A DNA stretch of 49,756 bases from positions 1-49,756 of the IMG/VR virus record IMGVR_UViG_3300040856_003497; one strand, 5' to 3'. Of this stretch, positions 1-49,756 are shown one piece after another. The notes below the pieces were generated by a model that was given only the letters and a program-made list of their open reading frames with translations, did no database searches and was not told the origin of the DNA. The position numbers and the translations under genes were made by a program. Every line of letters starts with the position of its first letter. Within the stretch, counting starts at the first letter, position 1. Origin of the DNA: a virus.

Positions 1-70
1 TATCAGCTCTCCCTACAGTTAAATCAACCTCTCTGACGAGTACGCCTGGAGATAATTGAGGAGTCGCCAT
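1..70 (-). CDS. 18: Tail sheath protein gp18, N-terminal 23 codons (runs off the window)
   Basis: Only the first 23 codons are present, starting MATPQLSPGVLVREVDLTVG, which I recognise as the N-terminus of cyanophage contractile tail sheath protein. Sheath subunits polymerise around the tail tube and contract at infection. An AGGGAG ribosome binding site lies six bases before the ATG. Its place directly after terminase gp17 is the normal T4-like order (gp17 then gp18). Confidence 0.9.
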   Translation of the reverse strand, partial: MATPQLSPGVLVREVDLTVGRAD

Positions 71-105
71 GTTTTTCTCCCTAAAATGCTCAGTTCTCTA
101 AAAAA

Positions 106-114
106 TATTTATTA
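106..114 (-). promoter_or_regulatory. Late promoter box before gp18 (TAATAAATA)
   Basis: TAATAAATA on the minus strand, in the only gap between gp17 and gp18. It resembles the T4 late consensus TATAAATA, and the same 9-mer recurs before gp15 and gp8 in this window. Confidence 0.55.
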
Positions 115-125
115 AAAACTGTATT

Positions 126-1328
126 TTAGAAATTATAATCCCAAAGAGAAGCTATATCACCATATTCATCAACATACCATCTATCACCATCAACATCCAC
201 AAAATTATTGGATTCTCTACCATCAACAATAAACCCAAAAGGTGCCATATCTTGCTCTAGTTGATTTTGTTGTTCTTCATAAAGTCTCTTACGAACATCA
301 TTGTCCGTCATCTCTTTGAAGTAATCCTGTACGATTAGCCAGGCGAAAATCACAAGACAAATAGTAAGGTCATCATGACAACCTTCTTCTGCCTCAAATG
401 AATTGTATTTTTGAACGAATGTTGTTAATTCGGAAATTATTTCATAGTCTCTAAAAAGTAATTTCTCTTCTTCGATAATTGCTTTCAAGTTGATGCAACC
501 AACCTTCTTCACATTCTTCGACATCTTTACGCCCATTTGAGTCTTCTTTCCAGAAAATCCTTGCCCAACAATTTGGCCAGCTCTTCCTCTCATAGAGCAC
601 ATTAAGACATTTGGATACTCAAGGTCATAATGTAGTGCTGCTGCTACTTGATCTCCAACATCATTGACTTCACATAATAAGTATGCATCATTATATGCGT
701 TTCCTGTTTCTTTTATGATGTATGGGAACATCATGGGTTTTATTTCGTTGTTTCTGTACTTCGCTACTACTCTATAAGGAAATGTTGTGATATCAAAAAC
801 AACAAATGCAGAGTAATCAATTTCTACTCCTCTTGCCACATCTACTGTAATGACATATTGATGGTCGTCTTCTGGATCTTCATAAACATCTAACCCAGCG
901 TTGGATTTTATTGGTCTATCTTGCACCAATGTTGCCAATTTGGCACCAGAAATCAGGGTATCAACGGATCCTAAGAACTCACAGTTGTGCGAAACAATAT
1001 TATTTGAATAATAAAGGTGATCAGTCCCCGAATTTACGATGTCGAATAATTCTATTTCTTTTTTTACTACCTTATAAGACTTGAGAAATGTTCCTCCTGT
1101 TTTTGTGAAGACTTCTGTTTTCTTATCGAGGTCTTTTGCTTTTATGATTCCTTCTATAGTAGAAAGAGGATGGTCTAATGAGCATTTTAGCTCATTGCCA
1201 TCCTCAAAGGTTAAATGAATATAGTTGTCTTTCTTGATTTTATTGACACCATAGAATGATTCATATCCATTTGGTGTTAGTATTTTTAGGTTCTTATTGT
1301 TTCTTATTACTGTTTTTGGGAGTTTCAT
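126..1328 (-). CDS. 17: Terminase large subunit gp17, C-terminal fragment with split-intein C half
   Basis: This is the second piece of a fractured terminase. Counting from this start, residues 1-115 are the C-terminal part of an intein ending in VSHN, followed by the +1 Cys of the extein CEFLGS. The rest is the terminase nuclease domain, with an acidic motif in VDVARGVEIDYSAF and the late HDDLT motif. After trans-splicing to the 2450-4771 product it should rebuild the packaging motor nuclease. I chose the ATG at 1328 because it overlaps the upstream endonuclease stop as ATGA; an in-frame ATG at 1349 is the alternative. No clear ribosome site is seen, which fits translational coupling. Confidence 0.9.
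   Translation of the reverse strand: MKLPKTVIRNNKNLKILTPNGYESFYGVNKIKKDNYIHLTFEDGNELKCSLDHPLSTIEGIIKAKDLDKKTEVFTKTGGTFLKSYKVVKKEIELFDIVNSGTDHLYYSNNIVSHNCEFLGSVDTLISGAKLATLVQDRPIKSNAGLDVYEDPEDDHQYVITVDVARGVEIDYSAFVVFDITTFPYRVVAKYRNNEIKPMMFPYIIKETGNAYNDAYLLCEVNDVGDQVAAALHYDLEYPNVLMCSMRGRAGQIVGQGFSGKKTQMGVKMSKNVKKVGCINLKAIIEEEKLLFRDYEIISELTTFVQKYNSFEAEEGCHDDLTICLVIFAWLIVQDYFKEMTDNDVRKRLYEEQQNQLEQDMAPFGFIVDGRESNNFVDVDGDRWYVDEYGDIASLWDYNF
984..1328 (-). other. C-terminal half of an atypically split TerL intein
   Basis: About 115 residues from MKLPKTVIRNNKNLKIL to the terminal HN, with block B-like CSLDHPL, block F-like LFDIVNSG and block G IVSHN followed by Cys+1. The opening KILTPNGY resembles the C part of the atypically split AceL-TerL intein family as I know it. 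The N half is at 2453-2542, over 1.1 kb away with a full gene between. Confidence 0.88.
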
Positions 1329-2434
1329 GATGTTAAGAATCTTATGCATTTATTTAACACTTCCTCTGGATTATTATAATAATCTCTTTCTTTGATTCTA
1401 AGAATCATATATCCCATTGAAGTCAAAAATTCATCCCTGACCTTATCCTTTTCCTGGATTTCTGGAAAACTGTGCCAATACTCTCCATCAAATTCTATGT
1501 TTTTATTTTCAAGACAAAAGTCCAATGAAAAGTAATGTTTATTTAATTTTTCCTTAGTTCCATCTGTTTTGATTTTTCTTTCGGAATTCAGTTGTGCGAA
1601 TTCTACTTTTTCTTTTTGCTCTTTTGTCAAATTCTTATGGATTTCCCAAAAAAGTTTCTGCGAAATATTAGAATGGCAGCTAAAGTCATAAGATTCGTAA
1701 AATCCTTTTCTTGACAAATTCAATTCTGAATTTCCATAACCTTTCTCCATTGTATAAAATTTCAAAACTTCTCCAGTTTGTTTGCATACAGGAATATAAT
1801 CGGCATCATAATCATTGATTAGCCGATATACCTTTTCTGTAATTTTATCACTTTGTGTTTTATGTGATTTGGTATGCTCTATGATTGAATCATAAACATT
1901 TGGATCGTCATTAATAATTTGTTTTGTAAATCCTTGGTTATTCAAGTCATACAGAGACATTATTTGCTTGATCCTCTCAACACTATAAGAAACTTTGGGA
2001 AGTTCTATTTTTGTGAGTTTTCTTCTTTTCAGTTCTTGAACTGGGTAATTATGCTTTAACTCAATTTCTTTTAATGATAAAGTCTTTAGATCTTCATGTA
2101 GTTGAATATCGTCAATGAAATATTTGAAATAAGTCGTGTCAATCTCATATTCTTTCATGAGACTAGTTAGAAATTTCCTTGATAGATTCAATTTTTTAGC
2201 CATCTCAGAAATAGAATTATTTTGATATAATTCTACCAACTCTTCTCTTGATGGCTTCTTCTTTTCTGCTCTTTCTTTCGCTAATTGCGATTTATCTTTT
2301 GGTTCTATTTCAAATTTTTTAAATAATCTAGAAATTACTTGTCTTGTTTTGTAGCCATATTTTTCTGCAATCTCTTGTTGAGACAAGTTTAGAACGAAAT
2401 AATCGTTAATGAGATTTTCTTTTGATGGGGTCAT
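1325..2434 (-). CDS. Vsr-like free-standing homing endonuclease between the split-intein halves
   Basis: A 369-residue protein. The N-terminal part holds helix-turn-helix-like segments (NLSQQEIAEKYGYKTRQVIS near residues 17-36 and SISEMAKKLNLSRKFLTSLM near 74-93). The C-terminal 80 residues contain DFCLENKNIEFDGEYWH and RDEFLTSMGYMILRIKE, the pattern of Vsr-like/EDxHD nucleases, with the Asp of EFDGEYWH as likely catalytic residue. It starts 15 nt after the stop of the terminase N fragment, and its stop overlaps the C fragment's start. Endonucleases of this family are known beside split inteins in fractured genes, so it probably spreads that arrangement by cutting intein-free terminase genes. 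Confidence 0.85.
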   Translation of the reverse strand: MTPSKENLINDYFVLNLSQQEIAEKYGYKTRQVISRLFKKFEIEPKDKSQLAKERAEKKKPSREELVELYQNNSISEMAKKLNLSRKFLTSLMKEYEIDTTYFKYFIDDIQLHEDLKTLSLKEIELKHNYPVQELKRRKLTKIELPKVSYSVERIKQIMSLYDLNNQGFTKQIINDDPNVYDSIIEHTKSHKTQSDKITEKVYRLINDYDADYIPVCKQTGEVLKFYTMEKGYGNSELNLSRKGFYESYDFSCHSNISQKLFWEIHKNLTKEQKEKVEFAQLNSERKIKTDGTKEKLNKHYFSLDFCLENKNIEFDGEYWHSFPEIQEKDKVRDEFLTSMGYMILRIKERDYYNNPEEVLNKCIRFLTS

Positions 2435-2449
2435 GATAAAACTGGGCGA

Positions 2450-4771
2450 TCACTCTTCCATATTAGCATAAATTTCGCCAATTGTCACGATTTTTCTCAC
2501 TCCGTCCTCTTCAATCTCAATTAGAGTCTCAGATGAGACCGACTCAAATTCTTGTCTCCACTGGGACTCGCTTGTGTTGGCGATGGTAGTCTTCTTGAAT
2601 TCTTCGTCTCTTCCAGGAACATCAGTCCAAAAGACCTCAATTGGGACATATTCATTCTTACCTTTCTTTGCGTCATCCCATAATTTATAGAAATGATTTA
2701 GTCCTTTTGGAGTTTGGTGTCCCAAAAAATTATTATAAAGCACAGAATGTGCCCACTTATCCCCTTCGATATCAGGAAGAGAAACATCAAATACTTCGTT
2801 TTCTGATTTTTGTATATCTTTGATTTTTAGCCAAATCATATCTTCGTCCGAATCATCATCTAGATAATCACCAACAAGCTCTTCCGAAATCTCATAAGTT
2901 TTGGATCCAAGAAAATCAAAATATTCTTTCCTGTGAGTCTTTATGATCTCAATGGTATACTGAGACAAATCTGATTCGCAAACAACCCCAACAGCACCTA
3001 AATTTGCTAACAAAAGTTGAACTTGTCGTGTTAGTTCTTTTGAAGATGATGTATATGTTATTCTGTCTCTATTCTCATCATAATAAGACATTCCTTTCAA
3101 AAGAGATTCAATGTTATTTTTATTCCAAGATAAGACTTTATCTGGTAATATTTTTTCTTTTGTTGTTTTTGAAATGTCAAATTCTAATGATTCGATAGTC
3201 TCAACCAACTTCTTTGATGATATCACATAATGAACTTTGTCCTGTTTTGTATAATTTAGATTCAATCTGCCCAACAATTTTGATATGTCATTTTTGCAAG
3301 ATATAATTACTTCTTTGTCCTTGGTATATCCTCCTATGGCATAAAGACCAATTAAATATGCCATATCCCCATTACCACAATCATCATTACCAAATATTTG
3401 TTGGTTGTATTTTAGTGCAATGTAATCTCCTACTGATAGATTTTTGCTCTCGACATACTCATACTTACCATCTTTGAATGCCCATAATTTATGGTCTTGT
3501 GAACATTCTATTTCTTCGTATCTAGTTTTTATAATGTTGGTAGGTGATTTTTTGTTATTGACTATCACATCACTAGTATAGAATTTATTATTTCCTCTTA
3601 CCGTATAAGTAGGAGTAAAATATGCACCTTCTTTGTTTGGGTCAATTAGTGTTTCTATTTTTCTGTATCCATTATTTGTAAGTAAATATGTGTCTTTTGT
3701 TACGCAAGAAACCACAATAACCTTAGAAGACTTACCAGAAGTAATCGTAGGATACACAGAACTGAAGAATGAGTCAGCAACTTGATTTGGAACGAACGCA
3801 AATTCGTCCAAGAAAATAATATTGTAAGTACTACCACGAACAGAAGATGCTGATGTAGAAGCAGCAAAAATCTTAGAACCGTTTTCTAATTCCAGTGAAC
3901 CCTTGTTCCATGAGCATATACCTTGCTGTAGCCAGTCTGGAAGGTTCTCATAGCCTGTCTGGAGGCGTCCTAGGAGGTCTCGTGCTGTCTGTGCCTTGTT
4001 TGCTAGAATAGCAATATTTACATTGTCGTTGAATATTGCATAATGTAGGAGGTAAGATACTACAGTAGTGCTTTTTCCTGAGTTATGAGTTGGTATATAG
4101 TTCTCTCCACATAAGAACATGTGGTCTCTATTATCAACTTCAATGCAAGAAACACTTGTTGGAGCAATCTTTTCGATTGAAGATAATACTATATCTTCTT
4201 CCCAATTTTTTATTATGTTGTTGGTTCCTTTTCTTTTTAGTATTACCTTATCTTCTTTTTTGTCATAAATTTGTTCGGCTGATAATATTACATATTCTCC
4301 TTCAATATAAACTCCCCATAAATGGTCTTTATCACAAACAATACCTTCCGCAAAATCAGAACCAGAGAAATTCAACTCATAACAAGCTTCTGTTTTGCCA
4401 TAGCTCTTTTTGTCAATGACTCTTATTGGAATTCCACTAGAGTCATAAACAAAATCTCCGACTTTAATTTGCTTTATCTTTTTATTGCCATCTGGTGTTG
4501 GTATTATGGTATCATTTGCTAATGGCTGCCTAGGCAGCTTACAAATATTAAACCGATTCTCATGAAAAGACTTCAACATCTTTTCTTGGAAAGGATACAT
4601 TTCAAAAGGCTGCAAACCATGATCCAAGGTCACAATTTGCATATAATTTCGAGCAAAATATACTGGATCCTGAGCACATTTTGCAAATTCTACGATTTGT
4701 TCTTCTGTAAATTCAATTTGAGTATTCGCTTTCTTTAGGAGAGGATTACCTAGATAATATTTTTCTGACAT
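2450..4771 (-). CDS. 17: Terminase large subunit gp17, N-terminal (ATPase) fragment with two full inteins and a split-intein N half
   Basis: A 773-residue precursor. Extein segments are residues 1-82 (ends KLPRQ), 231-355 (SGKSTTVV to VIVVS, including Walker B IIFLDEF near 318-324) and 687-743 (TPKGLNHF to QEFE). They join to KLPRQ-SGKST and VVS-TPKG, restoring the Walker A loop and motif III of the packaging ATPase. Intein 1 is residues 83-230, intein 2 residues 356-686, and the N half of a split intein residues 744-773. All must splice before an active motor forms, and the C-terminal nuclease comes from 126-1328. Three inteins in one packaging gene is unusual. Confidence 0.93.
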   Translation of the reverse strand: MSEKYYLGNPLLKKANTQIEFTEEQIVEFAKCAQDPVYFARNYMQIVTLDHGLQPFEMYPFQEKMLKSFHENRFNICKLPRQPLANDTIIPTPDGNKKIKQIKVGDFVYDSSGIPIRVIDKKSYGKTEACYELNFSGSDFAEGIVCDKDHLWGVYIEGEYVILSAEQIYDKKEDKVILKRKGTNNIIKNWEEDIVLSSIEKIAPTSVSCIEVDNRDHMFLCGENYIPTHNSGKSTTVVSYLLHYAIFNDNVNIAILANKAQTARDLLGRLQTGYENLPDWLQQGICSWNKGSLELENGSKIFAASTSASSVRGSTYNIIFLDEFAFVPNQVADSFFSSVYPTITSGKSSKVIVVSCVTKDTYLLTNNGYRKIETLIDPNKEGAYFTPTYTVRGNNKFYTSDVIVNNKKSPTNIIKTRYEEIECSQDHKLWAFKDGKYEYVESKNLSVGDYIALKYNQQIFGNDDCGNGDMAYLIGLYAIGGYTKDKEVIISCKNDISKLLGRLNLNYTKQDKVHYVISSKKLVETIESLEFDISKTTKEKILPDKVLSWNKNNIESLLKGMSYYDENRDRITYTSSSKELTRQVQLLLANLGAVGVVCESDLSQYTIEIIKTHRKEYFDFLGSKTYEISEELVGDYLDDDSDEDMIWLKIKDIQKSENEVFDVSLPDIEGDKWAHSVLYNNFLGHQTPKGLNHFYKLWDDAKKGKNEYVPIEVFWTDVPGRDEEFKKTTIANTSESQWRQEFESVSSETLIEIEEDGVRKIVTIGEIYANMEE
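2453..2542 (-). other. N-terminal half of the split TerL intein (30 residues, Ser1)
   Basis: After the extein QEFE come 30 residues beginning SVSSETLIEIEEDGVRKIV, an intein block A with Ser in place of Cys, and then a stop. Atypical split inteins have such very short N pieces. The partner at 984-1328 is followed by Cys, so a Ser1/Cys+1 nucleophile pair is predicted. Confidence 0.85.
2714..3706 (-). other. Intein 2 in TerL motif III with degenerate LAGLIDADG endonuclease
   Basis: A 331-residue insert between VIVVS and TPKGL. It starts with Cys1 (CVTKDTYLLTNNGYRKI) and has block B-like CSQDHKLW. Its endonuclease-like centre has two weak LAGLIDADG motifs: YLIGLYAIGGY, where the catalytic Asp position is Gly, and LLKGMSYYDE, where an Asp remains. 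It ends LYNNFLGHQ, so the last residue is Gln rather than Asn, followed by Thr+1. Splicing looks possible; DNA cleavage looks lost. Confidence 0.85.
4082..4525 (-). other. Intein 1: class 3-like mini-intein inside the TerL Walker A loop
   Basis: A 148-residue insert between KLPRQ and SGKST. It begins PLANDTIIPTPDGNKKI, a textbook block A except that Pro replaces the usual Cys1. It carries the three residues that define class 3 inteins: Trp in block B (KDHLW), Cys in block F (SCIEVDN) and Thr in block G (PTHN). It has no endonuclease domain. The insertion point would kill ATP binding unless spliced. Confidence 0.87.
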
Positions 4772-4794
4772 AAGATAAAATCAAATCAATTGAC

Positions 4795-4802
4795 TATTTA
4801 TT
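4795..4802 (-). promoter_or_regulatory. Late promoter box before terminase (AATAAATA)
   Basis: AATAAATA overlaps the stop codon of the 4798-6234 gene and lies 24 nt before the terminase start. It fits the T4-like late box seen elsewhere in this block. Confidence 0.5.
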
Positions 4803-6234
4803 CGCACCTCCAGCGGCGAAGCGCCTTATTTATTCTTGAGTCTGGATCTCTTGCAGTTTTCTTTGATGTAAGTTTTTTCTTCATCCCTTTCATACGCCGA
4901 CAAAAAGCACTCCTACGCTTTTTCCTTTTGCCTTTAGGCTTTTTTTCGGTTACTGCCGTCTGCAACTTTGAACCTGGATTTTCACGACGATATGCATCAA
5001 CAGCTGCCTGACTTAATCCATCAGTTTTATCCTGACGATTTACTTTTTGCCAATCTTCTTCTAATTCCTCTCCAATAGTTCCATTATTCATAAGATAATT
5101 TTTTGACTTTGACAGTTGAATGATTGGCATTCCTGGCTGTGCATTGCAAACACCGAAAGTCACAACCTTAGAATCGGGATAGACCTTATTGGCTGCATCA
5201 GTTACTTCCCTTCTGTTTGGCATCTTTACTTGTGGGAAGAACATCTGAGTTGCATAATACTTTCCACGCCACATAACAGTTACAGACATTAAATGTCCAT
5301 TCTGAGAGGGGAGAGTAGCTTCTTCTATCCGTTCGCATGACCCCTTTTCATACTTTTTTGTGCCTTTCTTTCTTTTAAAACCATCCCAGCAAGGATCGCT
5401 TTTCCTTTTCTTTCCTTCCGAAATTGGGTCAGCAGTAATAAGATCAACAAATTCATAAGAAGCATTGCCAAACATGTCCCTCACAATTTTACTTTCGTTC
5501 TGTGCTTCTACTTTTTTTAATTTAGAATAATAATCAGGAACTTCATCTAGATGTTGCAGCGCAGTAATTCTTGCTGCAGTCGGATCTGAAGTGTGTTCTC
5601 CTTCAACTTTGATTCCCATCTTGAGCTGTTTCTTGATTAGATCAAGTGAGACTCCATGCTTTTTTGCGATTTCTTCTGGAGTCTTATATGGCTGGGTAGG
5701 GCCTTTGGGATCTTTTTCTTCATGTAGTACAGAACAATCTTTATATCCGTGCTGTGGGCACTTTTTTCCTTTTTTTGTTTTGTTGCATCCACATCCCATT
5801 TCTGATAGGATTTGGTCTACCAAAGATGCTTCTTCTTTTTGGATTGGAGGTAGCTGCACGCCTGCTTTTTTTCTTGCTGTTGCGGCAACATTTGGATTAG
5901 TTGATGGGTGTTTAGAAAGTTCTTCTGCTTTTCTTTGTTGTCTTTCTTTGGTTCGTAACTCATTGTGCTTTTCTGGATCTATTTTCCCACTTAGTTCTTC
6001 ATCCAACTCTTGATCTCCTTGGAGATATTCAGTGGCAGAGTCAATATAATCGGCTGCTCTCGTAATTTTTGATTGTACCCATGCAGGAAGTTGAGTATCG
6101 CTTTTTTTAATAACTTTTCTTAGGTTCTTTATAGCTCTTTCGATGGAATCCAACTCAAGTCTCGCCATATAACCTTCATCATCCTTTTTCTTTCCGGATG
6201 CGATTTCCTTATGGTCTTCCTGGATCTTCTTCAT
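4798..6234 (-). CDS. Conserved cyanophage protein with DUF5661-like and DUF6321-like regions
   Basis: A 478-residue, strongly basic and mostly hydrophilic protein lying between gp16 and gp17. Near residues 146-167 is a Cys-rich patch (MGCGCNKTKKGKKCPQHGYK). Around 185-245 is a DUF5661-like segment (EIAKKHGVSLDLIKKQL, then EGEHTSDP and PDYYSKLKKVE). The tail, RRSAFCRRMKGMKKKLTSKK continuing to RWRCE, matches the short basic Cys-containing repeat called DUF6321 in phages, and DPCWDGFKRKKGTKKYEKGS is another module of that type. The domain names are recalled, not searched. Function is unknown; DNA binding or a packaging/virion role is possible from charge and position. Confidence 0.75.
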   Translation of the reverse strand: MKKIQEDHKEIASGKKKDDEGYMARLELDSIERAIKNLRKVIKKSDTQLPAWVQSKITRAADYIDSATEYLQGDQELDEELSGKIDPEKHNELRTKERQQRKAEELSKHPSTNPNVAATARKKAGVQLPPIQKEEASLVDQILSEMGCGCNKTKKGKKCPQHGYKDCSVLHEEKDPKGPTQPYKTPEEIAKKHGVSLDLIKKQLKMGIKVEGEHTSDPTAARITALQHLDEVPDYYSKLKKVEAQNESKIVRDMFGNASYEFVDLITADPISEGKKRKSDPCWDGFKRKKGTKKYEKGSCERIEEATLPSQNGHLMSVTVMWRGKYYATQMFFPQVKMPNRREVTDAANKVYPDSKVVTFGVCNAQPGMPIIQLSKSKNYLMNNGTIGEELEEDWQKVNRQDKTDGLSQAAVDAYRRENPGSKLQTAVTEKKPKGKRKKRRSAFCRRMKGMKKKLTSKKTARDPDSRINKALRRWRCE

Positions 6235-6260
6235 TTGAACACAAAAAGTTACTATTATTT

Positions 6261-6713
6261 TTATTTATCAGTATCCATTCCCTTCAACTGATTCTTAAGC
6301 ATTTTTGATAGTTCTGCAGTAGAACCAACAAATAAGGCATTAGTAACATTTGTTGGTCCTTTCGGTCTTTTGATCTCATCAAGATCTTTTATTTTTTTCT
6401 GTAGATCAATCAACTTGTCTGTGGCATCAGAAACATTCTTTATCAATTGTCCCACAACTTCATAAGCCCTAGGAGTATCAGTTTCTTGGGCTAGTTCCAG
6501 AACATTGTTGATTGCTTCTTGTCCCTTTTCTATAATAGAATATAAATTTCCACGAGTATACTCATAATCCTTTTTGATGTCATCGAGAACAGAACTCTTT
6601 TCTTGTTGTATTTCAGCCGGAGTTGCCTCTGCTACTTCAGGATGGATGACATCGTCAGAATTATCAACATTGAATGTCTCATTTAGTTTTTTGTATTTTT
6701 TGGTCATTTTCAT
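6261..6713 (-). CDS. 16: Terminase small subunit gp16
   Basis: A 150-residue helical protein with the conserved end TNVTNALFVGSTAELSKMLK, typical of T4-like gp16. The small subunit forms a ring that recognises DNA and stimulates the gp17 ATPase. AGGAGG lies five bases before the first ATG, which decides the start over Met3. It follows gp15 after 12 nt, as expected for T4-like cyanophages. Confidence 0.88.
   Translation of the reverse strand: MKMTKKYKKLNETFNVDNSDDVIHPEVAEATPAEIQQEKSSVLDDIKKDYEYTRGNLYSIIEKGQEAINNVLELAQETDTPRAYEVVGQLIKNVSDATDKLIDLQKKIKDLDEIKRPKGPTNVTNALFVGSTAELSKMLKNQLKGMDTDK
6262..6269 (-). promoter_or_regulatory. Late promoter box (GATAAATA) after gp16
   Basis: GATAAATA runs into the gp16 stop codon, 27 nt before the start of the 478-residue protein. 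Same late-box type as elsewhere in the virion block. Confidence 0.45.
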
Positions 6714-6725
6714 GTTGTCCTCCTA

Positions 6726-7730
6726 TCAATCCAAAGATCCAGTGAATCCAAAATCGTCTCCTGGTTCTATCAAGAGATCATCCGCATCAGTAATTAATTT
6801 GACTTCGGAACCAGAGATGTGCTTCAAAATGGTAGTAGAATCTTGTCCTCTTCTCACTGTTAAGATGTTACCAGAAACAGATTCCACATAAAGTTCTTCT
6901 TGATTTACATCTAGGTAAGATCCGGCAACAATACCAGAAGAATCAGAAACTTCAATTAGGGTGTCAGTTTTTTCTACATCCTTTGTTATTATAGTAGTTA
7001 CAGTTCCAGTGTAGTTTTGAATTGCACGAGGTTCAACACTGTAAGTTACTTCTCTTCTTGTGAGGCCAGAAGAATCACCAGCAGCAAAGCCAATAGAAAC
7101 TTTTTTGATAATATCCGATGCGACGGAATTTGAAGATACTGGACCAAAAAGATAAGTTTTTGCGGTAAACTTAAGAGTATAAATTAGTGCTCTTCTTTCT
7201 GTATAATCACCTTCATAATTATCCGTCATTGAAATATTATCAAGAACAATTGGCACATCTCTTTTCTCGCCAATTTCTTTAACTAAATCAACACTTAGAT
7301 TGTAATTGGGCTGGAAATATGGTAGTATCTGCTCCACAATCTGTAGCATATCATCATTGAGCTTTGTCATAATGCTCAGCTCAAAATTTAAGTTATAAGG
7401 TACTGGTAAGTACGCAGATCTTACCTGATTGTTATCAACATCTCTTGTTAAAAATGTTTGAGTTGTTGTCAATTTTCTGGTAGTGTCATAAGACATGCCA
7501 ATAAGTTCAAATGACATTCTAGGTAGGTTCATTTGAACTGGTTTGTTCAGATTGGGGACTTGCTCTAGTCTTGCAAGAAACTTTTGAGTAGGCCCATAAG
7601 CCAAGGGAACTCTAACAGATGAAGTAATATTTCCAGCATCATCTTTGTGCTTAATGGTTATGCCATTAAACAATGTTCCAAAAGAAACTACTGTCTTTCT
7701 TATTATTTCGTGATAAAAGTATTCAAACAT
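6726..7730 (-). CDS. 15: Tail completion and sheath stabiliser gp15
   Basis: A 334-residue protein; the first 230 residues, starting MFEYFYHEIIRKTVVSFGTL with PRMSFELIGMSYD, match T4-like gp15, which caps the tail tube and sheath before head joining. It is longer than T4 gp15 (272 residues). The extra C-terminal part (TLIEVSDSSGIVAGSYLDVN through RRGQDSTT and HISG) is a small module also visible in the large virion proteins of this window. It follows gp14 with a late box between. Confidence 0.9.
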   Translation of the reverse strand: MFEYFYHEIIRKTVVSFGTLFNGITIKHKDDAGNITSSVRVPLAYGPTQKFLARLEQVPNLNKPVQMNLPRMSFELIGMSYDTTRKLTTTQTFLTRDVDNNQVRSAYLPVPYNLNFELSIMTKLNDDMLQIVEQILPYFQPNYNLSVDLVKEIGEKRDVPIVLDNISMTDNYEGDYTERRALIYTLKFTAKTYLFGPVSSNSVASDIIKKVSIGFAAGDSSGLTRREVTYSVEPRAIQNYTGTVTTIITKDVEKTDTLIEVSDSSGIVAGSYLDVNQEELYVESVSGNILTVRRGQDSTTILKHISGSEVKLITDADDLLIEPGDDFGFTGSLD

Positions 7731-7767
7731 GTTAGGAAATCCTTATAATACTATTTAACAATTTACA

Positions 7768-7776
7768 TATTTATTA
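7768..7776 (-). promoter_or_regulatory. Late promoter box before gp15 (TAATAAATA)
   Basis: TAATAAATA begins within the gp14 stop codon and ends 38 nt before the gp15 start. The identical 9-mer stands before gp18 and gp8. Confidence 0.55.
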
Positions 7777-9147
7777 TGGAGTTCCAAATGGATTTTTTTC
7801 GCTAAAATCTATAATCGTATCTGCTTCTATTTGTATTTCTTTATTTTGTGCAAATGGATCTATTACATTGTCAACTGTTACAACCTTTATTTCATAGCTT
7901 GCGCTAGAAGCTGTCCCGACAAGAGTTTCTCCTGGAATGAAATCTCCAGTTATATTGGATAATTCTAATTTGTTGGTAATCGCATTCCATGATTTTACTC
8001 TCCCAGTGTAACCAGAAGAAGAGCCCACCACCGTTTCGTTATAAACATAAGTTCCGTATCCAACCATATATGGACTTTGGATAATTATGGATGGATCTTC
8101 TGTATATCCAATTCCAGTTGTTATAATACCAATTCTGGTGACAACTCCATCTACTATAGTTGCTCTTGCTTGTGCTGGTATTGTGGCAGAACCAACAAAC
8201 TGAATATTTGGTGCCTGGGTATACCCGGATCCTCCATTTGTGACGGTAATTATACCAACTATTCCGTCTCCAATCGATGCGACTGCAGTAGCACCATCAC
8301 CACTTCCGCCATAAAATTCTATTGTTGGTGGAGTAGTATACCCATAACCTGCATTTGTGATTTCTACTCCCTGAACTCTGAGTAAACTTGAGTCTGGTTC
8401 GCACAAATCAATAATTCCACCAATCATTGTTGCTATACCTGTTGCAACTTGTCCAGTTATTGGTGGAGAAAATTTTACTGATGGGGCTGTTTTATATCCA
8501 TCACCTCTATTTGTAATAGTCACAAATGTTACGCCACCATTGACAATAGTAGCTGTTGCAGTTGCTGATACTCCAGCTCCAATCATATCAAATGTCTGAA
8601 TGTATCCTTGTTGCTCTACATTATCATCTATGAACTCTATACCAGTATCGATAAGTTCATCTTGATACCTGAACAATTCACATTTCAAGTTATAAACATA
8701 TGTTTTTTGGAGTTGATAAAAAGGAACTTCATGCTCTACAAATTTAATTTCAAATAATCTGTCTCCAAGAGGAAAATAAATTAAATCTCCTTCTTTTGGC
8801 CTCGTAGATAACTCTATATCTGCTTGATTTTTTATTATTGGAGAAATATAAGTTTCGAATCTTTCTTTGGATATTATTAGTGTGAGATCATTATAAGGTT
8901 GTACCCCAAATTTAGTCAATAATGTACCAGCACCTTCATAGCCATCATAAGTGTCCACATAAGCTTCTATCGGATATGCATTATCAAATTCGGATTCTAT
9001 GACTTCTCTTATGACTGTCTTCTTTGTTAGATATTTTCTTGGGATATAATATACATCAACTCCATAAATCTTCAACTGTTCGTTGATTAGATCTTGGATT
9101 AGACCTTGTTCCGATTTTGATCCCTGGAGAAAGAATGGATTTAACAT
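7774..9147 (-). CDS. 14: Neck protein gp14 with inserted repeat modules
   Basis: A 457-residue protein. The start (MLNPFFLQGSKSEQGLIQDL, then EGDLIYFPLGDRLFEIKFVE) is that of T4-like gp14, part of the neck that joins head to tail. It is far longer than T4 gp14 (256 residues). From about residue 190 the extra length is made of repeats of the pattern VTITNRGDGYKTAPSVKF, VEITNAGYGYTTPPTIEFYG and ITVTNGGSGYTQAPNIQF. These repeats also occur in other virion proteins here and may decorate the neck. It follows gp13 after two bases. Confidence 0.9.
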   Translation of the reverse strand: MLNPFFLQGSKSEQGLIQDLINEQLKIYGVDVYYIPRKYLTKKTVIREVIESEFDNAYPIEAYVDTYDGYEGAGTLLTKFGVQPYNDLTLIISKERFETYISPIIKNQADIELSTRPKEGDLIYFPLGDRLFEIKFVEHEVPFYQLQKTYVYNLKCELFRYQDELIDTGIEFIDDNVEQQGYIQTFDMIGAGVSATATATIVNGGVTFVTITNRGDGYKTAPSVKFSPPITGQVATGIATMIGGIIDLCEPDSSLLRVQGVEITNAGYGYTTPPTIEFYGGSGDGATAVASIGDGIVGIITVTNGGSGYTQAPNIQFVGSATIPAQARATIVDGVVTRIGIITTGIGYTEDPSIIIQSPYMVGYGTYVYNETVVGSSSGYTGRVKSWNAITNKLELSNITGDFIPGETLVGTASSASYEIKVVTVDNVIDPFAQNKEIQIEADTIIDFSEKNPFGTP

Positions 9148-9149
9148 AA

Positions 9150-9965
9150 CTAGCCAATAAGGTCCAGAGGAGGAAGTTCATAAGTGCTCGACATTCTTTC
9201 CATGATAATATCAAGTTCTCTTTGGGCATCATCATAAATTGGTCTTCCATCTAATTCTACTCCACCAGGAAGTTTGACACCTCTAAATTTAATCAGATTC
9301 TGTCCCCATTGTCTTTTTATGAGAGCTGTCAGATATTGCTTTAAGAATGAGTCGTTCCATACTTTAGTGGATTCTGCTGGATTGAGTGCTCTATAGCAAT
9401 CAATTATTAATGTTTGTCCCACAGTGACACTAGACCAATCAATATCAAGATATAATTTATCTTCTCGTTTGTTAAATCTTACTTGCTTTTGGGTTGTTAG
9501 CAGCCAATTCAAATCTTCAAGATATGTCTTTACCATGGAATAAGTTAATAATTCTGTGGATCCCCAATAATACACATCATTCAGGAATAACTGATATTTA
9601 ATACTAAACATTCCACTGGAAATACTATTGGATCCTTCGAATTGGAATATCTTATTGATACCAATCACATATGATGGAATCTGCAAGTAATTTGCAGTTT
9701 CCATGTACTCATATGTTTTATTTCCGGTAACAGTTGTAATTCCAACTCCCTGTTTGCCTCTGGCTCTATCAATGTCTTCCTGAGTCAATTCATACTTAAG
9801 AAATGTTTGCGCAACGCCATCAAAATGTCTTTCTTGGAAAAACTGTATAGCATCATCAACCAAATCTTCTATTTGCTCTTGTGCTACATTAATTTCCAAT
9901 ACTGGAGCACCTAATTTTCTTAGGCAATAATCAATAAGTTCTTGTCTAGAAGATGGTTGTGCCAT
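9150..9965 (-). CDS. 13: Neck protein gp13
   Basis: A 271-residue protein. The start MAQPSSRQELIDYCLRKLGA, followed by VDDAIQFFQERHFDG and YLTALIKRQWGQNLIKF, matches T4-like gp13. It forms the head-tail connector neck with gp14. The gene overlaps nothing and is followed by gp14 two bases after its stop. Confidence 0.92.
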   Translation of the reverse strand: MAQPSSRQELIDYCLRKLGAPVLEINVAQEQIEDLVDDAIQFFQERHFDGVAQTFLKYELTQEDIDRARGKQGVGITTVTGNKTYEYMETANYLQIPSYVIGINKIFQFEGSNSISSGMFSIKYQLFLNDVYYWGSTELLTYSMVKTYLEDLNWLLTTQKQVRFNKREDKLYLDIDWSSVTVGQTLIIDCYRALNPAESTKVWNDSFLKQYLTALIKRQWGQNLIKFRGVKLPGGVELDGRPIYDDAQRELDIIMERMSSTYELPPLDLIG

Positions 9966-9966
9966 T

Positions 9967-10131
9967 TTACAGTTTTGAAATTACTTCTTGTTGTTTTAGA
10001 TATAATTTAACATAAGATTTGGATAAATTTCTCAGTACTTCGGGATCATTTATACTATCTATGTCTCTAGAAATCTTTTCGTATTCGAACATTTTATTGA
10101 AGTCTTCTAGAGTTATTTTGTCAGGATCCAT
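9967..10131 (-). CDS. Small conserved cyanophage protein (54 aa) before gp13
   Basis: ATG at 10131 opens a 54-residue frame, MDPDKITLEDFNKMFEYEKI to LYLKQQEVISKL, with stop TAA at 9967. It is acidic to neutral and helical. It overlaps the end of the preceding gene by 11 nt and ends one base before gp13, so it fits tightly into the operon. Small proteins with a similar DFNKMFEYEKI start occur next to gp13 in T4-like cyanophages as I remember them. Function unknown. Confidence 0.8.
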   Translation of the reverse strand: MDPDKITLEDFNKMFEYEKISRDIDSINDPEVLRNLSKSYVKLYLKQQEVISKL

Positions 10132-10345
10132 TAGATAAGTTCTTGAGTAATTGTTTTATTTCGTCCAAGTCATTTCTTATATTTGCGACATCATTTTCTA
10201 TTTTTTGTACTCTTTGGGATTCTTTATTTTTTTGATTTCTGATGGAAACATAATTTTGGTATTCCGTTTGATTTGTATTCAATATTGCTTTTGTCGCATT
10301 ATCTCTTACTAGATTTTTATGTCCTTCTACTTTAAAATAGTCCAT
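10121..10345 (-). CDS. Small coiled-coil protein (74 aa)
   Basis: The start at 10345 (MDYFKVEGHKNLVRD) comes one base after the stop of the 832-residue virion protein, so coupled translation is likely; an upstream in-frame ATG at 10360 would overlap that gene. The C-terminal half (VQKIENDVANIRNDLDEIKQ) has heptad spacing of a short coiled coil. Its place in the structural operon suggests a minor virion or assembly role. Not recognised further. Confidence 0.78.
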   Translation of the reverse strand: MDYFKVEGHKNLVRDNATKAILNTNQTEYQNYVSIRNQKNKESQRVQKIENDVANIRNDLDEIKQLLKNLSNGS

Positions 10346-10346
10346 A

Positions 10347-12845
10347 TTATGCAAGTGCAATAACTCTGAGATCTTTTAGTCTTGGGGGATATGCCTGATT
10401 GGTAGATGATCCCACTAACTTAATACTAAAATATCTAAATGATGGGAGATTGTCAATGGTAAATTCATAATCCTTGAATATAGAGTCATTGTTCCCATAA
10501 TTTAGATTGTCAACTTTTTGGATAAATTTGTCAGATGTGCCATCGCTCATAGACTTATCAATAATTTCTCCAGAAAGAGTTAGATTGGAATATCCTGGAA
10601 ATGGATAATAAATTAGTTCCTCTAGAGGATCATTGACTATAGCATAAAATGCTCTCAAATCATTGTAAACATTGACATGCGCAGCAACCAAAATTTTGAT
10701 AGAAGATGCAGGAGACTCCAAAGAAATCGCATTGGTTGCATAGACAAACGCCGAGGGATCTCCATTTAGTGTCGAAACTCTATTATCAGTAACATAATTA
10801 TCTATTGGTTGATTGACTCTATTTGATACAAAGATCATTCCAAGTCTATCTAAATCAACTACCGGAGATAGGCGTTGATCTGTAGAAGACAATGAAAGAT
10901 TGACAGTAAAAGATTTATTTCCTGGTAGCGAAGAAAGTTTATCACTTTCGTTCACTTTTGATGCCACCATTCTTGGACTATCAAAATAATTATTTGTATT
11001 CAGATCAATATCCTGGAATCCTTCGTCAAGAAAAGAAACTTGGTCGCTGTTTATGCTAGTAGCCGAAACTGTACGAACTCTGGCGGAAACATTTGTTTTA
11101 TTCAAATTTAATGTTTGGATGTTTGGTCTAATTAATTCAAATTGAATATTTTGAGTTGCATTAACAAAAGAACCCCCTGTTGATTTTGTTTTGTTTATGA
11201 ATAATTTTGGATGGTCACCGGAATCTCTATTGACTTGTCCTTGTGGTAGAGTATCAGTTTTGGTTCCTTCCGTAGTATCAATTTTGATAGTATAATAATC
11301 CAAATCAATTGAATTATTTGAGCTGACATCTTGCAAATTATGGCTCGTGTTGATCCTTCTCAGTGAAATGCCATTTAGTTCATATTTGTATACTTCCGTA
11401 TCTTTGGAATAACTAAAAGCTTTTGTTTGGTCAATTTGTCTAGTTATTCCAGTTAATGAATTTCCGGAGACTCCTTCATAAGAAATTATTTCATCTCCTA
11501 TCAATACATAGCCAGGATTTGTTGTGCCAACACCAACATTCTCAAAAGTATTTAAATTTTGTACATCATTTAGTTGTATGTCTGAGGTTGAATTTTGTCC
11601 ATAATCTACTAGTAGTTTTTTAGGAGTTGTATCTGGAGCCACATTTGAAATTACTACTGTATTTTCTCTCGCGTGCATCCCATGATTCTTGTGGTATACC
11701 TTTATTGATAGTCCATCTTCAACTGTCTGTATCCCATTTGTATTAATTAATACATTTCCACCAGAAGAACTATTCAACTCTGTAGAAATTCCAGAGTTAT
11801 TAATAAAATATAATGGATTTCCTATTCCTGTTAGAAATTCTCCCTGTACATCATCTATCAATAACTCATTGTATCCATTTAGATCTGATACGGATAATCT
11901 TAGATTCCTTCCTAGATTTCCGCCAACTTGCAAGGCGGTCAGGACATCTCCTACTTGATATCCAATTCCTCCGTTAGTTATTGTTGCCGCAATAGCAACT
12001 CCATTTTCAATGGTAATATTTGCTGTTGCATCTCTCCCACTTCCAGTTACACTACTCAATGATACACCAGTAAATGTGTTTATTCCGGAAGATGGAGTGT
12101 ATCCTATACCAGCATTTACGATTTTGAGTATTCCTTTTGCTCCTCCAGCAGCACCAATGTAATTTCCAACTCCATTAGAAGTATTTTGGAAAATGGTGTT
12201 TCCTAGTGTTAAGTTATCATCTTGTACTGTTGTCCCTAATCCAACTCTGATTGTTTTGGAAACCATTTCCAGTGAATCTGGAAGTAGTCTTGATATCTGT
12301 CCGTTACCAATACTCAAATCTGAATTATATAAGTTGAAATTCCCATTAGGCTGTGTGAAATTTGCTCTATACAAAGTAAATTTCAGATCTTCAAATGGGC
12401 TTTCATTCCAAGTAGAAGCGTTTTGGGATTTAAACAATCCACCCAAAGAAGGTTGCTTCGAAACAAGAAATTGACTAGACTCTGATCCATTATTTGGAGC
12501 TACATTGGTTTCTCCTAACTTTGATACCCAAACATTATACTTATCTGAATTTGATAATATAACAATAGAATGGAAAGTTTCTCCAATCAAATAGACTGGA
12601 GATTCAAATGTTACTCTCGTTGGTACCGTTGCATCATCAGATACATTAATTGAATTTGGTTCCAAAACTACTTCACTGAATGGATAAACCACTTGTGTTG
12701 GAACGCCCAATTGCATTGGACGCAATTGTACTGTTACTGGAAGCTGAGAATCTTTTGACTGAAAATATAAATCTATAGAAGTTACAAAAATTCCACTCTC
12801 TGATTCGACATAAAAAGACTGAGCTAAAGGATCTACTAGTTTCAT
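10347..12845 (-). CDS. Large tail/baseplate structural protein (832 aa, DPLAQSFYVE type)
   Basis: It begins MKLVDPLAQSFYVESESGIF, then GEFHS/VWVSKLGET-like stretches familiar from cyanophage virion structural proteins, where DPLAQSF often follows the DUF4815 part. Here that part is a separate gene after the 1730-residue DUF4815 protein. Internal modules include IVNAGIGYTPSSG and ITNGGIGYQVGD (the GYxxxP-type repeat) and an IGDEIISYEGVSGNSLTGIT unit. Probably a fibre-like or baseplate-associated protein; exact virion position not determined. Confidence 0.78.
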   Translation of the reverse strand: MKLVDPLAQSFYVESESGIFVTSIDLYFQSKDSQLPVTVQLRPMQLGVPTQVVYPFSEVVLEPNSINVSDDATVPTRVTFESPVYLIGETFHSIVILSNSDKYNVWVSKLGETNVAPNNGSESSQFLVSKQPSLGGLFKSQNASTWNESPFEDLKFTLYRANFTQPNGNFNLYNSDLSIGNGQISRLLPDSLEMVSKTIRVGLGTTVQDDNLTLGNTIFQNTSNGVGNYIGAAGGAKGILKIVNAGIGYTPSSGINTFTGVSLSSVTGSGRDATANITIENGVAIAATITNGGIGYQVGDVLTALQVGGNLGRNLRLSVSDLNGYNELLIDDVQGEFLTGIGNPLYFINNSGISTELNSSSGGNVLINTNGIQTVEDGLSIKVYHKNHGMHARENTVVISNVAPDTTPKKLLVDYGQNSTSDIQLNDVQNLNTFENVGVGTTNPGYVLIGDEIISYEGVSGNSLTGITRQIDQTKAFSYSKDTEVYKYELNGISLRRINTSHNLQDVSSNNSIDLDYYTIKIDTTEGTKTDTLPQGQVNRDSGDHPKLFINKTKSTGGSFVNATQNIQFELIRPNIQTLNLNKTNVSARVRTVSATSINSDQVSFLDEGFQDIDLNTNNYFDSPRMVASKVNESDKLSSLPGNKSFTVNLSLSSTDQRLSPVVDLDRLGMIFVSNRVNQPIDNYVTDNRVSTLNGDPSAFVYATNAISLESPASSIKILVAAHVNVYNDLRAFYAIVNDPLEELIYYPFPGYSNLTLSGEIIDKSMSDGTSDKFIQKVDNLNYGNNDSIFKDYEFTIDNLPSFRYFSIKLVGSSTNQAYPPRLKDLRVIALA

Positions 12846-12883
12846 GTGGGGTATCTTATTGCTCTTTCATGGGTATGATGTAC

Positions 12884-12891
12884 TATTTATT
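12884..12891 (-). promoter_or_regulatory. Late promoter box before the 832-aa protein (AATAAATA)
   Basis: AATAAATA in the 68-nt gap after the DUF4815 gene, 39 nt before the ATG at 12845. Confidence 0.5.
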
Positions 12892-12913
12892 TGCGTTTTA
12901 TGTAGTTTATTTT

Positions 12914-15900
12914 TCATCGTAGTCCAAATTTTCTTCTTGCTTTTTTTCCAACTGCAGCACCAGTTCGGTCGGCCCAACTTTGGATGGACGCTAAACTATA
13001 TCCTTCTGCAAGTGCTCTTTCTACGCCACCAAGTCCAATAGTTCCTCTACTTCCATCATTATAAGTTCTAGATGGTCCTCCACCAGCATTTTGATTTACT
13101 CCGGCGGCAAAACCTTGATATGTTCTTTGTCCACCGCCGCCACCGCCGCCACCCCTTGGCCTTGGTCGTGGAATGGTTCTAATGAGAGTGCTTTGAATTA
13201 CATTTTCTTGGCCAACTTGTGTTTCTGCCCTACTTTCTATCGGAGTTTGGGTCTCGACTCTTGCATTGTGTATGACTATAACAGTTTCTTGTACAGTATT
13301 CACTTTGCCTTCTACATGATATTTTTCCTCGGCAGTCGCAAATGCCACTCCAATAACTTGAGAATTCGTAGAACTATTAGTCAATCTGAAAACTTTAGTT
13401 CCTGCTTCAAATTTTGGATTTGATTCTATGGGATAAGGAATATAAAGTGACCCAATTAATGTGCCAACACTGTCTGTTATCAATCTAACAGAGGTTATGG
13501 TTGCTTCTGCTCCGCTTGTTTGTCCCTTCAGTTTCATATTTTGGCTAATATGTCCATAATAAAGTCCTTGCGGTTGATTTGATAGACTATAAGTATCAAT
13601 ATTCAAAATCGTAGAAGTTGAAGAATAACTTTCTTGTATAGTTTGTGTAGTATCATATGGATTTGTTGTAAATACATCGCTTGGATTATTATATTCTCCA
13701 TATTTGTGATTTTGTGCCGCAACTCGGAAACTAATGTGAGGGAGATATATTCCATAAGTATCAAAAGATCCAATAACGGTTTCCCCGACCTCAAATACGC
13801 CACTAGTCATACTAATTTCTAGTAATTTTGGCACGGCAAATGAATTTACATCTACTCCATCAAAAAATACATACATTCTTGTTGATGGCTTGAGTCTTTT
13901 TGCTGTAAATTCAATATTTCTAGATCTTACATATGGAATTAACTCACTATTTAAAACTTGATCGCCAAATGAGGTATTGTCAAATTGATCCTTGAGTACT
14001 TGTCTAGTACCCTGGCGTGTAGATGTTCCTGTTTTGGTGGTTACTTGTATTTCTTCCGAATATACATTGTATCCTCTTGTTACTTCTCTTGTTGAATTTG
14101 ATACACTTTCTCCTGTCCATACTGTCTCCCAAGAATTCCATGTAACAGGCCCAAATCCAGTTTGGGAATCAAATCCTTGCGCGACAAGTTGATCTCTAGT
14201 TTGTGTATAATTTCCTTGTGCATTTACTGTTTTCGGCTCTAATCTGACTTGATCAGTCCATACATCAGATGATGGGAACAATTCAACAGTTCCACCAAAG
14301 AAATCAGATGCATATGGATTCACATTTGCTACTCTGGTAGATAGAGACTGACTTATTTCGGGAACTTCTTGGTAATCAAGAGTTATAACCCTACCAGTTC
14401 TTCTTACTCCGGATCCAATCAAATCATTTGTATACTTTGCATCAGCTAGAGGATCTGCAGATGTCCCAATTCCAACCAAAGAATTTGTTCCCAAGAGAAG
14501 ATCTAATTGAGTAGTATAATGTGTTGGCCTCAGTTCAGAATCCTTTATGTTGATTGAGTTTTTGACTATTGTTGTTTTTTTCTGGGAACTTGTAGTCGAA
14601 AAATCATCAACAAAGAATCCAGACTTAAATCTATTCAGACCATTAGAATCTGTTATTAGTAGATTCGAGGTATCTACCTCAAGCAATGATAGAGAAGTAT
14701 AATATTCTAGATTTTTTACTCTATTTTCTATGTCCTGAATATCGATCATTCGATATCTCTTATGATCGGATAGATTTACTGTAATATTTTCTATATTGCA
14801 CAGATAAGGTGGCAAATATATTGTTGCTATTTCTAATGCATCTTGGCTTGGTTGTGGTGGCTGTGGAATCTCAGAAGGTGTCCCAGAAATCAATTGAAAT
14901 ATGCCATCTTTAGATAAGTATATTTTATCAATTCTTCCAAGATAGAATGAATAATCCATTAATGATGATTCGTCTGATGCCAGAACAACAGAAGAAGAAT
15001 TATTATTGTATTGATTTTCGAAAGATCTACCGAAAAATTCAAATGGAGATGGAGAATTTTCGGAAACAGAAATTGCAGAAACTCTAGGTCTAATGTCTAT
15101 TATATCACTATTTCTAATGCCATTGACTGTTTGTATGTCACAATAATCAAACTGCTCATACGAATTTACAGTAGTTATATCGCCATCGTCAGAAGATAAA
15201 AACTCTGCATATTCAAATATTATTTTTAATTTTGTAGTTGGTTCTTTTGAATTTGTATTTCTTATTAATTTGGAGTAATCATAAATTGTATTTTTCTGTC
15301 CATTGACAAAAGAATAATTAGATGTTATGTTGTTATCTCCGTTATTTACTGAGGTTATAACTGCCTTTACACCTGATTCTTTGAATGTTACTTCTTCTCC
15401 CGTCGCAAATCCAGAAGAATTCAAATATACAAAACCTATTTGTAAATCATTTATTTTTTCGCAATATACTGCGACTGCTTTACTGGATGAACCAAATACT
15501 TCTTCTCCGACAATCAAATCATTTGTTTTCGCAGTTTCTCCGGTTAATGCTGTTAGTTGTAGAGTTGGAATATCTGGATTTTCGGTATTACTGGACTCAA
15601 ATACGCCAAAAATCTTTGTTACATCTGGATGTAGAAGGCATATTTCTTCATCTTGTACTCTTGTTCCATATGGATAATTTCCATATTTTAGTCCATCATT
15701 AATTGTAGTTACTCCAATACCAGAATATTCGTATTTTGATTTGTCTACAATTATTGATTTTACTCTATTTTTATATTTTTTCTTTGCCTTGATTGATGTT
15801 CTTCTTAATGTAGCAATCAACTTTGCCTCACCAGAGGAGGACAGCCCATTTATAGTTAGACTTCTTGAACCATTAGTAAAACTAAATTTGTCTTGTGTTA

Positions 15901-18106
15901 ACTCTTCGGTTGTTCCGGTCTTACTAATTAGTACATATTTTTCTTCGTCAAATGGCAAGAAAGTTTCATTTTCTGATGCTGTTATTGTATTTGTAGAATT
16001 TGATGTTATTGTAACATCAAATTGTTTTCTGATAATAATATTTGAGTTTGTTAGATCAACATTAGCGACATTGGGTTTTGGTAATACTGTGTATAATGTA
16101 TTGTCAGAAGAAGATTGTAACTTAGAATTTAGAATTTTGAAATCTGATGGATTGATGTCTGTAGACGGTAATTTCCCATCACAAACACCAGAAACAGTTG
16201 TAACACCACTGATAACCAAACTATTTTGAGAAACTTCAATTATTTTTGCAAATGATGGAATAGGTAGTCCCGGTGTACTATATGATACTATGTCCTCTAC
16301 ATCTGCAATTCCAGTAAATATTGCATCAGTAGATATTACAGTGCTTATACCACTATTTTCACTGCTTATATTTACAAGTCCTATGTCATAAGTTGGATAT
16401 TGCTTCAGATCTGCAGTAAATGTATATGCAGTTCCGACTATTCCATATAGTGATTTTACATCATTAATTGAATATGCAGTTACTGCAGTAGAAACTCTAT
16501 TATTGTCGATTCCGTCAAATACTAGTCTTTCTCCAACTGAGAATGAACCTTGAATACTATATGCGGTAATTATTCCTGAGTTTGTGGCATCATATCTTAG
16601 ATATCCAACTGCACCGCTCGACCTTCCTTTTATTTGAGTAGGAACTTTTAAACTAATTGGTTCGTTTACTGAAATTTCTGTGAATGTTTGTATATCATAT
16701 AATGTAATATCCCATTCGTTCGAATCTGGAGTAGATGAGCTATATGAGCCAGATTCTAGTGCAAAATCATAGACTCTGGCTAATCCTATTTCCTTTCCAA
16801 CTGCTTCGTTTTGGTTGTCTCCTTTTCTGCTACTTCTTAGTGATATAGTAGAAATTCCGACTATTGGAGATCCATAAACACGGTTTAAGGTAAAAGTAGA
16901 CCCAGTTACATAATTGATACTTTGATTTTTTAGTAATTTTGTTTCTCTTGGCTTTTTGAAGTCAACATAAGTTTGTACTGTATTTTCAACTTCATAACCT
17001 CTCACATATGCTTTTAATGGAGAAATTATGTAAGTGCCCAAATCTTCTGATGGTACATTATTATTGTATGTCAGTGAATTCTCGCTAAAAATTCCATTAT
17101 TTCCTTTGTAGTCATTTAGTGTTTCCGAAATTCTAAGATTTGGTTTTTTTACATAGTAATCCCCAGACTCGTCGAATGTTCTCCTAGCAAATTCGTCTGC
17201 TAGTATATTATAATTTGTAGTATTTCTTGTTGTTATTTCTACGCCATCTCTGATTTCTTTTAATAAAATAAAATCATTGAGATCGGTAGAATCTATGGGA
17301 AGGGCAACTAAAGATAGTGTTATTCTAAATCTGTCTGCTCCTGGGGCAGCATAGTTCGAAAATCCTTGTGAATTGTCGTTGAGAGAACCATCTTCGAACG
17401 AATTTACTAAGCTCTCTACAATCTTAAATCCAACCTTTACGCTTGGGATATTAGAATACTGTGATATAACAAGAAAATCATTATAAACTTTTACAAAATG
17501 ACCTCTAACAAAATATACTCCTTCTGTCATATAAACAGCAGAACCAACTGCTGTACTATCATTATCTATTGTTCTGGCAATAACTTCTCCCGATCTAAGT
17601 AAGAAGGAAGAATCAAGACTTTCAAATTCATCTAGAGTTAAATCTTCTTCGAGAATCAAATTCTCTGAGTCTAGAAATAATTTTCTTGAGCTATTTTGAG
17701 AATCGGATTCTAGGTATGTAACATATAATGTAGTATTTCCTATTTCGGAAAAATTTGAGCTTATATAAGAATCTATTCTTGCTCTAATGCCACTCTGTTG
17801 ACCTCTTATTGTTTTTCCTACAGCAAATGGAATATATGCTTCTACATTGATATTAAAGTTTTCATTCTGAATTATTACTGCATTTAAGTCATTTCTGTAT
17901 CCAAGTGAACCTGGAATTACAACAGAACCTTCTGTAAATACATGCGTTCCAAATTGTTCAATTTGATTCTGGAGTATTGACTGTAAAGTTGTTAATTCTC
18001 TAGCTTGAACAGGATATCCTGGTTTGAAAAGAACTCTATGATATCCTTTATTTTGATCATAATCATCAAAGTAAGGAGAAATATTGAAGTTTGTTTCTTG
18101 TGGCAT
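12914..18106 (-). CDS. DUF4815 virion structural protein (1730 aa)
   Basis: The N-terminus, MPQETNFNISPYFDDYDQNK then VLFKPGYPVQARELTTLQSI and VFTEGSVVIPG, is the DUF4815 signature of large T4-like cyanophage tail/baseplate proteins. The C-terminus is modular: a Pro/Arg stretch, a run of eight Gly, a Gly/Asn linker and a final helix (GYSLASIQSWADRTGAAVGK) like terminal tags on other cyanophage virion proteins. The gene follows gp8 after ten bases. Host contact or baseplate periphery is likely, but inferred. Confidence 0.85.
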   Translation of the reverse strand: MPQETNFNISPYFDDYDQNKGYHRVLFKPGYPVQARELTTLQSILQNQIEQFGTHVFTEGSVVIPGSLGYRNDLNAVIIQNENFNINVEAYIPFAVGKTIRGQQSGIRARIDSYISSNFSEIGNTTLYVTYLESDSQNSSRKLFLDSENLILEEDLTLDEFESLDSSFLLRSGEVIARTIDNDSTAVGSAVYMTEGVYFVRGHFVKVYNDFLVISQYSNIPSVKVGFKIVESLVNSFEDGSLNDNSQGFSNYAAPGADRFRITLSLVALPIDSTDLNDFILLKEIRDGVEITTRNTTNYNILADEFARRTFDESGDYYVKKPNLRISETLNDYKGNNGIFSENSLTYNNNVPSEDLGTYIISPLKAYVRGYEVENTVQTYVDFKKPRETKLLKNQSINYVTGSTFTLNRVYGSPIVGISTISLRSSRKGDNQNEAVGKEIGLARVYDFALESGSYSSSTPDSNEWDITLYDIQTFTEISVNEPISLKVPTQIKGRSSGAVGYLRYDATNSGIITAYSIQGSFSVGERLVFDGIDNNRVSTAVTAYSINDVKSLYGIVGTAYTFTADLKQYPTYDIGLVNISSENSGISTVISTDAIFTGIADVEDIVSYSTPGLPIPSFAKIIEVSQNSLVISGVTTVSGVCDGKLPSTDINPSDFKILNSKLQSSSDNTLYTVLPKPNVANVDLTNSNIIIRKQFDVTITSNSTNTITASENETFLPFDEEKYVLISKTGTTEELTQDKFSFTNGSRSLTINGLSSSGEAKLIATLRRTSIKAKKKYKNRVKSIIVDKSKYEYSGIGVTTINDGLKYGNYPYGTRVQDEEICLLHPDVTKIFGVFESSNTENPDIPTLQLTALTGETAKTNDLIVGEEVFGSSSKAVAVYCEKINDLQIGFVYLNSSGFATGEEVTFKESGVKAVITSVNNGDNNITSNYSFVNGQKNTIYDYSKLIRNTNSKEPTTKLKIIFEYAEFLSSDDGDITTVNSYEQFDYCDIQTVNGIRNSDIIDIRPRVSAISVSENSPSPFEFFGRSFENQYNNNSSSVVLASDESSLMDYSFYLGRIDKIYLSKDGIFQLISGTPSEIPQPPQPSQDALEIATIYLPPYLCNIENITVNLSDHKRYRMIDIQDIENRVKNLEYYTSLSLLEVDTSNLLITDSNGLNRFKSGFFVDDFSTTSSQKKTTIVKNSINIKDSELRPTHYTTQLDLLLGTNSLVGIGTSADPLADAKYTNDLIGSGVRRTGRVITLDYQEVPEISQSLSTRVANVNPYASDFFGGTVELFPSSDVWTDQVRLEPKTVNAQGNYTQTRDQLVAQGFDSQTGFGPVTWNSWETVWTGESVSNSTREVTRGYNVYSEEIQVTTKTGTSTRQGTRQVLKDQFDNTSFGDQVLNSELIPYVRSRNIEFTAKRLKPSTRMYVFFDGVDVNSFAVPKLLEISMTSGVFEVGETVIGSFDTYGIYLPHISFRVAAQNHKYGEYNNPSDVFTTNPYDTTQTIQESYSSTSTILNIDTYSLSNQPQGLYYGHISQNMKLKGQTSGAEATITSVRLITDSVGTLIGSLYIPYPIESNPKFEAGTKVFRLTNSSTNSQVIGVAFATAEEKYHVEGKVNTVQETVIVIHNARVETQTPIESRAETQVGQENVIQSTLIRTIPRPRPRGGGGGGGGQRTYQGFAAGVNQNAGGGPSRTYNDGSRGTIGLGGVERALAEGYSLASIQSWADRTGAAVGKKARRKFGLR

Positions 18107-18116
18107 GGGTTTTTAC

Positions 18117-19658
18117 TCAGAATTGCAAAATGACTTTGATATCTTCTTTTTGATTTGATGATCTTGTAATAGAAGGTCTATTATCAATATAAATTATTTC
18201 TCCTGAATATTTTTTCACTTCTGGATTTGAGATTCCATTAGTAAATTCTTGTCCAAGATTGTAATTTATTCCATCTATACTTATACTAGAACCAGTAAAT
18301 GTAGTATCTATTGATAAATTATTTATTGTACCATTTATTGTTCCGCCGGAAGAAGAAAAACGAATAAGATTATATCCAAATTCTGGGGTGAAGCTTAATG
18401 AACTAGTTCCAGTTTGGAAACCAACATTACTTCTGTCTTGCCAATATTTTAAAACTCCGGTTTTATTGTCATAGGAGACTACTCTTCCAACGGCAGTTCC
18501 TATTCCGGATATTGTTTGGGTTATTTTTGAATTTGATGGAAACAATGCAGATTCGAAATTACCAGTGAGTCTTATCGCATAAGTACCACTTGCTTTTTGT
18601 GTTGTTAATATACTAGATGAATCAAATGATATTGGATCTTTTATTATACCCACTCTTGCGATTTTATTTCCAGTAATAAAATCTGGATTTAAGTTATCGT
18701 TCTCTATTCTAGAATATACCAATACATTTTTTGCTCCAAGTTCTTTGTAAATGTTATTTCCATGTCCTCCTGATGGTGGAATAATGACTTCAAATGTAGG
18801 AAGAACATCTCCAGATATCCCTGCACTAACTAAATCTACAGTGCCATAAGTATAATTTTGACCGCCATTAGTCACATTGATCGACTCTACTGTTCCATCA
18901 TTGCCAACAACTATGGTGGCTTCTGCCCCAGATCCATCTCCTACTATAGGAACATTTGTATATGATATAGTTGAATTTGATATTCCACTTCCTCTATTGG
19001 TTATTAATATTGTTTTTATTTGTCCACTAACCGCAGGATCGGCATGTTCTCTTATTGAGGCATTTTCTGTATTTGTTAGCCAATTTTTTGGTGTTGGTAT
19101 ATAATTTAAAGAATCAAATTTTACAATATCATTCGGTTTTATTGTGTATAGGTACTTCCACACATATCCATCTCCACTGACGCCTGCTGATCTTGGTTCT
19201 AGATCAGTAAAAGTAGGTTCATCTAATGATGGTCTTCCATTTGGATTTTCCGGATCTGTCCCATTATTCAAACAAATATAAACTCTGTATTCACTATTCA
19301 TCACATAAAAGTTTGATTCATATAAACTTGTTCTGTTTGATGGTCTAGATAAATTATTTCTACTTATATCATGTCTATACATGTCATAAGTATTTCCGGA
19401 TTGCCACTCTATTCTTCTTATTACTTGTCTAACATCATCTGGATTTATCTTTTTTAGTGCAACTATAGTATCCCAGATATCATTATAATTATCAAACGAA
19501 TCAATAGGATCTAGTGGAGTGGTTTCCCAATCTGATTTGTAGTCAGTTGAGTTTGTTAATCCAACAAATGCATAATATGAGTTTACAGTAGAGCCAATAG
19601 AACTCAAAAAGTTTTTCGCACTTAGTATTCTAAACTGATCTGTTACAATAGCAGACAT
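18117..19658 (-). CDS. 8: Baseplate wedge protein gp8
   Basis: A 513-residue protein starting MSAIVTDQFRILSAKNFLSS, with SFDNYNDIWDTIVALKKINP and NTYDMYRHDISRNN, the pattern annotated gp8 in T4-like cyanophages. It is much longer than T4 gp8 (334 residues). The extra part contains repeat units such as ILITNRGSGISNSTISYTNV and INVTNGGQNYTYGTVDL. gp8 is a wedge component of the baseplate. A TAATAAATA late box lies just upstream. Confidence 0.83.
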   Translation of the reverse strand: MSAIVTDQFRILSAKNFLSSIGSTVNSYYAFVGLTNSTDYKSDWETTPLDPIDSFDNYNDIWDTIVALKKINPDDVRQVIRRIEWQSGNTYDMYRHDISRNNLSRPSNRTSLYESNFYVMNSEYRVYICLNNGTDPENPNGRPSLDEPTFTDLEPRSAGVSGDGYVWKYLYTIKPNDIVKFDSLNYIPTPKNWLTNTENASIREHADPAVSGQIKTILITNRGSGISNSTISYTNVPIVGDGSGAEATIVVGNDGTVESINVTNGGQNYTYGTVDLVSAGISGDVLPTFEVIIPPSGGHGNNIYKELGAKNVLVYSRIENDNLNPDFITGNKIARVGIIKDPISFDSSSILTTQKASGTYAIRLTGNFESALFPSNSKITQTISGIGTAVGRVVSYDNKTGVLKYWQDRSNVGFQTGTSSLSFTPEFGYNLIRFSSSGGTINGTINNLSIDTTFTGSSISIDGINYNLGQEFTNGISNPEVKKYSGEIIYIDNRPSITRSSNQKEDIKVILQF

Positions 19659-19678
19659 TGATTTGTAGACTTTTTTAG

Positions 19679-19687
19679 TATTTATTA
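19679..19687 (-). promoter_or_regulatory. Late promoter box before gp8 (TAATAAATA)
   Basis: TAATAAATA in the 33-nt gap between the 1498-residue gene and gp8, 21 nt before the gp8 ATG. Confidence 0.55.
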
Positions 19688-19691
19688 GAGT

Positions 19692-22600
19692 TCAAAGATC
19701 GTTGTAATTTTGAATTCTCAACTGATTGTATCTTCTTATTATTGGAGTACTATTCAATCCAACTACTCCATATTCAGTATTTACAGTAAATGAATTGATA
19801 ATTGTTGGGACATTTATTAATCCCCAACTATAATCACCAAAATAAGAACTGTACCCAATTCCAGTCAATCCATTATAGTCAGGAACACTTACTACTACTT
19901 TAACTACAGTAGCAGAACCAACTCCATATACATCTGTTGTTCCAGTAGAAACCGAAATAACCTGATAAATGTTGTCTATTCCTGTAGTACCAATTCCTAT
20001 CACAGATCCATCTTTTCTCAAGGAAGTTACTCCGTTCCCTACTTTAGAATTGGATACTTGGAAATAATAATTTTCTAGGAGTTGACTTTCTTGAATAACT
20101 GGGCTAACTAAAGCGGAATTTCTCAAATATGAGTCTTGTGGAATATACAAATCAAAGATCAATGCAGTTGATGCAAACCCAACATTTGTAGTATTAATTC
20201 CACTGATTATTCCAAAATCACCAAGATAGGAAACTTTGTCGATATATTCTTTGGTTAATACTGGAGGTTCTATGTGGACTATTGGTGGATTTGTTGCTGT
20301 ATATCCATATCCAGAAGAACTAACACCAATGAATGTTACACTTCCTTCGGATATAGTCGAGAACAATTCTGCTCTACCCGTAATTCCAACTCCAATTGGA
20401 TTTTGGATTGATATGATGGGATTTGTAGTATATCCAACGCCACCATCAATAATATCAATTGATTCAATTGTTCCCCCAACAGAAACGATTGCAGTGGCTA
20501 TAGCAGACACTAAGTTCGAGTTATCAATAATTTCTATCTTGTTGATTATATTTTCTGTTGTATTTTCTGTTTCTGGGTCGAATATTGATTTTGTGGAATC
20601 TACAAAAATCTGAGTGGATCCAGCACTAACAGATTGAATCAGGTTAGAAGTTGGGAATATGTTAGCTTCATATCTTATTCTATTTTTGTTGACTTCTACT
20701 CCATCAATTACAGTATCATTTCTTTGTTTGCACCATTTCACTGGTCGATAATAATCTAAATCTGGTGTAACTCCAACAGAATTATAAGGATTCGTTTGTA
20801 CTACATCAGGAAGTATAATATCAGTTACTAATCTATCATTTTCTATTTTTTTGTATTCTTCTCCGATTAATTTTAGTGTATCTCCAACTTTAACTGTTTC
20901 CAATATATCTACATCAACAACATCAATATTTGGAGTTCCTTTGTAGAAAATTATTCTACATTTGTCTCCATTTTTTGGTGCTTCTGTAAATGTTATCAAA
21001 CTTCCGCCATTAAATGTGTATGCTACTTCTGGTTCTTGTAATACATCGTTAATGAAAATAAGAAGAACATATTTTAGATCAATATTGGATCCATCTTTGG
21101 TGATGATTGCAAATCTATTTCCATTATCAGATATTGGAAATGTTTTTCTATTTCCGTCAAATAAATCATCAATATCATCTAATTTTTGTAGTTCGCCAAC
21201 AGACCAGCCACTAAATTCATCATCATAAATTCTATCTACTGTTATTAAGAATGGACTAAAAGATTTTGATGGATCTGTTGGAATTCCTGTCAGTCCACCA
21301 GATTCTATTGTTAAGATGTCTCCATTTTCAAATGAGTAACCAAAATTTCTTATGGTGAAATCAATTACACTAGATTCCTGTCCAACAACGACATCAATTT
21401 TTGCTTGTGATCCAATTCCACTACTAGAAGAATGATAGATTAAGTCCAAATTCGAATAAGAAAGTGGATCATCAAAAATAACTTGTGGAGGATTTGTTGA
21501 AGTATACCCAGATCCTGGATTTGTTATTGCAACACTAACTACATTTCCGCCAATAATAGATGCAATCCCGACATATTCGATATTTGGGGTTCCGGTGCTT
21601 AATGTCTGTACACCTACTCTCACGATGGGTTGTACTCCATATCTATATCCAGATCCGCTATTTCCAATGCTTATTGACTGTATAGTTCCAGCAATCGAAA
21701 CTATCGCTGTCCCTCCTGCTGCTACTAGTGGTTGGTATCCAAATCCACTACTAGAACCAAAAGAAACAATTATTCCACCTCTTGGCACTCCAGCATTGTT
21801 TGGATCATATAATGCAGAAGTCGCTGTTCCAGTAAAATTCAATTCCGTATTTGATGATGGTTCGGACAAATTAAAATTATCTTCTGGACTTTGGAATATA
21901 CTATTAATAAGAATTATTGAATTTGAAGTAGAAAATCCAGTTACATCTTGGTTGTTTGATTTTAAGGTAAAATCCTTTGTTACTGCATCAAACTGACCAC
22001 TAATATCATCAAAAACATAATTTGATTGGTATGTACTTTCATCTGAATCTGGTACTCCCGATCTCAAAAAGACTCTACCTTGGAAGGTGGATCTTATGTT
22101 TATATCTCCGTTTACGCTATCGTATATTGGGCCATAAGGAGCCTCAGAGAAGTATATTTTACTCCCAACAATGTTATAATTTCCCTTTAATTTTGTTATG
22201 GTAGAATTGACTGAGTGTGTAGACAGAATTGTTCCTAGTACTGGTCTTTCGACCTCAACAAAATTTGTACTTCCCACACCAACAGAAGTTATCTTCATTA
22301 TTTCGTCATTTACTCTGATTATGTTTCCAGCAAAAAATGAAGTAATTCCAGAAAAATAAAGTGTGGTATCTAGTAATTCTAGATCATTTTGGATATGAGC
22401 TGTTATTCCAGTAGATACAATAGGAGATTGTATGACATTATCAATAAGAATTATACATTTTGCATTTTGATTTGTTGCAGTAATATAATGATTATCTCCT
22501 ATACCAACGGAAGTAAAATCAATTAAATTGGGTGGATTTGATAGTGCATCAGAAGGAGAAGTACAAAGACCAATAAATTTGCTATCATATTTAAAAGCAT

Positions 22601-24188
22601 ATAAATCTCCCGATAATTTGTCGGTTACTCCTACTCCAGAAATGTATGTGTCTGCAATTCCAATGGCAGATAGCGGCGAATCGGCAGATGAAGTTGATTC
22701 AAATAATCCATAAAAAGTAACAGAAGTTCCTACATTTATCTGCGAACTTATTGTACTTGCTAAAGAAACAGAATTTGTGCCTACTTCTATAACTTCGATA
22801 TAATTTTCACTAAAATAATCATTTACTCGTACCCCATCAGTTGAAGTGAGGTTTATTATATTTGTTCCCATACCAGCAGTAGAAGAAACTTCCTTGGTTG
22901 CTAACTGAATATATTCAAATAGATCAGATCTATATGCTACTTTTTCTCCACTATTGAAAAAATGTCCTGGTATATAGATTAAATCTCTTTCTAAATCTAC
23001 TCCAGATAAACTAGTTGTATTATATTCTCTTGATCCATTGAATCTTTTTTCAAAAATGGGAGCAGATTTATGGTTTAGGTCAAAATCCTTTTTGAATGCT
23101 GCTCCACTGCTATTAGAAAATTTACTTAGTCCAGTTGATAATTCTGAATTCTTGAAATTTATTGATACTGGAAATGATGCAAATTCCAAATAAGATATTG
23201 AATGTTGTAGTAATGTAACTTCTACATTAATGTCTGGATTTGGAGTGAATGTCAAATCAATTGTGGCAGAAACTGTCGAATTAAAAGAACCTAAGGAATC
23301 ATCAGAATACACATTTCCGTATTCAATGATTGTAGATTCTATTGGATTGTTTAGTACAGCAATTTCTGATAATTGTACTTTATTATTTGTTGTGTCAGTA
23401 ACTTGTACAATATAATACCCAAAATTGTAATTTGATGTGTATGATGCAATTACTGTAGGATCTGGAGAAGAAGAAGATGCAATCGAAACATAATTTGATT
23501 TCGCCTCAGCATATCTTAATGGTCTAGAGCTAACTGCATTAGAACTTGTATTTGCAATAGATACACCAATAGAATTGGAATTCAGTGTACTTGTAGTATT
23601 CGAATAAAAAATAACCTCAAGTTTTGATCCAGAATCCACAATGCCATAAGTGCCCAAACCGACAAAATTTTTATATGGATCTTGTGATAAGGTAATTCTT
23701 CCAAATTCGGAAAAGTTTATATTTGTTCCATCATAAACAAGGTTCAGTTCATTATATTCATATTCTTTGTTTGTATCCGAAGACAATTCTACTAGAATTT
23801 TAGAAGAAGTTATGTTTTTTGGTATTGTATAGACTACAGATGATGCTGCAGATCCAACAGTATTAAAAGTTGATGCGATACTTACTGTATTACCAAAATC
23901 ATATGAATCGGATTCAAAAATGTTTTGTTTGGTGTCGTAAGAAATAAATGCATATTGATACTCATTAGTTCTTCCATCCAATGGATAAAATTCTAAAACT
24001 CCTTGTTCTCCAATTTTTATGATATCAAAACTTCCCAATTCATCTTCCGTAAACATCTTTCCATACTGATTTACATATAGATCACTTCCATTGGTCAAAA
24101 TAGACAGAATAGAAGATTGTTTTCTGTCCCCAAATCTTTCATCTTGTACGGATAGAAAAAATTTCTTTGCTCTTACTTTGGTTGCCAT
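19692..24188 (-). CDS. Large virion structural protein (1498 aa)
   Basis: It starts MATKVRAKKFFLSVQDERFG, then NGSDLYVNQYGKMFTEDELG, a start I associate with large unnamed structural proteins between gp6 and gp8 in T4-like cyanophages. Rich in Ser/Thr/Ile/Val and apparently all beta. It carries at least four repeats of the kind ISIGNSGSGYRYGVQPIVRV, VAITNPGSGYTSTNPPQVIF and IDIIDGGVGYTTNPIISI. Expected in the baseplate or tail fibres; equivalence to a named T4 protein is not claimed. It ends just before gp8 and starts six bases after the 2543-residue gene. Confidence 0.78.
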   Translation of the reverse strand: MATKVRAKKFFLSVQDERFGDRKQSSILSILTNGSDLYVNQYGKMFTEDELGSFDIIKIGEQGVLEFYPLDGRTNEYQYAFISYDTKQNIFESDSYDFGNTVSIASTFNTVGSAASSVVYTIPKNITSSKILVELSSDTNKEYEYNELNLVYDGTNINFSEFGRITLSQDPYKNFVGLGTYGIVDSGSKLEVIFYSNTTSTLNSNSIGVSIANTSSNAVSSRPLRYAEAKSNYVSIASSSSPDPTVIASYTSNYNFGYYIVQVTDTTNNKVQLSEIAVLNNPIESTIIEYGNVYSDDSLGSFNSTVSATIDLTFTPNPDINVEVTLLQHSISYLEFASFPVSINFKNSELSTGLSKFSNSSGAAFKKDFDLNHKSAPIFEKRFNGSREYNTTSLSGVDLERDLIYIPGHFFNSGEKVAYRSDLFEYIQLATKEVSSTAGMGTNIINLTSTDGVRVNDYFSENYIEVIEVGTNSVSLASTISSQINVGTSVTFYGLFESTSSADSPLSAIGIADTYISGVGVTDKLSGDLYAFKYDSKFIGLCTSPSDALSNPPNLIDFTSVGIGDNHYITATNQNAKCIILIDNVIQSPIVSTGITAHIQNDLELLDTTLYFSGITSFFAGNIIRVNDEIMKITSVGVGSTNFVEVERPVLGTILSTHSVNSTITKLKGNYNIVGSKIYFSEAPYGPIYDSVNGDINIRSTFQGRVFLRSGVPDSDESTYQSNYVFDDISGQFDAVTKDFTLKSNNQDVTGFSTSNSIILINSIFQSPEDNFNLSEPSSNTELNFTGTATSALYDPNNAGVPRGGIIVSFGSSSGFGYQPLVAAGGTAIVSIAGTIQSISIGNSGSGYRYGVQPIVRVGVQTLSTGTPNIEYVGIASIIGGNVVSVAITNPGSGYTSTNPPQVIFDDPLSYSNLDLIYHSSSSGIGSQAKIDVVVGQESSVIDFTIRNFGYSFENGDILTIESGGLTGIPTDPSKSFSPFLITVDRIYDDEFSGWSVGELQKLDDIDDLFDGNRKTFPISDNGNRFAIITKDGSNIDLKYVLLIFINDVLQEPEVAYTFNGGSLITFTEAPKNGDKCRIIFYKGTPNIDVVDVDILETVKVGDTLKLIGEEYKKIENDRLVTDIILPDVVQTNPYNSVGVTPDLDYYRPVKWCKQRNDTVIDGVEVNKNRIRYEANIFPTSNLIQSVSAGSTQIFVDSTKSIFDPETENTTENIINKIEIIDNSNLVSAIATAIVSVGGTIESIDIIDGGVGYTTNPIISIQNPIGVGITGRAELFSTISEGSVTFIGVSSSGYGYTATNPPIVHIEPPVLTKEYIDKVSYLGDFGIISGINTTNVGFASTALIFDLYIPQDSYLRNSALVSPVIQESQLLENYYFQVSNSKVGNGVTSLRKDGSVIGIGTTGIDNIYQVISVSTGTTDVYGVGSATVVKVVVSVPDYNGLTGIGYSSYFGDYSWGLINVPTIINSFTVNTEYGVVGLNSTPIIRRYNQLRIQNYNDL

Positions 24189-24194
24189 TTTAAA

Positions 24195-27100
24195 TTATAT
24201 GTTGAAAGATGTTACGAAAGTTCTAGTTACTGATGTATTAAAATCGCCACTGATATCATCTATTTGTAAAACTCTATTGCCAATAGATTCCGAATAATCT
24301 TGAAGAATTACTGAGTTGAAATTTATTTCTGTTGATGTCAATACTCCATCAACAGAAAAATTATTCTCACTTGCCAAATCATAATCTTGTACACATTCAA
24401 TATCTACTACACTATTTAAGTCACATATCGCAGAGAAAGATCCATCATTTTGAGAGGTAGAAATTCCTGTGTTATTATCAGCAGAAGAATTTAATACTAG
24501 ATCACTAAATTTTTTGAATCCAAGAGTGTGATTTAGGTTTGATACAACATCATTCCACTCCTGTATTGGTACTTCGGATTTTAATGAATACGAAAAATAT
24601 TGATAGTAATCATTATCATGTATTTTTTGTAAATCATTATTCAAAAATCCAGTATTCCTATTCCAACCACCAGCAACTATAGAAGAAGAATCTATCCTAT
24701 AGAAACCTTCATTTTCGAAAATTTCCTTGATAAATGCTTGTGATTTTGAAGTCTTTCCTATAATCAGTGAATTATTTGGGAATTGATTTGTTGTTTCTAC
24801 TGTTAGGAATTCATTCTTCTTGTCAAATTTCAGAACGGTACCTTTTTCTAGACTTTCATTTGAAATTGATTCTCCTACTATAAATGAATTTTTAGATAGA
24901 GTTGTTTTGAAGGATGGTAAGTACTCGCTAGGAACTACCTGTCCAGAAGAGTTTATGGGATCATATGTTCCTGGGGTTTCATTAGCACTCAGATAATTTT
25001 CCAAAGAGTATTCAATATATGCACCCGATCCGCCAATACTTGGGTATACCCCAACGACAGGGAATAAAGAATAATCATAATTTTTGGAGTTATATCCTTT
25101 ACTAGTTGACTCTAGTGTTGATATTCCTTCTATTAAAATATTGTCTCCAATAAAAAAGGGAAAATTATTTGGGTCACTGAATTGTCTATTTAGATAAACT
25201 TTTGTTGTTTTTGTGGTGGATTCATATTGTACCGAACTAATTCCCAATCCATTTGAATTGTTTATTGCTATGATTTTCGGATCAACCCCATAAAGACCAT
25301 TTGTATTTTTGAGTATAGTCACCTCTGGTTTTTCTACATTATAATCCAATATCAAATCTTCTACTACTTTGTTTGTGACTCCATCAATAACCACTAAATC
25401 AGGAGAAGTATTATAATTTAATCCTGGAGAAATAACTTCAATTTTTTCTATTGTTGATAGTGGCTCTACTCTCAGTATTGTTGGATACTTGATTGTAGGT
25501 TTGATTGTATTGTCTATTGAGTAATTGTATCCAATATTAACTATTTTTCCAGAAGTTATTTTTCCGATCGTATCACTACTTGGTAGCAATATTGCGCCAC
25601 TACCAGTAGAAGAACGAACACCAGAAATAAACGGAAGTCTTTCATACTCTCTTCCACCATAAATTACTTTTACTTTTTCTATTTCTCCAAATTCAGTTTT
25701 TGAATTTGTAAAATAATCATAATTTCCAGATAAGAATGAATTACTGGGGTCAAACTGATTATAAAAAGTGAATGAAGTTGAAGAAACACCAACAACAGTT
25801 TTTTCTCCACTTAATATACTATCAACAAAAAATAGTTTGTTGAAGTCTATTATTTCTTCATCAACTTTATATTCTTTTTTTGATTTTGTTAAATCTATGT
25901 CTGTTCTAGGAATTAAATTATACCAAATAGAATTTGGGAAGTCATTATCTAATGTAAATTCGACTCTTGCAACAGAAGATACCCCAATTGTCCCAAATTT
26001 TGATACCTTTTGTGTTCCATTTACATCAACAGGAAAATATTCTCCCTTGAAATTTTCATCAGTGTATAAATTAAAATCAAATGCTGGAGTTCTTCCAATT
26101 CCTAATGGATAGGACAAAGAAGAATCAGATAAATCTATAACTACTTTTTGATTTTTTATTATGTTTATTTTTGGATTTATCTCTGCTAGTGTACCATAAG
26201 AAGAACTTGAAATATTGACAATATATCTGTTACTAGAAGTGGAACCATAATAAGAATCTGATAGTCTAATTCTATCTTTATCATAAACTACGGCATAATA
26301 AATCTTTTCGTCCTCTAGTCCTGTAGCAGGAGAAGAAGAAGTATGAATTAATTTTTGTCCATCAGTATAATTATGATTCTCTATTGTTATTAGGTTATTT
26401 TCTATATCAACAAAAGAAAAATCTCTTGGATTTGCCACTAATCTACGATTGTAGTCATCATATTTTATTGTTATTGTAGTTGTTAGACCAGAAGATACAT
26501 TTAAGTTAATTCTATCTCCTTTTTCTAGAAAATGAGTAGAACCTGTTAATACTGTTATTGAATTTTTTGTTACATTTCCTTTGGATTGGTTGTCAAATTT
26601 TGTTTGGAAACTATGATAATTTCCTGTTCCTGGATCTACAAAAAATAATGTAGATCCTGTTTGTGATATTCCAACTAATTCTCCTGTAGTACCAAGTCCA
26701 ACTTTTATAGTTGATATTCCTATCAAATCATTTGTTATTTTTGCAACATATAGGTTGTCGCCATCAGTTAAGGTAAAATTATCAATTCCATCAGTTGATA
26801 CGGAAATTCCGATTCCAGAATTGGTTTTGTATTTTATTTGGTCTCCAGTATTAAATTGGTGGTCTTTTAAATATATGGATTTTTGTGGAATGACTATGGA
26901 TGTCAAACCAACTCCAGGATTTGAAAATGTAATAGTGTGTCCAAATCCAATATAAGTACCTATACCTAAGGATTCGTTTGGATCAAAATATAATTCTCTG
27001 TTTAATTTGTAATTTTGATTCTGGACATCTCTTTGTAGTCTGATATAAAATTTTCTAGGATCTTCTAGCAGCAAAGAATATGCAGAATGTGCAGTGGATA

Positions 27101-30100
27101 CCGTAGAATCTTGCTCTCGCAAAACCCTAATTCTAGAATTATCTTTATCAATATTAAGTACTTTTATTTTTTCGGAATTTATAGTCAATATATCATTTTC
27201 TCTGATTGTTGGATATTCTAATAATCCAGAAATATTGAAATATGTTGTTAATCCAGTAACTGATGCATTACCGACACTAACAGTTAAAATGAAACTAGAA
27301 GGATTGATTTCGGTATTAAACTTTCCGTTCAAACTTTGATCGTGATTTGATAATGAATCTACAAAGATTAGATCATTGTTGGATAGTTTATGAGAAATAG
27401 TTGTAAATCCGACTAATTTATCATTTGTCCCCGAAAGAGGATAAAATTCTACATCTAATATTTTAGTGGTGCTTTGTGATATTCCTACTATTTCTCTTCC
27501 TTTTATATACTCTACTCTTGCGGAAGGATAGTTTCCCTTTGATTCTGTTATATCAAAAATTAAGCTGTCATTTACTTGGTAATTATTTCCGCCAGATATT
27601 ATTTGTATTGAATCCAACGATCCTTTTTTTGTGTTTTGTATTTCTAGATCGTGCGATTTTATATCGTTGGTTCTATTGAAAAATTCATAAAATGATCTTT
27701 CACTAAGAGTATTATAAGGATTTGTGTTTCTTATAATATTTTTTTGATCAAATATGAAATTGTTTTGGTTTATGGTCGAATCGAAATTGAAATCTATTGG
27801 TTTTGATTTATATGAATTTCCAATTATATAAGGGAATTTTGGTTTTTTGTCAGCACCAGAATTTGGAGTTTCGGATTCAAGAGTCATAAAATAAGCATAT
27901 ATTCCATTTGGAAATTCTGGAGTCACACAAAATCTTCCATTGTGTTCGTCTAAGTCGCCAACTCCTTCAAAAGTATAGTCTTCTACAAAATATCCACTTG
28001 GAAATTTCTTTTTGTCTGGTCTATTTTCTGTACTATCTACTGGAGCAGAGTATCCACTCAGAATTTGCCTTACTTTTTTATTTGTTGGCGAATCATAGCC
28101 ATAAGGCCCATAGATTGGATTTCCATCATATGCCCATCCTAATATTGGAGAGTGATATTTCTCGGCGTCTGTGTCATTGCTATAATCACTCTTGTATTTT
28201 GCTTCTTGTTCTATACTTTTTGCGAATACTTTTTTTCTTAATGATCTAGGAGCATATGAATGTGTATACTGCAGCCCATAATTTTTGTTTTTTCCTTTGT
28301 ATACTACACTATCATTTTCTTCTACTATTTTTGATGTATTTGATAATCTCTCAAAATTATTGATAGTCCAAATTTGTGGATTAAATCTCAATTCGCATCC
28401 ACTTCCAGGAGCAATGACATCAATAACAGTATTTTTCTGCTCATAATTTATTCCTTGGTTGATTATTTTTACTTCTATGATTTTTCCATCTTGTATAATT
28501 GGAGTTAAAACTGCCCCAATTCCAAATCCTTTAACAATCAAATCTGGAGGAGAGTTGTAGCCATTTCCTTTCTCATTTATAACAACATTTACGATTTTTC
28601 CATTTGATACTATCGGTGTCAATATTGCACCAGATCCAGAATTAAAATTGTAATTTGGTTGTTGGTTGTAGTTTATAATTTCTGATGACCCATAACCAAC
28701 TCCGCCATCATATACAAAAACAGATGTTACTTTTCCTCTAATTATTGGCTGCACTCTTGCGGAGACATCACCATTTATGTTGGTAGAAATTCCAATTTTG
28801 CCGGAAATTTTTACTTCAATTGGGTCATAGTTAAAAATGTGATTGCCAGATCCTTGAGATTTTAGATCAACATATTGTCCTGTTTTGTAGTAAAAATCAA
28901 AAGCAGTCGATCCTATGCCAATTGTAGATAATTTAAATGATTGGTTGTCAACTTTGGTTAGGATATATCTTCCTGTACTTAATCCACTTATATTTTCTTC
29001 GCCACCATAATAGTAAATTATATCTCCGCTATTGTATGGAATTTGGTATGTAGTAATAATATCAAATGCAGTATTGATTCCAGAAGAAGGTATTGATATT
29101 TTATTATTTTTGTAACCAGATCCTGGATTTGTTATGACAATAGAACTTACTCTTTTCTTTATATTAGTAGATTCTAATCTATGATTCCCAGATCCATAAG
29201 AAGTTAAATCAATTGTATTGATTCCTACTATAGAGTCATCAAATGTTTTGTGTAATGTTATCGTATATCCATCAACTACCTTTGTGTAATATTTTGAATT
29301 TTTTATCAATCCGCCAATTGGAGTATTTTCTCCTGGATTATAAACTATCAATTCTCCATTTCTAAACCTATGATAAGTTGAAAATCCTATTTTATTTTCT
29401 ATTAAGTTTATTTTTTCATTAGTAGATGATGGATTTAGGTCAATAAAATGATTATAAGAAACCATTTTTGCCTTTGCTGTGGCACCTTGTCCATTTCCCC
29501 CAGTAATATCAATTATTGGAGTATCAATATAATCAAACCCACCATCAATAAGATCTATTCTTCGTAAAGATCCTTCTACTCCGCAAAAACCAAAAGCAGT
29601 GGATAGACCAGTAGAAGCAGGAGATATGTTGAGTACTGGCGGATTGATAACATCGTAATTATCACCAGGAGACAGGACATCTACCGTTTTTATTGCACCA
29701 TAGTAAAGATAATCATCTGACTTATAATTTAATATCTCAACACCATTGATCAATATCCCTGTTGTGCCATGAGTTGTTTCGTAGTTTTCTCCGGTGTTTT
29801 CTGGAGATCTTAGCAATTTTATAAGTCTTTGGGAATCAATTTCTGATGGTAAGTTATTTTGTTTCGAGAACTTGAGAAGACTTATTGTATTATTTGTTAT
29901 TGAAGTGGATGCTATACCAACAAATTTTTCGTATCTTATATCGGATCTACTTCTTGCTAGTCTTATTTCATTGTCTGTTTCTTTTTTGACGAAATAAACT
30001 CCAGATTGAATTCCTAATGTATTAGTTTCACTTTCTGGAGAATAGACTATTACATCACCAGTTATGAATCCATGAGAAGCACCTAGATTTAATACTTCCC

Positions 30101-31826
30101 CAGAGAAAGTTCCACCAAAATTAATTTTGTAATCATTTACTGTGGTTGTGTTTTCTCCATATGATGGAAGAGAAGAAGAAGTAACATAAAGATCATCAGA
30201 ATCAAAATCTCGATATACATTTAGTACATCGGAAACAAACTTATTAGAAAACTTGGAAACTTTTCTTTTGATATAAAAAATGTTAGAAATTTCTATATTT
30301 CCGGTTGAAATTTGGAAGCTCTTTCCGGGAATACTACCAGTTGGAATACTCGCATTAAAAACTGAAATTTCCCGTGATCCTGTTAGTGAATTAATATACT
30401 CTACTTCAACTGAATCCCCAGCAAAAATGCCATTATCATCATAAGTTTCTATTGTATATTTGAATTCACCATCAGAAGTGAAAGATTTGACTTCGCACTT
30501 GACTGTTTTATTAAAAATCCAGGTATTGTCTTGTAAGTAATTTTTATTATAACCTAAGGTAAGAATCTTTGCGACATCACCTTTTTCATAATATTTGACA
30601 TTTGCTGGAATATTTGCTTCTGATATAACTCCTGTGATCCTAAATCTTACTTCATTTCCAGAAGAGTCATATCCATATGCATAGGTATTAAGTGATATTT
30701 CTTTTCCCGGAATAATTGTTTCTATGATTCCGCTGCAGTTTAGAAACTGATTGATGGTTTTTCCACTGTATTGAATCAATATATTACCAAATTCTCCATC
30801 AACAACAAGTTCGCCGGACTCTGGAAATCCTATTGTGGAGTCAACTGTAATATAATCGGTACCAATAGACGCATCATCTGTTAATACAGTTTTGGGATGT
30901 ATTTTCAGATCACCAAAAATAGAACCAGAGACGATGACATCTTTATCAAAGTCATAGTCAAGCATCAATGTATAGTATACTTTTCCATTCTTTATTTGTC
31001 TTTGTATGTCGGTTACCGTACCAAAAGACTTTGGGATATCTCCATATTGATCCTGAAAAACTGTTTGATTTAATAGTAGTTCGGGATCACCCTGTAGTGC
31101 CTCTACAACAAAGTTTCTTGTTACTCGATACTGGGCATTTGATGGTTCTATTAAGTAATTTCTTGGTAGAATAACTTCTACATCTTTTCCGTACAAGACA
31201 CGAAACAGAATCTCAAATGACCTGTCTGTTCCTTTTGAAGTATAAAAATCTTTAGACTGCTTAAGGAAAAGATTTTGATCTACGCCAGGAAATAATTCTC
31301 GATTGTCAAAACCATAAAGGAATTGTTTCTTTACTTTAATGAAAAATTCTTTTAGGAATAAAGAACTGAGATTTTTTACTTCTACTCCTGATGTGTGCTC
31401 TTGTATTTGACTAGAAGAGAAGGAAAGTTCTTCGGTATTTCCTACCGAATATTCTGTTGTTCCACTGAATCCTCTGATGCAATCATTAAAAGAAGTAGAA
31501 GTCTTGGATTTATATAAAATTATTTCATTGTCAATTTGAATTAATCCATATGTTTGTGGAAATCCTTCTGTGCTAACTACATTAATTGTGGTATCAACAA
31601 AGCCAAAATCAGAAGTAAGAGTTGTGGTTTCAACCAAGTTTGTTAGGTTATTAACTTTTATATACTGATCAATATTTTGTAGAATATCATAAGAAGAACC
31701 TTTTGATTCTAATGATCGGTAATATTCAGTAAGAAGTTCGGAAACAAGTGGATACTCCTCTCTCACAAAGAGAGGAAGTTGGCTTTCTACAATTGAACTA
31801 ATCTTGATTCTATTATTCGGTTCCAT
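24195..31826 (-). CDS. Giant baseplate-associated protein with YHYH-like region (2543 aa)
   Basis: The N-terminus (MEPNNRIKISSIVESQLPLF, then YPLVSELLTEYYRSLESKGS) and place directly after gp6 match the very large wedge-region protein of cyanomyoviruses, possibly the positional equivalent of gp7. Near residues 1225-1245 is LGWAYDGNPIYGPYGYDSPT, the core of a YHYH-type domain. Many GYxxxP-type repeats (IDLIDGGFDYIDTPIIDITG, VVINEKGNGYNSPPDLIVKG, IEVISPGLNYNTSPDLVVID) and IDNEIILYKS-type modules fill the rest. Probably long beta-rich modules on the baseplate. No frame breaks seen. Confidence 0.8.
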   Translation of the reverse strand: MEPNNRIKISSIVESQLPLFVREEYPLVSELLTEYYRSLESKGSSYDILQNIDQYIKVNNLTNLVETTTLTSDFGFVDTTINVVSTEGFPQTYGLIQIDNEIILYKSKTSTSFNDCIRGFSGTTEYSVGNTEELSFSSSQIQEHTSGVEVKNLSSLFLKEFFIKVKKQFLYGFDNRELFPGVDQNLFLKQSKDFYTSKGTDRSFEILFRVLYGKDVEVILPRNYLIEPSNAQYRVTRNFVVEALQGDPELLLNQTVFQDQYGDIPKSFGTVTDIQRQIKNGKVYYTLMLDYDFDKDVIVSGSIFGDLKIHPKTVLTDDASIGTDYITVDSTIGFPESGELVVDGEFGNILIQYSGKTINQFLNCSGIIETIIPGKEISLNTYAYGYDSSGNEVRFRITGVISEANIPANVKYYEKGDVAKILTLGYNKNYLQDNTWIFNKTVKCEVKSFTSDGEFKYTIETYDDNGIFAGDSVEVEYINSLTGSREISVFNASIPTGSIPGKSFQISTGNIEISNIFYIKRKVSKFSNKFVSDVLNVYRDFDSDDLYVTSSSLPSYGENTTTVNDYKINFGGTFSGEVLNLGASHGFITGDVIVYSPESETNTLGIQSGVYFVKKETDNEIRLARSRSDIRYEKFVGIASTSITNNTISLLKFSKQNNLPSEIDSQRLIKLLRSPENTGENYETTHGTTGILINGVEILNYKSDDYLYYGAIKTVDVLSPGDNYDVINPPVLNISPASTGLSTAFGFCGVEGSLRRIDLIDGGFDYIDTPIIDITGGNGQGATAKAKMVSYNHFIDLNPSSTNEKINLIENKIGFSTYHRFRNGELIVYNPGENTPIGGLIKNSKYYTKVVDGYTITLHKTFDDSIVGINTIDLTSYGSGNHRLESTNIKKRVSSIVITNPGSGYKNNKISIPSSGINTAFDIITTYQIPYNSGDIIYYYGGEENISGLSTGRYILTKVDNQSFKLSTIGIGSTAFDFYYKTGQYVDLKSQGSGNHIFNYDPIEVKISGKIGISTNINGDVSARVQPIIRGKVTSVFVYDGGVGYGSSEIINYNQQPNYNFNSGSGAILTPIVSNGKIVNVVINEKGNGYNSPPDLIVKGFGIGAVLTPIIQDGKIIEVKIINQGINYEQKNTVIDVIAPGSGCELRFNPQIWTINNFERLSNTSKIVEENDSVVYKGKNKNYGLQYTHSYAPRSLRKKVFAKSIEQEAKYKSDYSNDTDAEKYHSPILGWAYDGNPIYGPYGYDSPTNKKVRQILSGYSAPVDSTENRPDKKKFPSGYFVEDYTFEGVGDLDEHNGRFCVTPEFPNGIYAYFMTLESETPNSGADKKPKFPYIIGNSYKSKPIDFNFDSTINQNNFIFDQKNIIRNTNPYNTLSERSFYEFFNRTNDIKSHDLEIQNTKKGSLDSIQIISGGNNYQVNDSLIFDITESKGNYPSARVEYIKGREIVGISQSTTKILDVEFYPLSGTNDKLVGFTTISHKLSNNDLIFVDSLSNHDQSLNGKFNTEINPSSFILTVSVGNASVTGLTTYFNISGLLEYPTIRENDILTINSEKIKVLNIDKDNSRIRVLREQDSTVSTAHSAYSLLLEDPRKFYIRLQRDVQNQNYKLNRELYFDPNESLGIGTYIGFGHTITFSNPGVGLTSIVIPQKSIYLKDHQFNTGDQIKYKTNSGIGISVSTDGIDNFTLTDGDNLYVAKITNDLIGISTIKVGLGTTGELVGISQTGSTLFFVDPGTGNYHSFQTKFDNQSKGNVTKNSITVLTGSTHFLEKGDRINLNVSSGLTTTITIKYDDYNRRLVANPRDFSFVDIENNLITIENHNYTDGQKLIHTSSSPATGLEDEKIYYAVVYDKDRIRLSDSYYGSTSSNRYIVNISSSSYGTLAEINPKINIIKNQKVVIDLSDSSLSYPLGIGRTPAFDFNLYTDENFKGEYFPVDVNGTQKVSKFGTIGVSSVARVEFTLDNDFPNSIWYNLIPRTDIDLTKSKKEYKVDEEIIDFNKLFFVDSILSGEKTVVGVSSTSFTFYNQFDPSNSFLSGNYDYFTNSKTEFGEIEKVKVIYGGREYERLPFISGVRSSTGSGAILLPSSDTIGKITSGKIVNIGYNYSIDNTIKPTIKYPTILRVEPLSTIEKIEVISPGLNYNTSPDLVVIDGVTNKVVEDLILDYNVEKPEVTILKNTNGLYGVDPKIIAINNSNGLGISSVQYESTTKTTKVYLNRQFSDPNNFPFFIGDNILIEGISTLESTSKGYNSKNYDYSLFPVVGVYPSIGGSGAYIEYSLENYLSANETPGTYDPINSSGQVVPSEYLPSFKTTLSKNSFIVGESISNESLEKGTVLKFDKKNEFLTVETTNQFPNNSLIIGKTSKSQAFIKEIFENEGFYRIDSSSIVAGGWNRNTGFLNNDLQKIHDNDYYQYFSYSLKSEVPIQEWNDVVSNLNHTLGFKKFSDLVLNSSADNNTGISTSQNDGSFSAICDLNSVVDIECVQDYDLASENNFSVDGVLTSTEINFNSVILQDYSESIGNRVLQIDDISGDFNTSVTRTFVTSFNI

Positions 31827-31829
31827 TTA

Positions 31830-33731
31830 TTAATTTCTTACTAGATTTCCGTTTGAGTAACTAGAGGAAGTGATGTAATTTGAGCCAGAAGTATCCGAAC
31901 CAGATTCGATATTATCTGGTATGGTATTTACATCTAATCTATTAATATCTATCTGCAAATATAAATCCTGTATTCCTAAGATGTCATTTGATTCTGGGAT
32001 GGCAGAAATTTCAATGATTGGAGTTCCACCATCAGTTTTTTCTGTTGATATGATTCTTATTGGATTTGTTATGATCTCTCCAGTAATATAATCAATAGTT
32101 CCAATTGATTTTCTCACTATTACAGGATCAACATTTGAATTCAGGTAGAATAAAAACAAAGAACCTTTTTTCATATCTGGATTTGGAATATCACCAAAGT
32201 AAACAGTATTGGATATTCCACTGACTTTGAATCCAGATGATTTTATGTTGTATCCAGTTGTATTCTTTATGTGAAATTGGTTTCTATAACAAATTTCATA
32301 CTGAGCAAATTGATTCAGTGAAACCTTCAGGTCTCTGCGAATTTGAAGTCTTGTGATGTTTGAAGTAATTGCAGAATCGCTATCGTCAATAAGTTTTTGA
32401 TATTTACTATACTTAAATCTTGCTCCATACTTATTGAGTTCTTCTGAATCCGCGTATCTCTTGATATTATTGATCACTCTTGTTTTGAGTAAATCACTAC
32501 TTAGAGAAGAATTAGTATCATAGTAAACATTAGAAGTCGGTTCGATGTAAAGATATTTGAGATCAAGAATTTCTGGTATTATTCCCGCAACTGCATATTT
32601 CTTGAGTTGAAACTTGATATTGTCTTTTACTGCATTGGAAAGAAAAGATCCATAAAATGGTTTGATCGTTATGAATACCTTTCCGTATTGTGGTGGAGTC
32701 AGTTCCTCTCCGCCAAATGCACTGACAGATTCTGCTTCTGAGTAAATTTTTGGTATCAGAGTTTCATAATCTGCTGCAGTCACTGCCCTATTTTGCGCTG
32801 CATATGCTCTTGGAGCAAAGTTTCTGATAGAATTGATTGATTCAATTGGTGCGCCACCACTAGATGGAAGATTTGTGGTAATTAGAGAGACAGTTTCATT
32901 GACTGGTGCTCCATCCTCATTAACCAAAATTCCGGCAAAATTAAATGAAGAAAAACCATTTCCATCCAATCCAGAAGAAATAAGATAAGATACCTGAATA
33001 TAATTATTTTCTGCTAATTTCTGTCCAAATACTCCATCACCAAATAACAATTCATATCGTTCGTCTTCTATTTCCTGTATAAAAAATACTCTTGATGTTG
33101 CGGTGACATCTAGAATGCTGGAGGAGTTAATGAATTTTTTTGCGCTGCTACTTGAAGAAGTATCTCTGACTGATACTTTCAGGGTTCTGGTGTCTACTCC
33201 TCTGTTTTCTAGAATATATCTTTGATTTGTTGTATTTGGCGCAACTGTAAAATTAGTATTGATGTATGAACCTTCGTAGATTTCTATTCCATCAAAAGAT
33301 GCTATTCCATCAATAACTGGAACTGTAACATCATCCAAAACAGAGAAAACAAAAGATAACCTACCAAAATTTGATGTATTGCAGACAACACCACTTTTTA
33401 GGGTTACTATTTTTGTGGAGGGGTCACTCACCTCAACAAAGAAACTGATATTTGCCTTTGCTGCTCTTCTGGAATTTGGAACATATCCGATGTTCCTTGC
33501 AAGAGAAACAATATTTTCTCTTAGTGTTGCGCTATCAATGAAAACCTCATTGCTCACCATGTTTGCATTGTAAGATGCAATATAGGTGTTGTATGCCAAC
33601 ATGTCTATCAGAACAGACAAGTTAGATCCTTCAAAATCATAATCAGTGAAATTTGAGTTTGCTCTCAAATAATCCTGAATTGATACCTTTATTTGATCAA
33701 AATCTAGGTTGGTGAAATTAGTTAATGCCAT
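31830..33731 (-). CDS. 6: Baseplate wedge protein gp6
   Basis: A 633-residue protein starting MALTNFTNLDFDQIKVSIQD, with DMLAYNTYIASYNANMVSNE and FIDSATLRENIVSLARNIGY, diagnostic of T4-like gp6. Length is close to T4 gp6 (660). gp6 dimers form the ring that holds the baseplate wedges. Its ATG overlaps the final base of gp25's stop codon. Confidence 0.95.
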   Translation of the reverse strand: MALTNFTNLDFDQIKVSIQDYLRANSNFTDYDFEGSNLSVLIDMLAYNTYIASYNANMVSNEVFIDSATLRENIVSLARNIGYVPNSRRAAKANISFFVEVSDPSTKIVTLKSGVVCNTSNFGRLSFVFSVLDDVTVPVIDGIASFDGIEIYEGSYINTNFTVAPNTTNQRYILENRGVDTRTLKVSVRDTSSSSSAKKFINSSSILDVTATSRVFFIQEIEDERYELLFGDGVFGQKLAENNYIQVSYLISSGLDGNGFSSFNFAGILVNEDGAPVNETVSLITTNLPSSGGAPIESINSIRNFAPRAYAAQNRAVTAADYETLIPKIYSEAESVSAFGGEELTPPQYGKVFITIKPFYGSFLSNAVKDNIKFQLKKYAVAGIIPEILDLKYLYIEPTSNVYYDTNSSLSSDLLKTRVINNIKRYADSEELNKYGARFKYSKYQKLIDDSDSAITSNITRLQIRRDLKVSLNQFAQYEICYRNQFHIKNTTGYNIKSSGFKVSGISNTVYFGDIPNPDMKKGSLFLFYLNSNVDPVIVRKSIGTIDYITGEIITNPIRIISTEKTDGGTPIIEISAIPESNDILGIQDLYLQIDINRLDVNTIPDNIESGSDTSGSNYITSSSYSNGNLVRN

Positions 33732-34132
33732 TATCGTGTTGACTGTAGTGCAAATGTAAGCTGTTGTGGTAGGGCATCAATTCCAACGATATAATATCTT
33801 ATGGTAACATTGAACTCATAATCATCATAGTTCGGATTTACATCTACTCCTATCAATTCAACTCTTGGTTCGTAATTTTCTATTGTATTTTTAATTTCAT
33901 CTTGTAAAATGGACGCAGAAACATCATCAATATTTTCGAAAAGACTCTGAGATACCTTTGATCCAAGATTTTGATTGAAAAATCTTTCTCCTGGTAGAGT
34001 AAATACCAAATTACGAAGAGAGCGAGCAATAGCAGTCTCATTCTTAAGATCAATCAAATCATAAGTCAACGGATTGACATGAAGTGAAAGACTCATATCC
34101 TTGAAACTTTTACTGACTCGCTCTATTGGCAT
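33731..34132 (-). CDS. 25: Baseplate wedge protein gp25 (lysozyme-like fold family)
   Basis: A 133-residue protein, essentially T4 gp25 length. SLHVNPLTYDLIDLKNETAI and RNLVFTLPGERFFNQNLGSK are the conserved gp25/GpW-family core, including the EPR motif (YEPRVELIGV). gp25 nucleates sheath assembly at the baseplate wedge. A late box TGATAAATA lies 23 nt upstream. Confidence 0.95.
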   Translation of the reverse strand: MPIERVSKSFKDMSLSLHVNPLTYDLIDLKNETAIARSLRNLVFTLPGERFFNQNLGSKVSQSLFENIDDVSASILQDEIKNTIENYEPRVELIGVDVNPNYDDYEFNVTIRYYIVGIDALPQQLTFALQSTR

Positions 34133-34154
34133 TAAAAATGTGTAAATTCTATCT

Positions 34155-34163
34155 TATTTATCA
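34155..34163 (-). promoter_or_regulatory. Late promoter box before gp25 (TGATAAATA)
   Basis: TGATAAATA starts inside the stop codon of the 77-residue gene and precedes the gp25 ATG by 22 nt. It could drive the whole baseplate operon. Confidence 0.5.
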
Positions 34164-34394
34164 ACCAAAAAGTGGTTCTGTGCCATATTCCCAGTCATCG
34201 TAATCATCATCATTTCTAATGTGCGAATGTAACTCATTTTGTAGGGTAAAATCGTGTGTTTTGGGAGTCATATCATCGCAATTGATCTCCCGAAGCATTT
34301 TTTGCTTCTTGATTTTTTCTTCCCAGCCATATTCATTGGATAAGTACTGTGTTCCCCACATTTTCATCATGTATTGTCTGTTTTTGTCGGTCAT
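34161..34394 (-). CDS. Small conserved protein (77 aa) before gp25
   Basis: MTDKNRQYMMKMWGTQYLSN to DDWEYGTEPLFG: charged, with an acidic tail (IRNDDDYDDWEYG). Its ATG overlaps the stop of the 217-residue gene by four bases (ATGA), so the two are coupled. Found in the same place in T4-like cyanophages as I recall. Function unknown. Confidence 0.8.
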   Translation of the reverse strand: MTDKNRQYMMKMWGTQYLSNEYGWEEKIKKQKMLREINCDDMTPKTHDFTLQNELHSHIRNDDDYDDWEYGTEPLFG

Positions 34395-35044
34395 TTTTTC
34401 TCCTGATTTTGTGAATCAGAACTTTTTATGGGGTTGCTATCCCATGTATCAATCAAAAATCCCTTCCTGTGGTAGTCTTCATCTCTTACAAAAGTTAGAT
34501 TCTTGTGATTTTTTTCTTTTTGGTCTTTCCACACCGGAATTGCGATAGAATTTCCAAATCTAAAGTCTGGATTTCTCCTAAAATGCACTTCTATGAGCTT
34601 ATTTCCAATAAATTCGCAATTAATCCACTGATAATTCCCCTTTAACTTATTTAACACTGCAGGAAAGGGTATATTCTTATCTATTTTTGACCATTTTTTC
34701 CATTTGTATAACGGGTCATCACCATTTTTTTCTCCTAACACCACTAATCTTGCCTCTTTCTCATAAAAATCTACACTTATGTGATCACCATAAAAAATCT
34801 CACACCAAAATTCGGCTGGATGTAGATGATCAGTTGAGTTTTCAATCCACTCAATACGAGAAAATCGCCCCATACCAAGTAAATTCATACTTGGTCGGAC
34901 GACATAATACCCAGAATAAGGAACGGGGCATCCTGTTGGTCCACAGAGATGCCCTAGGTGTTTTGATAAAATGAGTTTATTATAAACCCATAAGTCTTCT
35001 AGGTGGATATTTTCCCATTCTTCTTGGGAATCCAAATAAGACAT
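34391..35044 (-). CDS. Conserved cyanophage protein (217 aa), function unknown
   Basis: Begins MSYLDSQEEWENIHLEDLWV, with YSGYYVVRPSMNLLGMGRFS near residues 43-62 and many aromatic and charged residues, ending in a hydrophilic Lys/Glu tail. No signal peptide or membrane segment. Start overlaps the preceding stop (TAATG). The RPxxNxxGMGR pattern is shared by a family I know only as uncharacterised in cyanomyoviruses next to gp25. Confidence 0.78.
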   Translation of the reverse strand: MSYLDSQEEWENIHLEDLWVYNKLILSKHLGHLCGPTGCPVPYSGYYVVRPSMNLLGMGRFSRIEWIENSTDHLHPAEFWCEIFYGDHISVDFYEKEARLVVLGEKNGDDPLYKWKKWSKIDKNIPFPAVLNKLKGNYQWINCEFIGNKLIEVHFRRNPDFRFGNSIAIPVWKDQKEKNHKNLTFVRDEDYHRKGFLIDTWDSNPIKSSDSQNQEKK

Positions 35045-35187
35045 TAAGTTCCTTGCCCTCGGGATGGCTTTCGTGCCTTATTCCTGCTCGTTGCAGAATA
35101 CTTTGTGTGCTTCCCACTTCCCTGCCGGGATTTCTTGGGTTTGGATTCAATTTGATCTGCACCATTCAGACTTTTAATTTTTGCCAT
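35044..35187 (-). CDS. Small very basic conserved protein (47 aa)
   Basis: MAKIKSLNGADQIESKPKKS followed by RQGSGKHTKY and SATSRNKARKPSRGQGT: rich in Lys, Arg and Ser, probably nucleic-acid binding or disordered. A strong GGAGGAAG ribosome site precedes the ATG. The start overlaps the upstream stop (TAATGG) and the stop overlaps the downstream start (TAATG), which supports a true gene. A similar short KKSRQGSGKHTKY protein occurs in T4-like cyanophages. GC content is higher than in neighbouring genes. Confidence 0.82.
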   Translation of the reverse strand: MAKIKSLNGADQIESKPKKSRQGSGKHTKYSATSRNKARKPSRGQGT

Positions 35188-35327
35188 TAGACTTCCTCCA
35201 ATTCAATTTCATCAGCGTCAATTTCACCATCATAAGATTTTTGTGCTAACTCGAAGAGAATCTCAGTGGATTCTTCTTCGGTTAGGTTATTATAGATTTT
35301 TCTTCCTTTGTAAAGGATGTTGATCAT
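35187..35327 (-). CDS. Small acidic conserved protein (46 aa)
   Basis: MINILYKGRKIYNNLTEEES to DADEIELEEV, with TEILFELAQKSYDGEIDAD in the centre. It starts two bases after the stop of the glycosyltransferase-like gene and overlaps the next start. The end of its coding sequence (GAATTGGAGGAAG) supplies the ribosome site of the next gene. Acidic and helical; function unknown. Confidence 0.8.
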   Translation of the reverse strand: MINILYKGRKIYNNLTEEESTEILFELAQKSYDGEIDADEIELEEV

Positions 35328-35329
35328 AA

Positions 35330-36100
35330 TTACAACACACGCATTTTTTCATGTCCAACACGAACACGAGGATCACACCAAATTTCAAAACCTGCTTCTT
35401 TTGCATCTAAACAGAAAGAAACATCTTCTCCACACATGTCTTGCACAGCACCAGATTCAAAGACTTGCATCTTAGGAGCAAACCAGGGATACTCTAGATT
35501 TTCAAATACTCCATTTTTGATAAGAACCCAACCAAATCCAGTATAATCAACTGTAAATGGTTTACGACGCTTGCTGATACTTTCCACTGTCTCATGATTC
35601 ATAACTCCACCATTCTGACGGAATTCTTCTTCTTCGAGCCAATGCGCAACAGAAGTAGTACGACCATCTTCTGTGCAATACCAACCAGCAACAACTTCTT
35701 TCTCTTCGCCTTCTTCGTTCAGTGCTAGATCACAAAGTTGCCAGAATTTCTCTGAGTTGAAAACAATATCACTATCAATCCATAATTGATAATCATAATT
35801 CAACTTTCCATCCCAGGGAATCTGCTTTGGACCTCGAAGAACATTTGCACCGAGACATTTGCATCGTGCAAAGTTAACCATTGATGAGTAGTCTTGTGAA
35901 ATCTGAATACTCATTCCATTTTGCACAAGATCAAAACACAGTTGTACAAATGATTTTAGGAAAGTAAAAGAACATCCTCGTCCTGGTAGACAGAAGACAA
36001 TACTCTTACCTCTCATTCGTTCTTTGATTTTTTCATAGTCCCATTCTTCTGCTTTTTCTTTGATGGGAGCATTTGCTTTTACGGTAAAGCCTTTGGCCAT
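35330..36100 (-). CDS. Glycosyltransferase-like protein (GT-A fold, DxD motif)
   Basis: A 256-residue protein with a GT2-like layout: strand-turn start GKSIVFCLPGRGCSFTFLKS near residues 31-50, metal/sugar-nucleotide DxD motif in YQLWIDSDIVF near 104-114, and acceptor-side GEDVSFCLDAKEAGFEIWCD near 226-245. Common beside the gp25 cluster in cyanophages. It may modify virion or host glycans; substrate unknown. GGAG lies nine bases before the ATG. It has its own promoter at 36143-36171. Confidence 0.8.
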   Translation of the reverse strand: MAKGFTVKANAPIKEKAEEWDYEKIKERMRGKSIVFCLPGRGCSFTFLKSFVQLCFDLVQNGMSIQISQDYSSMVNFARCKCLGANVLRGPKQIPWDGKLNYDYQLWIDSDIVFNSEKFWQLCDLALNEEGEEKEVVAGWYCTEDGRTTSVAHWLEEEEFRQNGGVMNHETVESISKRRKPFTVDYTGFGWVLIKNGVFENLEYPWFAPKMQVFESGAVQDMCGEDVSFCLDAKEAGFEIWCDPRVRVGHEKMRVL

Positions 36101-36142
36101 AACTTATTTCTCCAATGTGTAATAAAAATAAACTGCAATTCA

Positions 36143-36171
36143 ATTGTAGCGTCCTATTTAGCTTTTGTCAA
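36143..36171 (-). promoter_or_regulatory. Near-consensus sigma-70 promoter with embedded late box
   Basis: TTGACA (36166-36171), a 17-base spacer, then TACAAT (36143-36148). The spacer contains CTAAATA (36155-36161), which resembles a late box reported in cyanophages. The gene at 36100 may therefore be read both early by host polymerase and late. TTGACA overlaps the stop of the upstream gene. Confidence 0.75.
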
Positions 36172-36365
36172 TACGAGGAGTTCAGTGCCAAATCCTTTAT
36201 GAGAGTGACCTCCTCATATTGAATATCCTCGTAATTAAGATCTGTGAGCCATGTGAGTTTCTCTACAAAATCCCATAATTTATCGAATTCTTCTTGTGAT
36301 AGTGAATGGTATATGCATTCATTCTTAACATAAATGTGATAGATTTTATCCATGAGGTAGTTCAT
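36168..36365 (-). CDS. Small conserved protein (61-65 aa)
   Basis: The frame starts MNYLMDKIYHIYVKNECIYH; Met5 (MDKIYHIYV) may be the true start, but the first ATG overlaps the upstream stop by four bases (ATGA). Central part SLSQEEFDKLWDFVEKL is helical. Small proteins of this type are common in cyanophages. Function unknown. Confidence 0.75.
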   Translation of the reverse strand: MNYLMDKIYHIYVKNECIYHSLSQEEFDKLWDFVEKLTWLTDLNYEDIQYEEVTLIKDLALNSSY

Positions 36366-36562
36366 CTTGACGCATTATATATCATGACCAAGATGAATCC
36401 AATGGGGATTCCAATCAGTTTTGCAAATGTTTTGGGATATCGAATCAACCAACCAGCAAACACAACCTTCCAAAAATTCCAATAAGGTGTTCGAGGTTTT
36501 GGGCGATTTTTTTGGCGGCGGATTTTTTTGTAGGAAAGTGTTTTTGTGTTTGGTTTTTGCAT
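36362..36562 (-). CDS. Small membrane protein (66 aa)
   Basis: Basic N-terminus (MQKPNTKTLSYKKIRRQKNR) followed by two hydrophobic stretches, FWKVVFAGWLIRY and LIGIPIGFILVMIY, so probably one or two inner-membrane passes with a positive cytoplasmic N-terminus. Coupled to the next gene by a 4-bp overlap. The first codons overlap a T-rich stretch of odd composition. Function unknown. Confidence 0.68.
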   Translation of the reverse strand: MQKPNTKTLSYKKIRRQKNRPKPRTPYWNFWKVVFAGWLIRYPKTFAKLIGIPIGFILVMIYNASR

Positions 36563-36850
36563 GGGGGTTGGGGGCGATTTTTTATGGGCGGCGAATTTTT
36601 TTCTTATGGGGTATTTTTGTTTTTTTATGCGTTAAGGTTTTATGGTGGTTTTTATGTGGCGCGAATTTTTTTTTGTTCTTATGCGTTTGATATTCTTATG
36701 GCATGTACCTAATTTTGTAGCCTTATGGTACCTAACTTTTTTTAACGCATGGCCTCAGGATACCCCATCCTGGACGGTTTGGGGACTGTCCCTGTGCCAC
36801 TTTGGTGGCTGTCACTTTATACCTTTATACGCTTTTATACTGTCAACAAT
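36563..36850. other. Non-coding stretch with repeated GGCG-poly(T) boxes
   Basis: No credible gene. The plus strand shows repeated short boxes such as GGCGGCGAATTTTTTT and GGCGCGAATTTTTTTTT, separated by G/T-rich or CTTATG-containing sequence; the series begins just inside the neighbouring gene near 36500. A weak promoter-like pair on the minus strand (TTGACA at 36841-36846, TATAAA at 36816-36821, 19-base spacing) could serve the genes below. Confidence 0.45.
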
Positions 36851-36884
36851 ACCAGCGCACAGTTGTTTATACTGTGCGCTGGTA
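36850..36884 (-). terminator. Perfect 13-bp inverted repeat after the 107-aa gene
   Basis: TACCAGCGCACAG, nine bases, then CTGTGCGCTGGTA. It lies ten bases past the stop at 36894. The run after the stem on the minus strand (TTGTTGACAG) is only weakly T-rich, so it may be a terminator, an RNA end or an operator. Confidence 0.55.
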
Positions 36885-36893
36885 AATTATACG

Positions 36894-37217
36894 CTACCAG
36901 TTTACCTTAACCCACCCATTTTGTCGGCAATAAAATACACTAAACCCATGAGAATTCCAATCCCATGAGAACCAAACCACCTCAAGATCATCCCAATCCT
37001 GTTGACAATCGAAGCCAATCTCCACTGGCCCCAACCTACCAAACCAGCGCCAGGATTGCCACGCCTGACAGAACCTAACTGCCTGTGCAGTTAAAGTAAA
37101 CAATTCTTTCACGATTGCCACTGTGAAACAGAACACTATCTCACACAGTTCTAGATAGATTCCAACCCAATCCTTAACGGTGGGAGTGTAAACAATGGTG
37201 CCGCGAGTGCTGATCAT
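36894..37217 (-). CDS. Hypothetical protein (107 aa), Trp/Phe-rich
   Basis: MISTRGTIVYTPTVKDWVGI, then a hydrophobic segment (LELCEIVFCFTVAIVKELF) and an aromatic C-terminal half with several Trp. The frame is flanked by hairpins at both ends and preceded by the leader sequence ACAATCCCATCGC that also precedes the gene at 38559, which supports it as a gene. Not recognised; a membrane-associated small protein is possible. Confidence 0.55.
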   Translation of the reverse strand: MISTRGTIVYTPTVKDWVGIYLELCEIVFCFTVAIVKELFTLTAQAVRFCQAWQSWRWFGRLGPVEIGFDCQQDWDDLEVVWFSWDWNSHGFSVFYCRQNGWVKVNW

Positions 37218-37241
37218 GATGAAACAAATGCGATGGGATTG

Positions 37242-37266
37242 TGGGGCAGTTTTATGTCATACCCCA
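37242..37266 (-). promoter_or_regulatory. Intercistronic hairpin, TGGGGTA/TGCCCCA type
   Basis: On the minus strand, a 7-bp stem TGGGGTA...TGCCCCA (one G-U pair) closes the 11-base loop TGACATAAAAC. A related hairpin at 41017-41041 has an almost identical loop and a changed but still paired stem. Lies 17 nt past the DUF6011 gene stop. Confidence 0.6.
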
Positions 37267-37282
37267 GGACAGTTAGCTACAC

Positions 37283-37975
37283 TTAGAGGCCGAACTTTTC
37301 ACGGCAGATGGGGCCAATCCCCAGCTCAATTGACTCTCTATTTGTAAGCTCCCTGCCGCAGCAGGAGCAGCTTCCGGTTTCACGACCGTATCGAACTGCC
37401 GCGCTGAGAGGATCAGCGGATGCTGAAACTAGCGTCTCTTTGACACTATCAGGGATCCGGGAATCCATCCGGGAAGGTGTAACCTTGCCCAAATACTTGG
37501 GCTGCAGACCATAATCACCTTCCACCTTTTCAGTGGCAGACAATACCCAAATAGCGTCGCCTGATTTGTTTAGTTTCAGGATTGCGTCGCTAAAACGCAT
37601 CGTAAGGCGGCGTGCACCTTTAGCGCGTGCAGCCATGAAAGGTGCAAATAGGCCAGCAAATTGCGGCTCCTCGCTATCATCCTGCTGCTGCGATTCCTGC
37701 TGCAGCAGATCAGTGGCAAGCTTGTGTGCCCAAGCCAGCTGACGCTCGCTCAGCTGGCGATCGCGAGACTGCTGATACAGCGACCGCGCAAAGCTGCCAC
37801 GGCAGTACTGCAGGAGGTCCTGCGCGGCATCATCGCTCAAACGCGACTGGAAGCTGATCAGCTCGCCGCGAGCGGTCACAGCCATCTCCTGAGGCTCGCG
37901 CAGGGAAGCGTGGGCTGCCGCGCGGGCGATGGCGGCGGTGGCGGTGGCGGTGGCGGTGGCGGTGGCGGTTTGCAT
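37283..37975 (-). CDS. DUF6011-like zinc-binding protein with N-terminal Thr-Ala repeat
   Basis: A 230-residue protein. The end has GSCSCCGRELTNRESIELGI then GPICREKFGL, a four-Cys knuckle typical of DUF6011-like phage and plasmid proteins. The middle (FAGLFAPFMAARAKGARRLT to LQPKYLGKV) is a region often seen before that knuckle. The first 14 residues are MQ followed by six Thr-Ala pairs, coded by a hexanucleotide repeat. GC content is much higher than in the virion genes. Start fixed by the cassette leader, 26 nt after TACACT. Likely early; function unknown. Confidence 0.8.
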   Translation of the reverse strand: MQTATATATATATAAIARAAAHASLREPQEMAVTARGELISFQSRLSDDAAQDLLQYCRGSFARSLYQQSRDRQLSERQLAWAHKLATDLLQQESQQQDDSEEPQFAGLFAPFMAARAKGARRLTMRFSDAILKLNKSGDAIWVLSATEKVEGDYGLQPKYLGKVTPSRMDSRIPDSVKETLVSASADPLSAAVRYGRETGSCSCCGRELTNRESIELGIGPICREKFGL

Positions 37976-38006
37976 GGGAGGAATCCCTGACGACTCCCAT
38001 AGTGTA
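37973..38006 (-). promoter_or_regulatory. Cassette promoter-leader for the DUF6011-like gene
   Basis: TACACT, six bases, GTCG, then ATG 26 nt after the hexamer. ATGGGAG after the hexamer is mirrored by CTCCCAT over the start codon (perfect 7-bp dyad). Confidence 0.65.
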
Positions 38007-38064
38007 GCGACTGGCCAGCCGCACCGCGAGCCAGCGTCAGGATCTCGTTACATTCATTTATAAT

Positions 38065-38122
38065 TTTATTTTATGGCAGGGTAAGCGTGGCTTACTTGTC
38101 GTCACTGGGCTTCGGACCCTCT
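38065..38122 (+). repeat. Cassette upstream element, copy 1 (inverted orientation)
   Basis: Reads on the plus strand as ATTTTATGGCAGGG, then GCGTGGCTTACTTGTCGTCA and hairpin GGGCTTCGGACCC. All ten other copies read this way on the minus strand. It still lies upstream of a cassette gene (ATG at 37975), about 90 nt away. Confidence 0.85.
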
Positions 38123-38143
38123 GCCGGTTTCACCTATCCTACC

Positions 38144-38178
38144 ATGCCAAGGGCGACAGCTGTGGCCGCCCTTGGCAT
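38144..38178 (-). terminator. 12-bp inverted repeat after the 53-aa gene
   Basis: ATGCCAAGGGCG, an 11-base loop, CGCCCTTGGCAT. Ten bases past the stop at 38189. No T run follows on the minus strand, so it may act in both directions or as an RNA end. Confidence 0.55.
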
Positions 38179-38188
38179 AAAACTTTAA

Positions 38189-38350
38189 CTATTCTTTTTC
38201 TGCAAAAGTTTCAACCCTTGCATCATAAGATCCTAACTCATTATAAAAAGCGATCATACGCTTAGCTTCGCTTATTGTCTTGAATTCTTGGCACTTTCTC
38301 TCACCATTGAAGCGAGGATAGGGAGCATTGAATGAGATGCGGATTGTCAT
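38189..38350 (-). CDS. Small hypothetical protein (53 aa)
   Basis: MTIRISFNAPYPRFNGERKC then EFKTISEAKRMIAFYNELGS and an acidic end. A longer in-frame start exists at 38443 but lies inside the preceding gene; ATG 38350 follows that gene's stop by eight bases with TGAGGTT as ribosome site. The pattern of short beta start plus helix resembles small phage proteins that handle amino-acid-like sequence tags, but I do not recognise the family. Confidence 0.65.
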   Translation of the reverse strand: MTIRISFNAPYPRFNGERKCQEFKTISEAKRMIAFYNELGSYDARVETFAEKE

Positions 38351-38358
38351 GATTAACC

Positions 38359-38559
38359 TCAGGCGGATTGCAGGTAGTTTGAGATAGCTTGCAGCATTTG
38401 CATTGCTATTCTCAGATCCAAAAGTTCCAGCGGATCTGTGCACTGATCTGAGAGAATCTCAAGGTATTCTAGATCAATGGCGATAGATTCCAGCTGATCG
38501 CCTACACCTATTCCCAAAACAGGTTGGTGATAGTCAATGACAGTTTGTGCCCTTTTCAT
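38359..38559 (-). CDS. Small helical hypothetical protein (66 aa)
   Basis: MKRAQTVIDYHQPVLGIGVG followed by LESIAIDLEYLEILSDQC and LRIAMQMLQAISNYLQSA: acidic and helical after residue 24. Second gene of a unit behind the 115-residue protein, with a hairpin and the ACAATCTCATCGC leader in front. Function unknown. Confidence 0.65.
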   Translation of the reverse strand: MKRAQTVIDYHQPVLGIGVGDQLESIAIDLEYLEILSDQCTDPLELLDLRIAMQMLQAISNYLQSA

Positions 38560-38585
38560 GAGAATCTAAAGCGATGAGATTGTGT

Positions 38586-38607
38586 GGGGGCTTTATACTC
38601 TGCCCCC
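38586..38607 (-). promoter_or_regulatory. Intercistronic hairpin GGGGGC/GCCCCC
   Basis: Minus strand stem GGGGGC...GCCCCC with loop AGAGTATAAA, between the genes at 38622 and 38559. Followed by ACACAATCTCATCGC, nearly the same as after the hairpin at 37242. Confidence 0.55.
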
Positions 38608-38621
38608 TGAGAGTTTAGAGG

Positions 38622-38969
38622 TTAGGAGAAGATGAAACCTTCCTCGAATTCATGCTCATTATAGACAGGAGTTGTGCCAATCTGCCCAATGTATTTGTGC
38701 ACAAACCACTTAAAGTTGCGCTGGTAGATACACTCTCCTGTGATGCCATTCTCTGCCAGGATTGCATTTAGGCGGCTTTTTGTGGTGTTTGTTTTGTATC
38801 CACAGCTATAAACCTCCACATAATTCTCGCCAATGGTGGCGATGTGGTTGCCGTGCAGCATCACATAGGATGCCTCCCTTTCAGGAGAATAGATCACCTT
38901 AGTGTTGCCGGATTGCCAATCCTTACGATTAAGGATCGCGTCATTCATGGCAGCTTCGATCTTACGCAT
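38622..38969 (-). CDS. Conserved phage protein of unknown function (115 aa)
   Basis: Contains SGNTKVIYSP, VMLHGNHIATIGENYVEVYS and CGYKTNTTKSRLNAILAENG. The LHGNxIA and TTKSRLNAIL patterns are familiar from a widespread family of uncharacterised phage proteins. The ATG at 38969 fits the array spacing (upstream element 146 nt away, -10-like TAGGTT 25 nt away) better than Met8 at 38948. Confidence 0.78.
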   Translation of the reverse strand: MRKIEAAMNDAILNRKDWQSGNTKVIYSPEREASYVMLHGNHIATIGENYVEVYSCGYKTNTTKSRLNAILAENGITGECIYQRNFKWFVHKYIGQIGTTPVYNEHEFEEGFIFS

Positions 38970-38999
38970 TGGAGGGATTGCGTTTGCTCCGCTAACCTA
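38967..38999 (-). promoter_or_regulatory. Divergent cassette promoter-leader before the 115-aa gene
   Basis: TAGGTT, then a GGAG/CTCC pair around the leader and ATG 25 nt after the hexamer. GTCG is replaced by GCAA, so this is the weakest fit of the set. Confidence 0.4.
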
Positions 39000-39114
39000 C
39001 AGCCGCTGCAGCAGCCGGAACCACCGTCTTGTGCCACTTGCCAAGCTGACCCAATTTGGCCAGAATCCGCCCCATTGGCCAGCCGATGCTGTAGAATAAG
39101 AGCAACAACAAGGG

Positions 39115-39171
39115 GAGGCTCCGAAGGCCGATGACGACAAGTAAGCCACGCTAACCCTGCCATAAAATAAT
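39115..39171 (-). repeat. Cassette upstream element, copy 2
   Basis: Minus strand: ATTATTTTATGGCAGGG, GCGTGGCTTACTTGTCGTCA, hairpin GGCCTTCGGAGCC. 146 nt before the ATG at 38969. Confidence 0.9.
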
Positions 39172-39183
39172 TAAGTAATTAAA

Positions 39184-39217
39184 ATAAAAAAAAGTTCACA
39201 ATAAGAATTGTGAACTT
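39184..39217 (-). terminator. Rho-independent terminator after the 102-aa gene
   Basis: AAGTTCACAAT, four bases, ATTGTGAACTT followed by a run of eight T on the minus strand. The next upstream element begins 12 bases later. Confidence 0.88.
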
Positions 39218-39234
39218 CTTAAGTGTAAAGAATG

Positions 39235-39543
39235 TCAGCAAGTATAGGTGCCGACAATTACACTCTGGCAGGAATCTACGATCTTGACAAGTAGTCCAGC
39301 ACTAGCGTACCAACTGTGCATCCCCTGCCAACCTTTCACCAGTAGATCACCAGAATGGATTCGAGTAAAGTCTGAAAGACAATAGGTTTGCCCTTTATAG
39401 TTGAAGAACATTGCGCAGTCGAACTCCTCATCACTAAGGTAGTCGTACTCCTCGCGCAGTTCTTTATAGTTTGCGGTCGGCAGCTCGAAAGCTGAGATGA
39501 GATCGCGCGGCTGGTTGTTGGTGGTGATCTGAAGGGTGGACAT
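39235..39543 (-). CDS. Small hypothetical protein (102 aa)
   Basis: MSTLQITTNNQPRDLISAFE then ELREEYDYLSDEEFDCAMFF, YKGQTYCLSDFTRI and a hydrophobic C-terminal part (SAGLLVKIVDSCQSVIVGTY). Soluble, mixed fold. The frame is open to 39597, but the start at 39543 lies exactly 26 nt after the cassette -10 hexamer. I have seen similar proteins only as hypothetical in cyanobacteria and their phages. Confidence 0.72.
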   Translation of the reverse strand: MSTLQITTNNQPRDLISAFELPTANYKELREEYDYLSDEEFDCAMFFNYKGQTYCLSDFTRIHSGDLLVKGWQGMHSWYASAGLLVKIVDSCQSVIVGTYTC

Positions 39544-39574
39544 CGGATCGGTTCCGAACGACCCCCATACAGTA
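39541..39574 (-). promoter_or_regulatory. Cassette promoter-leader for the 102-aa gene
   Basis: TACTGT, six bases (ATGGGG), GTCG, then ATG 26 nt after the hexamer. Confidence 0.6.
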
Positions 39575-39733
39575 ACCCAATGGAATCGGTAGGTCAAGCA
39601 TCCAACGGCATCCGACCCATAATTATACGAAATACGAAAAAGTTAAACGATAAAAAATACTTATTGAAAAATTCCTGTGGGAGCCCACCATACCGGCATC
39701 CAGCGTGGTAGACTATTCTCACAAGCAAAGAGG

Positions 39734-39790
39734 GAGGCTCCGAAGGCCGATGACGAAAGGTAAGCCACGCTAACCCTGCCATAAAATAAT
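39734..39790 (-). repeat. Cassette upstream element, copy 3
   Basis: Hairpin GGCCTTCGGAGCC and GCGTGGCTTAC core conserved. It stands 191 nt before the ATG at 39543, the longest distance of the set. Confidence 0.9.
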
Positions 39791-39804
39791 TGAATAATAA
39801 GAAT

Positions 39805-39827
39805 AAAAAAGGATCCGAAGATCCTTT
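39805..39827 (-). terminator. Rho-independent terminator after the 60-aa gene
   Basis: AAAGGATC, TTCG loop, GATCCTTTTTT on the minus strand. Confidence 0.88.
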
Positions 39828-39835
39828 GTAATTTT

Positions 39836-40018
39836 TTATGAAAATTGATTCATTACATCTTTTTCCATAAGATACAAAGATTCTTGATTCCAACGATCAA
39901 TAATCATGTTTCCTTGGGAATCAAACAACTCAAAGAACCAGTAATAATAAAGATGCTTATTTGTTTGTGAAAGGTTATAGAAAGCGAGTGAAATGTTGTC
40001 CAAAAGCTCTTTGTTCAT
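39836..40018 (-). CDS. Small hypothetical protein (60 aa)
   Basis: MNKELLDNISLAFYNLSQTN then YYYWFFELFDSQGNMIIDRW and SLYLMEKDVMNQFS. Aromatic, probably a compact helical or mixed fold. Start chosen 26 nt after the cassette hexamer; its AT-rich composition contrasts with the GC-rich leader. Function unknown. Confidence 0.7.
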   Translation of the reverse strand: MNKELLDNISLAFYNLSQTNKHLYYYWFFELFDSQGNMIIDRWNQESLYLMEKDVMNQFS

Positions 40019-40049
40019 GGGTGAAATCCCTTTCGACTCCCATAGAGTA
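40016..40049 (-). promoter_or_regulatory. Cassette promoter-leader for the 60-aa gene
   Basis: TACTCT, ATGGGA, GTCG, then ATG 26 nt after the hexamer. ATGGG pairs with CCCAT over the start codon; AAGGGA is a possible ribosome site. Confidence 0.65.
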
Positions 40050-40167
40050 GCAGTCACCAATGCCTTCTGTCTATGGGGTCTTGTGCCAGTGGTGGAACTG
40101 GTTTTTTCTGGCCTGAATCGGTCGCAATGGGATGCTGGTGTGGTAGACTATAGGGACAAGAGAAGAG

Positions 40168-40222
40168 GAGGCCACGAAGGCTGATGACGATAAGTAAGCC
40201 ACGCTAATCCTGCCATAAAATA
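40168..40222 (-). repeat. Cassette upstream element, copy 4
   Basis: Hairpin AGCCTTCGTGGCC differs from copies 2 and 3, keeping the inner pairs. 150 nt before the ATG at 40018. Confidence 0.9.
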
Positions 40223-40286
40223 CCAAAGAAAAAAACGAAAAACGAAATTAAAAAAACGAAAAATTATAATTTTATGAAAAATGTAG

Positions 40287-40317
40287 AGGAGCCTGTGATA
40301 CCTTTGCACAGGCTCCT
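40287..40317 (-). terminator. Large-hairpin terminator (AGGAGCCTGTG type)
   Basis: Minus strand stem AGGAGCCTGTG...CACAGGCTCCT (11 bp, 9-base loop). No T run directly after it, but a TTTTTCG-repeat tract follows within about 60 nt. Confidence 0.7.
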
Positions 40318-40326
40318 TATACTACA

Positions 40327-40545
40327 TCAGAGGCTGAACATCTCCAAGAACAGATCACCTAGCGGTTGCTGCTTAGGTTCTGGCAGCACGGAAGCGTAGC
40401 AGACGCCAACAGCACGAGCGTGTTCCCAGATCTCAATAGTGCCAACACCGATGACGGTGCCATCCTTTGAGATCTCGTTGGTAACGGTGCGGTAGGGAGT
40501 GCCTTTGACCCACTTGCGAGTCGGATCAGGGATAATGGCGGCCAT
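40327..40545 (-). CDS. Small hypothetical protein (72 aa)
   Basis: MAAIIPDPTRKWVKGTPYRT, then VTNEISKDGTVIGVGTIEIW and a tail with LGDLFLEMFSL. Probably a small beta-rich protein. The frame is open further upstream to 40728, but ATG 40545 is exactly 26 nt after a consensus TATAAT. This cassette lacks the upstream element, unlike most others. Function unknown. Confidence 0.7.
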   Translation of the reverse strand: MAAIIPDPTRKWVKGTPYRTVTNEISKDGTVIGVGTIEIWEHARAVGVCYASVLPEPKQQPLGDLFLEMFSL

Positions 40546-40576
40546 GGGGGTGTCTTGCGTTGACTCTGTAATTATA
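40543..40576 (-). promoter_or_regulatory. Cassette promoter with consensus TATAAT, no upstream element
   Basis: TATAAT, six bases (TACAGA), GTCA, ATG 26 nt after the hexamer. It is the only hexamer of the set that equals the consensus and the clearest one without the 55-nt element upstream. Confidence 0.65.
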
Positions 40577-40729
40577 GCGCCTTCCTGGGGCTTCTGGGAG
40601 GCTTCTGGTGAGGTTTCCGTCCGGTTCTGCGATTGGCACAAGACCTTGGAAGAATACGAAAAAACGAAAAAAAGATCCAGAGAATACAAAAAATCTCTGG
40701 ATCTTATGGGAGCCTGTGATACTGACAAA

Positions 40730-40867
40730 CTAGCGTAAGATCCTATGCCTTACATCAACGAAAGGTTGGATTTCATAAGACTTAAAGAACCAAATGTGTC
40801 CATTGGTATCTTTGAAAGTCCAGTACAGTTCTTTGGTTCTTATGTCAAATGTCTGCACAATCTCCAT
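40730..40867 (-). CDS. Small hypothetical protein (45 aa)
   Basis: ATG at 40867, MEIVQTFDIRTKELYWTFKD to VDVRHRILR, stop at 40730. It overlaps the previous stop by one base (TGATG), the mark of coupled translation. Trp/Phe-rich (NGHIWFFKSYEIQPF). A plus-strand frame covers the same DNA, but the linked minus-strand pair fits the gene direction of the whole window. Confidence 0.62.
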   Translation of the reverse strand: MEIVQTFDIRTKELYWTFKDTNGHIWFFKSYEIQPFVDVRHRILR

Positions 40868-40995
40868 CAACAAGACTCCGTAACTTTACAGATGAGTTCT
40901 GCTGCTTTTATGTCAGCAGATTTGGCGGATTTAATGCTTGCTACTACACTATTGCCAAAGATGACAATGGCGAACATAAGGACAAAGATTCTCAT
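40867..40995 (-). CDS. Small secreted or membrane-anchored peptide (42 aa)
   Basis: MRIFVLMFAIVIFGNSVVAS followed by IKSAKSADIKAAELICKVTE and Ser-Cys. The first 19 residues look like a signal peptide or membrane anchor with a possible cut after VVA. It is followed by a coupled 45-residue frame. The hairpin at 41017-41041 stands in front. Unknown; export to the periplasm or membrane is inferred. Confidence 0.6.
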   Translation of the reverse strand: MRIFVLMFAIVIFGNSVVASIKSAKSADIKAAELICKVTESC

Positions 40996-41016
40996 GATAA
41001 AAGAAAGCAAGTTGGT

Positions 41017-41041
41017 TAGGGTAGTTTTATGACATACCCTA
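41017..41041 (-). promoter_or_regulatory. Intercistronic hairpin, TAGGGTA/TACCCTA type
   Basis: Minus strand stem TAGGGTA...TACCCTA (7 bp) around the loop TGTCATAAAAC. Compared with 37242-37266 the second pair changes from G-C to A-T while the loop differs by one base. Lies 12 nt past the stop at 41053. Confidence 0.6.
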
Positions 41042-41052
41042 GGTCTTGTTAA

Positions 41053-41535
41053 TCAGAACAGACCTTCAGCAACAAGACGATCATAAAGAACAGCAGCTAA
41101 TGCACCACAATGGGGGCAAGCTTTTGCGTATTTGATCTCAGATTTGAGGCTGTATTGTTGAGGAGAATTGTGATGCTTGCTATAGATGAACTTATAACGA
41201 TGGACAGCAGAAACAAGCTTAAGCAGTTGGCGCTTGTCCAGATCTTCTCCAGCCATCTTATAGATGGGGATGAAGAATCGGTAGTCTTTAATCGCATTGC
41301 AGCGATTCAGGCGATCAACAATAGCCTTGGCACCAGCACCACCGAAGTAAGGTGTCAGCTCTACCATCAGGAACGCCGAGAAAGGCGCGAGAGAAGCCTT
41401 GCCGGTGGTGCTAGGCTGTACGGTCACAGATGCAGCCTGAAGCTGCTGCAGAGCTTCCTGGAGAGTGCTGAGGCTATCTGCCATCGTGGCCAGCTGGCTG
41501 GTGATGGACTGAAGCTCGGTCTGGAAAGGTTGCAT
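41053..41535 (-). CDS. Hypothetical protein with N-terminal coiled coil (160 aa)
   Basis: MQPFQTELQSITSQLATMAD to TLQEALQQLQAASVTVQP is a likely coiled coil. It is followed by a compact domain (FMVELTPYFGGAGAKAIVDR, YRFFIPIYKMAGEDLDKRQL) and a single CPHCG motif near the end (YAKACPHCGALAAVLYD), perhaps half of a zinc site completed in a multimer. Start set 26 nt after TATCTT. Not recognised. Confidence 0.75.
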   Translation of the reverse strand: MQPFQTELQSITSQLATMADSLSTLQEALQQLQAASVTVQPSTTGKASLAPFSAFLMVELTPYFGGAGAKAIVDRLNRCNAIKDYRFFIPIYKMAGEDLDKRQLLKLVSAVHRYKFIYSKHHNSPQQYSLKSEIKYAKACPHCGALAAVLYDRLVAEGLF

Positions 41536-41566
41536 GGGGCGTGATTGCCTCGACTCCTTAAAGATA
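41533..41566 (-). promoter_or_regulatory. Cassette promoter-leader for the 160-aa gene
   Basis: TATCTT, TAAGGA, GTCG, ATG 26 nt after the hexamer. Confidence 0.62.
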
Positions 41567-41672
41567 CCAGCCACGATCGGCAGCGGTCTATCGGTCTTGT
41601 GCCGGTTCTGGAACTGGTTGCCGCGGCCACAGCTGGGTCTGATGGCTGCTAGAATTATGACAACAACCAGGG

Positions 41673-41728
41673 GAGGCTAAGAAGGCCGATGACGAACAGT
41701 AAGCCACAGTCACCCTGCCATGAAATAA
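41673..41728 (-). repeat. Cassette upstream element, copy 5
   Basis: Variant with CTGTGGCTTACTG core and hairpin GGCCTTCTTAGCC. 138 nt before the ATG at 41535. Confidence 0.9.
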
Positions 41729-41743
41729 TAAGAAGAAAATAAT

Positions 41744-41765
41744 AAAAAAAGGGCGAAGATCGCCC
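41744..41765 (-). terminator. Rho-independent terminator after the ArdA-like gene
   Basis: GGGCGA, loop TCT, TCGCCC followed by seven T on the minus strand. Confidence 0.88.
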
Positions 41766-41775
41766 TCTAAATGTA

Positions 41776-42261
41776 TCAAATGTTGCGGAAGAAGTAGTTG
41801 TCTTCCTCCCAGTAATCGTACCGCAATGCACTATCCCAGGTTGCCTGATAATCTATAACAATCCAGCTCGGCAGGTTATGATCTCCGAACTGAGCGATCA
41901 TCTCCTCGGTAAAGTCTGCTTCCGAATCGAATTCGCCTTCATAAGCTTCCTCGAAATCATCGAAGTTGCCGATGTTTTCATAATAAATCTCCACAGCTTT
42001 CTGCGGATAATTCTCACAAAGTTCCTGGAACTTCTCCTCTTCTTCCTCACTATCGAAATCCAGATCAGTCTCTACATCTTCCCATTCTGCTTTTGGCAAT
42101 CCATTGGGATACTTTGCTGCCAGAAGATTCTCATAGAAAGCAACATAAGCAGCCTTGCCATCTTCCTTGATGTAACCACAAGCAAGCACGATGGCCGTCT
42201 TGGTGGCGTTGCTCTTGGTGAGCTTGTCAACAGTAGCGAGGAGTTCGGTTCCGGTGAGCAT
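41776..42261 (-). CDS. ArdA-like antirestriction protein with cyAbrB-like N-terminus
   Basis: A 161-residue acidic protein. Residues 1-55 (MLTGTELLATVDKLTKSNAT, ACGYIKEDGKAAYVAFYENL, LAAK) resemble the N-terminus of cyanobacterial AbrB regulators (LTGxxLLxKV...CGY...FYxALLxAKG). Residues 60-161 are ArdA-like: many acidic residues, YYENIGNFDDFEEAYEGEFD, SWIVIDYQATWDSALRYDYW. ArdA mimics B-form DNA and blocks type I restriction enzymes. An early gene of this kind would protect incoming DNA. Start chosen 27 nt after the cassette hexamer. Confidence 0.78.
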   Translation of the reverse strand: MLTGTELLATVDKLTKSNATKTAIVLACGYIKEDGKAAYVAFYENLLAAKYPNGLPKAEWEDVETDLDFDSEEEEEKFQELCENYPQKAVEIYYENIGNFDDFEEAYEGEFDSEADFTEEMIAQFGDHNLPSWIVIDYQATWDSALRYDYWEEDNYFFRNI

Positions 42262-42293
42262 TGCTCTGTTCCGTTTGGGACTCACCCATAATG
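42259..42293 (-). promoter_or_regulatory. Cassette promoter-leader for the ArdA-like gene
   Basis: CATTAT, GGGTGA, GTCC, ATG 27 nt after the hexamer. GGTGAG of the leader matches CTCACC in codons 2-3, so the dyad is kept but shifted into the coding sequence. Confidence 0.5.
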
Positions 42294-42410
42294 GGTCAGG
42301 ATCGGCAGCAGGTACAGCCGCATTGTGCAGGTTGTGGAACTGGCTGGATCTGACCAGGATCCGCCACAATGGCCAGCTGATACGCTAGACTACTAGCAAC
42401 AAGAGAAGAG

Positions 42411-42468
42411 GAGAGCACGAAGCTCGATGACGAACAGTAAGCCACGCTAACCCTGCCTTGAAATAATA
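42411..42468 (-). repeat. Cassette upstream element, copy 6
   Basis: Hairpin GAGCTTCGTGCTC has a fully paired 4-bp stem, changed at two pairs against copies 2 and 3. 150 nt before the ATG at 42261. Confidence 0.9.
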
Positions 42469-42481
42469 AGGTATTAAGAAT

Positions 42482-42504
42482 AAAAAAGGATCATAAGATC
42501 CTTT
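42482..42504 (-). terminator. Rho-independent terminator after the 61-aa gene
   Basis: AAAGGATC, TTAT loop, GATCCTTTTTT on the minus strand. Confidence 0.88.
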
Positions 42505-42518
42505 GTATTTGTATTGAA

Positions 42519-42704
42519 TTACAATTCGATGAGGTCTGGATATTGTTCCTGCACCACAGCGATCAATTCTTCATCAGTATAATATGATGAATAAGTTTCT
42601 TCCAGATGATCACCCACAATTCTCATAAGATCTTTGGTGCTCATGTTTTTGACAATACGATCAACATAATCAGAGATGAGTTGGCTGCGGTTGAAGTCAG
42701 ACAT
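42519..42704 (-). CDS. Small helical acidic protein (61 aa), cyanophage type
   Basis: MSDFNRSQLISDYVDRIVKN, then STKDLMRIVGDHLEETYSSY and DEELIAVVQEQYPDLIEL. Very similar in build to the 91-residue gene at 43712 (a helical VDRIVKNMSTKDL-type core), which hints at a small paralogous set. Proteins of this kind are common among small T4-like cyanophage genes. Function unknown. Confidence 0.78.
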   Translation of the reverse strand: MSDFNRSQLISDYVDRIVKNMSTKDLMRIVGDHLEETYSSYYTDEELIAVVQEQYPDLIEL

Positions 42705-42739
42705 GGTGGGGTGGAATCCCTTTCGACTTCCATAAGATA
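42702..42739 (-). promoter_or_regulatory. Cassette promoter-leader for the 61-aa gene
   Basis: TATCTT, ATGGAA, GTCG, AAAGGGA, ATG 30 nt after the hexamer. TTGTGT stands 17 bases before the hexamer as a weak -35. Confidence 0.62.
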
Positions 42740-42847
42740 CAGCGGATCTCAGAGCCACACAAGAGACCTTGTGCCACCAAAACCACTGGCACACCACTGC
42801 CCCCATAAGGTCGTTCTGGGTCTTGTAGTTGTATCAACAACAGGGGA

Positions 42848-42903
42848 GAGGCTAAGAAGGCCGATGACGACAAGTAAGCCACAACAATCCTGCCATAAAA
42901 TAC
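42848..42903 (-). repeat. Cassette upstream element, copy 7
   Basis: Hairpin GGCCTTCTTAGCC, core TGTGGCTTACTTGTCGTCA. 144 nt before the ATG at 42704. Confidence 0.9.
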
Positions 42904-42968
42904 CAACAAAAAAAAAACGAAAAACGAAATTAAAAAAACGATTTTTTATATTTTTTATGAAAATCTAC

Positions 42969-42999
42969 AGGAGCCAGTGATACCTTCTCACCAGCTCCT
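42969..42999 (-). terminator. Large-hairpin terminator (AGGAGCTGGTGA type)
   Basis: Minus strand 12-bp stem AGGAGCTGGTGA...TCACTGGCTCCT that needs two G-U pairs, so it folds as minus-strand RNA. A TTTTTCG-repeat tract follows. Confidence 0.7.
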
Positions 43000-43010
43000 T
43001 ATACTGTATC

Positions 43011-43328
43011 TTATGGACGCCAGACATCAGGGAAGACATCTTTAATGTAATTCTTCACATATTCTTGTTCTTCTGCTGTGTCCAGTTCTTCATAATAATC
43101 CCACCATGCCTCACTAATGAACCACATCTCATTAGGATCAAAACTACCCACACCATGCTGATAGTCACCATCACGCTCAATGTGCCATTCTCTCTCGAAG
43201 ATAGAATCTTCTATTGAATGTGCAACTCCTATGTAAGATTTACGATCATAAGAATTATGGTTCACAAACTTCATGCACTGATCCACAAACTGTTGACCAA
43301 GTTCATCCAGGTGAGTGATGGTAGGCAT
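43011..43328 (-). CDS. Hypothetical acidic protein (105 aa)
   Basis: MPTITHLDELGQQFVDQCMK, then IEDSIFEREWHIERDGDYQH, MWFISEAWWDYYEELDTAEE and a short basic end. Rich in Trp, Tyr and Asp/Glu. No promoter-leader stands in front; instead the gene follows the 68-residue gene after its hairpin, so it may depend on read-through. Function unknown; a DNA-mimic type is possible from composition only. Confidence 0.72.
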   Translation of the reverse strand: MPTITHLDELGQQFVDQCMKFVNHNSYDRKSYIGVAHSIEDSIFEREWHIERDGDYQHGVGSFDPNEMWFISEAWWDYYEELDTAEEQEYVKNYIKDVFPDVWRP

Positions 43329-43386
43329 GATCGAAAAAAACGAAAAACGGAATTAAAAAAACGAAAATTAACAAAAATTGTTAATT

Positions 43387-43433
43387 TCTGTGGGAGCCAG
43401 TGAAACCGGCTCACCAGCCCATCATACCACAGA
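43387..43433 (-). terminator. Nested large hairpin after the 68-aa gene
   Basis: Outer stem TCTGTGG...CCACAGA encloses the GGGCTGGTGA...TCACTGGCTCCC hairpin. A TTTTTCG-repeat tract follows at 43330-43375. Confidence 0.6.
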
Positions 43434-43434
43434 C

Positions 43435-43641
43435 TCAGTTCAGAATGTGACGATAATCAATGAACTTAACGCACCAACCATAGGCACAGGTAATCTCTTC
43501 GACAAGATCCTCCTCATCATCTGCCTCCCAGATTTGACCAAGAACCTCATCATAGATCTCATCTTGTGATTCGACATCAAGTGCCTCATCATCAAGATCA
43601 TCAGTGAAGTCAAACTCGATTTCAGTGACTTGGAACTGCAT
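43435..43641 (-). CDS. Very acidic small protein (68 aa)
   Basis: MQFQVTEIEFDFTDDLDDEA then EIYDEVLGQIWEADDEEDLV and CAYGWCVKFIDYRHILN. Highly acidic; similar short proteins occur in marine picocyanobacteria and their phages as I recall. It has no 55-nt upstream element and only a weak -10 candidate (TACCAT near 43661). Function unknown. Confidence 0.75.
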   Translation of the reverse strand: MQFQVTEIEFDFTDDLDDEALDVESQDEIYDEVLGQIWEADDEEDLVEEITCAYGWCVKFIDYRHILN

Positions 43642-43711
43642 GGGTGATGTCCCGTAAACAATGGTAGTATTGCAGGGATCTCATGAGAACACAAGATCCC
43701 TTGTGACAGTT

Positions 43712-43987
43712 CTAGAACTGGGTGGTTTTTATGATCTCCTCTGCAAGATCATTACCTACAACACCAGCGATGAACTCTTGTGTGGAATCATCATCCTCAC
43801 CTTCTGCAACCCAAATATCTTCGATCAACATTGCAACATCAGTATCACTTTGGCCAGGATTTTTGTCAAAGGATTGCATCATCATCTGCATTGCATAAGA
43901 GAACAAATCATCTGCCTCCATGTTATCAATAACTCGATAACAATGTGCAGTCAGCAGATCGGAAACTTGTTCAGAAGTGAGAGCCAT
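43712..43987 (-). CDS. Small helical acidic protein (91 aa)
   Basis: MALTSEQVSDLLTAHCYRVI, then MEADDLFSYAMQMMMQSFDK, AMLIEDIWVAEGEDDDSTQE and a helical end. Start is 26 nt after TATCTT; the frame is open further upstream without support. The pattern (helix, DNMEADDL-type core, acidic helix) resembles the 61-residue protein at 42519. Function unknown. Confidence 0.77.
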   Translation of the reverse strand: MALTSEQVSDLLTAHCYRVIDNMEADDLFSYAMQMMMQSFDKNPGQSDTDVAMLIEDIWVAEGEDDDSTQEFIAGVVGNDLAEEIIKTTQF

Positions 43988-44018
43988 GAGAAGAAATGTC
44001 CTCGACCCCCATAAGATA
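43985..44018 (-). promoter_or_regulatory. Cassette promoter-leader for the 91-aa gene
   Basis: TATCTT, ATGGGG, GTCG, ATG 26 nt after the hexamer; dyad to TTCTCAT through G-U pairs. Confidence 0.65.
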
Positions 44019-44125
44019 CCAACACCACCAGCACCACACCAGCCAGCTTGTGCCAGTGGTTGTTCTGTCCCATCAGCGCCACACCAGCTGGATCTCATGC
44101 CTTATGATAGTATCAACAACAAGGG

Positions 44126-44180
44126 GAGAGCACGAAGCTCGATGACGAACAGTAAGCCACGCTAACCCTGCCATGAAATA
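44126..44180 (-). repeat. Cassette upstream element, copy 8
   Basis: Hairpin GAGCTTCGTGCTC as in copy 6. 139 nt before the ATG at 43987. Confidence 0.9.
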
Positions 44181-44196
44181 GTTAAGTATTAAGAAT

Positions 44197-44218
44197 AAAA
44201 AAAGGGATTGCTCCCTTT
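44197..44218 (-). terminator. Rho-independent terminator after the 69-aa gene
   Basis: AAAGGGA, GCAA loop, TCCCTTTTTTT on the minus strand. Confidence 0.88.
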
Positions 44219-44224
44219 ATTATA

Positions 44225-44434
44225 TCATAATGCAATCTCTACCCAATAACAATCAGGAGCTTCTTCATCTTGATAACTTGTAACAAGACCTTTTGTAATC
44301 AGTTGTCCCAGAACTCCAGCTGTAACATGATCATTATTGAAAGGTGTGATCTCATGTAACCAACCACACCCAGGTTGATCCATTCCCTCTTTGATAGAAT
44401 CCAGAAGCTGTTGTTCCTTATCAGTCAGAGTCAT
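44225..44434 (-). CDS. Small winged-helix-like protein (69 aa)
   Basis: MTLTDKEQQLLDSIKEGMDQ, then GCGWLHEITPFNNDHVTAGV and LGQLITKGLVTSYQDEEAP, WVEIAL. The order helix, helix, helix (AGVLGQLITKGLV) and beta hairpin (VTSYQ...CYWVEI) looks like a minimal winged helix, as in small DNA-binding regulators. Start is 26 nt after TATCTT. DNA binding is inferred from layout only. Confidence 0.72.
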   Translation of the reverse strand: MTLTDKEQQLLDSIKEGMDQPGCGWLHEITPFNNDHVTAGVLGQLITKGLVTSYQDEEAPDCYWVEIAL

Positions 44435-44465
44435 GAGAAGAATCTCTTTCGACTCTCATAAGATA
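44432..44465 (-). promoter_or_regulatory. Cassette promoter-leader for the 69-aa gene
   Basis: TATCTT, ATGAGA, GTCG, ATG 26 nt after the hexamer. ATGAGA pairs with TCTCAT over the start; compared with ATGGGAG/CTCCCAT both arms have changed together. Confidence 0.68.
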
Positions 44466-44569
44466 CATCAGGATCCAATGCCAGTAAAGCAGTCTTGTGC
44501 CAGTGATTCTTCTGGCACATCATGTGTCCCATAAGGTGCTGTGGGTCTTATGATAGTATCAAATCAAAC

Positions 44570-44622
44570 GAGGCTAAGAAGGCCGATGACGACAAGTAAG
44601 CCACAGTCACCCTACCAAAAAA
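44570..44622 (-). repeat. Cassette upstream element, copy 9
   Basis: Hairpin GGCCTTCTTAGCC. The distal end reads GGTAGGG instead of GGCAGGG. 136 nt before the ATG at 44434. Confidence 0.88.
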
Positions 44623-44675
44623 TACGAAAAACGAAAATAAAAAATCAAAAAATCATAAAAATTAAAAAATCTTAT

Positions 44676-44702
44676 GGGAGCCTGACATACCATCAGACTC
44701 CC
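44676..44702 (-). terminator. Large-hairpin terminator (GGGAGTCTGA type)
   Basis: Minus strand 10-bp stem GGGAGTCTGA...TCAGGCTCCC with one G-U pair and a 7-base loop, followed by AT-rich sequence containing TTTTCG. Confidence 0.7.
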
Positions 44703-44710
44703 TAATACTA

Positions 44711-45079
44711 TCACACACCTAGGTAAAAATCATCACGATTCCCATACATCAGGTGATACCATTGTTCTTCTGTCTCTACTTCTACCTCACGATGTTGTTC
44801 ATCTAGTTCTACATCATAAAGTCCACCACGCTCACCAGCATCCACTGCCTCATGATAAGGTGCATTGAGTTCACGATACACATGATCCACTGCAATCTTG
44901 TAAGCTTTATCTACTGCATCAGCCCACACATAAAACCTATCAGTCTCAATAGTATTCTCCTGGATATTGTATGCTTTCCAGGTTTGGAAGCAATAACGAA
45001 ATGCCGTTTGATCCTTATACTTGAAAGTATCAGTGCCGATCAGCTCGATACCACCAAGACCAAAATACTTTTGAGCCAT
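44711..45079 (-). CDS. Hypothetical acidic protein (122 aa)
   Basis: MAQKYFGLGGIELIGTDTFK, then FRYCFQTWKAYNIQENTIET, YVWADAVDKAYKIAVDHVYR and an acidic end. Soluble mixed fold. It has a full cassette front end (element copy 10, TATTCT hexamer 29 nt before ATG). Not recognised. Confidence 0.75.
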   Translation of the reverse strand: MAQKYFGLGGIELIGTDTFKYKDQTAFRYCFQTWKAYNIQENTIETDRFYVWADAVDKAYKIAVDHVYRELNAPYHEAVDAGERGGLYDVELDEQHREVEVETEEQWYHLMYGNRDDFYLGV

Positions 45080-45113
45080 GAGAAGAAAACGGATTTCCGA
45101 CTTATTCAGAATA
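45077..45113 (-). promoter_or_regulatory. Cassette promoter-leader for the 122-aa gene
   Basis: TATTCT, GAATAA, GTCG, ATG 29 nt after the hexamer. The leader end CGTTTTCTTCTCATG is shared with the gene at 46237. Confidence 0.58.
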
Positions 45114-45218
45114 CATCAGATCTCACCAGAAAAACCACCTGTCAGCCAGTTAAACGACTGTCCACTGTCTGGCTCATGAGGTGCCATGGGGTCTTATGAT
45201 TATGGAACAAGAGAAGAG

Positions 45219-45275
45219 AGAGGCTAAGAAGGCCAGAGACGATAAGTAAGCCACAGTCATCCTGCCTTGAAATAA
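45219..45275 (-). repeat. Cassette upstream element, copy 10
   Basis: Hairpin GGCCTTCTTAGCC, distal end AAGGCAGG. 140 nt before the ATG at 45079. It follows the HNH gene without a terminator between. Confidence 0.9.
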
Positions 45276-45290
45276 TTAAGTATAAACAAA

Positions 45291-45791
45291 TTAACTAATA
45301 AGTTTATATCCTTTACATGTTGTATTAGGATTTCGCAAAGTTTTTAACATTGTGCCAGATGATGGATGATTCAGTGTTTCACGACACCATTTAGTTAAAT
45401 TTCTAATTTCAATTATCTCCCCAGTTGGAGTTTGAATCAAACGAGTTTTTGCTTGAGAATACTCTACATTGTCAGCGTTGCTCATCCATTCTAAATTTTC
45501 GACTCTATTATCAGTTTTATCCTGGTTAATGTGATTAACTGTATCGTAATTATGAGGATTTGCAATGTAAGTTTCAGCAACTAATCTATGAATACTAGTA
45601 TTTTTTACTCTATTCGTATTTTGTTCTAGTATAATTTTCAAGTATCCTTTGCGATCTAGTTGTGGTTTTAATTCTCTTTTATATGAATAATCAAGAACTT
45701 TACCTTTGCCGTGACCACCTGGTTTTTTATGAGAGAATACTCTACCATCAGTTGTGATAGAGTATTCTGGGTAATTCGGAATTTGTTTCAT
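45291..45791 (-). CDS. HNH homing endonuclease with NUMOD4-type N-terminus
   Basis: A 166-residue protein. Residues 3-22 (QIPNYPEYSITTDGRVFSHK) are a NUMOD4-like DNA-recognition segment. The HNH core follows (SIHRLVAETYIANPHNYDTV, then NHINQDKTDNRVENLEWMSN) with His68 and His87 and Asn95. The C-terminal third (EIRNLTKWCRETLN...SGTMLKTL) looks like a further DNA-binding module. AT-rich compared with its cassette neighbours and without a cassette front end, so it is an insertion. It is controlled by the hairpin and late box at 45790-45843. Confidence 0.9.
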   Translation of the reverse strand: MKQIPNYPEYSITTDGRVFSHKKPGGHGKGKVLDYSYKRELKPQLDRKGYLKIILEQNTNRVKNTSIHRLVAETYIANPHNYDTVNHINQDKTDNRVENLEWMSNADNVEYSQAKTRLIQTPTGEIIEIRNLTKWCRETLNHPSSGTMLKTLRNPNTTCKGYKLIS

Positions 45792-45843
45792 GTGATTGGG
45801 ACTAAACTACTTCTATTTATACATAATTCAGTCCCAATCACAT
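45790..45843 (-). promoter_or_regulatory. Start-sequestering hairpin with embedded late promoter (HNH gene)
   Basis: Perfect 14-bp inverted repeat ATGTGATTGGGACT (45830-45843 as read on the minus strand) and AGTCCCAATCACAT (45790-45803), the latter running into the start codon. TATAAATA (45814-45821) sits in the loop. RNA starting from it would lack the first arm and leave the start open. Confidence 0.85.
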
Positions 45844-45847
45844 TTTA

Positions 45848-46237
45848 CTATCTTTTATATAACCAGCTGCCAGACCAGTCCGCTCTACGATAACATTGCT
45901 CACGAGACACTGGATCAAGAAGATTAAATCTCTCTCCTTTCGCAGGACTACGCCATGATGCTGATTTTAATACTGAACCAGTTTGTTTGTCCACAAAGCA
46001 ATGTACACTCTTTGATCCTTTTGCGTTCATAATGACCTTATAGTATTTTCTGCCCTCTTCGATCTCATAAGAATAGCCAAAATCATAAGTACCATCCGCA
46101 ATCTCTTGCAGACAACGATTATGATAATCCATGTTAATTTCGCGTCTCACTGACTCTCTGTGGCTCCTGGTTGAGTACAGTCGGAAGTCAGTCTCCAGTG
46201 CATCACAGAGAGAACGGACATAACCAAGGACTTGCAT
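45848..46237 (-). CDS. Conserved phage protein of unknown function (129 aa)
   Basis: MQVLGYVRSLCDALETDFRL, then LQEIADGTYDFGYSYEIEEG and YYKVIMNAKGSKSVHCFVDK, with TGSVLKSASWRSPAKGERFN and WSGSWLYKR. The stretch from KVIMNAKGSKSVHCF to the end is a pattern I know from uncharacterised proteins of several marine phage groups. Start is 29 nt after TATATT. It is the first cassette of the array after the repeat-rich region. Confidence 0.78.
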   Translation of the reverse strand: MQVLGYVRSLCDALETDFRLYSTRSHRESVRREINMDYHNRCLQEIADGTYDFGYSYEIEEGRKYYKVIMNAKGSKSVHCFVDKQTGSVLKSASWRSPAKGERFNLLDPVSREQCYRRADWSGSWLYKR

Positions 46238-46271
46238 GAGAAGAAAACGGAATCTCAACAATCAAAATATA
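46235..46271 (-). promoter_or_regulatory. Divergent cassette promoter-leader for the 129-aa gene
   Basis: TATATT stands 29 nt before the ATG; the leader end CCGTTTTCTTCTCATG is shared with the 45079 gene, but GTCG is missing. Confidence 0.42.
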
Positions 46272-46374
46272 CCTGAAAAATCCTGCGAAAAATCCTGTAG
46301 TGGCCAGTTAAACGACTGGCACAGAGCACCCACATACAGTCTCATGAGGCACTAGACTATAAGAACAAGAGAAC

Positions 46375-46432
46375 AGAGGCTAAGAAGGCCAGCGACGATA
46401 AGTAAGCCACAGTCATCCTGCCTTGAAATAAT
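46375..46432 (-). repeat. Cassette upstream element, copy 11
   Basis: Hairpin GGCCTTCTTAGCC, distal end AAGGCAGG. 138 nt before the ATG at 46237. A TATAGTCTA box follows it, as after copies 3 and 4. Confidence 0.9.
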
Positions 46433-46681
46433 CGTTACATAAGAATCTTATATATTTAATATTCTTATGAGTCGGATAAGTATCTGATATATCTGATATA
46501 TTTGAATGTTTTATGAATTGGGGTGGAAACGATAAGTACTTGTGATATTTGCGATCCTTATGGGTCGGTGTGGGTCTTATGATTCTTATGCGACTGTGCC
46601 ACTATTTTTTGTGTCCGCGCCTGTGTGATAAAAAAGCGTGCGCGTGCTATAATGGGTCGGCTTAAATGGCAAGGTCTCATA

Positions 46682-46751
46682 AGGATTAAATGGTATTAAA
46701 TGGTATTAAATGGGATTAAATGGGATTAAATGGGATTAAATGGTATTAAAT
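46682..46751. repeat. Seven tandem 10-bp units (GGKATTAAAT)
   Basis: Seven head-to-tail copies of GGTATTAAAT or GGGATTAAAT, the first slightly changed. The 10-base period places each unit on the same face of the helix. Confidence 0.92.
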
Positions 46752-46754
46752 AAC

Positions 46755-46920
46755 ATAAGAAAGAAAAAAACATCATAAGATCTCATAAGCACATAAAAAA
46801 GAAAAAAACATCATAAGATCTCATAAGCACATAAAAAAGAAAAAAACATCATAAGATCTCATAAGCACATAAGAAAGAAAAAAAAACATCATAAGAACAA
46901 AAGAAAGAAAAAAACACCAT
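46755..46920. repeat. 38-bp tandem repeat with CATAAG words
   Basis: Three units of 38 bases (CATCATAAGATCTCATAAGC plus an A-rich spacer) are spaced 38, 38 and 40 bases apart, followed by two shorter decayed units. Confidence 0.9.
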
Positions 46921-46957
46921 AAGATCTCATAGGGTAAAAAACATAAGAATTCATAAC

Positions 46958-46983
46958 ATTATATGCGTATACAAGCATATAAT
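46958..46983. repeat. AT-rich hairpin
   Basis: ATTATATGC, eight bases, GCATATAAT. Flanked by GAATTCATAAC direct repeats near 46948 and 47015. Confidence 0.7.
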
Positions 46984-47229
46984 CATATAACGATATTGTT
47001 ATGTTATTGTTACGAATTCATAACAAAAAAACAATAAAAAACAATTAAAAAAACATTTTTAATATAAATTTATACAAAAATACGATATTTTTAACCAAAT
47101 TTCATTATTTTTGGTGATTTCCCATGAGAGCCAGTGATACCCTTATCCAGGATGTTTAATCATCGTATCAGATGCCGAAGAGAAAAATAAAGTTGAGGAT
47201 CAATCAATCTCTGATAGTAATAAAAACCA

Positions 47230-47340
47230 ATAAAATCAAAAGACTCTATTGATTTTCTAGACGCTTCACAGCAGACGCTAAATGATGATTGTCACCATTT
47301 AGTCTTACTTCCGCTCCACATCCGTAATCGACATACTCTG
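47230..47340 (-). ncRNA. Candidate omega-RNA scaffold at the tnpB 3' end
   Basis: TnpB guide RNAs usually overlap the 3' end of their gene and run to the right end of the element. Here the last codons fold into CTAAATG...CATTTAG (47278-47302) in the expected place, after GGATGTGGAGCGGAAGT. The right boundary and guide are not determined. Confidence 0.35.
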
Positions 47341-48442
47341 CCGATGAAAGTTCTTGAGAAGTTAGATTTCTCCAACCTTCCTTAAGAATATTGATAGAGG
47401 CATTAAGATCTCTATCGTGTTTAGAACCACAAGAAGGACAAGTCCATTCTCTTATTGAGAGAGACATCTTATCTTCTTTATGTCCGCAAGAACTACAAGT
47501 TTTACTTGAAGGAAAGAAACGGTCAATCTTGATCAACATTTTTCCATACCAGTTGCACTTGTACTCCAACATAGTAACAAAAGTAGACCATCCTGCATCA
47601 CTAATGGACTTCGCTAGTTTGTGGTTCTTTAACATACAAGAAACATTTAAGTCCTCAAGAACTATGAGATCAAATGTATTCACTATGGCAGTTGATACAT
47701 TATGAAGAAAATAAGTTCTTGAATTGACGATATTTTCGTGAACTTTGGCAACTTTAATGCGTTGCTTGTTATAGCGATTACTACCTTTGGTTTTACGACT
47801 TAAATGTTTTTGGTGCTTCTTAAGTTTAGATTGGTTCTCTCTAAACCATTTTGGATTGTTAATGACTTGTCCATTGGAAAGAATAAACAAGTCCTTCAAA
47901 CCCAAATCAATACCTACAACTTTACCAGTTGAGGGTATTGGATTGAGTTCTTGTTTTACAAGTATAGAAACAAAATATTTTCCTGTAGGAGTTTTAGAAA
48001 CAGTTATGCTCCTAAAATCGACATCATCGGGAATAGGTCTATCAAGAACAACTTCAACAAAACCAATTTTTTCGAGCCTTACCAAAGAATTTTCTTGATC
48101 CAATTTAAACTTTTGATTTGGCAACCTAAAAGATTGTCTATTAGATTTTTTCTTAAAAGAAGGTCTTCCAAGTTTAACTTTTCGTTTTTTGTTAAAGTAT
48201 TGTTTCTTGAACTCAATAAAGTCATTTCTTTTTTGTTGAAGAGTTGAAGCAGAAACTTCTTTTAAGAATCCAAACTCTTCCTGTTCTTTGAGTGTTTTTT
48301 CTGTTAATATGACACCATCATTATTATTGAAGTTTTCGACAAGTTTGTTCCATACAAAACGAACACAACCAAAAGTTTTATTGAGTAAAACTTCTTGTTC
48401 TTTTGTAGGATAAATCCTATACTTGTATGCTTTTAAGTGCAT
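47246..48442 (-). CDS. tnpB: TnpB (IS200/IS605-family RNA-guided nuclease), solo
   Basis: A 398-residue protein of full TnpB length. N-terminus KAYKYRIYPTKEQEVLLNKT; RuvC residues Asp179 (VGIDLGLKD), Glu263 (LIVLEDLNVS) and Asp345 (HDRDLNAS); zinc ribbon Cys316/Cys319/Cys335/Cys338 (CSSCGHK, CPSCGS). All catalytic positions are intact. No TnpA gene is next to it, so it depends on a partner elsewhere or serves the phage. It lies behind a hairpin with an embedded TATAAATA box. Confidence 0.93.
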   Translation of the reverse strand: MHLKAYKYRIYPTKEQEVLLNKTFGCVRFVWNKLVENFNNNDGVILTEKTLKEQEEFGFLKEVSASTLQQKRNDFIEFKKQYFNKKRKVKLGRPSFKKKSNRQSFRLPNQKFKLDQENSLVRLEKIGFVEVVLDRPIPDDVDFRSITVSKTPTGKYFVSILVKQELNPIPSTGKVVGIDLGLKDLFILSNGQVINNPKWFRENQSKLKKHQKHLSRKTKGSNRYNKQRIKVAKVHENIVNSRTYFLHNVSTAIVNTFDLIVLEDLNVSCMLKNHKLAKSISDAGWSTFVTMLEYKCNWYGKMLIKIDRFFPSSKTCSSCGHKEDKMSLSIREWTCPSCGSKHDRDLNASINILKEGWRNLTSQELSSAEYVDYGCGAEVRLNGDNHHLASAVKRLENQ

Positions 48443-48447
48443 CTGCT

Positions 48448-48538
48448 CTAATTTTGGTCGTGTACTATTATTTATAAAAATTTTGTTTTTTGGGGAGGAA
48501 ACAAGTTCCTCCCAACCTAAAAAGCACGACCAAATTAG
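48448..48538 (-). promoter_or_regulatory. Hairpin with embedded late promoter before tnpB
   Basis: Inverted repeat CTAATTTGGTCGTG (48525-48538) and CACGACCAAAATTAG (48448-48462), 14 bp with one bulged base, ending five bases before the ATG. Inside are a perfect 8-bp hairpin GGGAGGAA...TTCCTCCC (48493-48513) and TATAAATA (48469-48476). Confidence 0.78.
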
Positions 48539-48552
48539 GCATTATTATTTAG

Positions 48553-49074
48553 TCAAGAATATTTACCAACAAGATACCAAACATAATCATCAGGAGCATC
48601 ACCTAGATCTGTTTCTGGTGTTTCGGAATAATGACCGAATTTCTTTAGTTTTTGTCCTGCTACATCATTATCACAAACAGCTATAATTGGACGATTTAGT
48701 GAAAGAAGAAAGTTAATATAGTCTTTTGGTGGATCGTTAGTTAGTGTGGCCAATGCAGAGAAGTTTAGACTTGTCATTCTTGCTGCATCAAAGACACCTT
48801 CTGTCAGGAATACTGGTTTGTATGGTGAATTAAGACTCTCAGTACCCCATAAGGTTACAGTGGGATAATGTTTGTTTCTGTAGGTGTAATACTTGGAATG
48901 GAGTTTATCCTGAAAAATCGTTTTTGAACCATTGGGATTATAGAACTGATAACCAGTTAATTGTCCTGATAAGTTGTATAAAAGAAAAGTAGCTGTGTTG
49001 GTTGTTTCGTCAATAATTGTTGGGTGGAGATTTGTGTTAAGATGCCTTTGTTTTAGGTGGGTTTTGATGTTCAT
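48553..49074 (-). CDS. TOPRIM-domain protein (primase-like, 173 aa)
   Basis: The C-terminal 90 residues form a TOPRIM fold: PVFLTEGVFDAARM with the catalytic Glu, then IIAVCDNDVAGQKLKKFG with the DxD pair. The N-terminal part (NTATFLLYNLSGQLTGYQFY, NPNGSKTIFQ) resembles the small domain before TOPRIM in phage and plasmid primases. No zinc finger or helicase is attached. A role in priming or DNA repair is likely; the exact reaction is inferred. Confidence 0.8.
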   Translation of the reverse strand: MNIKTHLKQRHLNTNLHPTIIDETTNTATFLLYNLSGQLTGYQFYNPNGSKTIFQDKLHSKYYTYRNKHYPTVTLWGTESLNSPYKPVFLTEGVFDAARMTSLNFSALATLTNDPPKDYINFLLSLNRPIIAVCDNDVAGQKLKKFGHYSETPETDLGDAPDDYVWYLVGKYS

Positions 49075-49303
49075 AATTCTTCATAAGAACCAAACGACGC
49101 ATAAGTTCTGTTGAATTTGGGTTTTTTGCTACGCAATAACGAACATTACCATACTTATCAGTTGCTAGAACCTTTAGAGCCTCTGGTGGTGTGTTTGGGT
49201 TTGTTGCTACCCAATAACGAACCTCCCAATCCTCATCAGTTGCAAGAACTTCTAATAGTTCTGGTGGTGTGTTTGGGTTTTTTGCTAGTTTATTTTTGTT
49301 CAT
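49037..49303 (-). CDS. Leucine-rich-repeat-variant (LRV) protein (88 aa)
   Basis: Two and a half repeats of about 24 residues: NPNTPPELLEVLATDEDWEV, NPNTPPEALKVLATDKYGNV and NPNSTELMRRLVLMKN. These are LRV repeats, which stack helices and usually bind proteins. The last 38 bases overlap the start of the TOPRIM gene. Its end is an exact copy of the partial LRV gene at the window edge. Confidence 0.82.
   Translation of the reverse strand: MNKNKLAKNPNTPPELLEVLATDEDWEVRYWVATNPNTPPEALKVLATDKYGNVRYCVAKNPNSTELMRRLVLMKNYEHQNPPKTKAS
49068..49194. repeat. 127-bp exact direct repeat, copy A
   Basis: Identical to 49630-49756. Covers the last LRV repeat, the cap and the following start codon region. The second copy may continue beyond the window. 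Confidence 0.93.
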
Positions 49304-49481
49304 TGTTCAGAAGAATAGAAACAAAATTGTTCAGTTGTTCTCTACAAAAAAATGCAGTGAGAATAAGATCAACTCCAACTAATGCAAGGAAAATATTAAG
49401 ATTTTGACCAGAAATTAACCAGAAGATTCCAAGTTCAATGATCTGAGAAATGAAGAATGTGATAATAAGATTTGTTTTCAT
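49290..49481 (-). CDS. Small membrane protein (63 aa)
   Basis: MKTNLIITFFISQIIELGIF, then WLISGQNLNIFLALVGVDLI and LTAFFCREQL: two hydrophobic segments with a short turn, then a polar tail. It overlaps both neighbours (ATGA at its start, 14 bases at its end), so the genes are read together. No function recognised. Confidence 0.72.
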   Translation of the reverse strand: MKTNLIITFFISQIIELGIFWLISGQNLNIFLALVGVDLILTAFFCREQLNNFVSILLNNEQK

Positions 49482-49636
49482 GAGAAATAGTTCATAAGAA
49501 ACAAACGACGAATGAGTTCTGTTGCATTTGGGTTTTGTGCTGCCTCATGACGAACAGTCCAATCCTCATCAGTTGCTAGAACTTCTAGAACTTCTGGTGG
49601 TGTGTTTGGGTTTCGTGCTAGTTCAATTTTGTTCAT
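49478..49636 (-). CDS. Short LRV protein (52 aa)
   Basis: ATG at 49636, MNKIELARNPNTPPEVLEVL then ATDEDWTVRHEAAQNPNATE and LIRRLFLMNYFS. One full LRV repeat plus the cap seen in the 88-residue protein. Stop overlaps the next start (ATGA). A shortened sister of the 49037 gene. Confidence 0.75.
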   Translation of the reverse strand: MNKIELARNPNTPPEVLEVLATDEDWTVRHEAAQNPNATELIRRLFLMNYFS

Positions 49637-49756
49637 AATTCTTCATAAGAACCAAACGACGCATAAGTTCTGTTGAATTTGGGTTTTTTGCTACGCAATA
49701 ACGAACATTACCATACTTATCAGTTGCTAGAACCTTTAGAGCCTCTGGTGGTGTGT
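49623..49756 (-). CDS. LRV protein, C-terminal part (start outside the window)
   Basis: Frame enters from the edge with TPPEALKVLATDKYGNVRYC and ends NSTELMRRLVLMKNYEQN. The DNA is identical over 127 bases to the end of the gene at 49037; the frames then end differently because the following sequence differs. It overlaps the next LRV start by 14 bases. Confidence 0.78.
   Translation of the reverse strand, partial: TPPEALKVLATDKYGNVRYCVAKNPNSTELMRRLVLMKNYEQN
49630..49756. repeat. 127-bp exact direct repeat, copy B
   Basis: Identical to 49068-49194, offset 562 bases. Identity without silent changes suggests recent duplication or gene conversion. Confidence 0.93.

Follow-up and report, generated by a model that had tools for sequence, protein, structure and literature searches.

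Is the late-promoter-like box that stands between two pairing arms in front of a phage tnpB gene part of a switch that controls the nuclease, or is it an accident of sequence or the end of a mobile element? The question is raised by a window of 49,756 nucleotides (the whole stretch of viral DNA analysed; IMG/VR record IMGVR_UViG_3300040856_003497, positions 1 to 49,756), which is a fragment of a T4-like cyanophage genome with its nearest matches in Kyanoviridae, namely Synechococcus phages B23, S-SM2 and S-SRM01 and Prochlorococcus phage P-TIM68. The tnpB product matched NCBIfam NF040570 at 330 bits (cut-off 100), and its nearest solved natural protein was TnpB 8bf8. Residues D179, E263 and D345 were invariant across alignment A1 of tnpB products and, by homology to the solved TnpB, are presumably catalytic. 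The features of the locus are given below.

47194 to 47213, minus strand: predicted guide sequence, just outside the right end of the element, proposed from TnpB/omega-RNA architecture
47214 to 47251, minus strand: conserved right end of the TnpB element, a CAATAGAGTCTTTTGATTTTATTG hairpin followed by ...TTACTAT, defined by alignment (boundary within about 3 bases)
47246 to 48442, minus strand: tnpB, 398 aa, RNA-guided endonuclease family with nuclease motifs intact (Pfam PF07282/PF01385); the ATG begins at 48442
48444 to 48462, minus strand: 3' strand of the outer stem, CACGACCAAAATTAGAGCA, including CACGACCAAAATTAG at 48448 to 48462 and covering the Shine-Dalgarno-like AGAG at 48446 to 48449
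48469 to 48476, minus strand: box 2, the inner late-promoter box TATAAATA, 26 nt before the tnpB ATG
48493 to 48513, minus strand: hairpin P2, directly after P1, GGGAGGAA (48506 to 48513) with TTTCCTCCC (48493 to 48501); no T run in the window copy
48515 to 48520, minus strand: 3' strand of helix P1, TTAGGT; P1 is incompatible with the outer stem
48535 to 48540, minus strand: 5' strand of helix P1, GCCTAA
48525 to 48541, minus strand: 5' strand of the outer stem, TGCCTAATTTGGTCGTG, complementary to the region of the ribosome-binding site (RBS) and including CTAATTTGGTCGTG at 48525 to 48538
48546 to 48552, minus strand: box 1, the outer late-promoter box CTAAATA; a box stands at this place in 53/53 leaders scored
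48553 to 49074: primase-like gene, upstream of tnpB

The original prediction placed the arms CTAATTTGGTCGTG and CACGACCAAAATTAG around TATAAATA before the tnpB ATG, and they were present as described. Three elements went beyond that account: the second late box at 48546 to 48552, the helix 48535 to 48540/48515 to 48520, and the recurrence of the complete layout before other nuclease genes. The order on the coding strand was box 1 ([AC]TAAATA), P1 (3 to 5 nt later), P2, box 2, the 3' arm, a weak Shine-Dalgarno sequence and the ATG. The whole leader covered about 115 nt, pairing in its outer stem joined the P1 region to the segment reaching from box 2 as far as the RBS, the P1 loop held most of the 5' arm, and about 60 to 95 nt separated the two boxes among the leaders. 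The 112-nt sense RNA of the window leader was predicted to fold at -31.7 kcal/mol (z = -4.7 against shuffles).

A repeat of this strength is not rare: when random window positions were given the same geometry, an energy of -20 kcal/mol was reached at 183 of 5000 (3.7%); the inverted repeat alone is therefore not compelling, and the decisive evidence is comparative. Related tnpB copies from IMG/VR were 79-86% identical, with several in one 243-kb contig. The sequence of their stem arms varied between copies, even within one genome, yet the arms matched within each copy. For ten tnpB copies with distinct arms, pairing energy was -23.1 kcal/mol with their own arms vs -14.1 kcal/mol with swapped arms, and none of 20,000 permutations was as good, in a test that ignores the relatedness of leader copies, as do all permutation tests used here. 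Covariation of the outer stem in 17 leaders gave 41 double-change cells vs 13.6 after shuffling, and a score of 0.452 vs 0.204 (at most 0.114 when slid). For 44 leaders, the figures were 96.7% paired and a score of 0.761 vs 0.237, in an alignment fitted to the structure; the pair counts of alignment A6 lean towards the outer stem for this reason, whereas alignment A4 and the arm-swap tests are independent of the fitting. The G-U counts of sense and antisense strands (27 vs 19), which could distinguish pairing in RNA from pairing in DNA, differed too little. A chance inverted repeat without function, as the frequency of such repeats in the window might suggest, is refuted by the covariation and by the recurrence of the arrangement in 53 leaders, and we regard it as practically discounted.

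The boxes themselves resemble late-promoter elements. ATAAATA lay 15-62 nt upstream of 8 of the 36 window genes, where 0.31 were expected (0/2000 draws). The late motif NATAAATA has been reported for cyanophages (PMC2984593), and the enrichment before window genes agrees with it, which supports the assignment of these boxes as putative late promoters. Among the nine late-box genes of the window, arms pairing around the box were found only at tnpB and at an HNH endonuclease gene. The octamer TATAAATA occurred only twice in the window on both strands (5.8 expected), each time before one of these two selfish genes, and the structural late genes of the window use AATAAATA or GATAAATA in its place. 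T4 late transcription begins roughly a helical turn past the TATA box (PMC2988020). By analogy, transcripts from box 2 are predicted to begin close to the initial base of the 3' arm, and those from box 1 close to P1, at approximately its second base; at both boxes, promoter activity is a prediction from the motif and its position.

Alternatively, the repeats could form a DNA hairpin at the left end of an IS200/IS605 element, to which a Y1 transposase would bind, with the late box incidental; the original prediction had suggested that the inner hairpin may be the left-end hairpin of the IS element. IS200/IS605 ends carry hairpins, and the left end of the tnpB element was indeed located at, or just before, box 1. 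The relatives of the element contradict this assignment. A close tnpB relative, L009, was 81% identical and had the same right end in another context, that of an IS607 element; its tnpA encodes a serine recombinase (NCBIfam NF033518, 195 bits vs 110) and overlaps tnpB, and no hairpin stands in front of tnpB. The window element thus differs from this IS607-family TnpB element in having a leader and no tnpA, and no serine transposase TnpA was found upstream of tnpB in the window. A Y1 (HUH) transposase (PF01797) was found in none of eight records searched, which may be fragments. Moreover, the stem sequence varies among copies of one genome, and the same leader stands before GIY-YIG and HNH genes without any IS. 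We consider the left-end reading already contradicted and very improbable. In the TnpB lineage, the leader would take the place of the tnpA that precedes tnpB in the IS607-type relative.

The hairpin was also absent from L013, L131 and L132 and from cellular tnpB relatives. The latter were at most 55% identical, and a search among them for the same repeat without the late box, as expected if the repeat were only the IS end, returned none. The TnpB-only elements of T4-like Campylobacter phages (PMC2853527) possess tnpB without the leader layout, other viral tnpBs likewise lacked it, and other TnpB lineages in the same genomes (L211, L213 and L216) were without this leader. In L213 (G005:C1:26521 region), an unrelated TnpB has TATAAATA upstream and a separate perfect hairpin between box and ATG, which is a different layout. 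IS607-type elements with serine TnpA occurred in related contigs (L009:5423-7197, L202 and L203), with a TAAATA late-type box just before tnpA.

For the tnpB element itself, production of an omega-RNA from the right end and guided cutting are predicted from the conserved right end. A clean empty site, sought to fix the left end and the target motif, was not found. The 5' flank AAAACTTNAC that precedes box 1 could be the target motif or the element end. The idea that the insertion target itself is a late promoter was tried, and the close match AAAACTTNACTAAATA was found mostly at element ends. In L006 (IMGVR_UViG_3300042560_001323, reversed locus, approximately 5428-9057), a tnpB element separates the N-terminal from the C-terminal part of a large terminase gene, and these parts end and begin in intein-like sequence (CFDINTIV... 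/ ...SHNS), as in a fractured, split-intein gene; here TnpB occupies the place where a homing endonuclease is usually found. In L014, tnpB is just upstream of the terminase gene, and in L142 it follows the gene that precedes terminase in L006, which suggests repeated insertion of tnpB around this conserved gene.

The arrangement extends beyond tnpB. When the regions ahead of start codons were scanned for boxes lying between pairing arms, the same layout appeared before GIY-YIG genes, one of which (L001:3208) lies just past the end of the window in an overlapping contig. Covariance model R1, which contains the outer stem only (P1 is in neither R1 nor the second model, R2), matched 44 leaders in 21 of 33 cyanophage records, many of which are fragments. 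With model R2, cultured Synechococcus phage S-SRM01 gave six copies (at 17950, 48430, 51244, 55956, 62403 and 192418) and cultured B23 gave three; the arrangement, for which the original prediction had proposed a search before tnpB and homing endonuclease genes of other T4-like phages, is thereby documented in nine copies from two cultured phages. R2 matched nothing in T4, S-PM2, P-SSM2, S-CRM01, Bellamy, S-SM2, P-TIM68 and DSL-LC02, nor in two Campylobacter phages, two Vibrio phages and three contigs with related tnpBs. The 33 non-tnpB loci read all had both late boxes in register. In nearly all of these 33, the downstream gene was a nuclease ORF or what remains of one, with a few ORFs being truncated remnants and one, at L263, unassigned; the genes were GIY-YIG, NUMOD3, HNH-type, DUF7487/homing-endonuclease type and related phage homing-endonuclease families. 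Rfam gave no match above the curated threshold in window positions 45000-49756 or in ten other leaders. The stretch upstream of tnpB is, on comparative sequence grounds, one copy of a previously undescribed putative RNA control leader that precedes a number of unrelated selfish genes for DNA-cutting enzymes in T4-like cyanophages of freshwater type.

The two inner structures were conserved along with the outer stem. P1 paired in 53/53 leaders scored (mean score 13.5 vs 6.6 for shuffles), and no arm swap in 20,000 was as good as the own arms (44 leaders). P1 began 3-5 nt after box 1, the range searched, in all 53, with 4 nt in 38; an unrestricted search gave mostly 4-5. The sequences varied yet matched, as in GCCTAA/TTAGGT (window), TGCTTGA/TCAAGC(G), TGCTTA/TAAGCA and GTCTGT/ACAGAC, and the changed pairs included CCTG/CAGG, CCTA/TAGG, CTTGA/TCAAG, GCTTA/TAAGC and GTCTGT/ACAGAC. 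A T-rich run followed P2 in 34 of 41 non-tnpB leaders vs only 4 of 12 tnpB leaders; P2 is therefore probably a terminator in the non-tnpB leaders and a decayed one in the window.

We favour, with good though incomplete confidence, the view that this leader of about 115 nt is a portable device of several mobile nuclease families in a group of T4-like cyanophages, by which nuclease synthesis would be restricted to the late phase whatever the transcription upstream. RNA reading in from upstream genes, or begun at box 1, would be partly stopped at P2 where P2 is a terminator, and RNA that passes P2 would carry the 5' strand and fold the RBS shut. Only when the phage's late transcription apparatus initiates at box 2 would the RNA be free of the 5' strand and be translated. 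Such control would allow the cassette to be inserted in early-type operons. In the window copy, P2 lacks a T run and insulation would rest on the outer stem alone. Box 1, P1 and P2 exceed the T4 scheme, and a cautious reading of these additions is insulation from upstream transcription; box 1 coincides with the left end of the tnpB elements, where transposition may account for part of its conservation.

Predicted opening energies agree with this lock. Opening energy was used because the simple unpaired probability of RBS exposure was not discriminating. With a start at box 2, the mean predicted cost of opening the tnpB start region was 5.5 kcal/mol, down from 13.3 kcal/mol (12 tnpB copies); in 11 hairpin-bearing HNH copies, it fell from 8-28 to 1-4 kcal/mol with a start at the inner box, and structural late genes showed little change. 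The Shine-Dalgarno sequence is weak (AGAG), so the step from these energies to expression may not be direct, and the stability of the long RNAs is likewise a prediction. Taken with the box enrichment and arm pairing, the energies support the originally predicted late-promoter box inside an RBS-sequestering hairpin before tnpB, which fits the known T4 switch; nuclease production and cutting are probably confined to late infection, as judged by these folding models.

P1 also permits an explanation by antisense in trans. Box 1 would drive a short RNA of about 55-65 nt, formed by P1 with an exposed loop and terminated at P2, whose pairing target would be the 5' end and RBS of the nuclease mRNA begun at box 2; each nuclease would possess its own same-strand small repressor RNA, and the limit on expression would scale with copy number, even late. 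P1 is conserved with changed pairs though incompatible with the outer stem, and its presence is understandable chiefly in an RNA that lacks the 3' arm. The fixed onset of P1 3-5 nt past box 1 and the T-rich tail in most non-tnpB leaders point in the same direction, as does the private pairing predicted among the six leaders of S-SRM01, where each short RNA pairs with its own target at -20 to -26 kcal/mol and with the others at -4 to -16 kcal/mol. However, the T-rich tail is kept in few tnpB leaders, P1 might instead fold only transiently during transcription, and P1 covariation was weak in the 17-leader set alone. We hold this explanation as a tentative minority view. Slightly more tentative is the sequence-based proposal of a two-promoter cassette that would yield a same-strand repressor RNA together with its target mRNA and would have been exchanged among GIY-YIG, HNH and other homing-type nucleases and the IS607-derived TnpB. 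If true, each selfish nuclease would have a private late-phase dimmer, and such trans-antisense control would be categorically new.

Two partners are available to the 5' strand of P1, namely the 3' strand of P1 and the RBS side, and the box 1 RNA might accordingly be a bistable switch between P1 (open) and the outer stem (closed), with transcription speed or a bound factor setting expression. The closed form was predicted to be more stable by over 10 kcal/mol in most copies and no ligand-like pocket was recognised, and we judge such a switch improbable.

The regulatory principle of the favoured late-only lock is already known from T4. In T4, transcripts of the early and middle phases that extend into gene e or I-TevI fold so as to close the RBS, and late transcripts, which begin within the hairpin, are translated (PMC3014915, PMC2988022); precedents for such late-promoter/hairpin control comprise T4 e, soc, 49, I-TevI, I-TevII, I-TevIII and segB, and Aeh1 mobE (PMC3014915, PMC2988022). 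As in these genes, the cyanophage leader has the RBS in the 3' arm of a stable hairpin with conserved pairing and a late box within the arms near the start codon, placed so that late RNA is without the 5' arm. It differs in having an additional upstream late box and two adjacent conserved hairpins between the boxes, and in being common to unrelated nuclease families, including an RNA-guided one; T4 itself had no model match. As far as the open-access literature shows, the use by TnpB, the two-promoter leader with P1 and P2, and the sharing among several nuclease families are new, and nothing was found there on TnpB with a late promoter in phages.

RBS-occluding hairpins in IS200 and IS10 block translation of transposon genes from incoming transcripts, but these elements have host-type promoters and are not known to carry a phage late box inside the hairpin or to share it with homing endonucleases. 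In IS10 RNA-OUT and plasmid antisense systems, a small RNA covers the RBS of a mobile-element gene; RNA-OUT comes from the opposite strand, whereas in the trans explanation both cyanophage RNAs would come from the same strand via the inverted repeat. The CfrI antisense RNA of S-PM2, itself a T4-like cyanophage, is another RNA associated with a homing endonuclease gene (PMC2984593); it differs in being about 225 nt long and transcribed from the opposite strand over psbA and the endonuclease gene, and S-PM2 had no leader match.

The findings suggest that an RNA-guided transposon nuclease is regulated in T4-like phages as classical homing endonucleases are, by what appears to be a shared regulatory module and not through isolated convergence. 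Late-only insulated expression may represent a general rule for the survival of mobile nucleases inside lytic phage genomes, and the leader offers a searchable signature to find more. The six copies in cultured S-SRM01 make timing, insulation and possible antisense control directly testable.

The second selfish gene of the window allows the simpler form of the lock to be compared.

45291 to 45791, minus strand: HNH/NUMOD4 endonuclease gene
45790 to 45843, minus strand: HNH leader hairpin of the simple one-promoter type, with TATAAATA (45814 to 45821) in the loop

The claim that both selfish genes share one predicted switch held in part: the logic is shared at the HNH gene, but the tnpB leader belongs to a distinct two-promoter class and is not the simple HNH hairpin. 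The HNH leader hairpin was kept in 11 of 16 HNH copies examined. L030, L032, L033 and L035 and the more distant L036 kept the late box and not the hairpin, and provide a natural contrast; upstream of the HNH gene in L030-L035, a direct repeat CCAATCA...CCAATCA stands in the place of the hairpin. Short-repeat runs (ATTAAATGG... and CATAAGATCTCATAAG...) occur at window positions 46640-46960, between the HNH gene region and tnpB. At the other side of the locus, window positions 49037-49756 encode leucine-rich-variant/HEAT repeat proteins in near-identical tandem DNA repeats that adjoin the primase-like gene.
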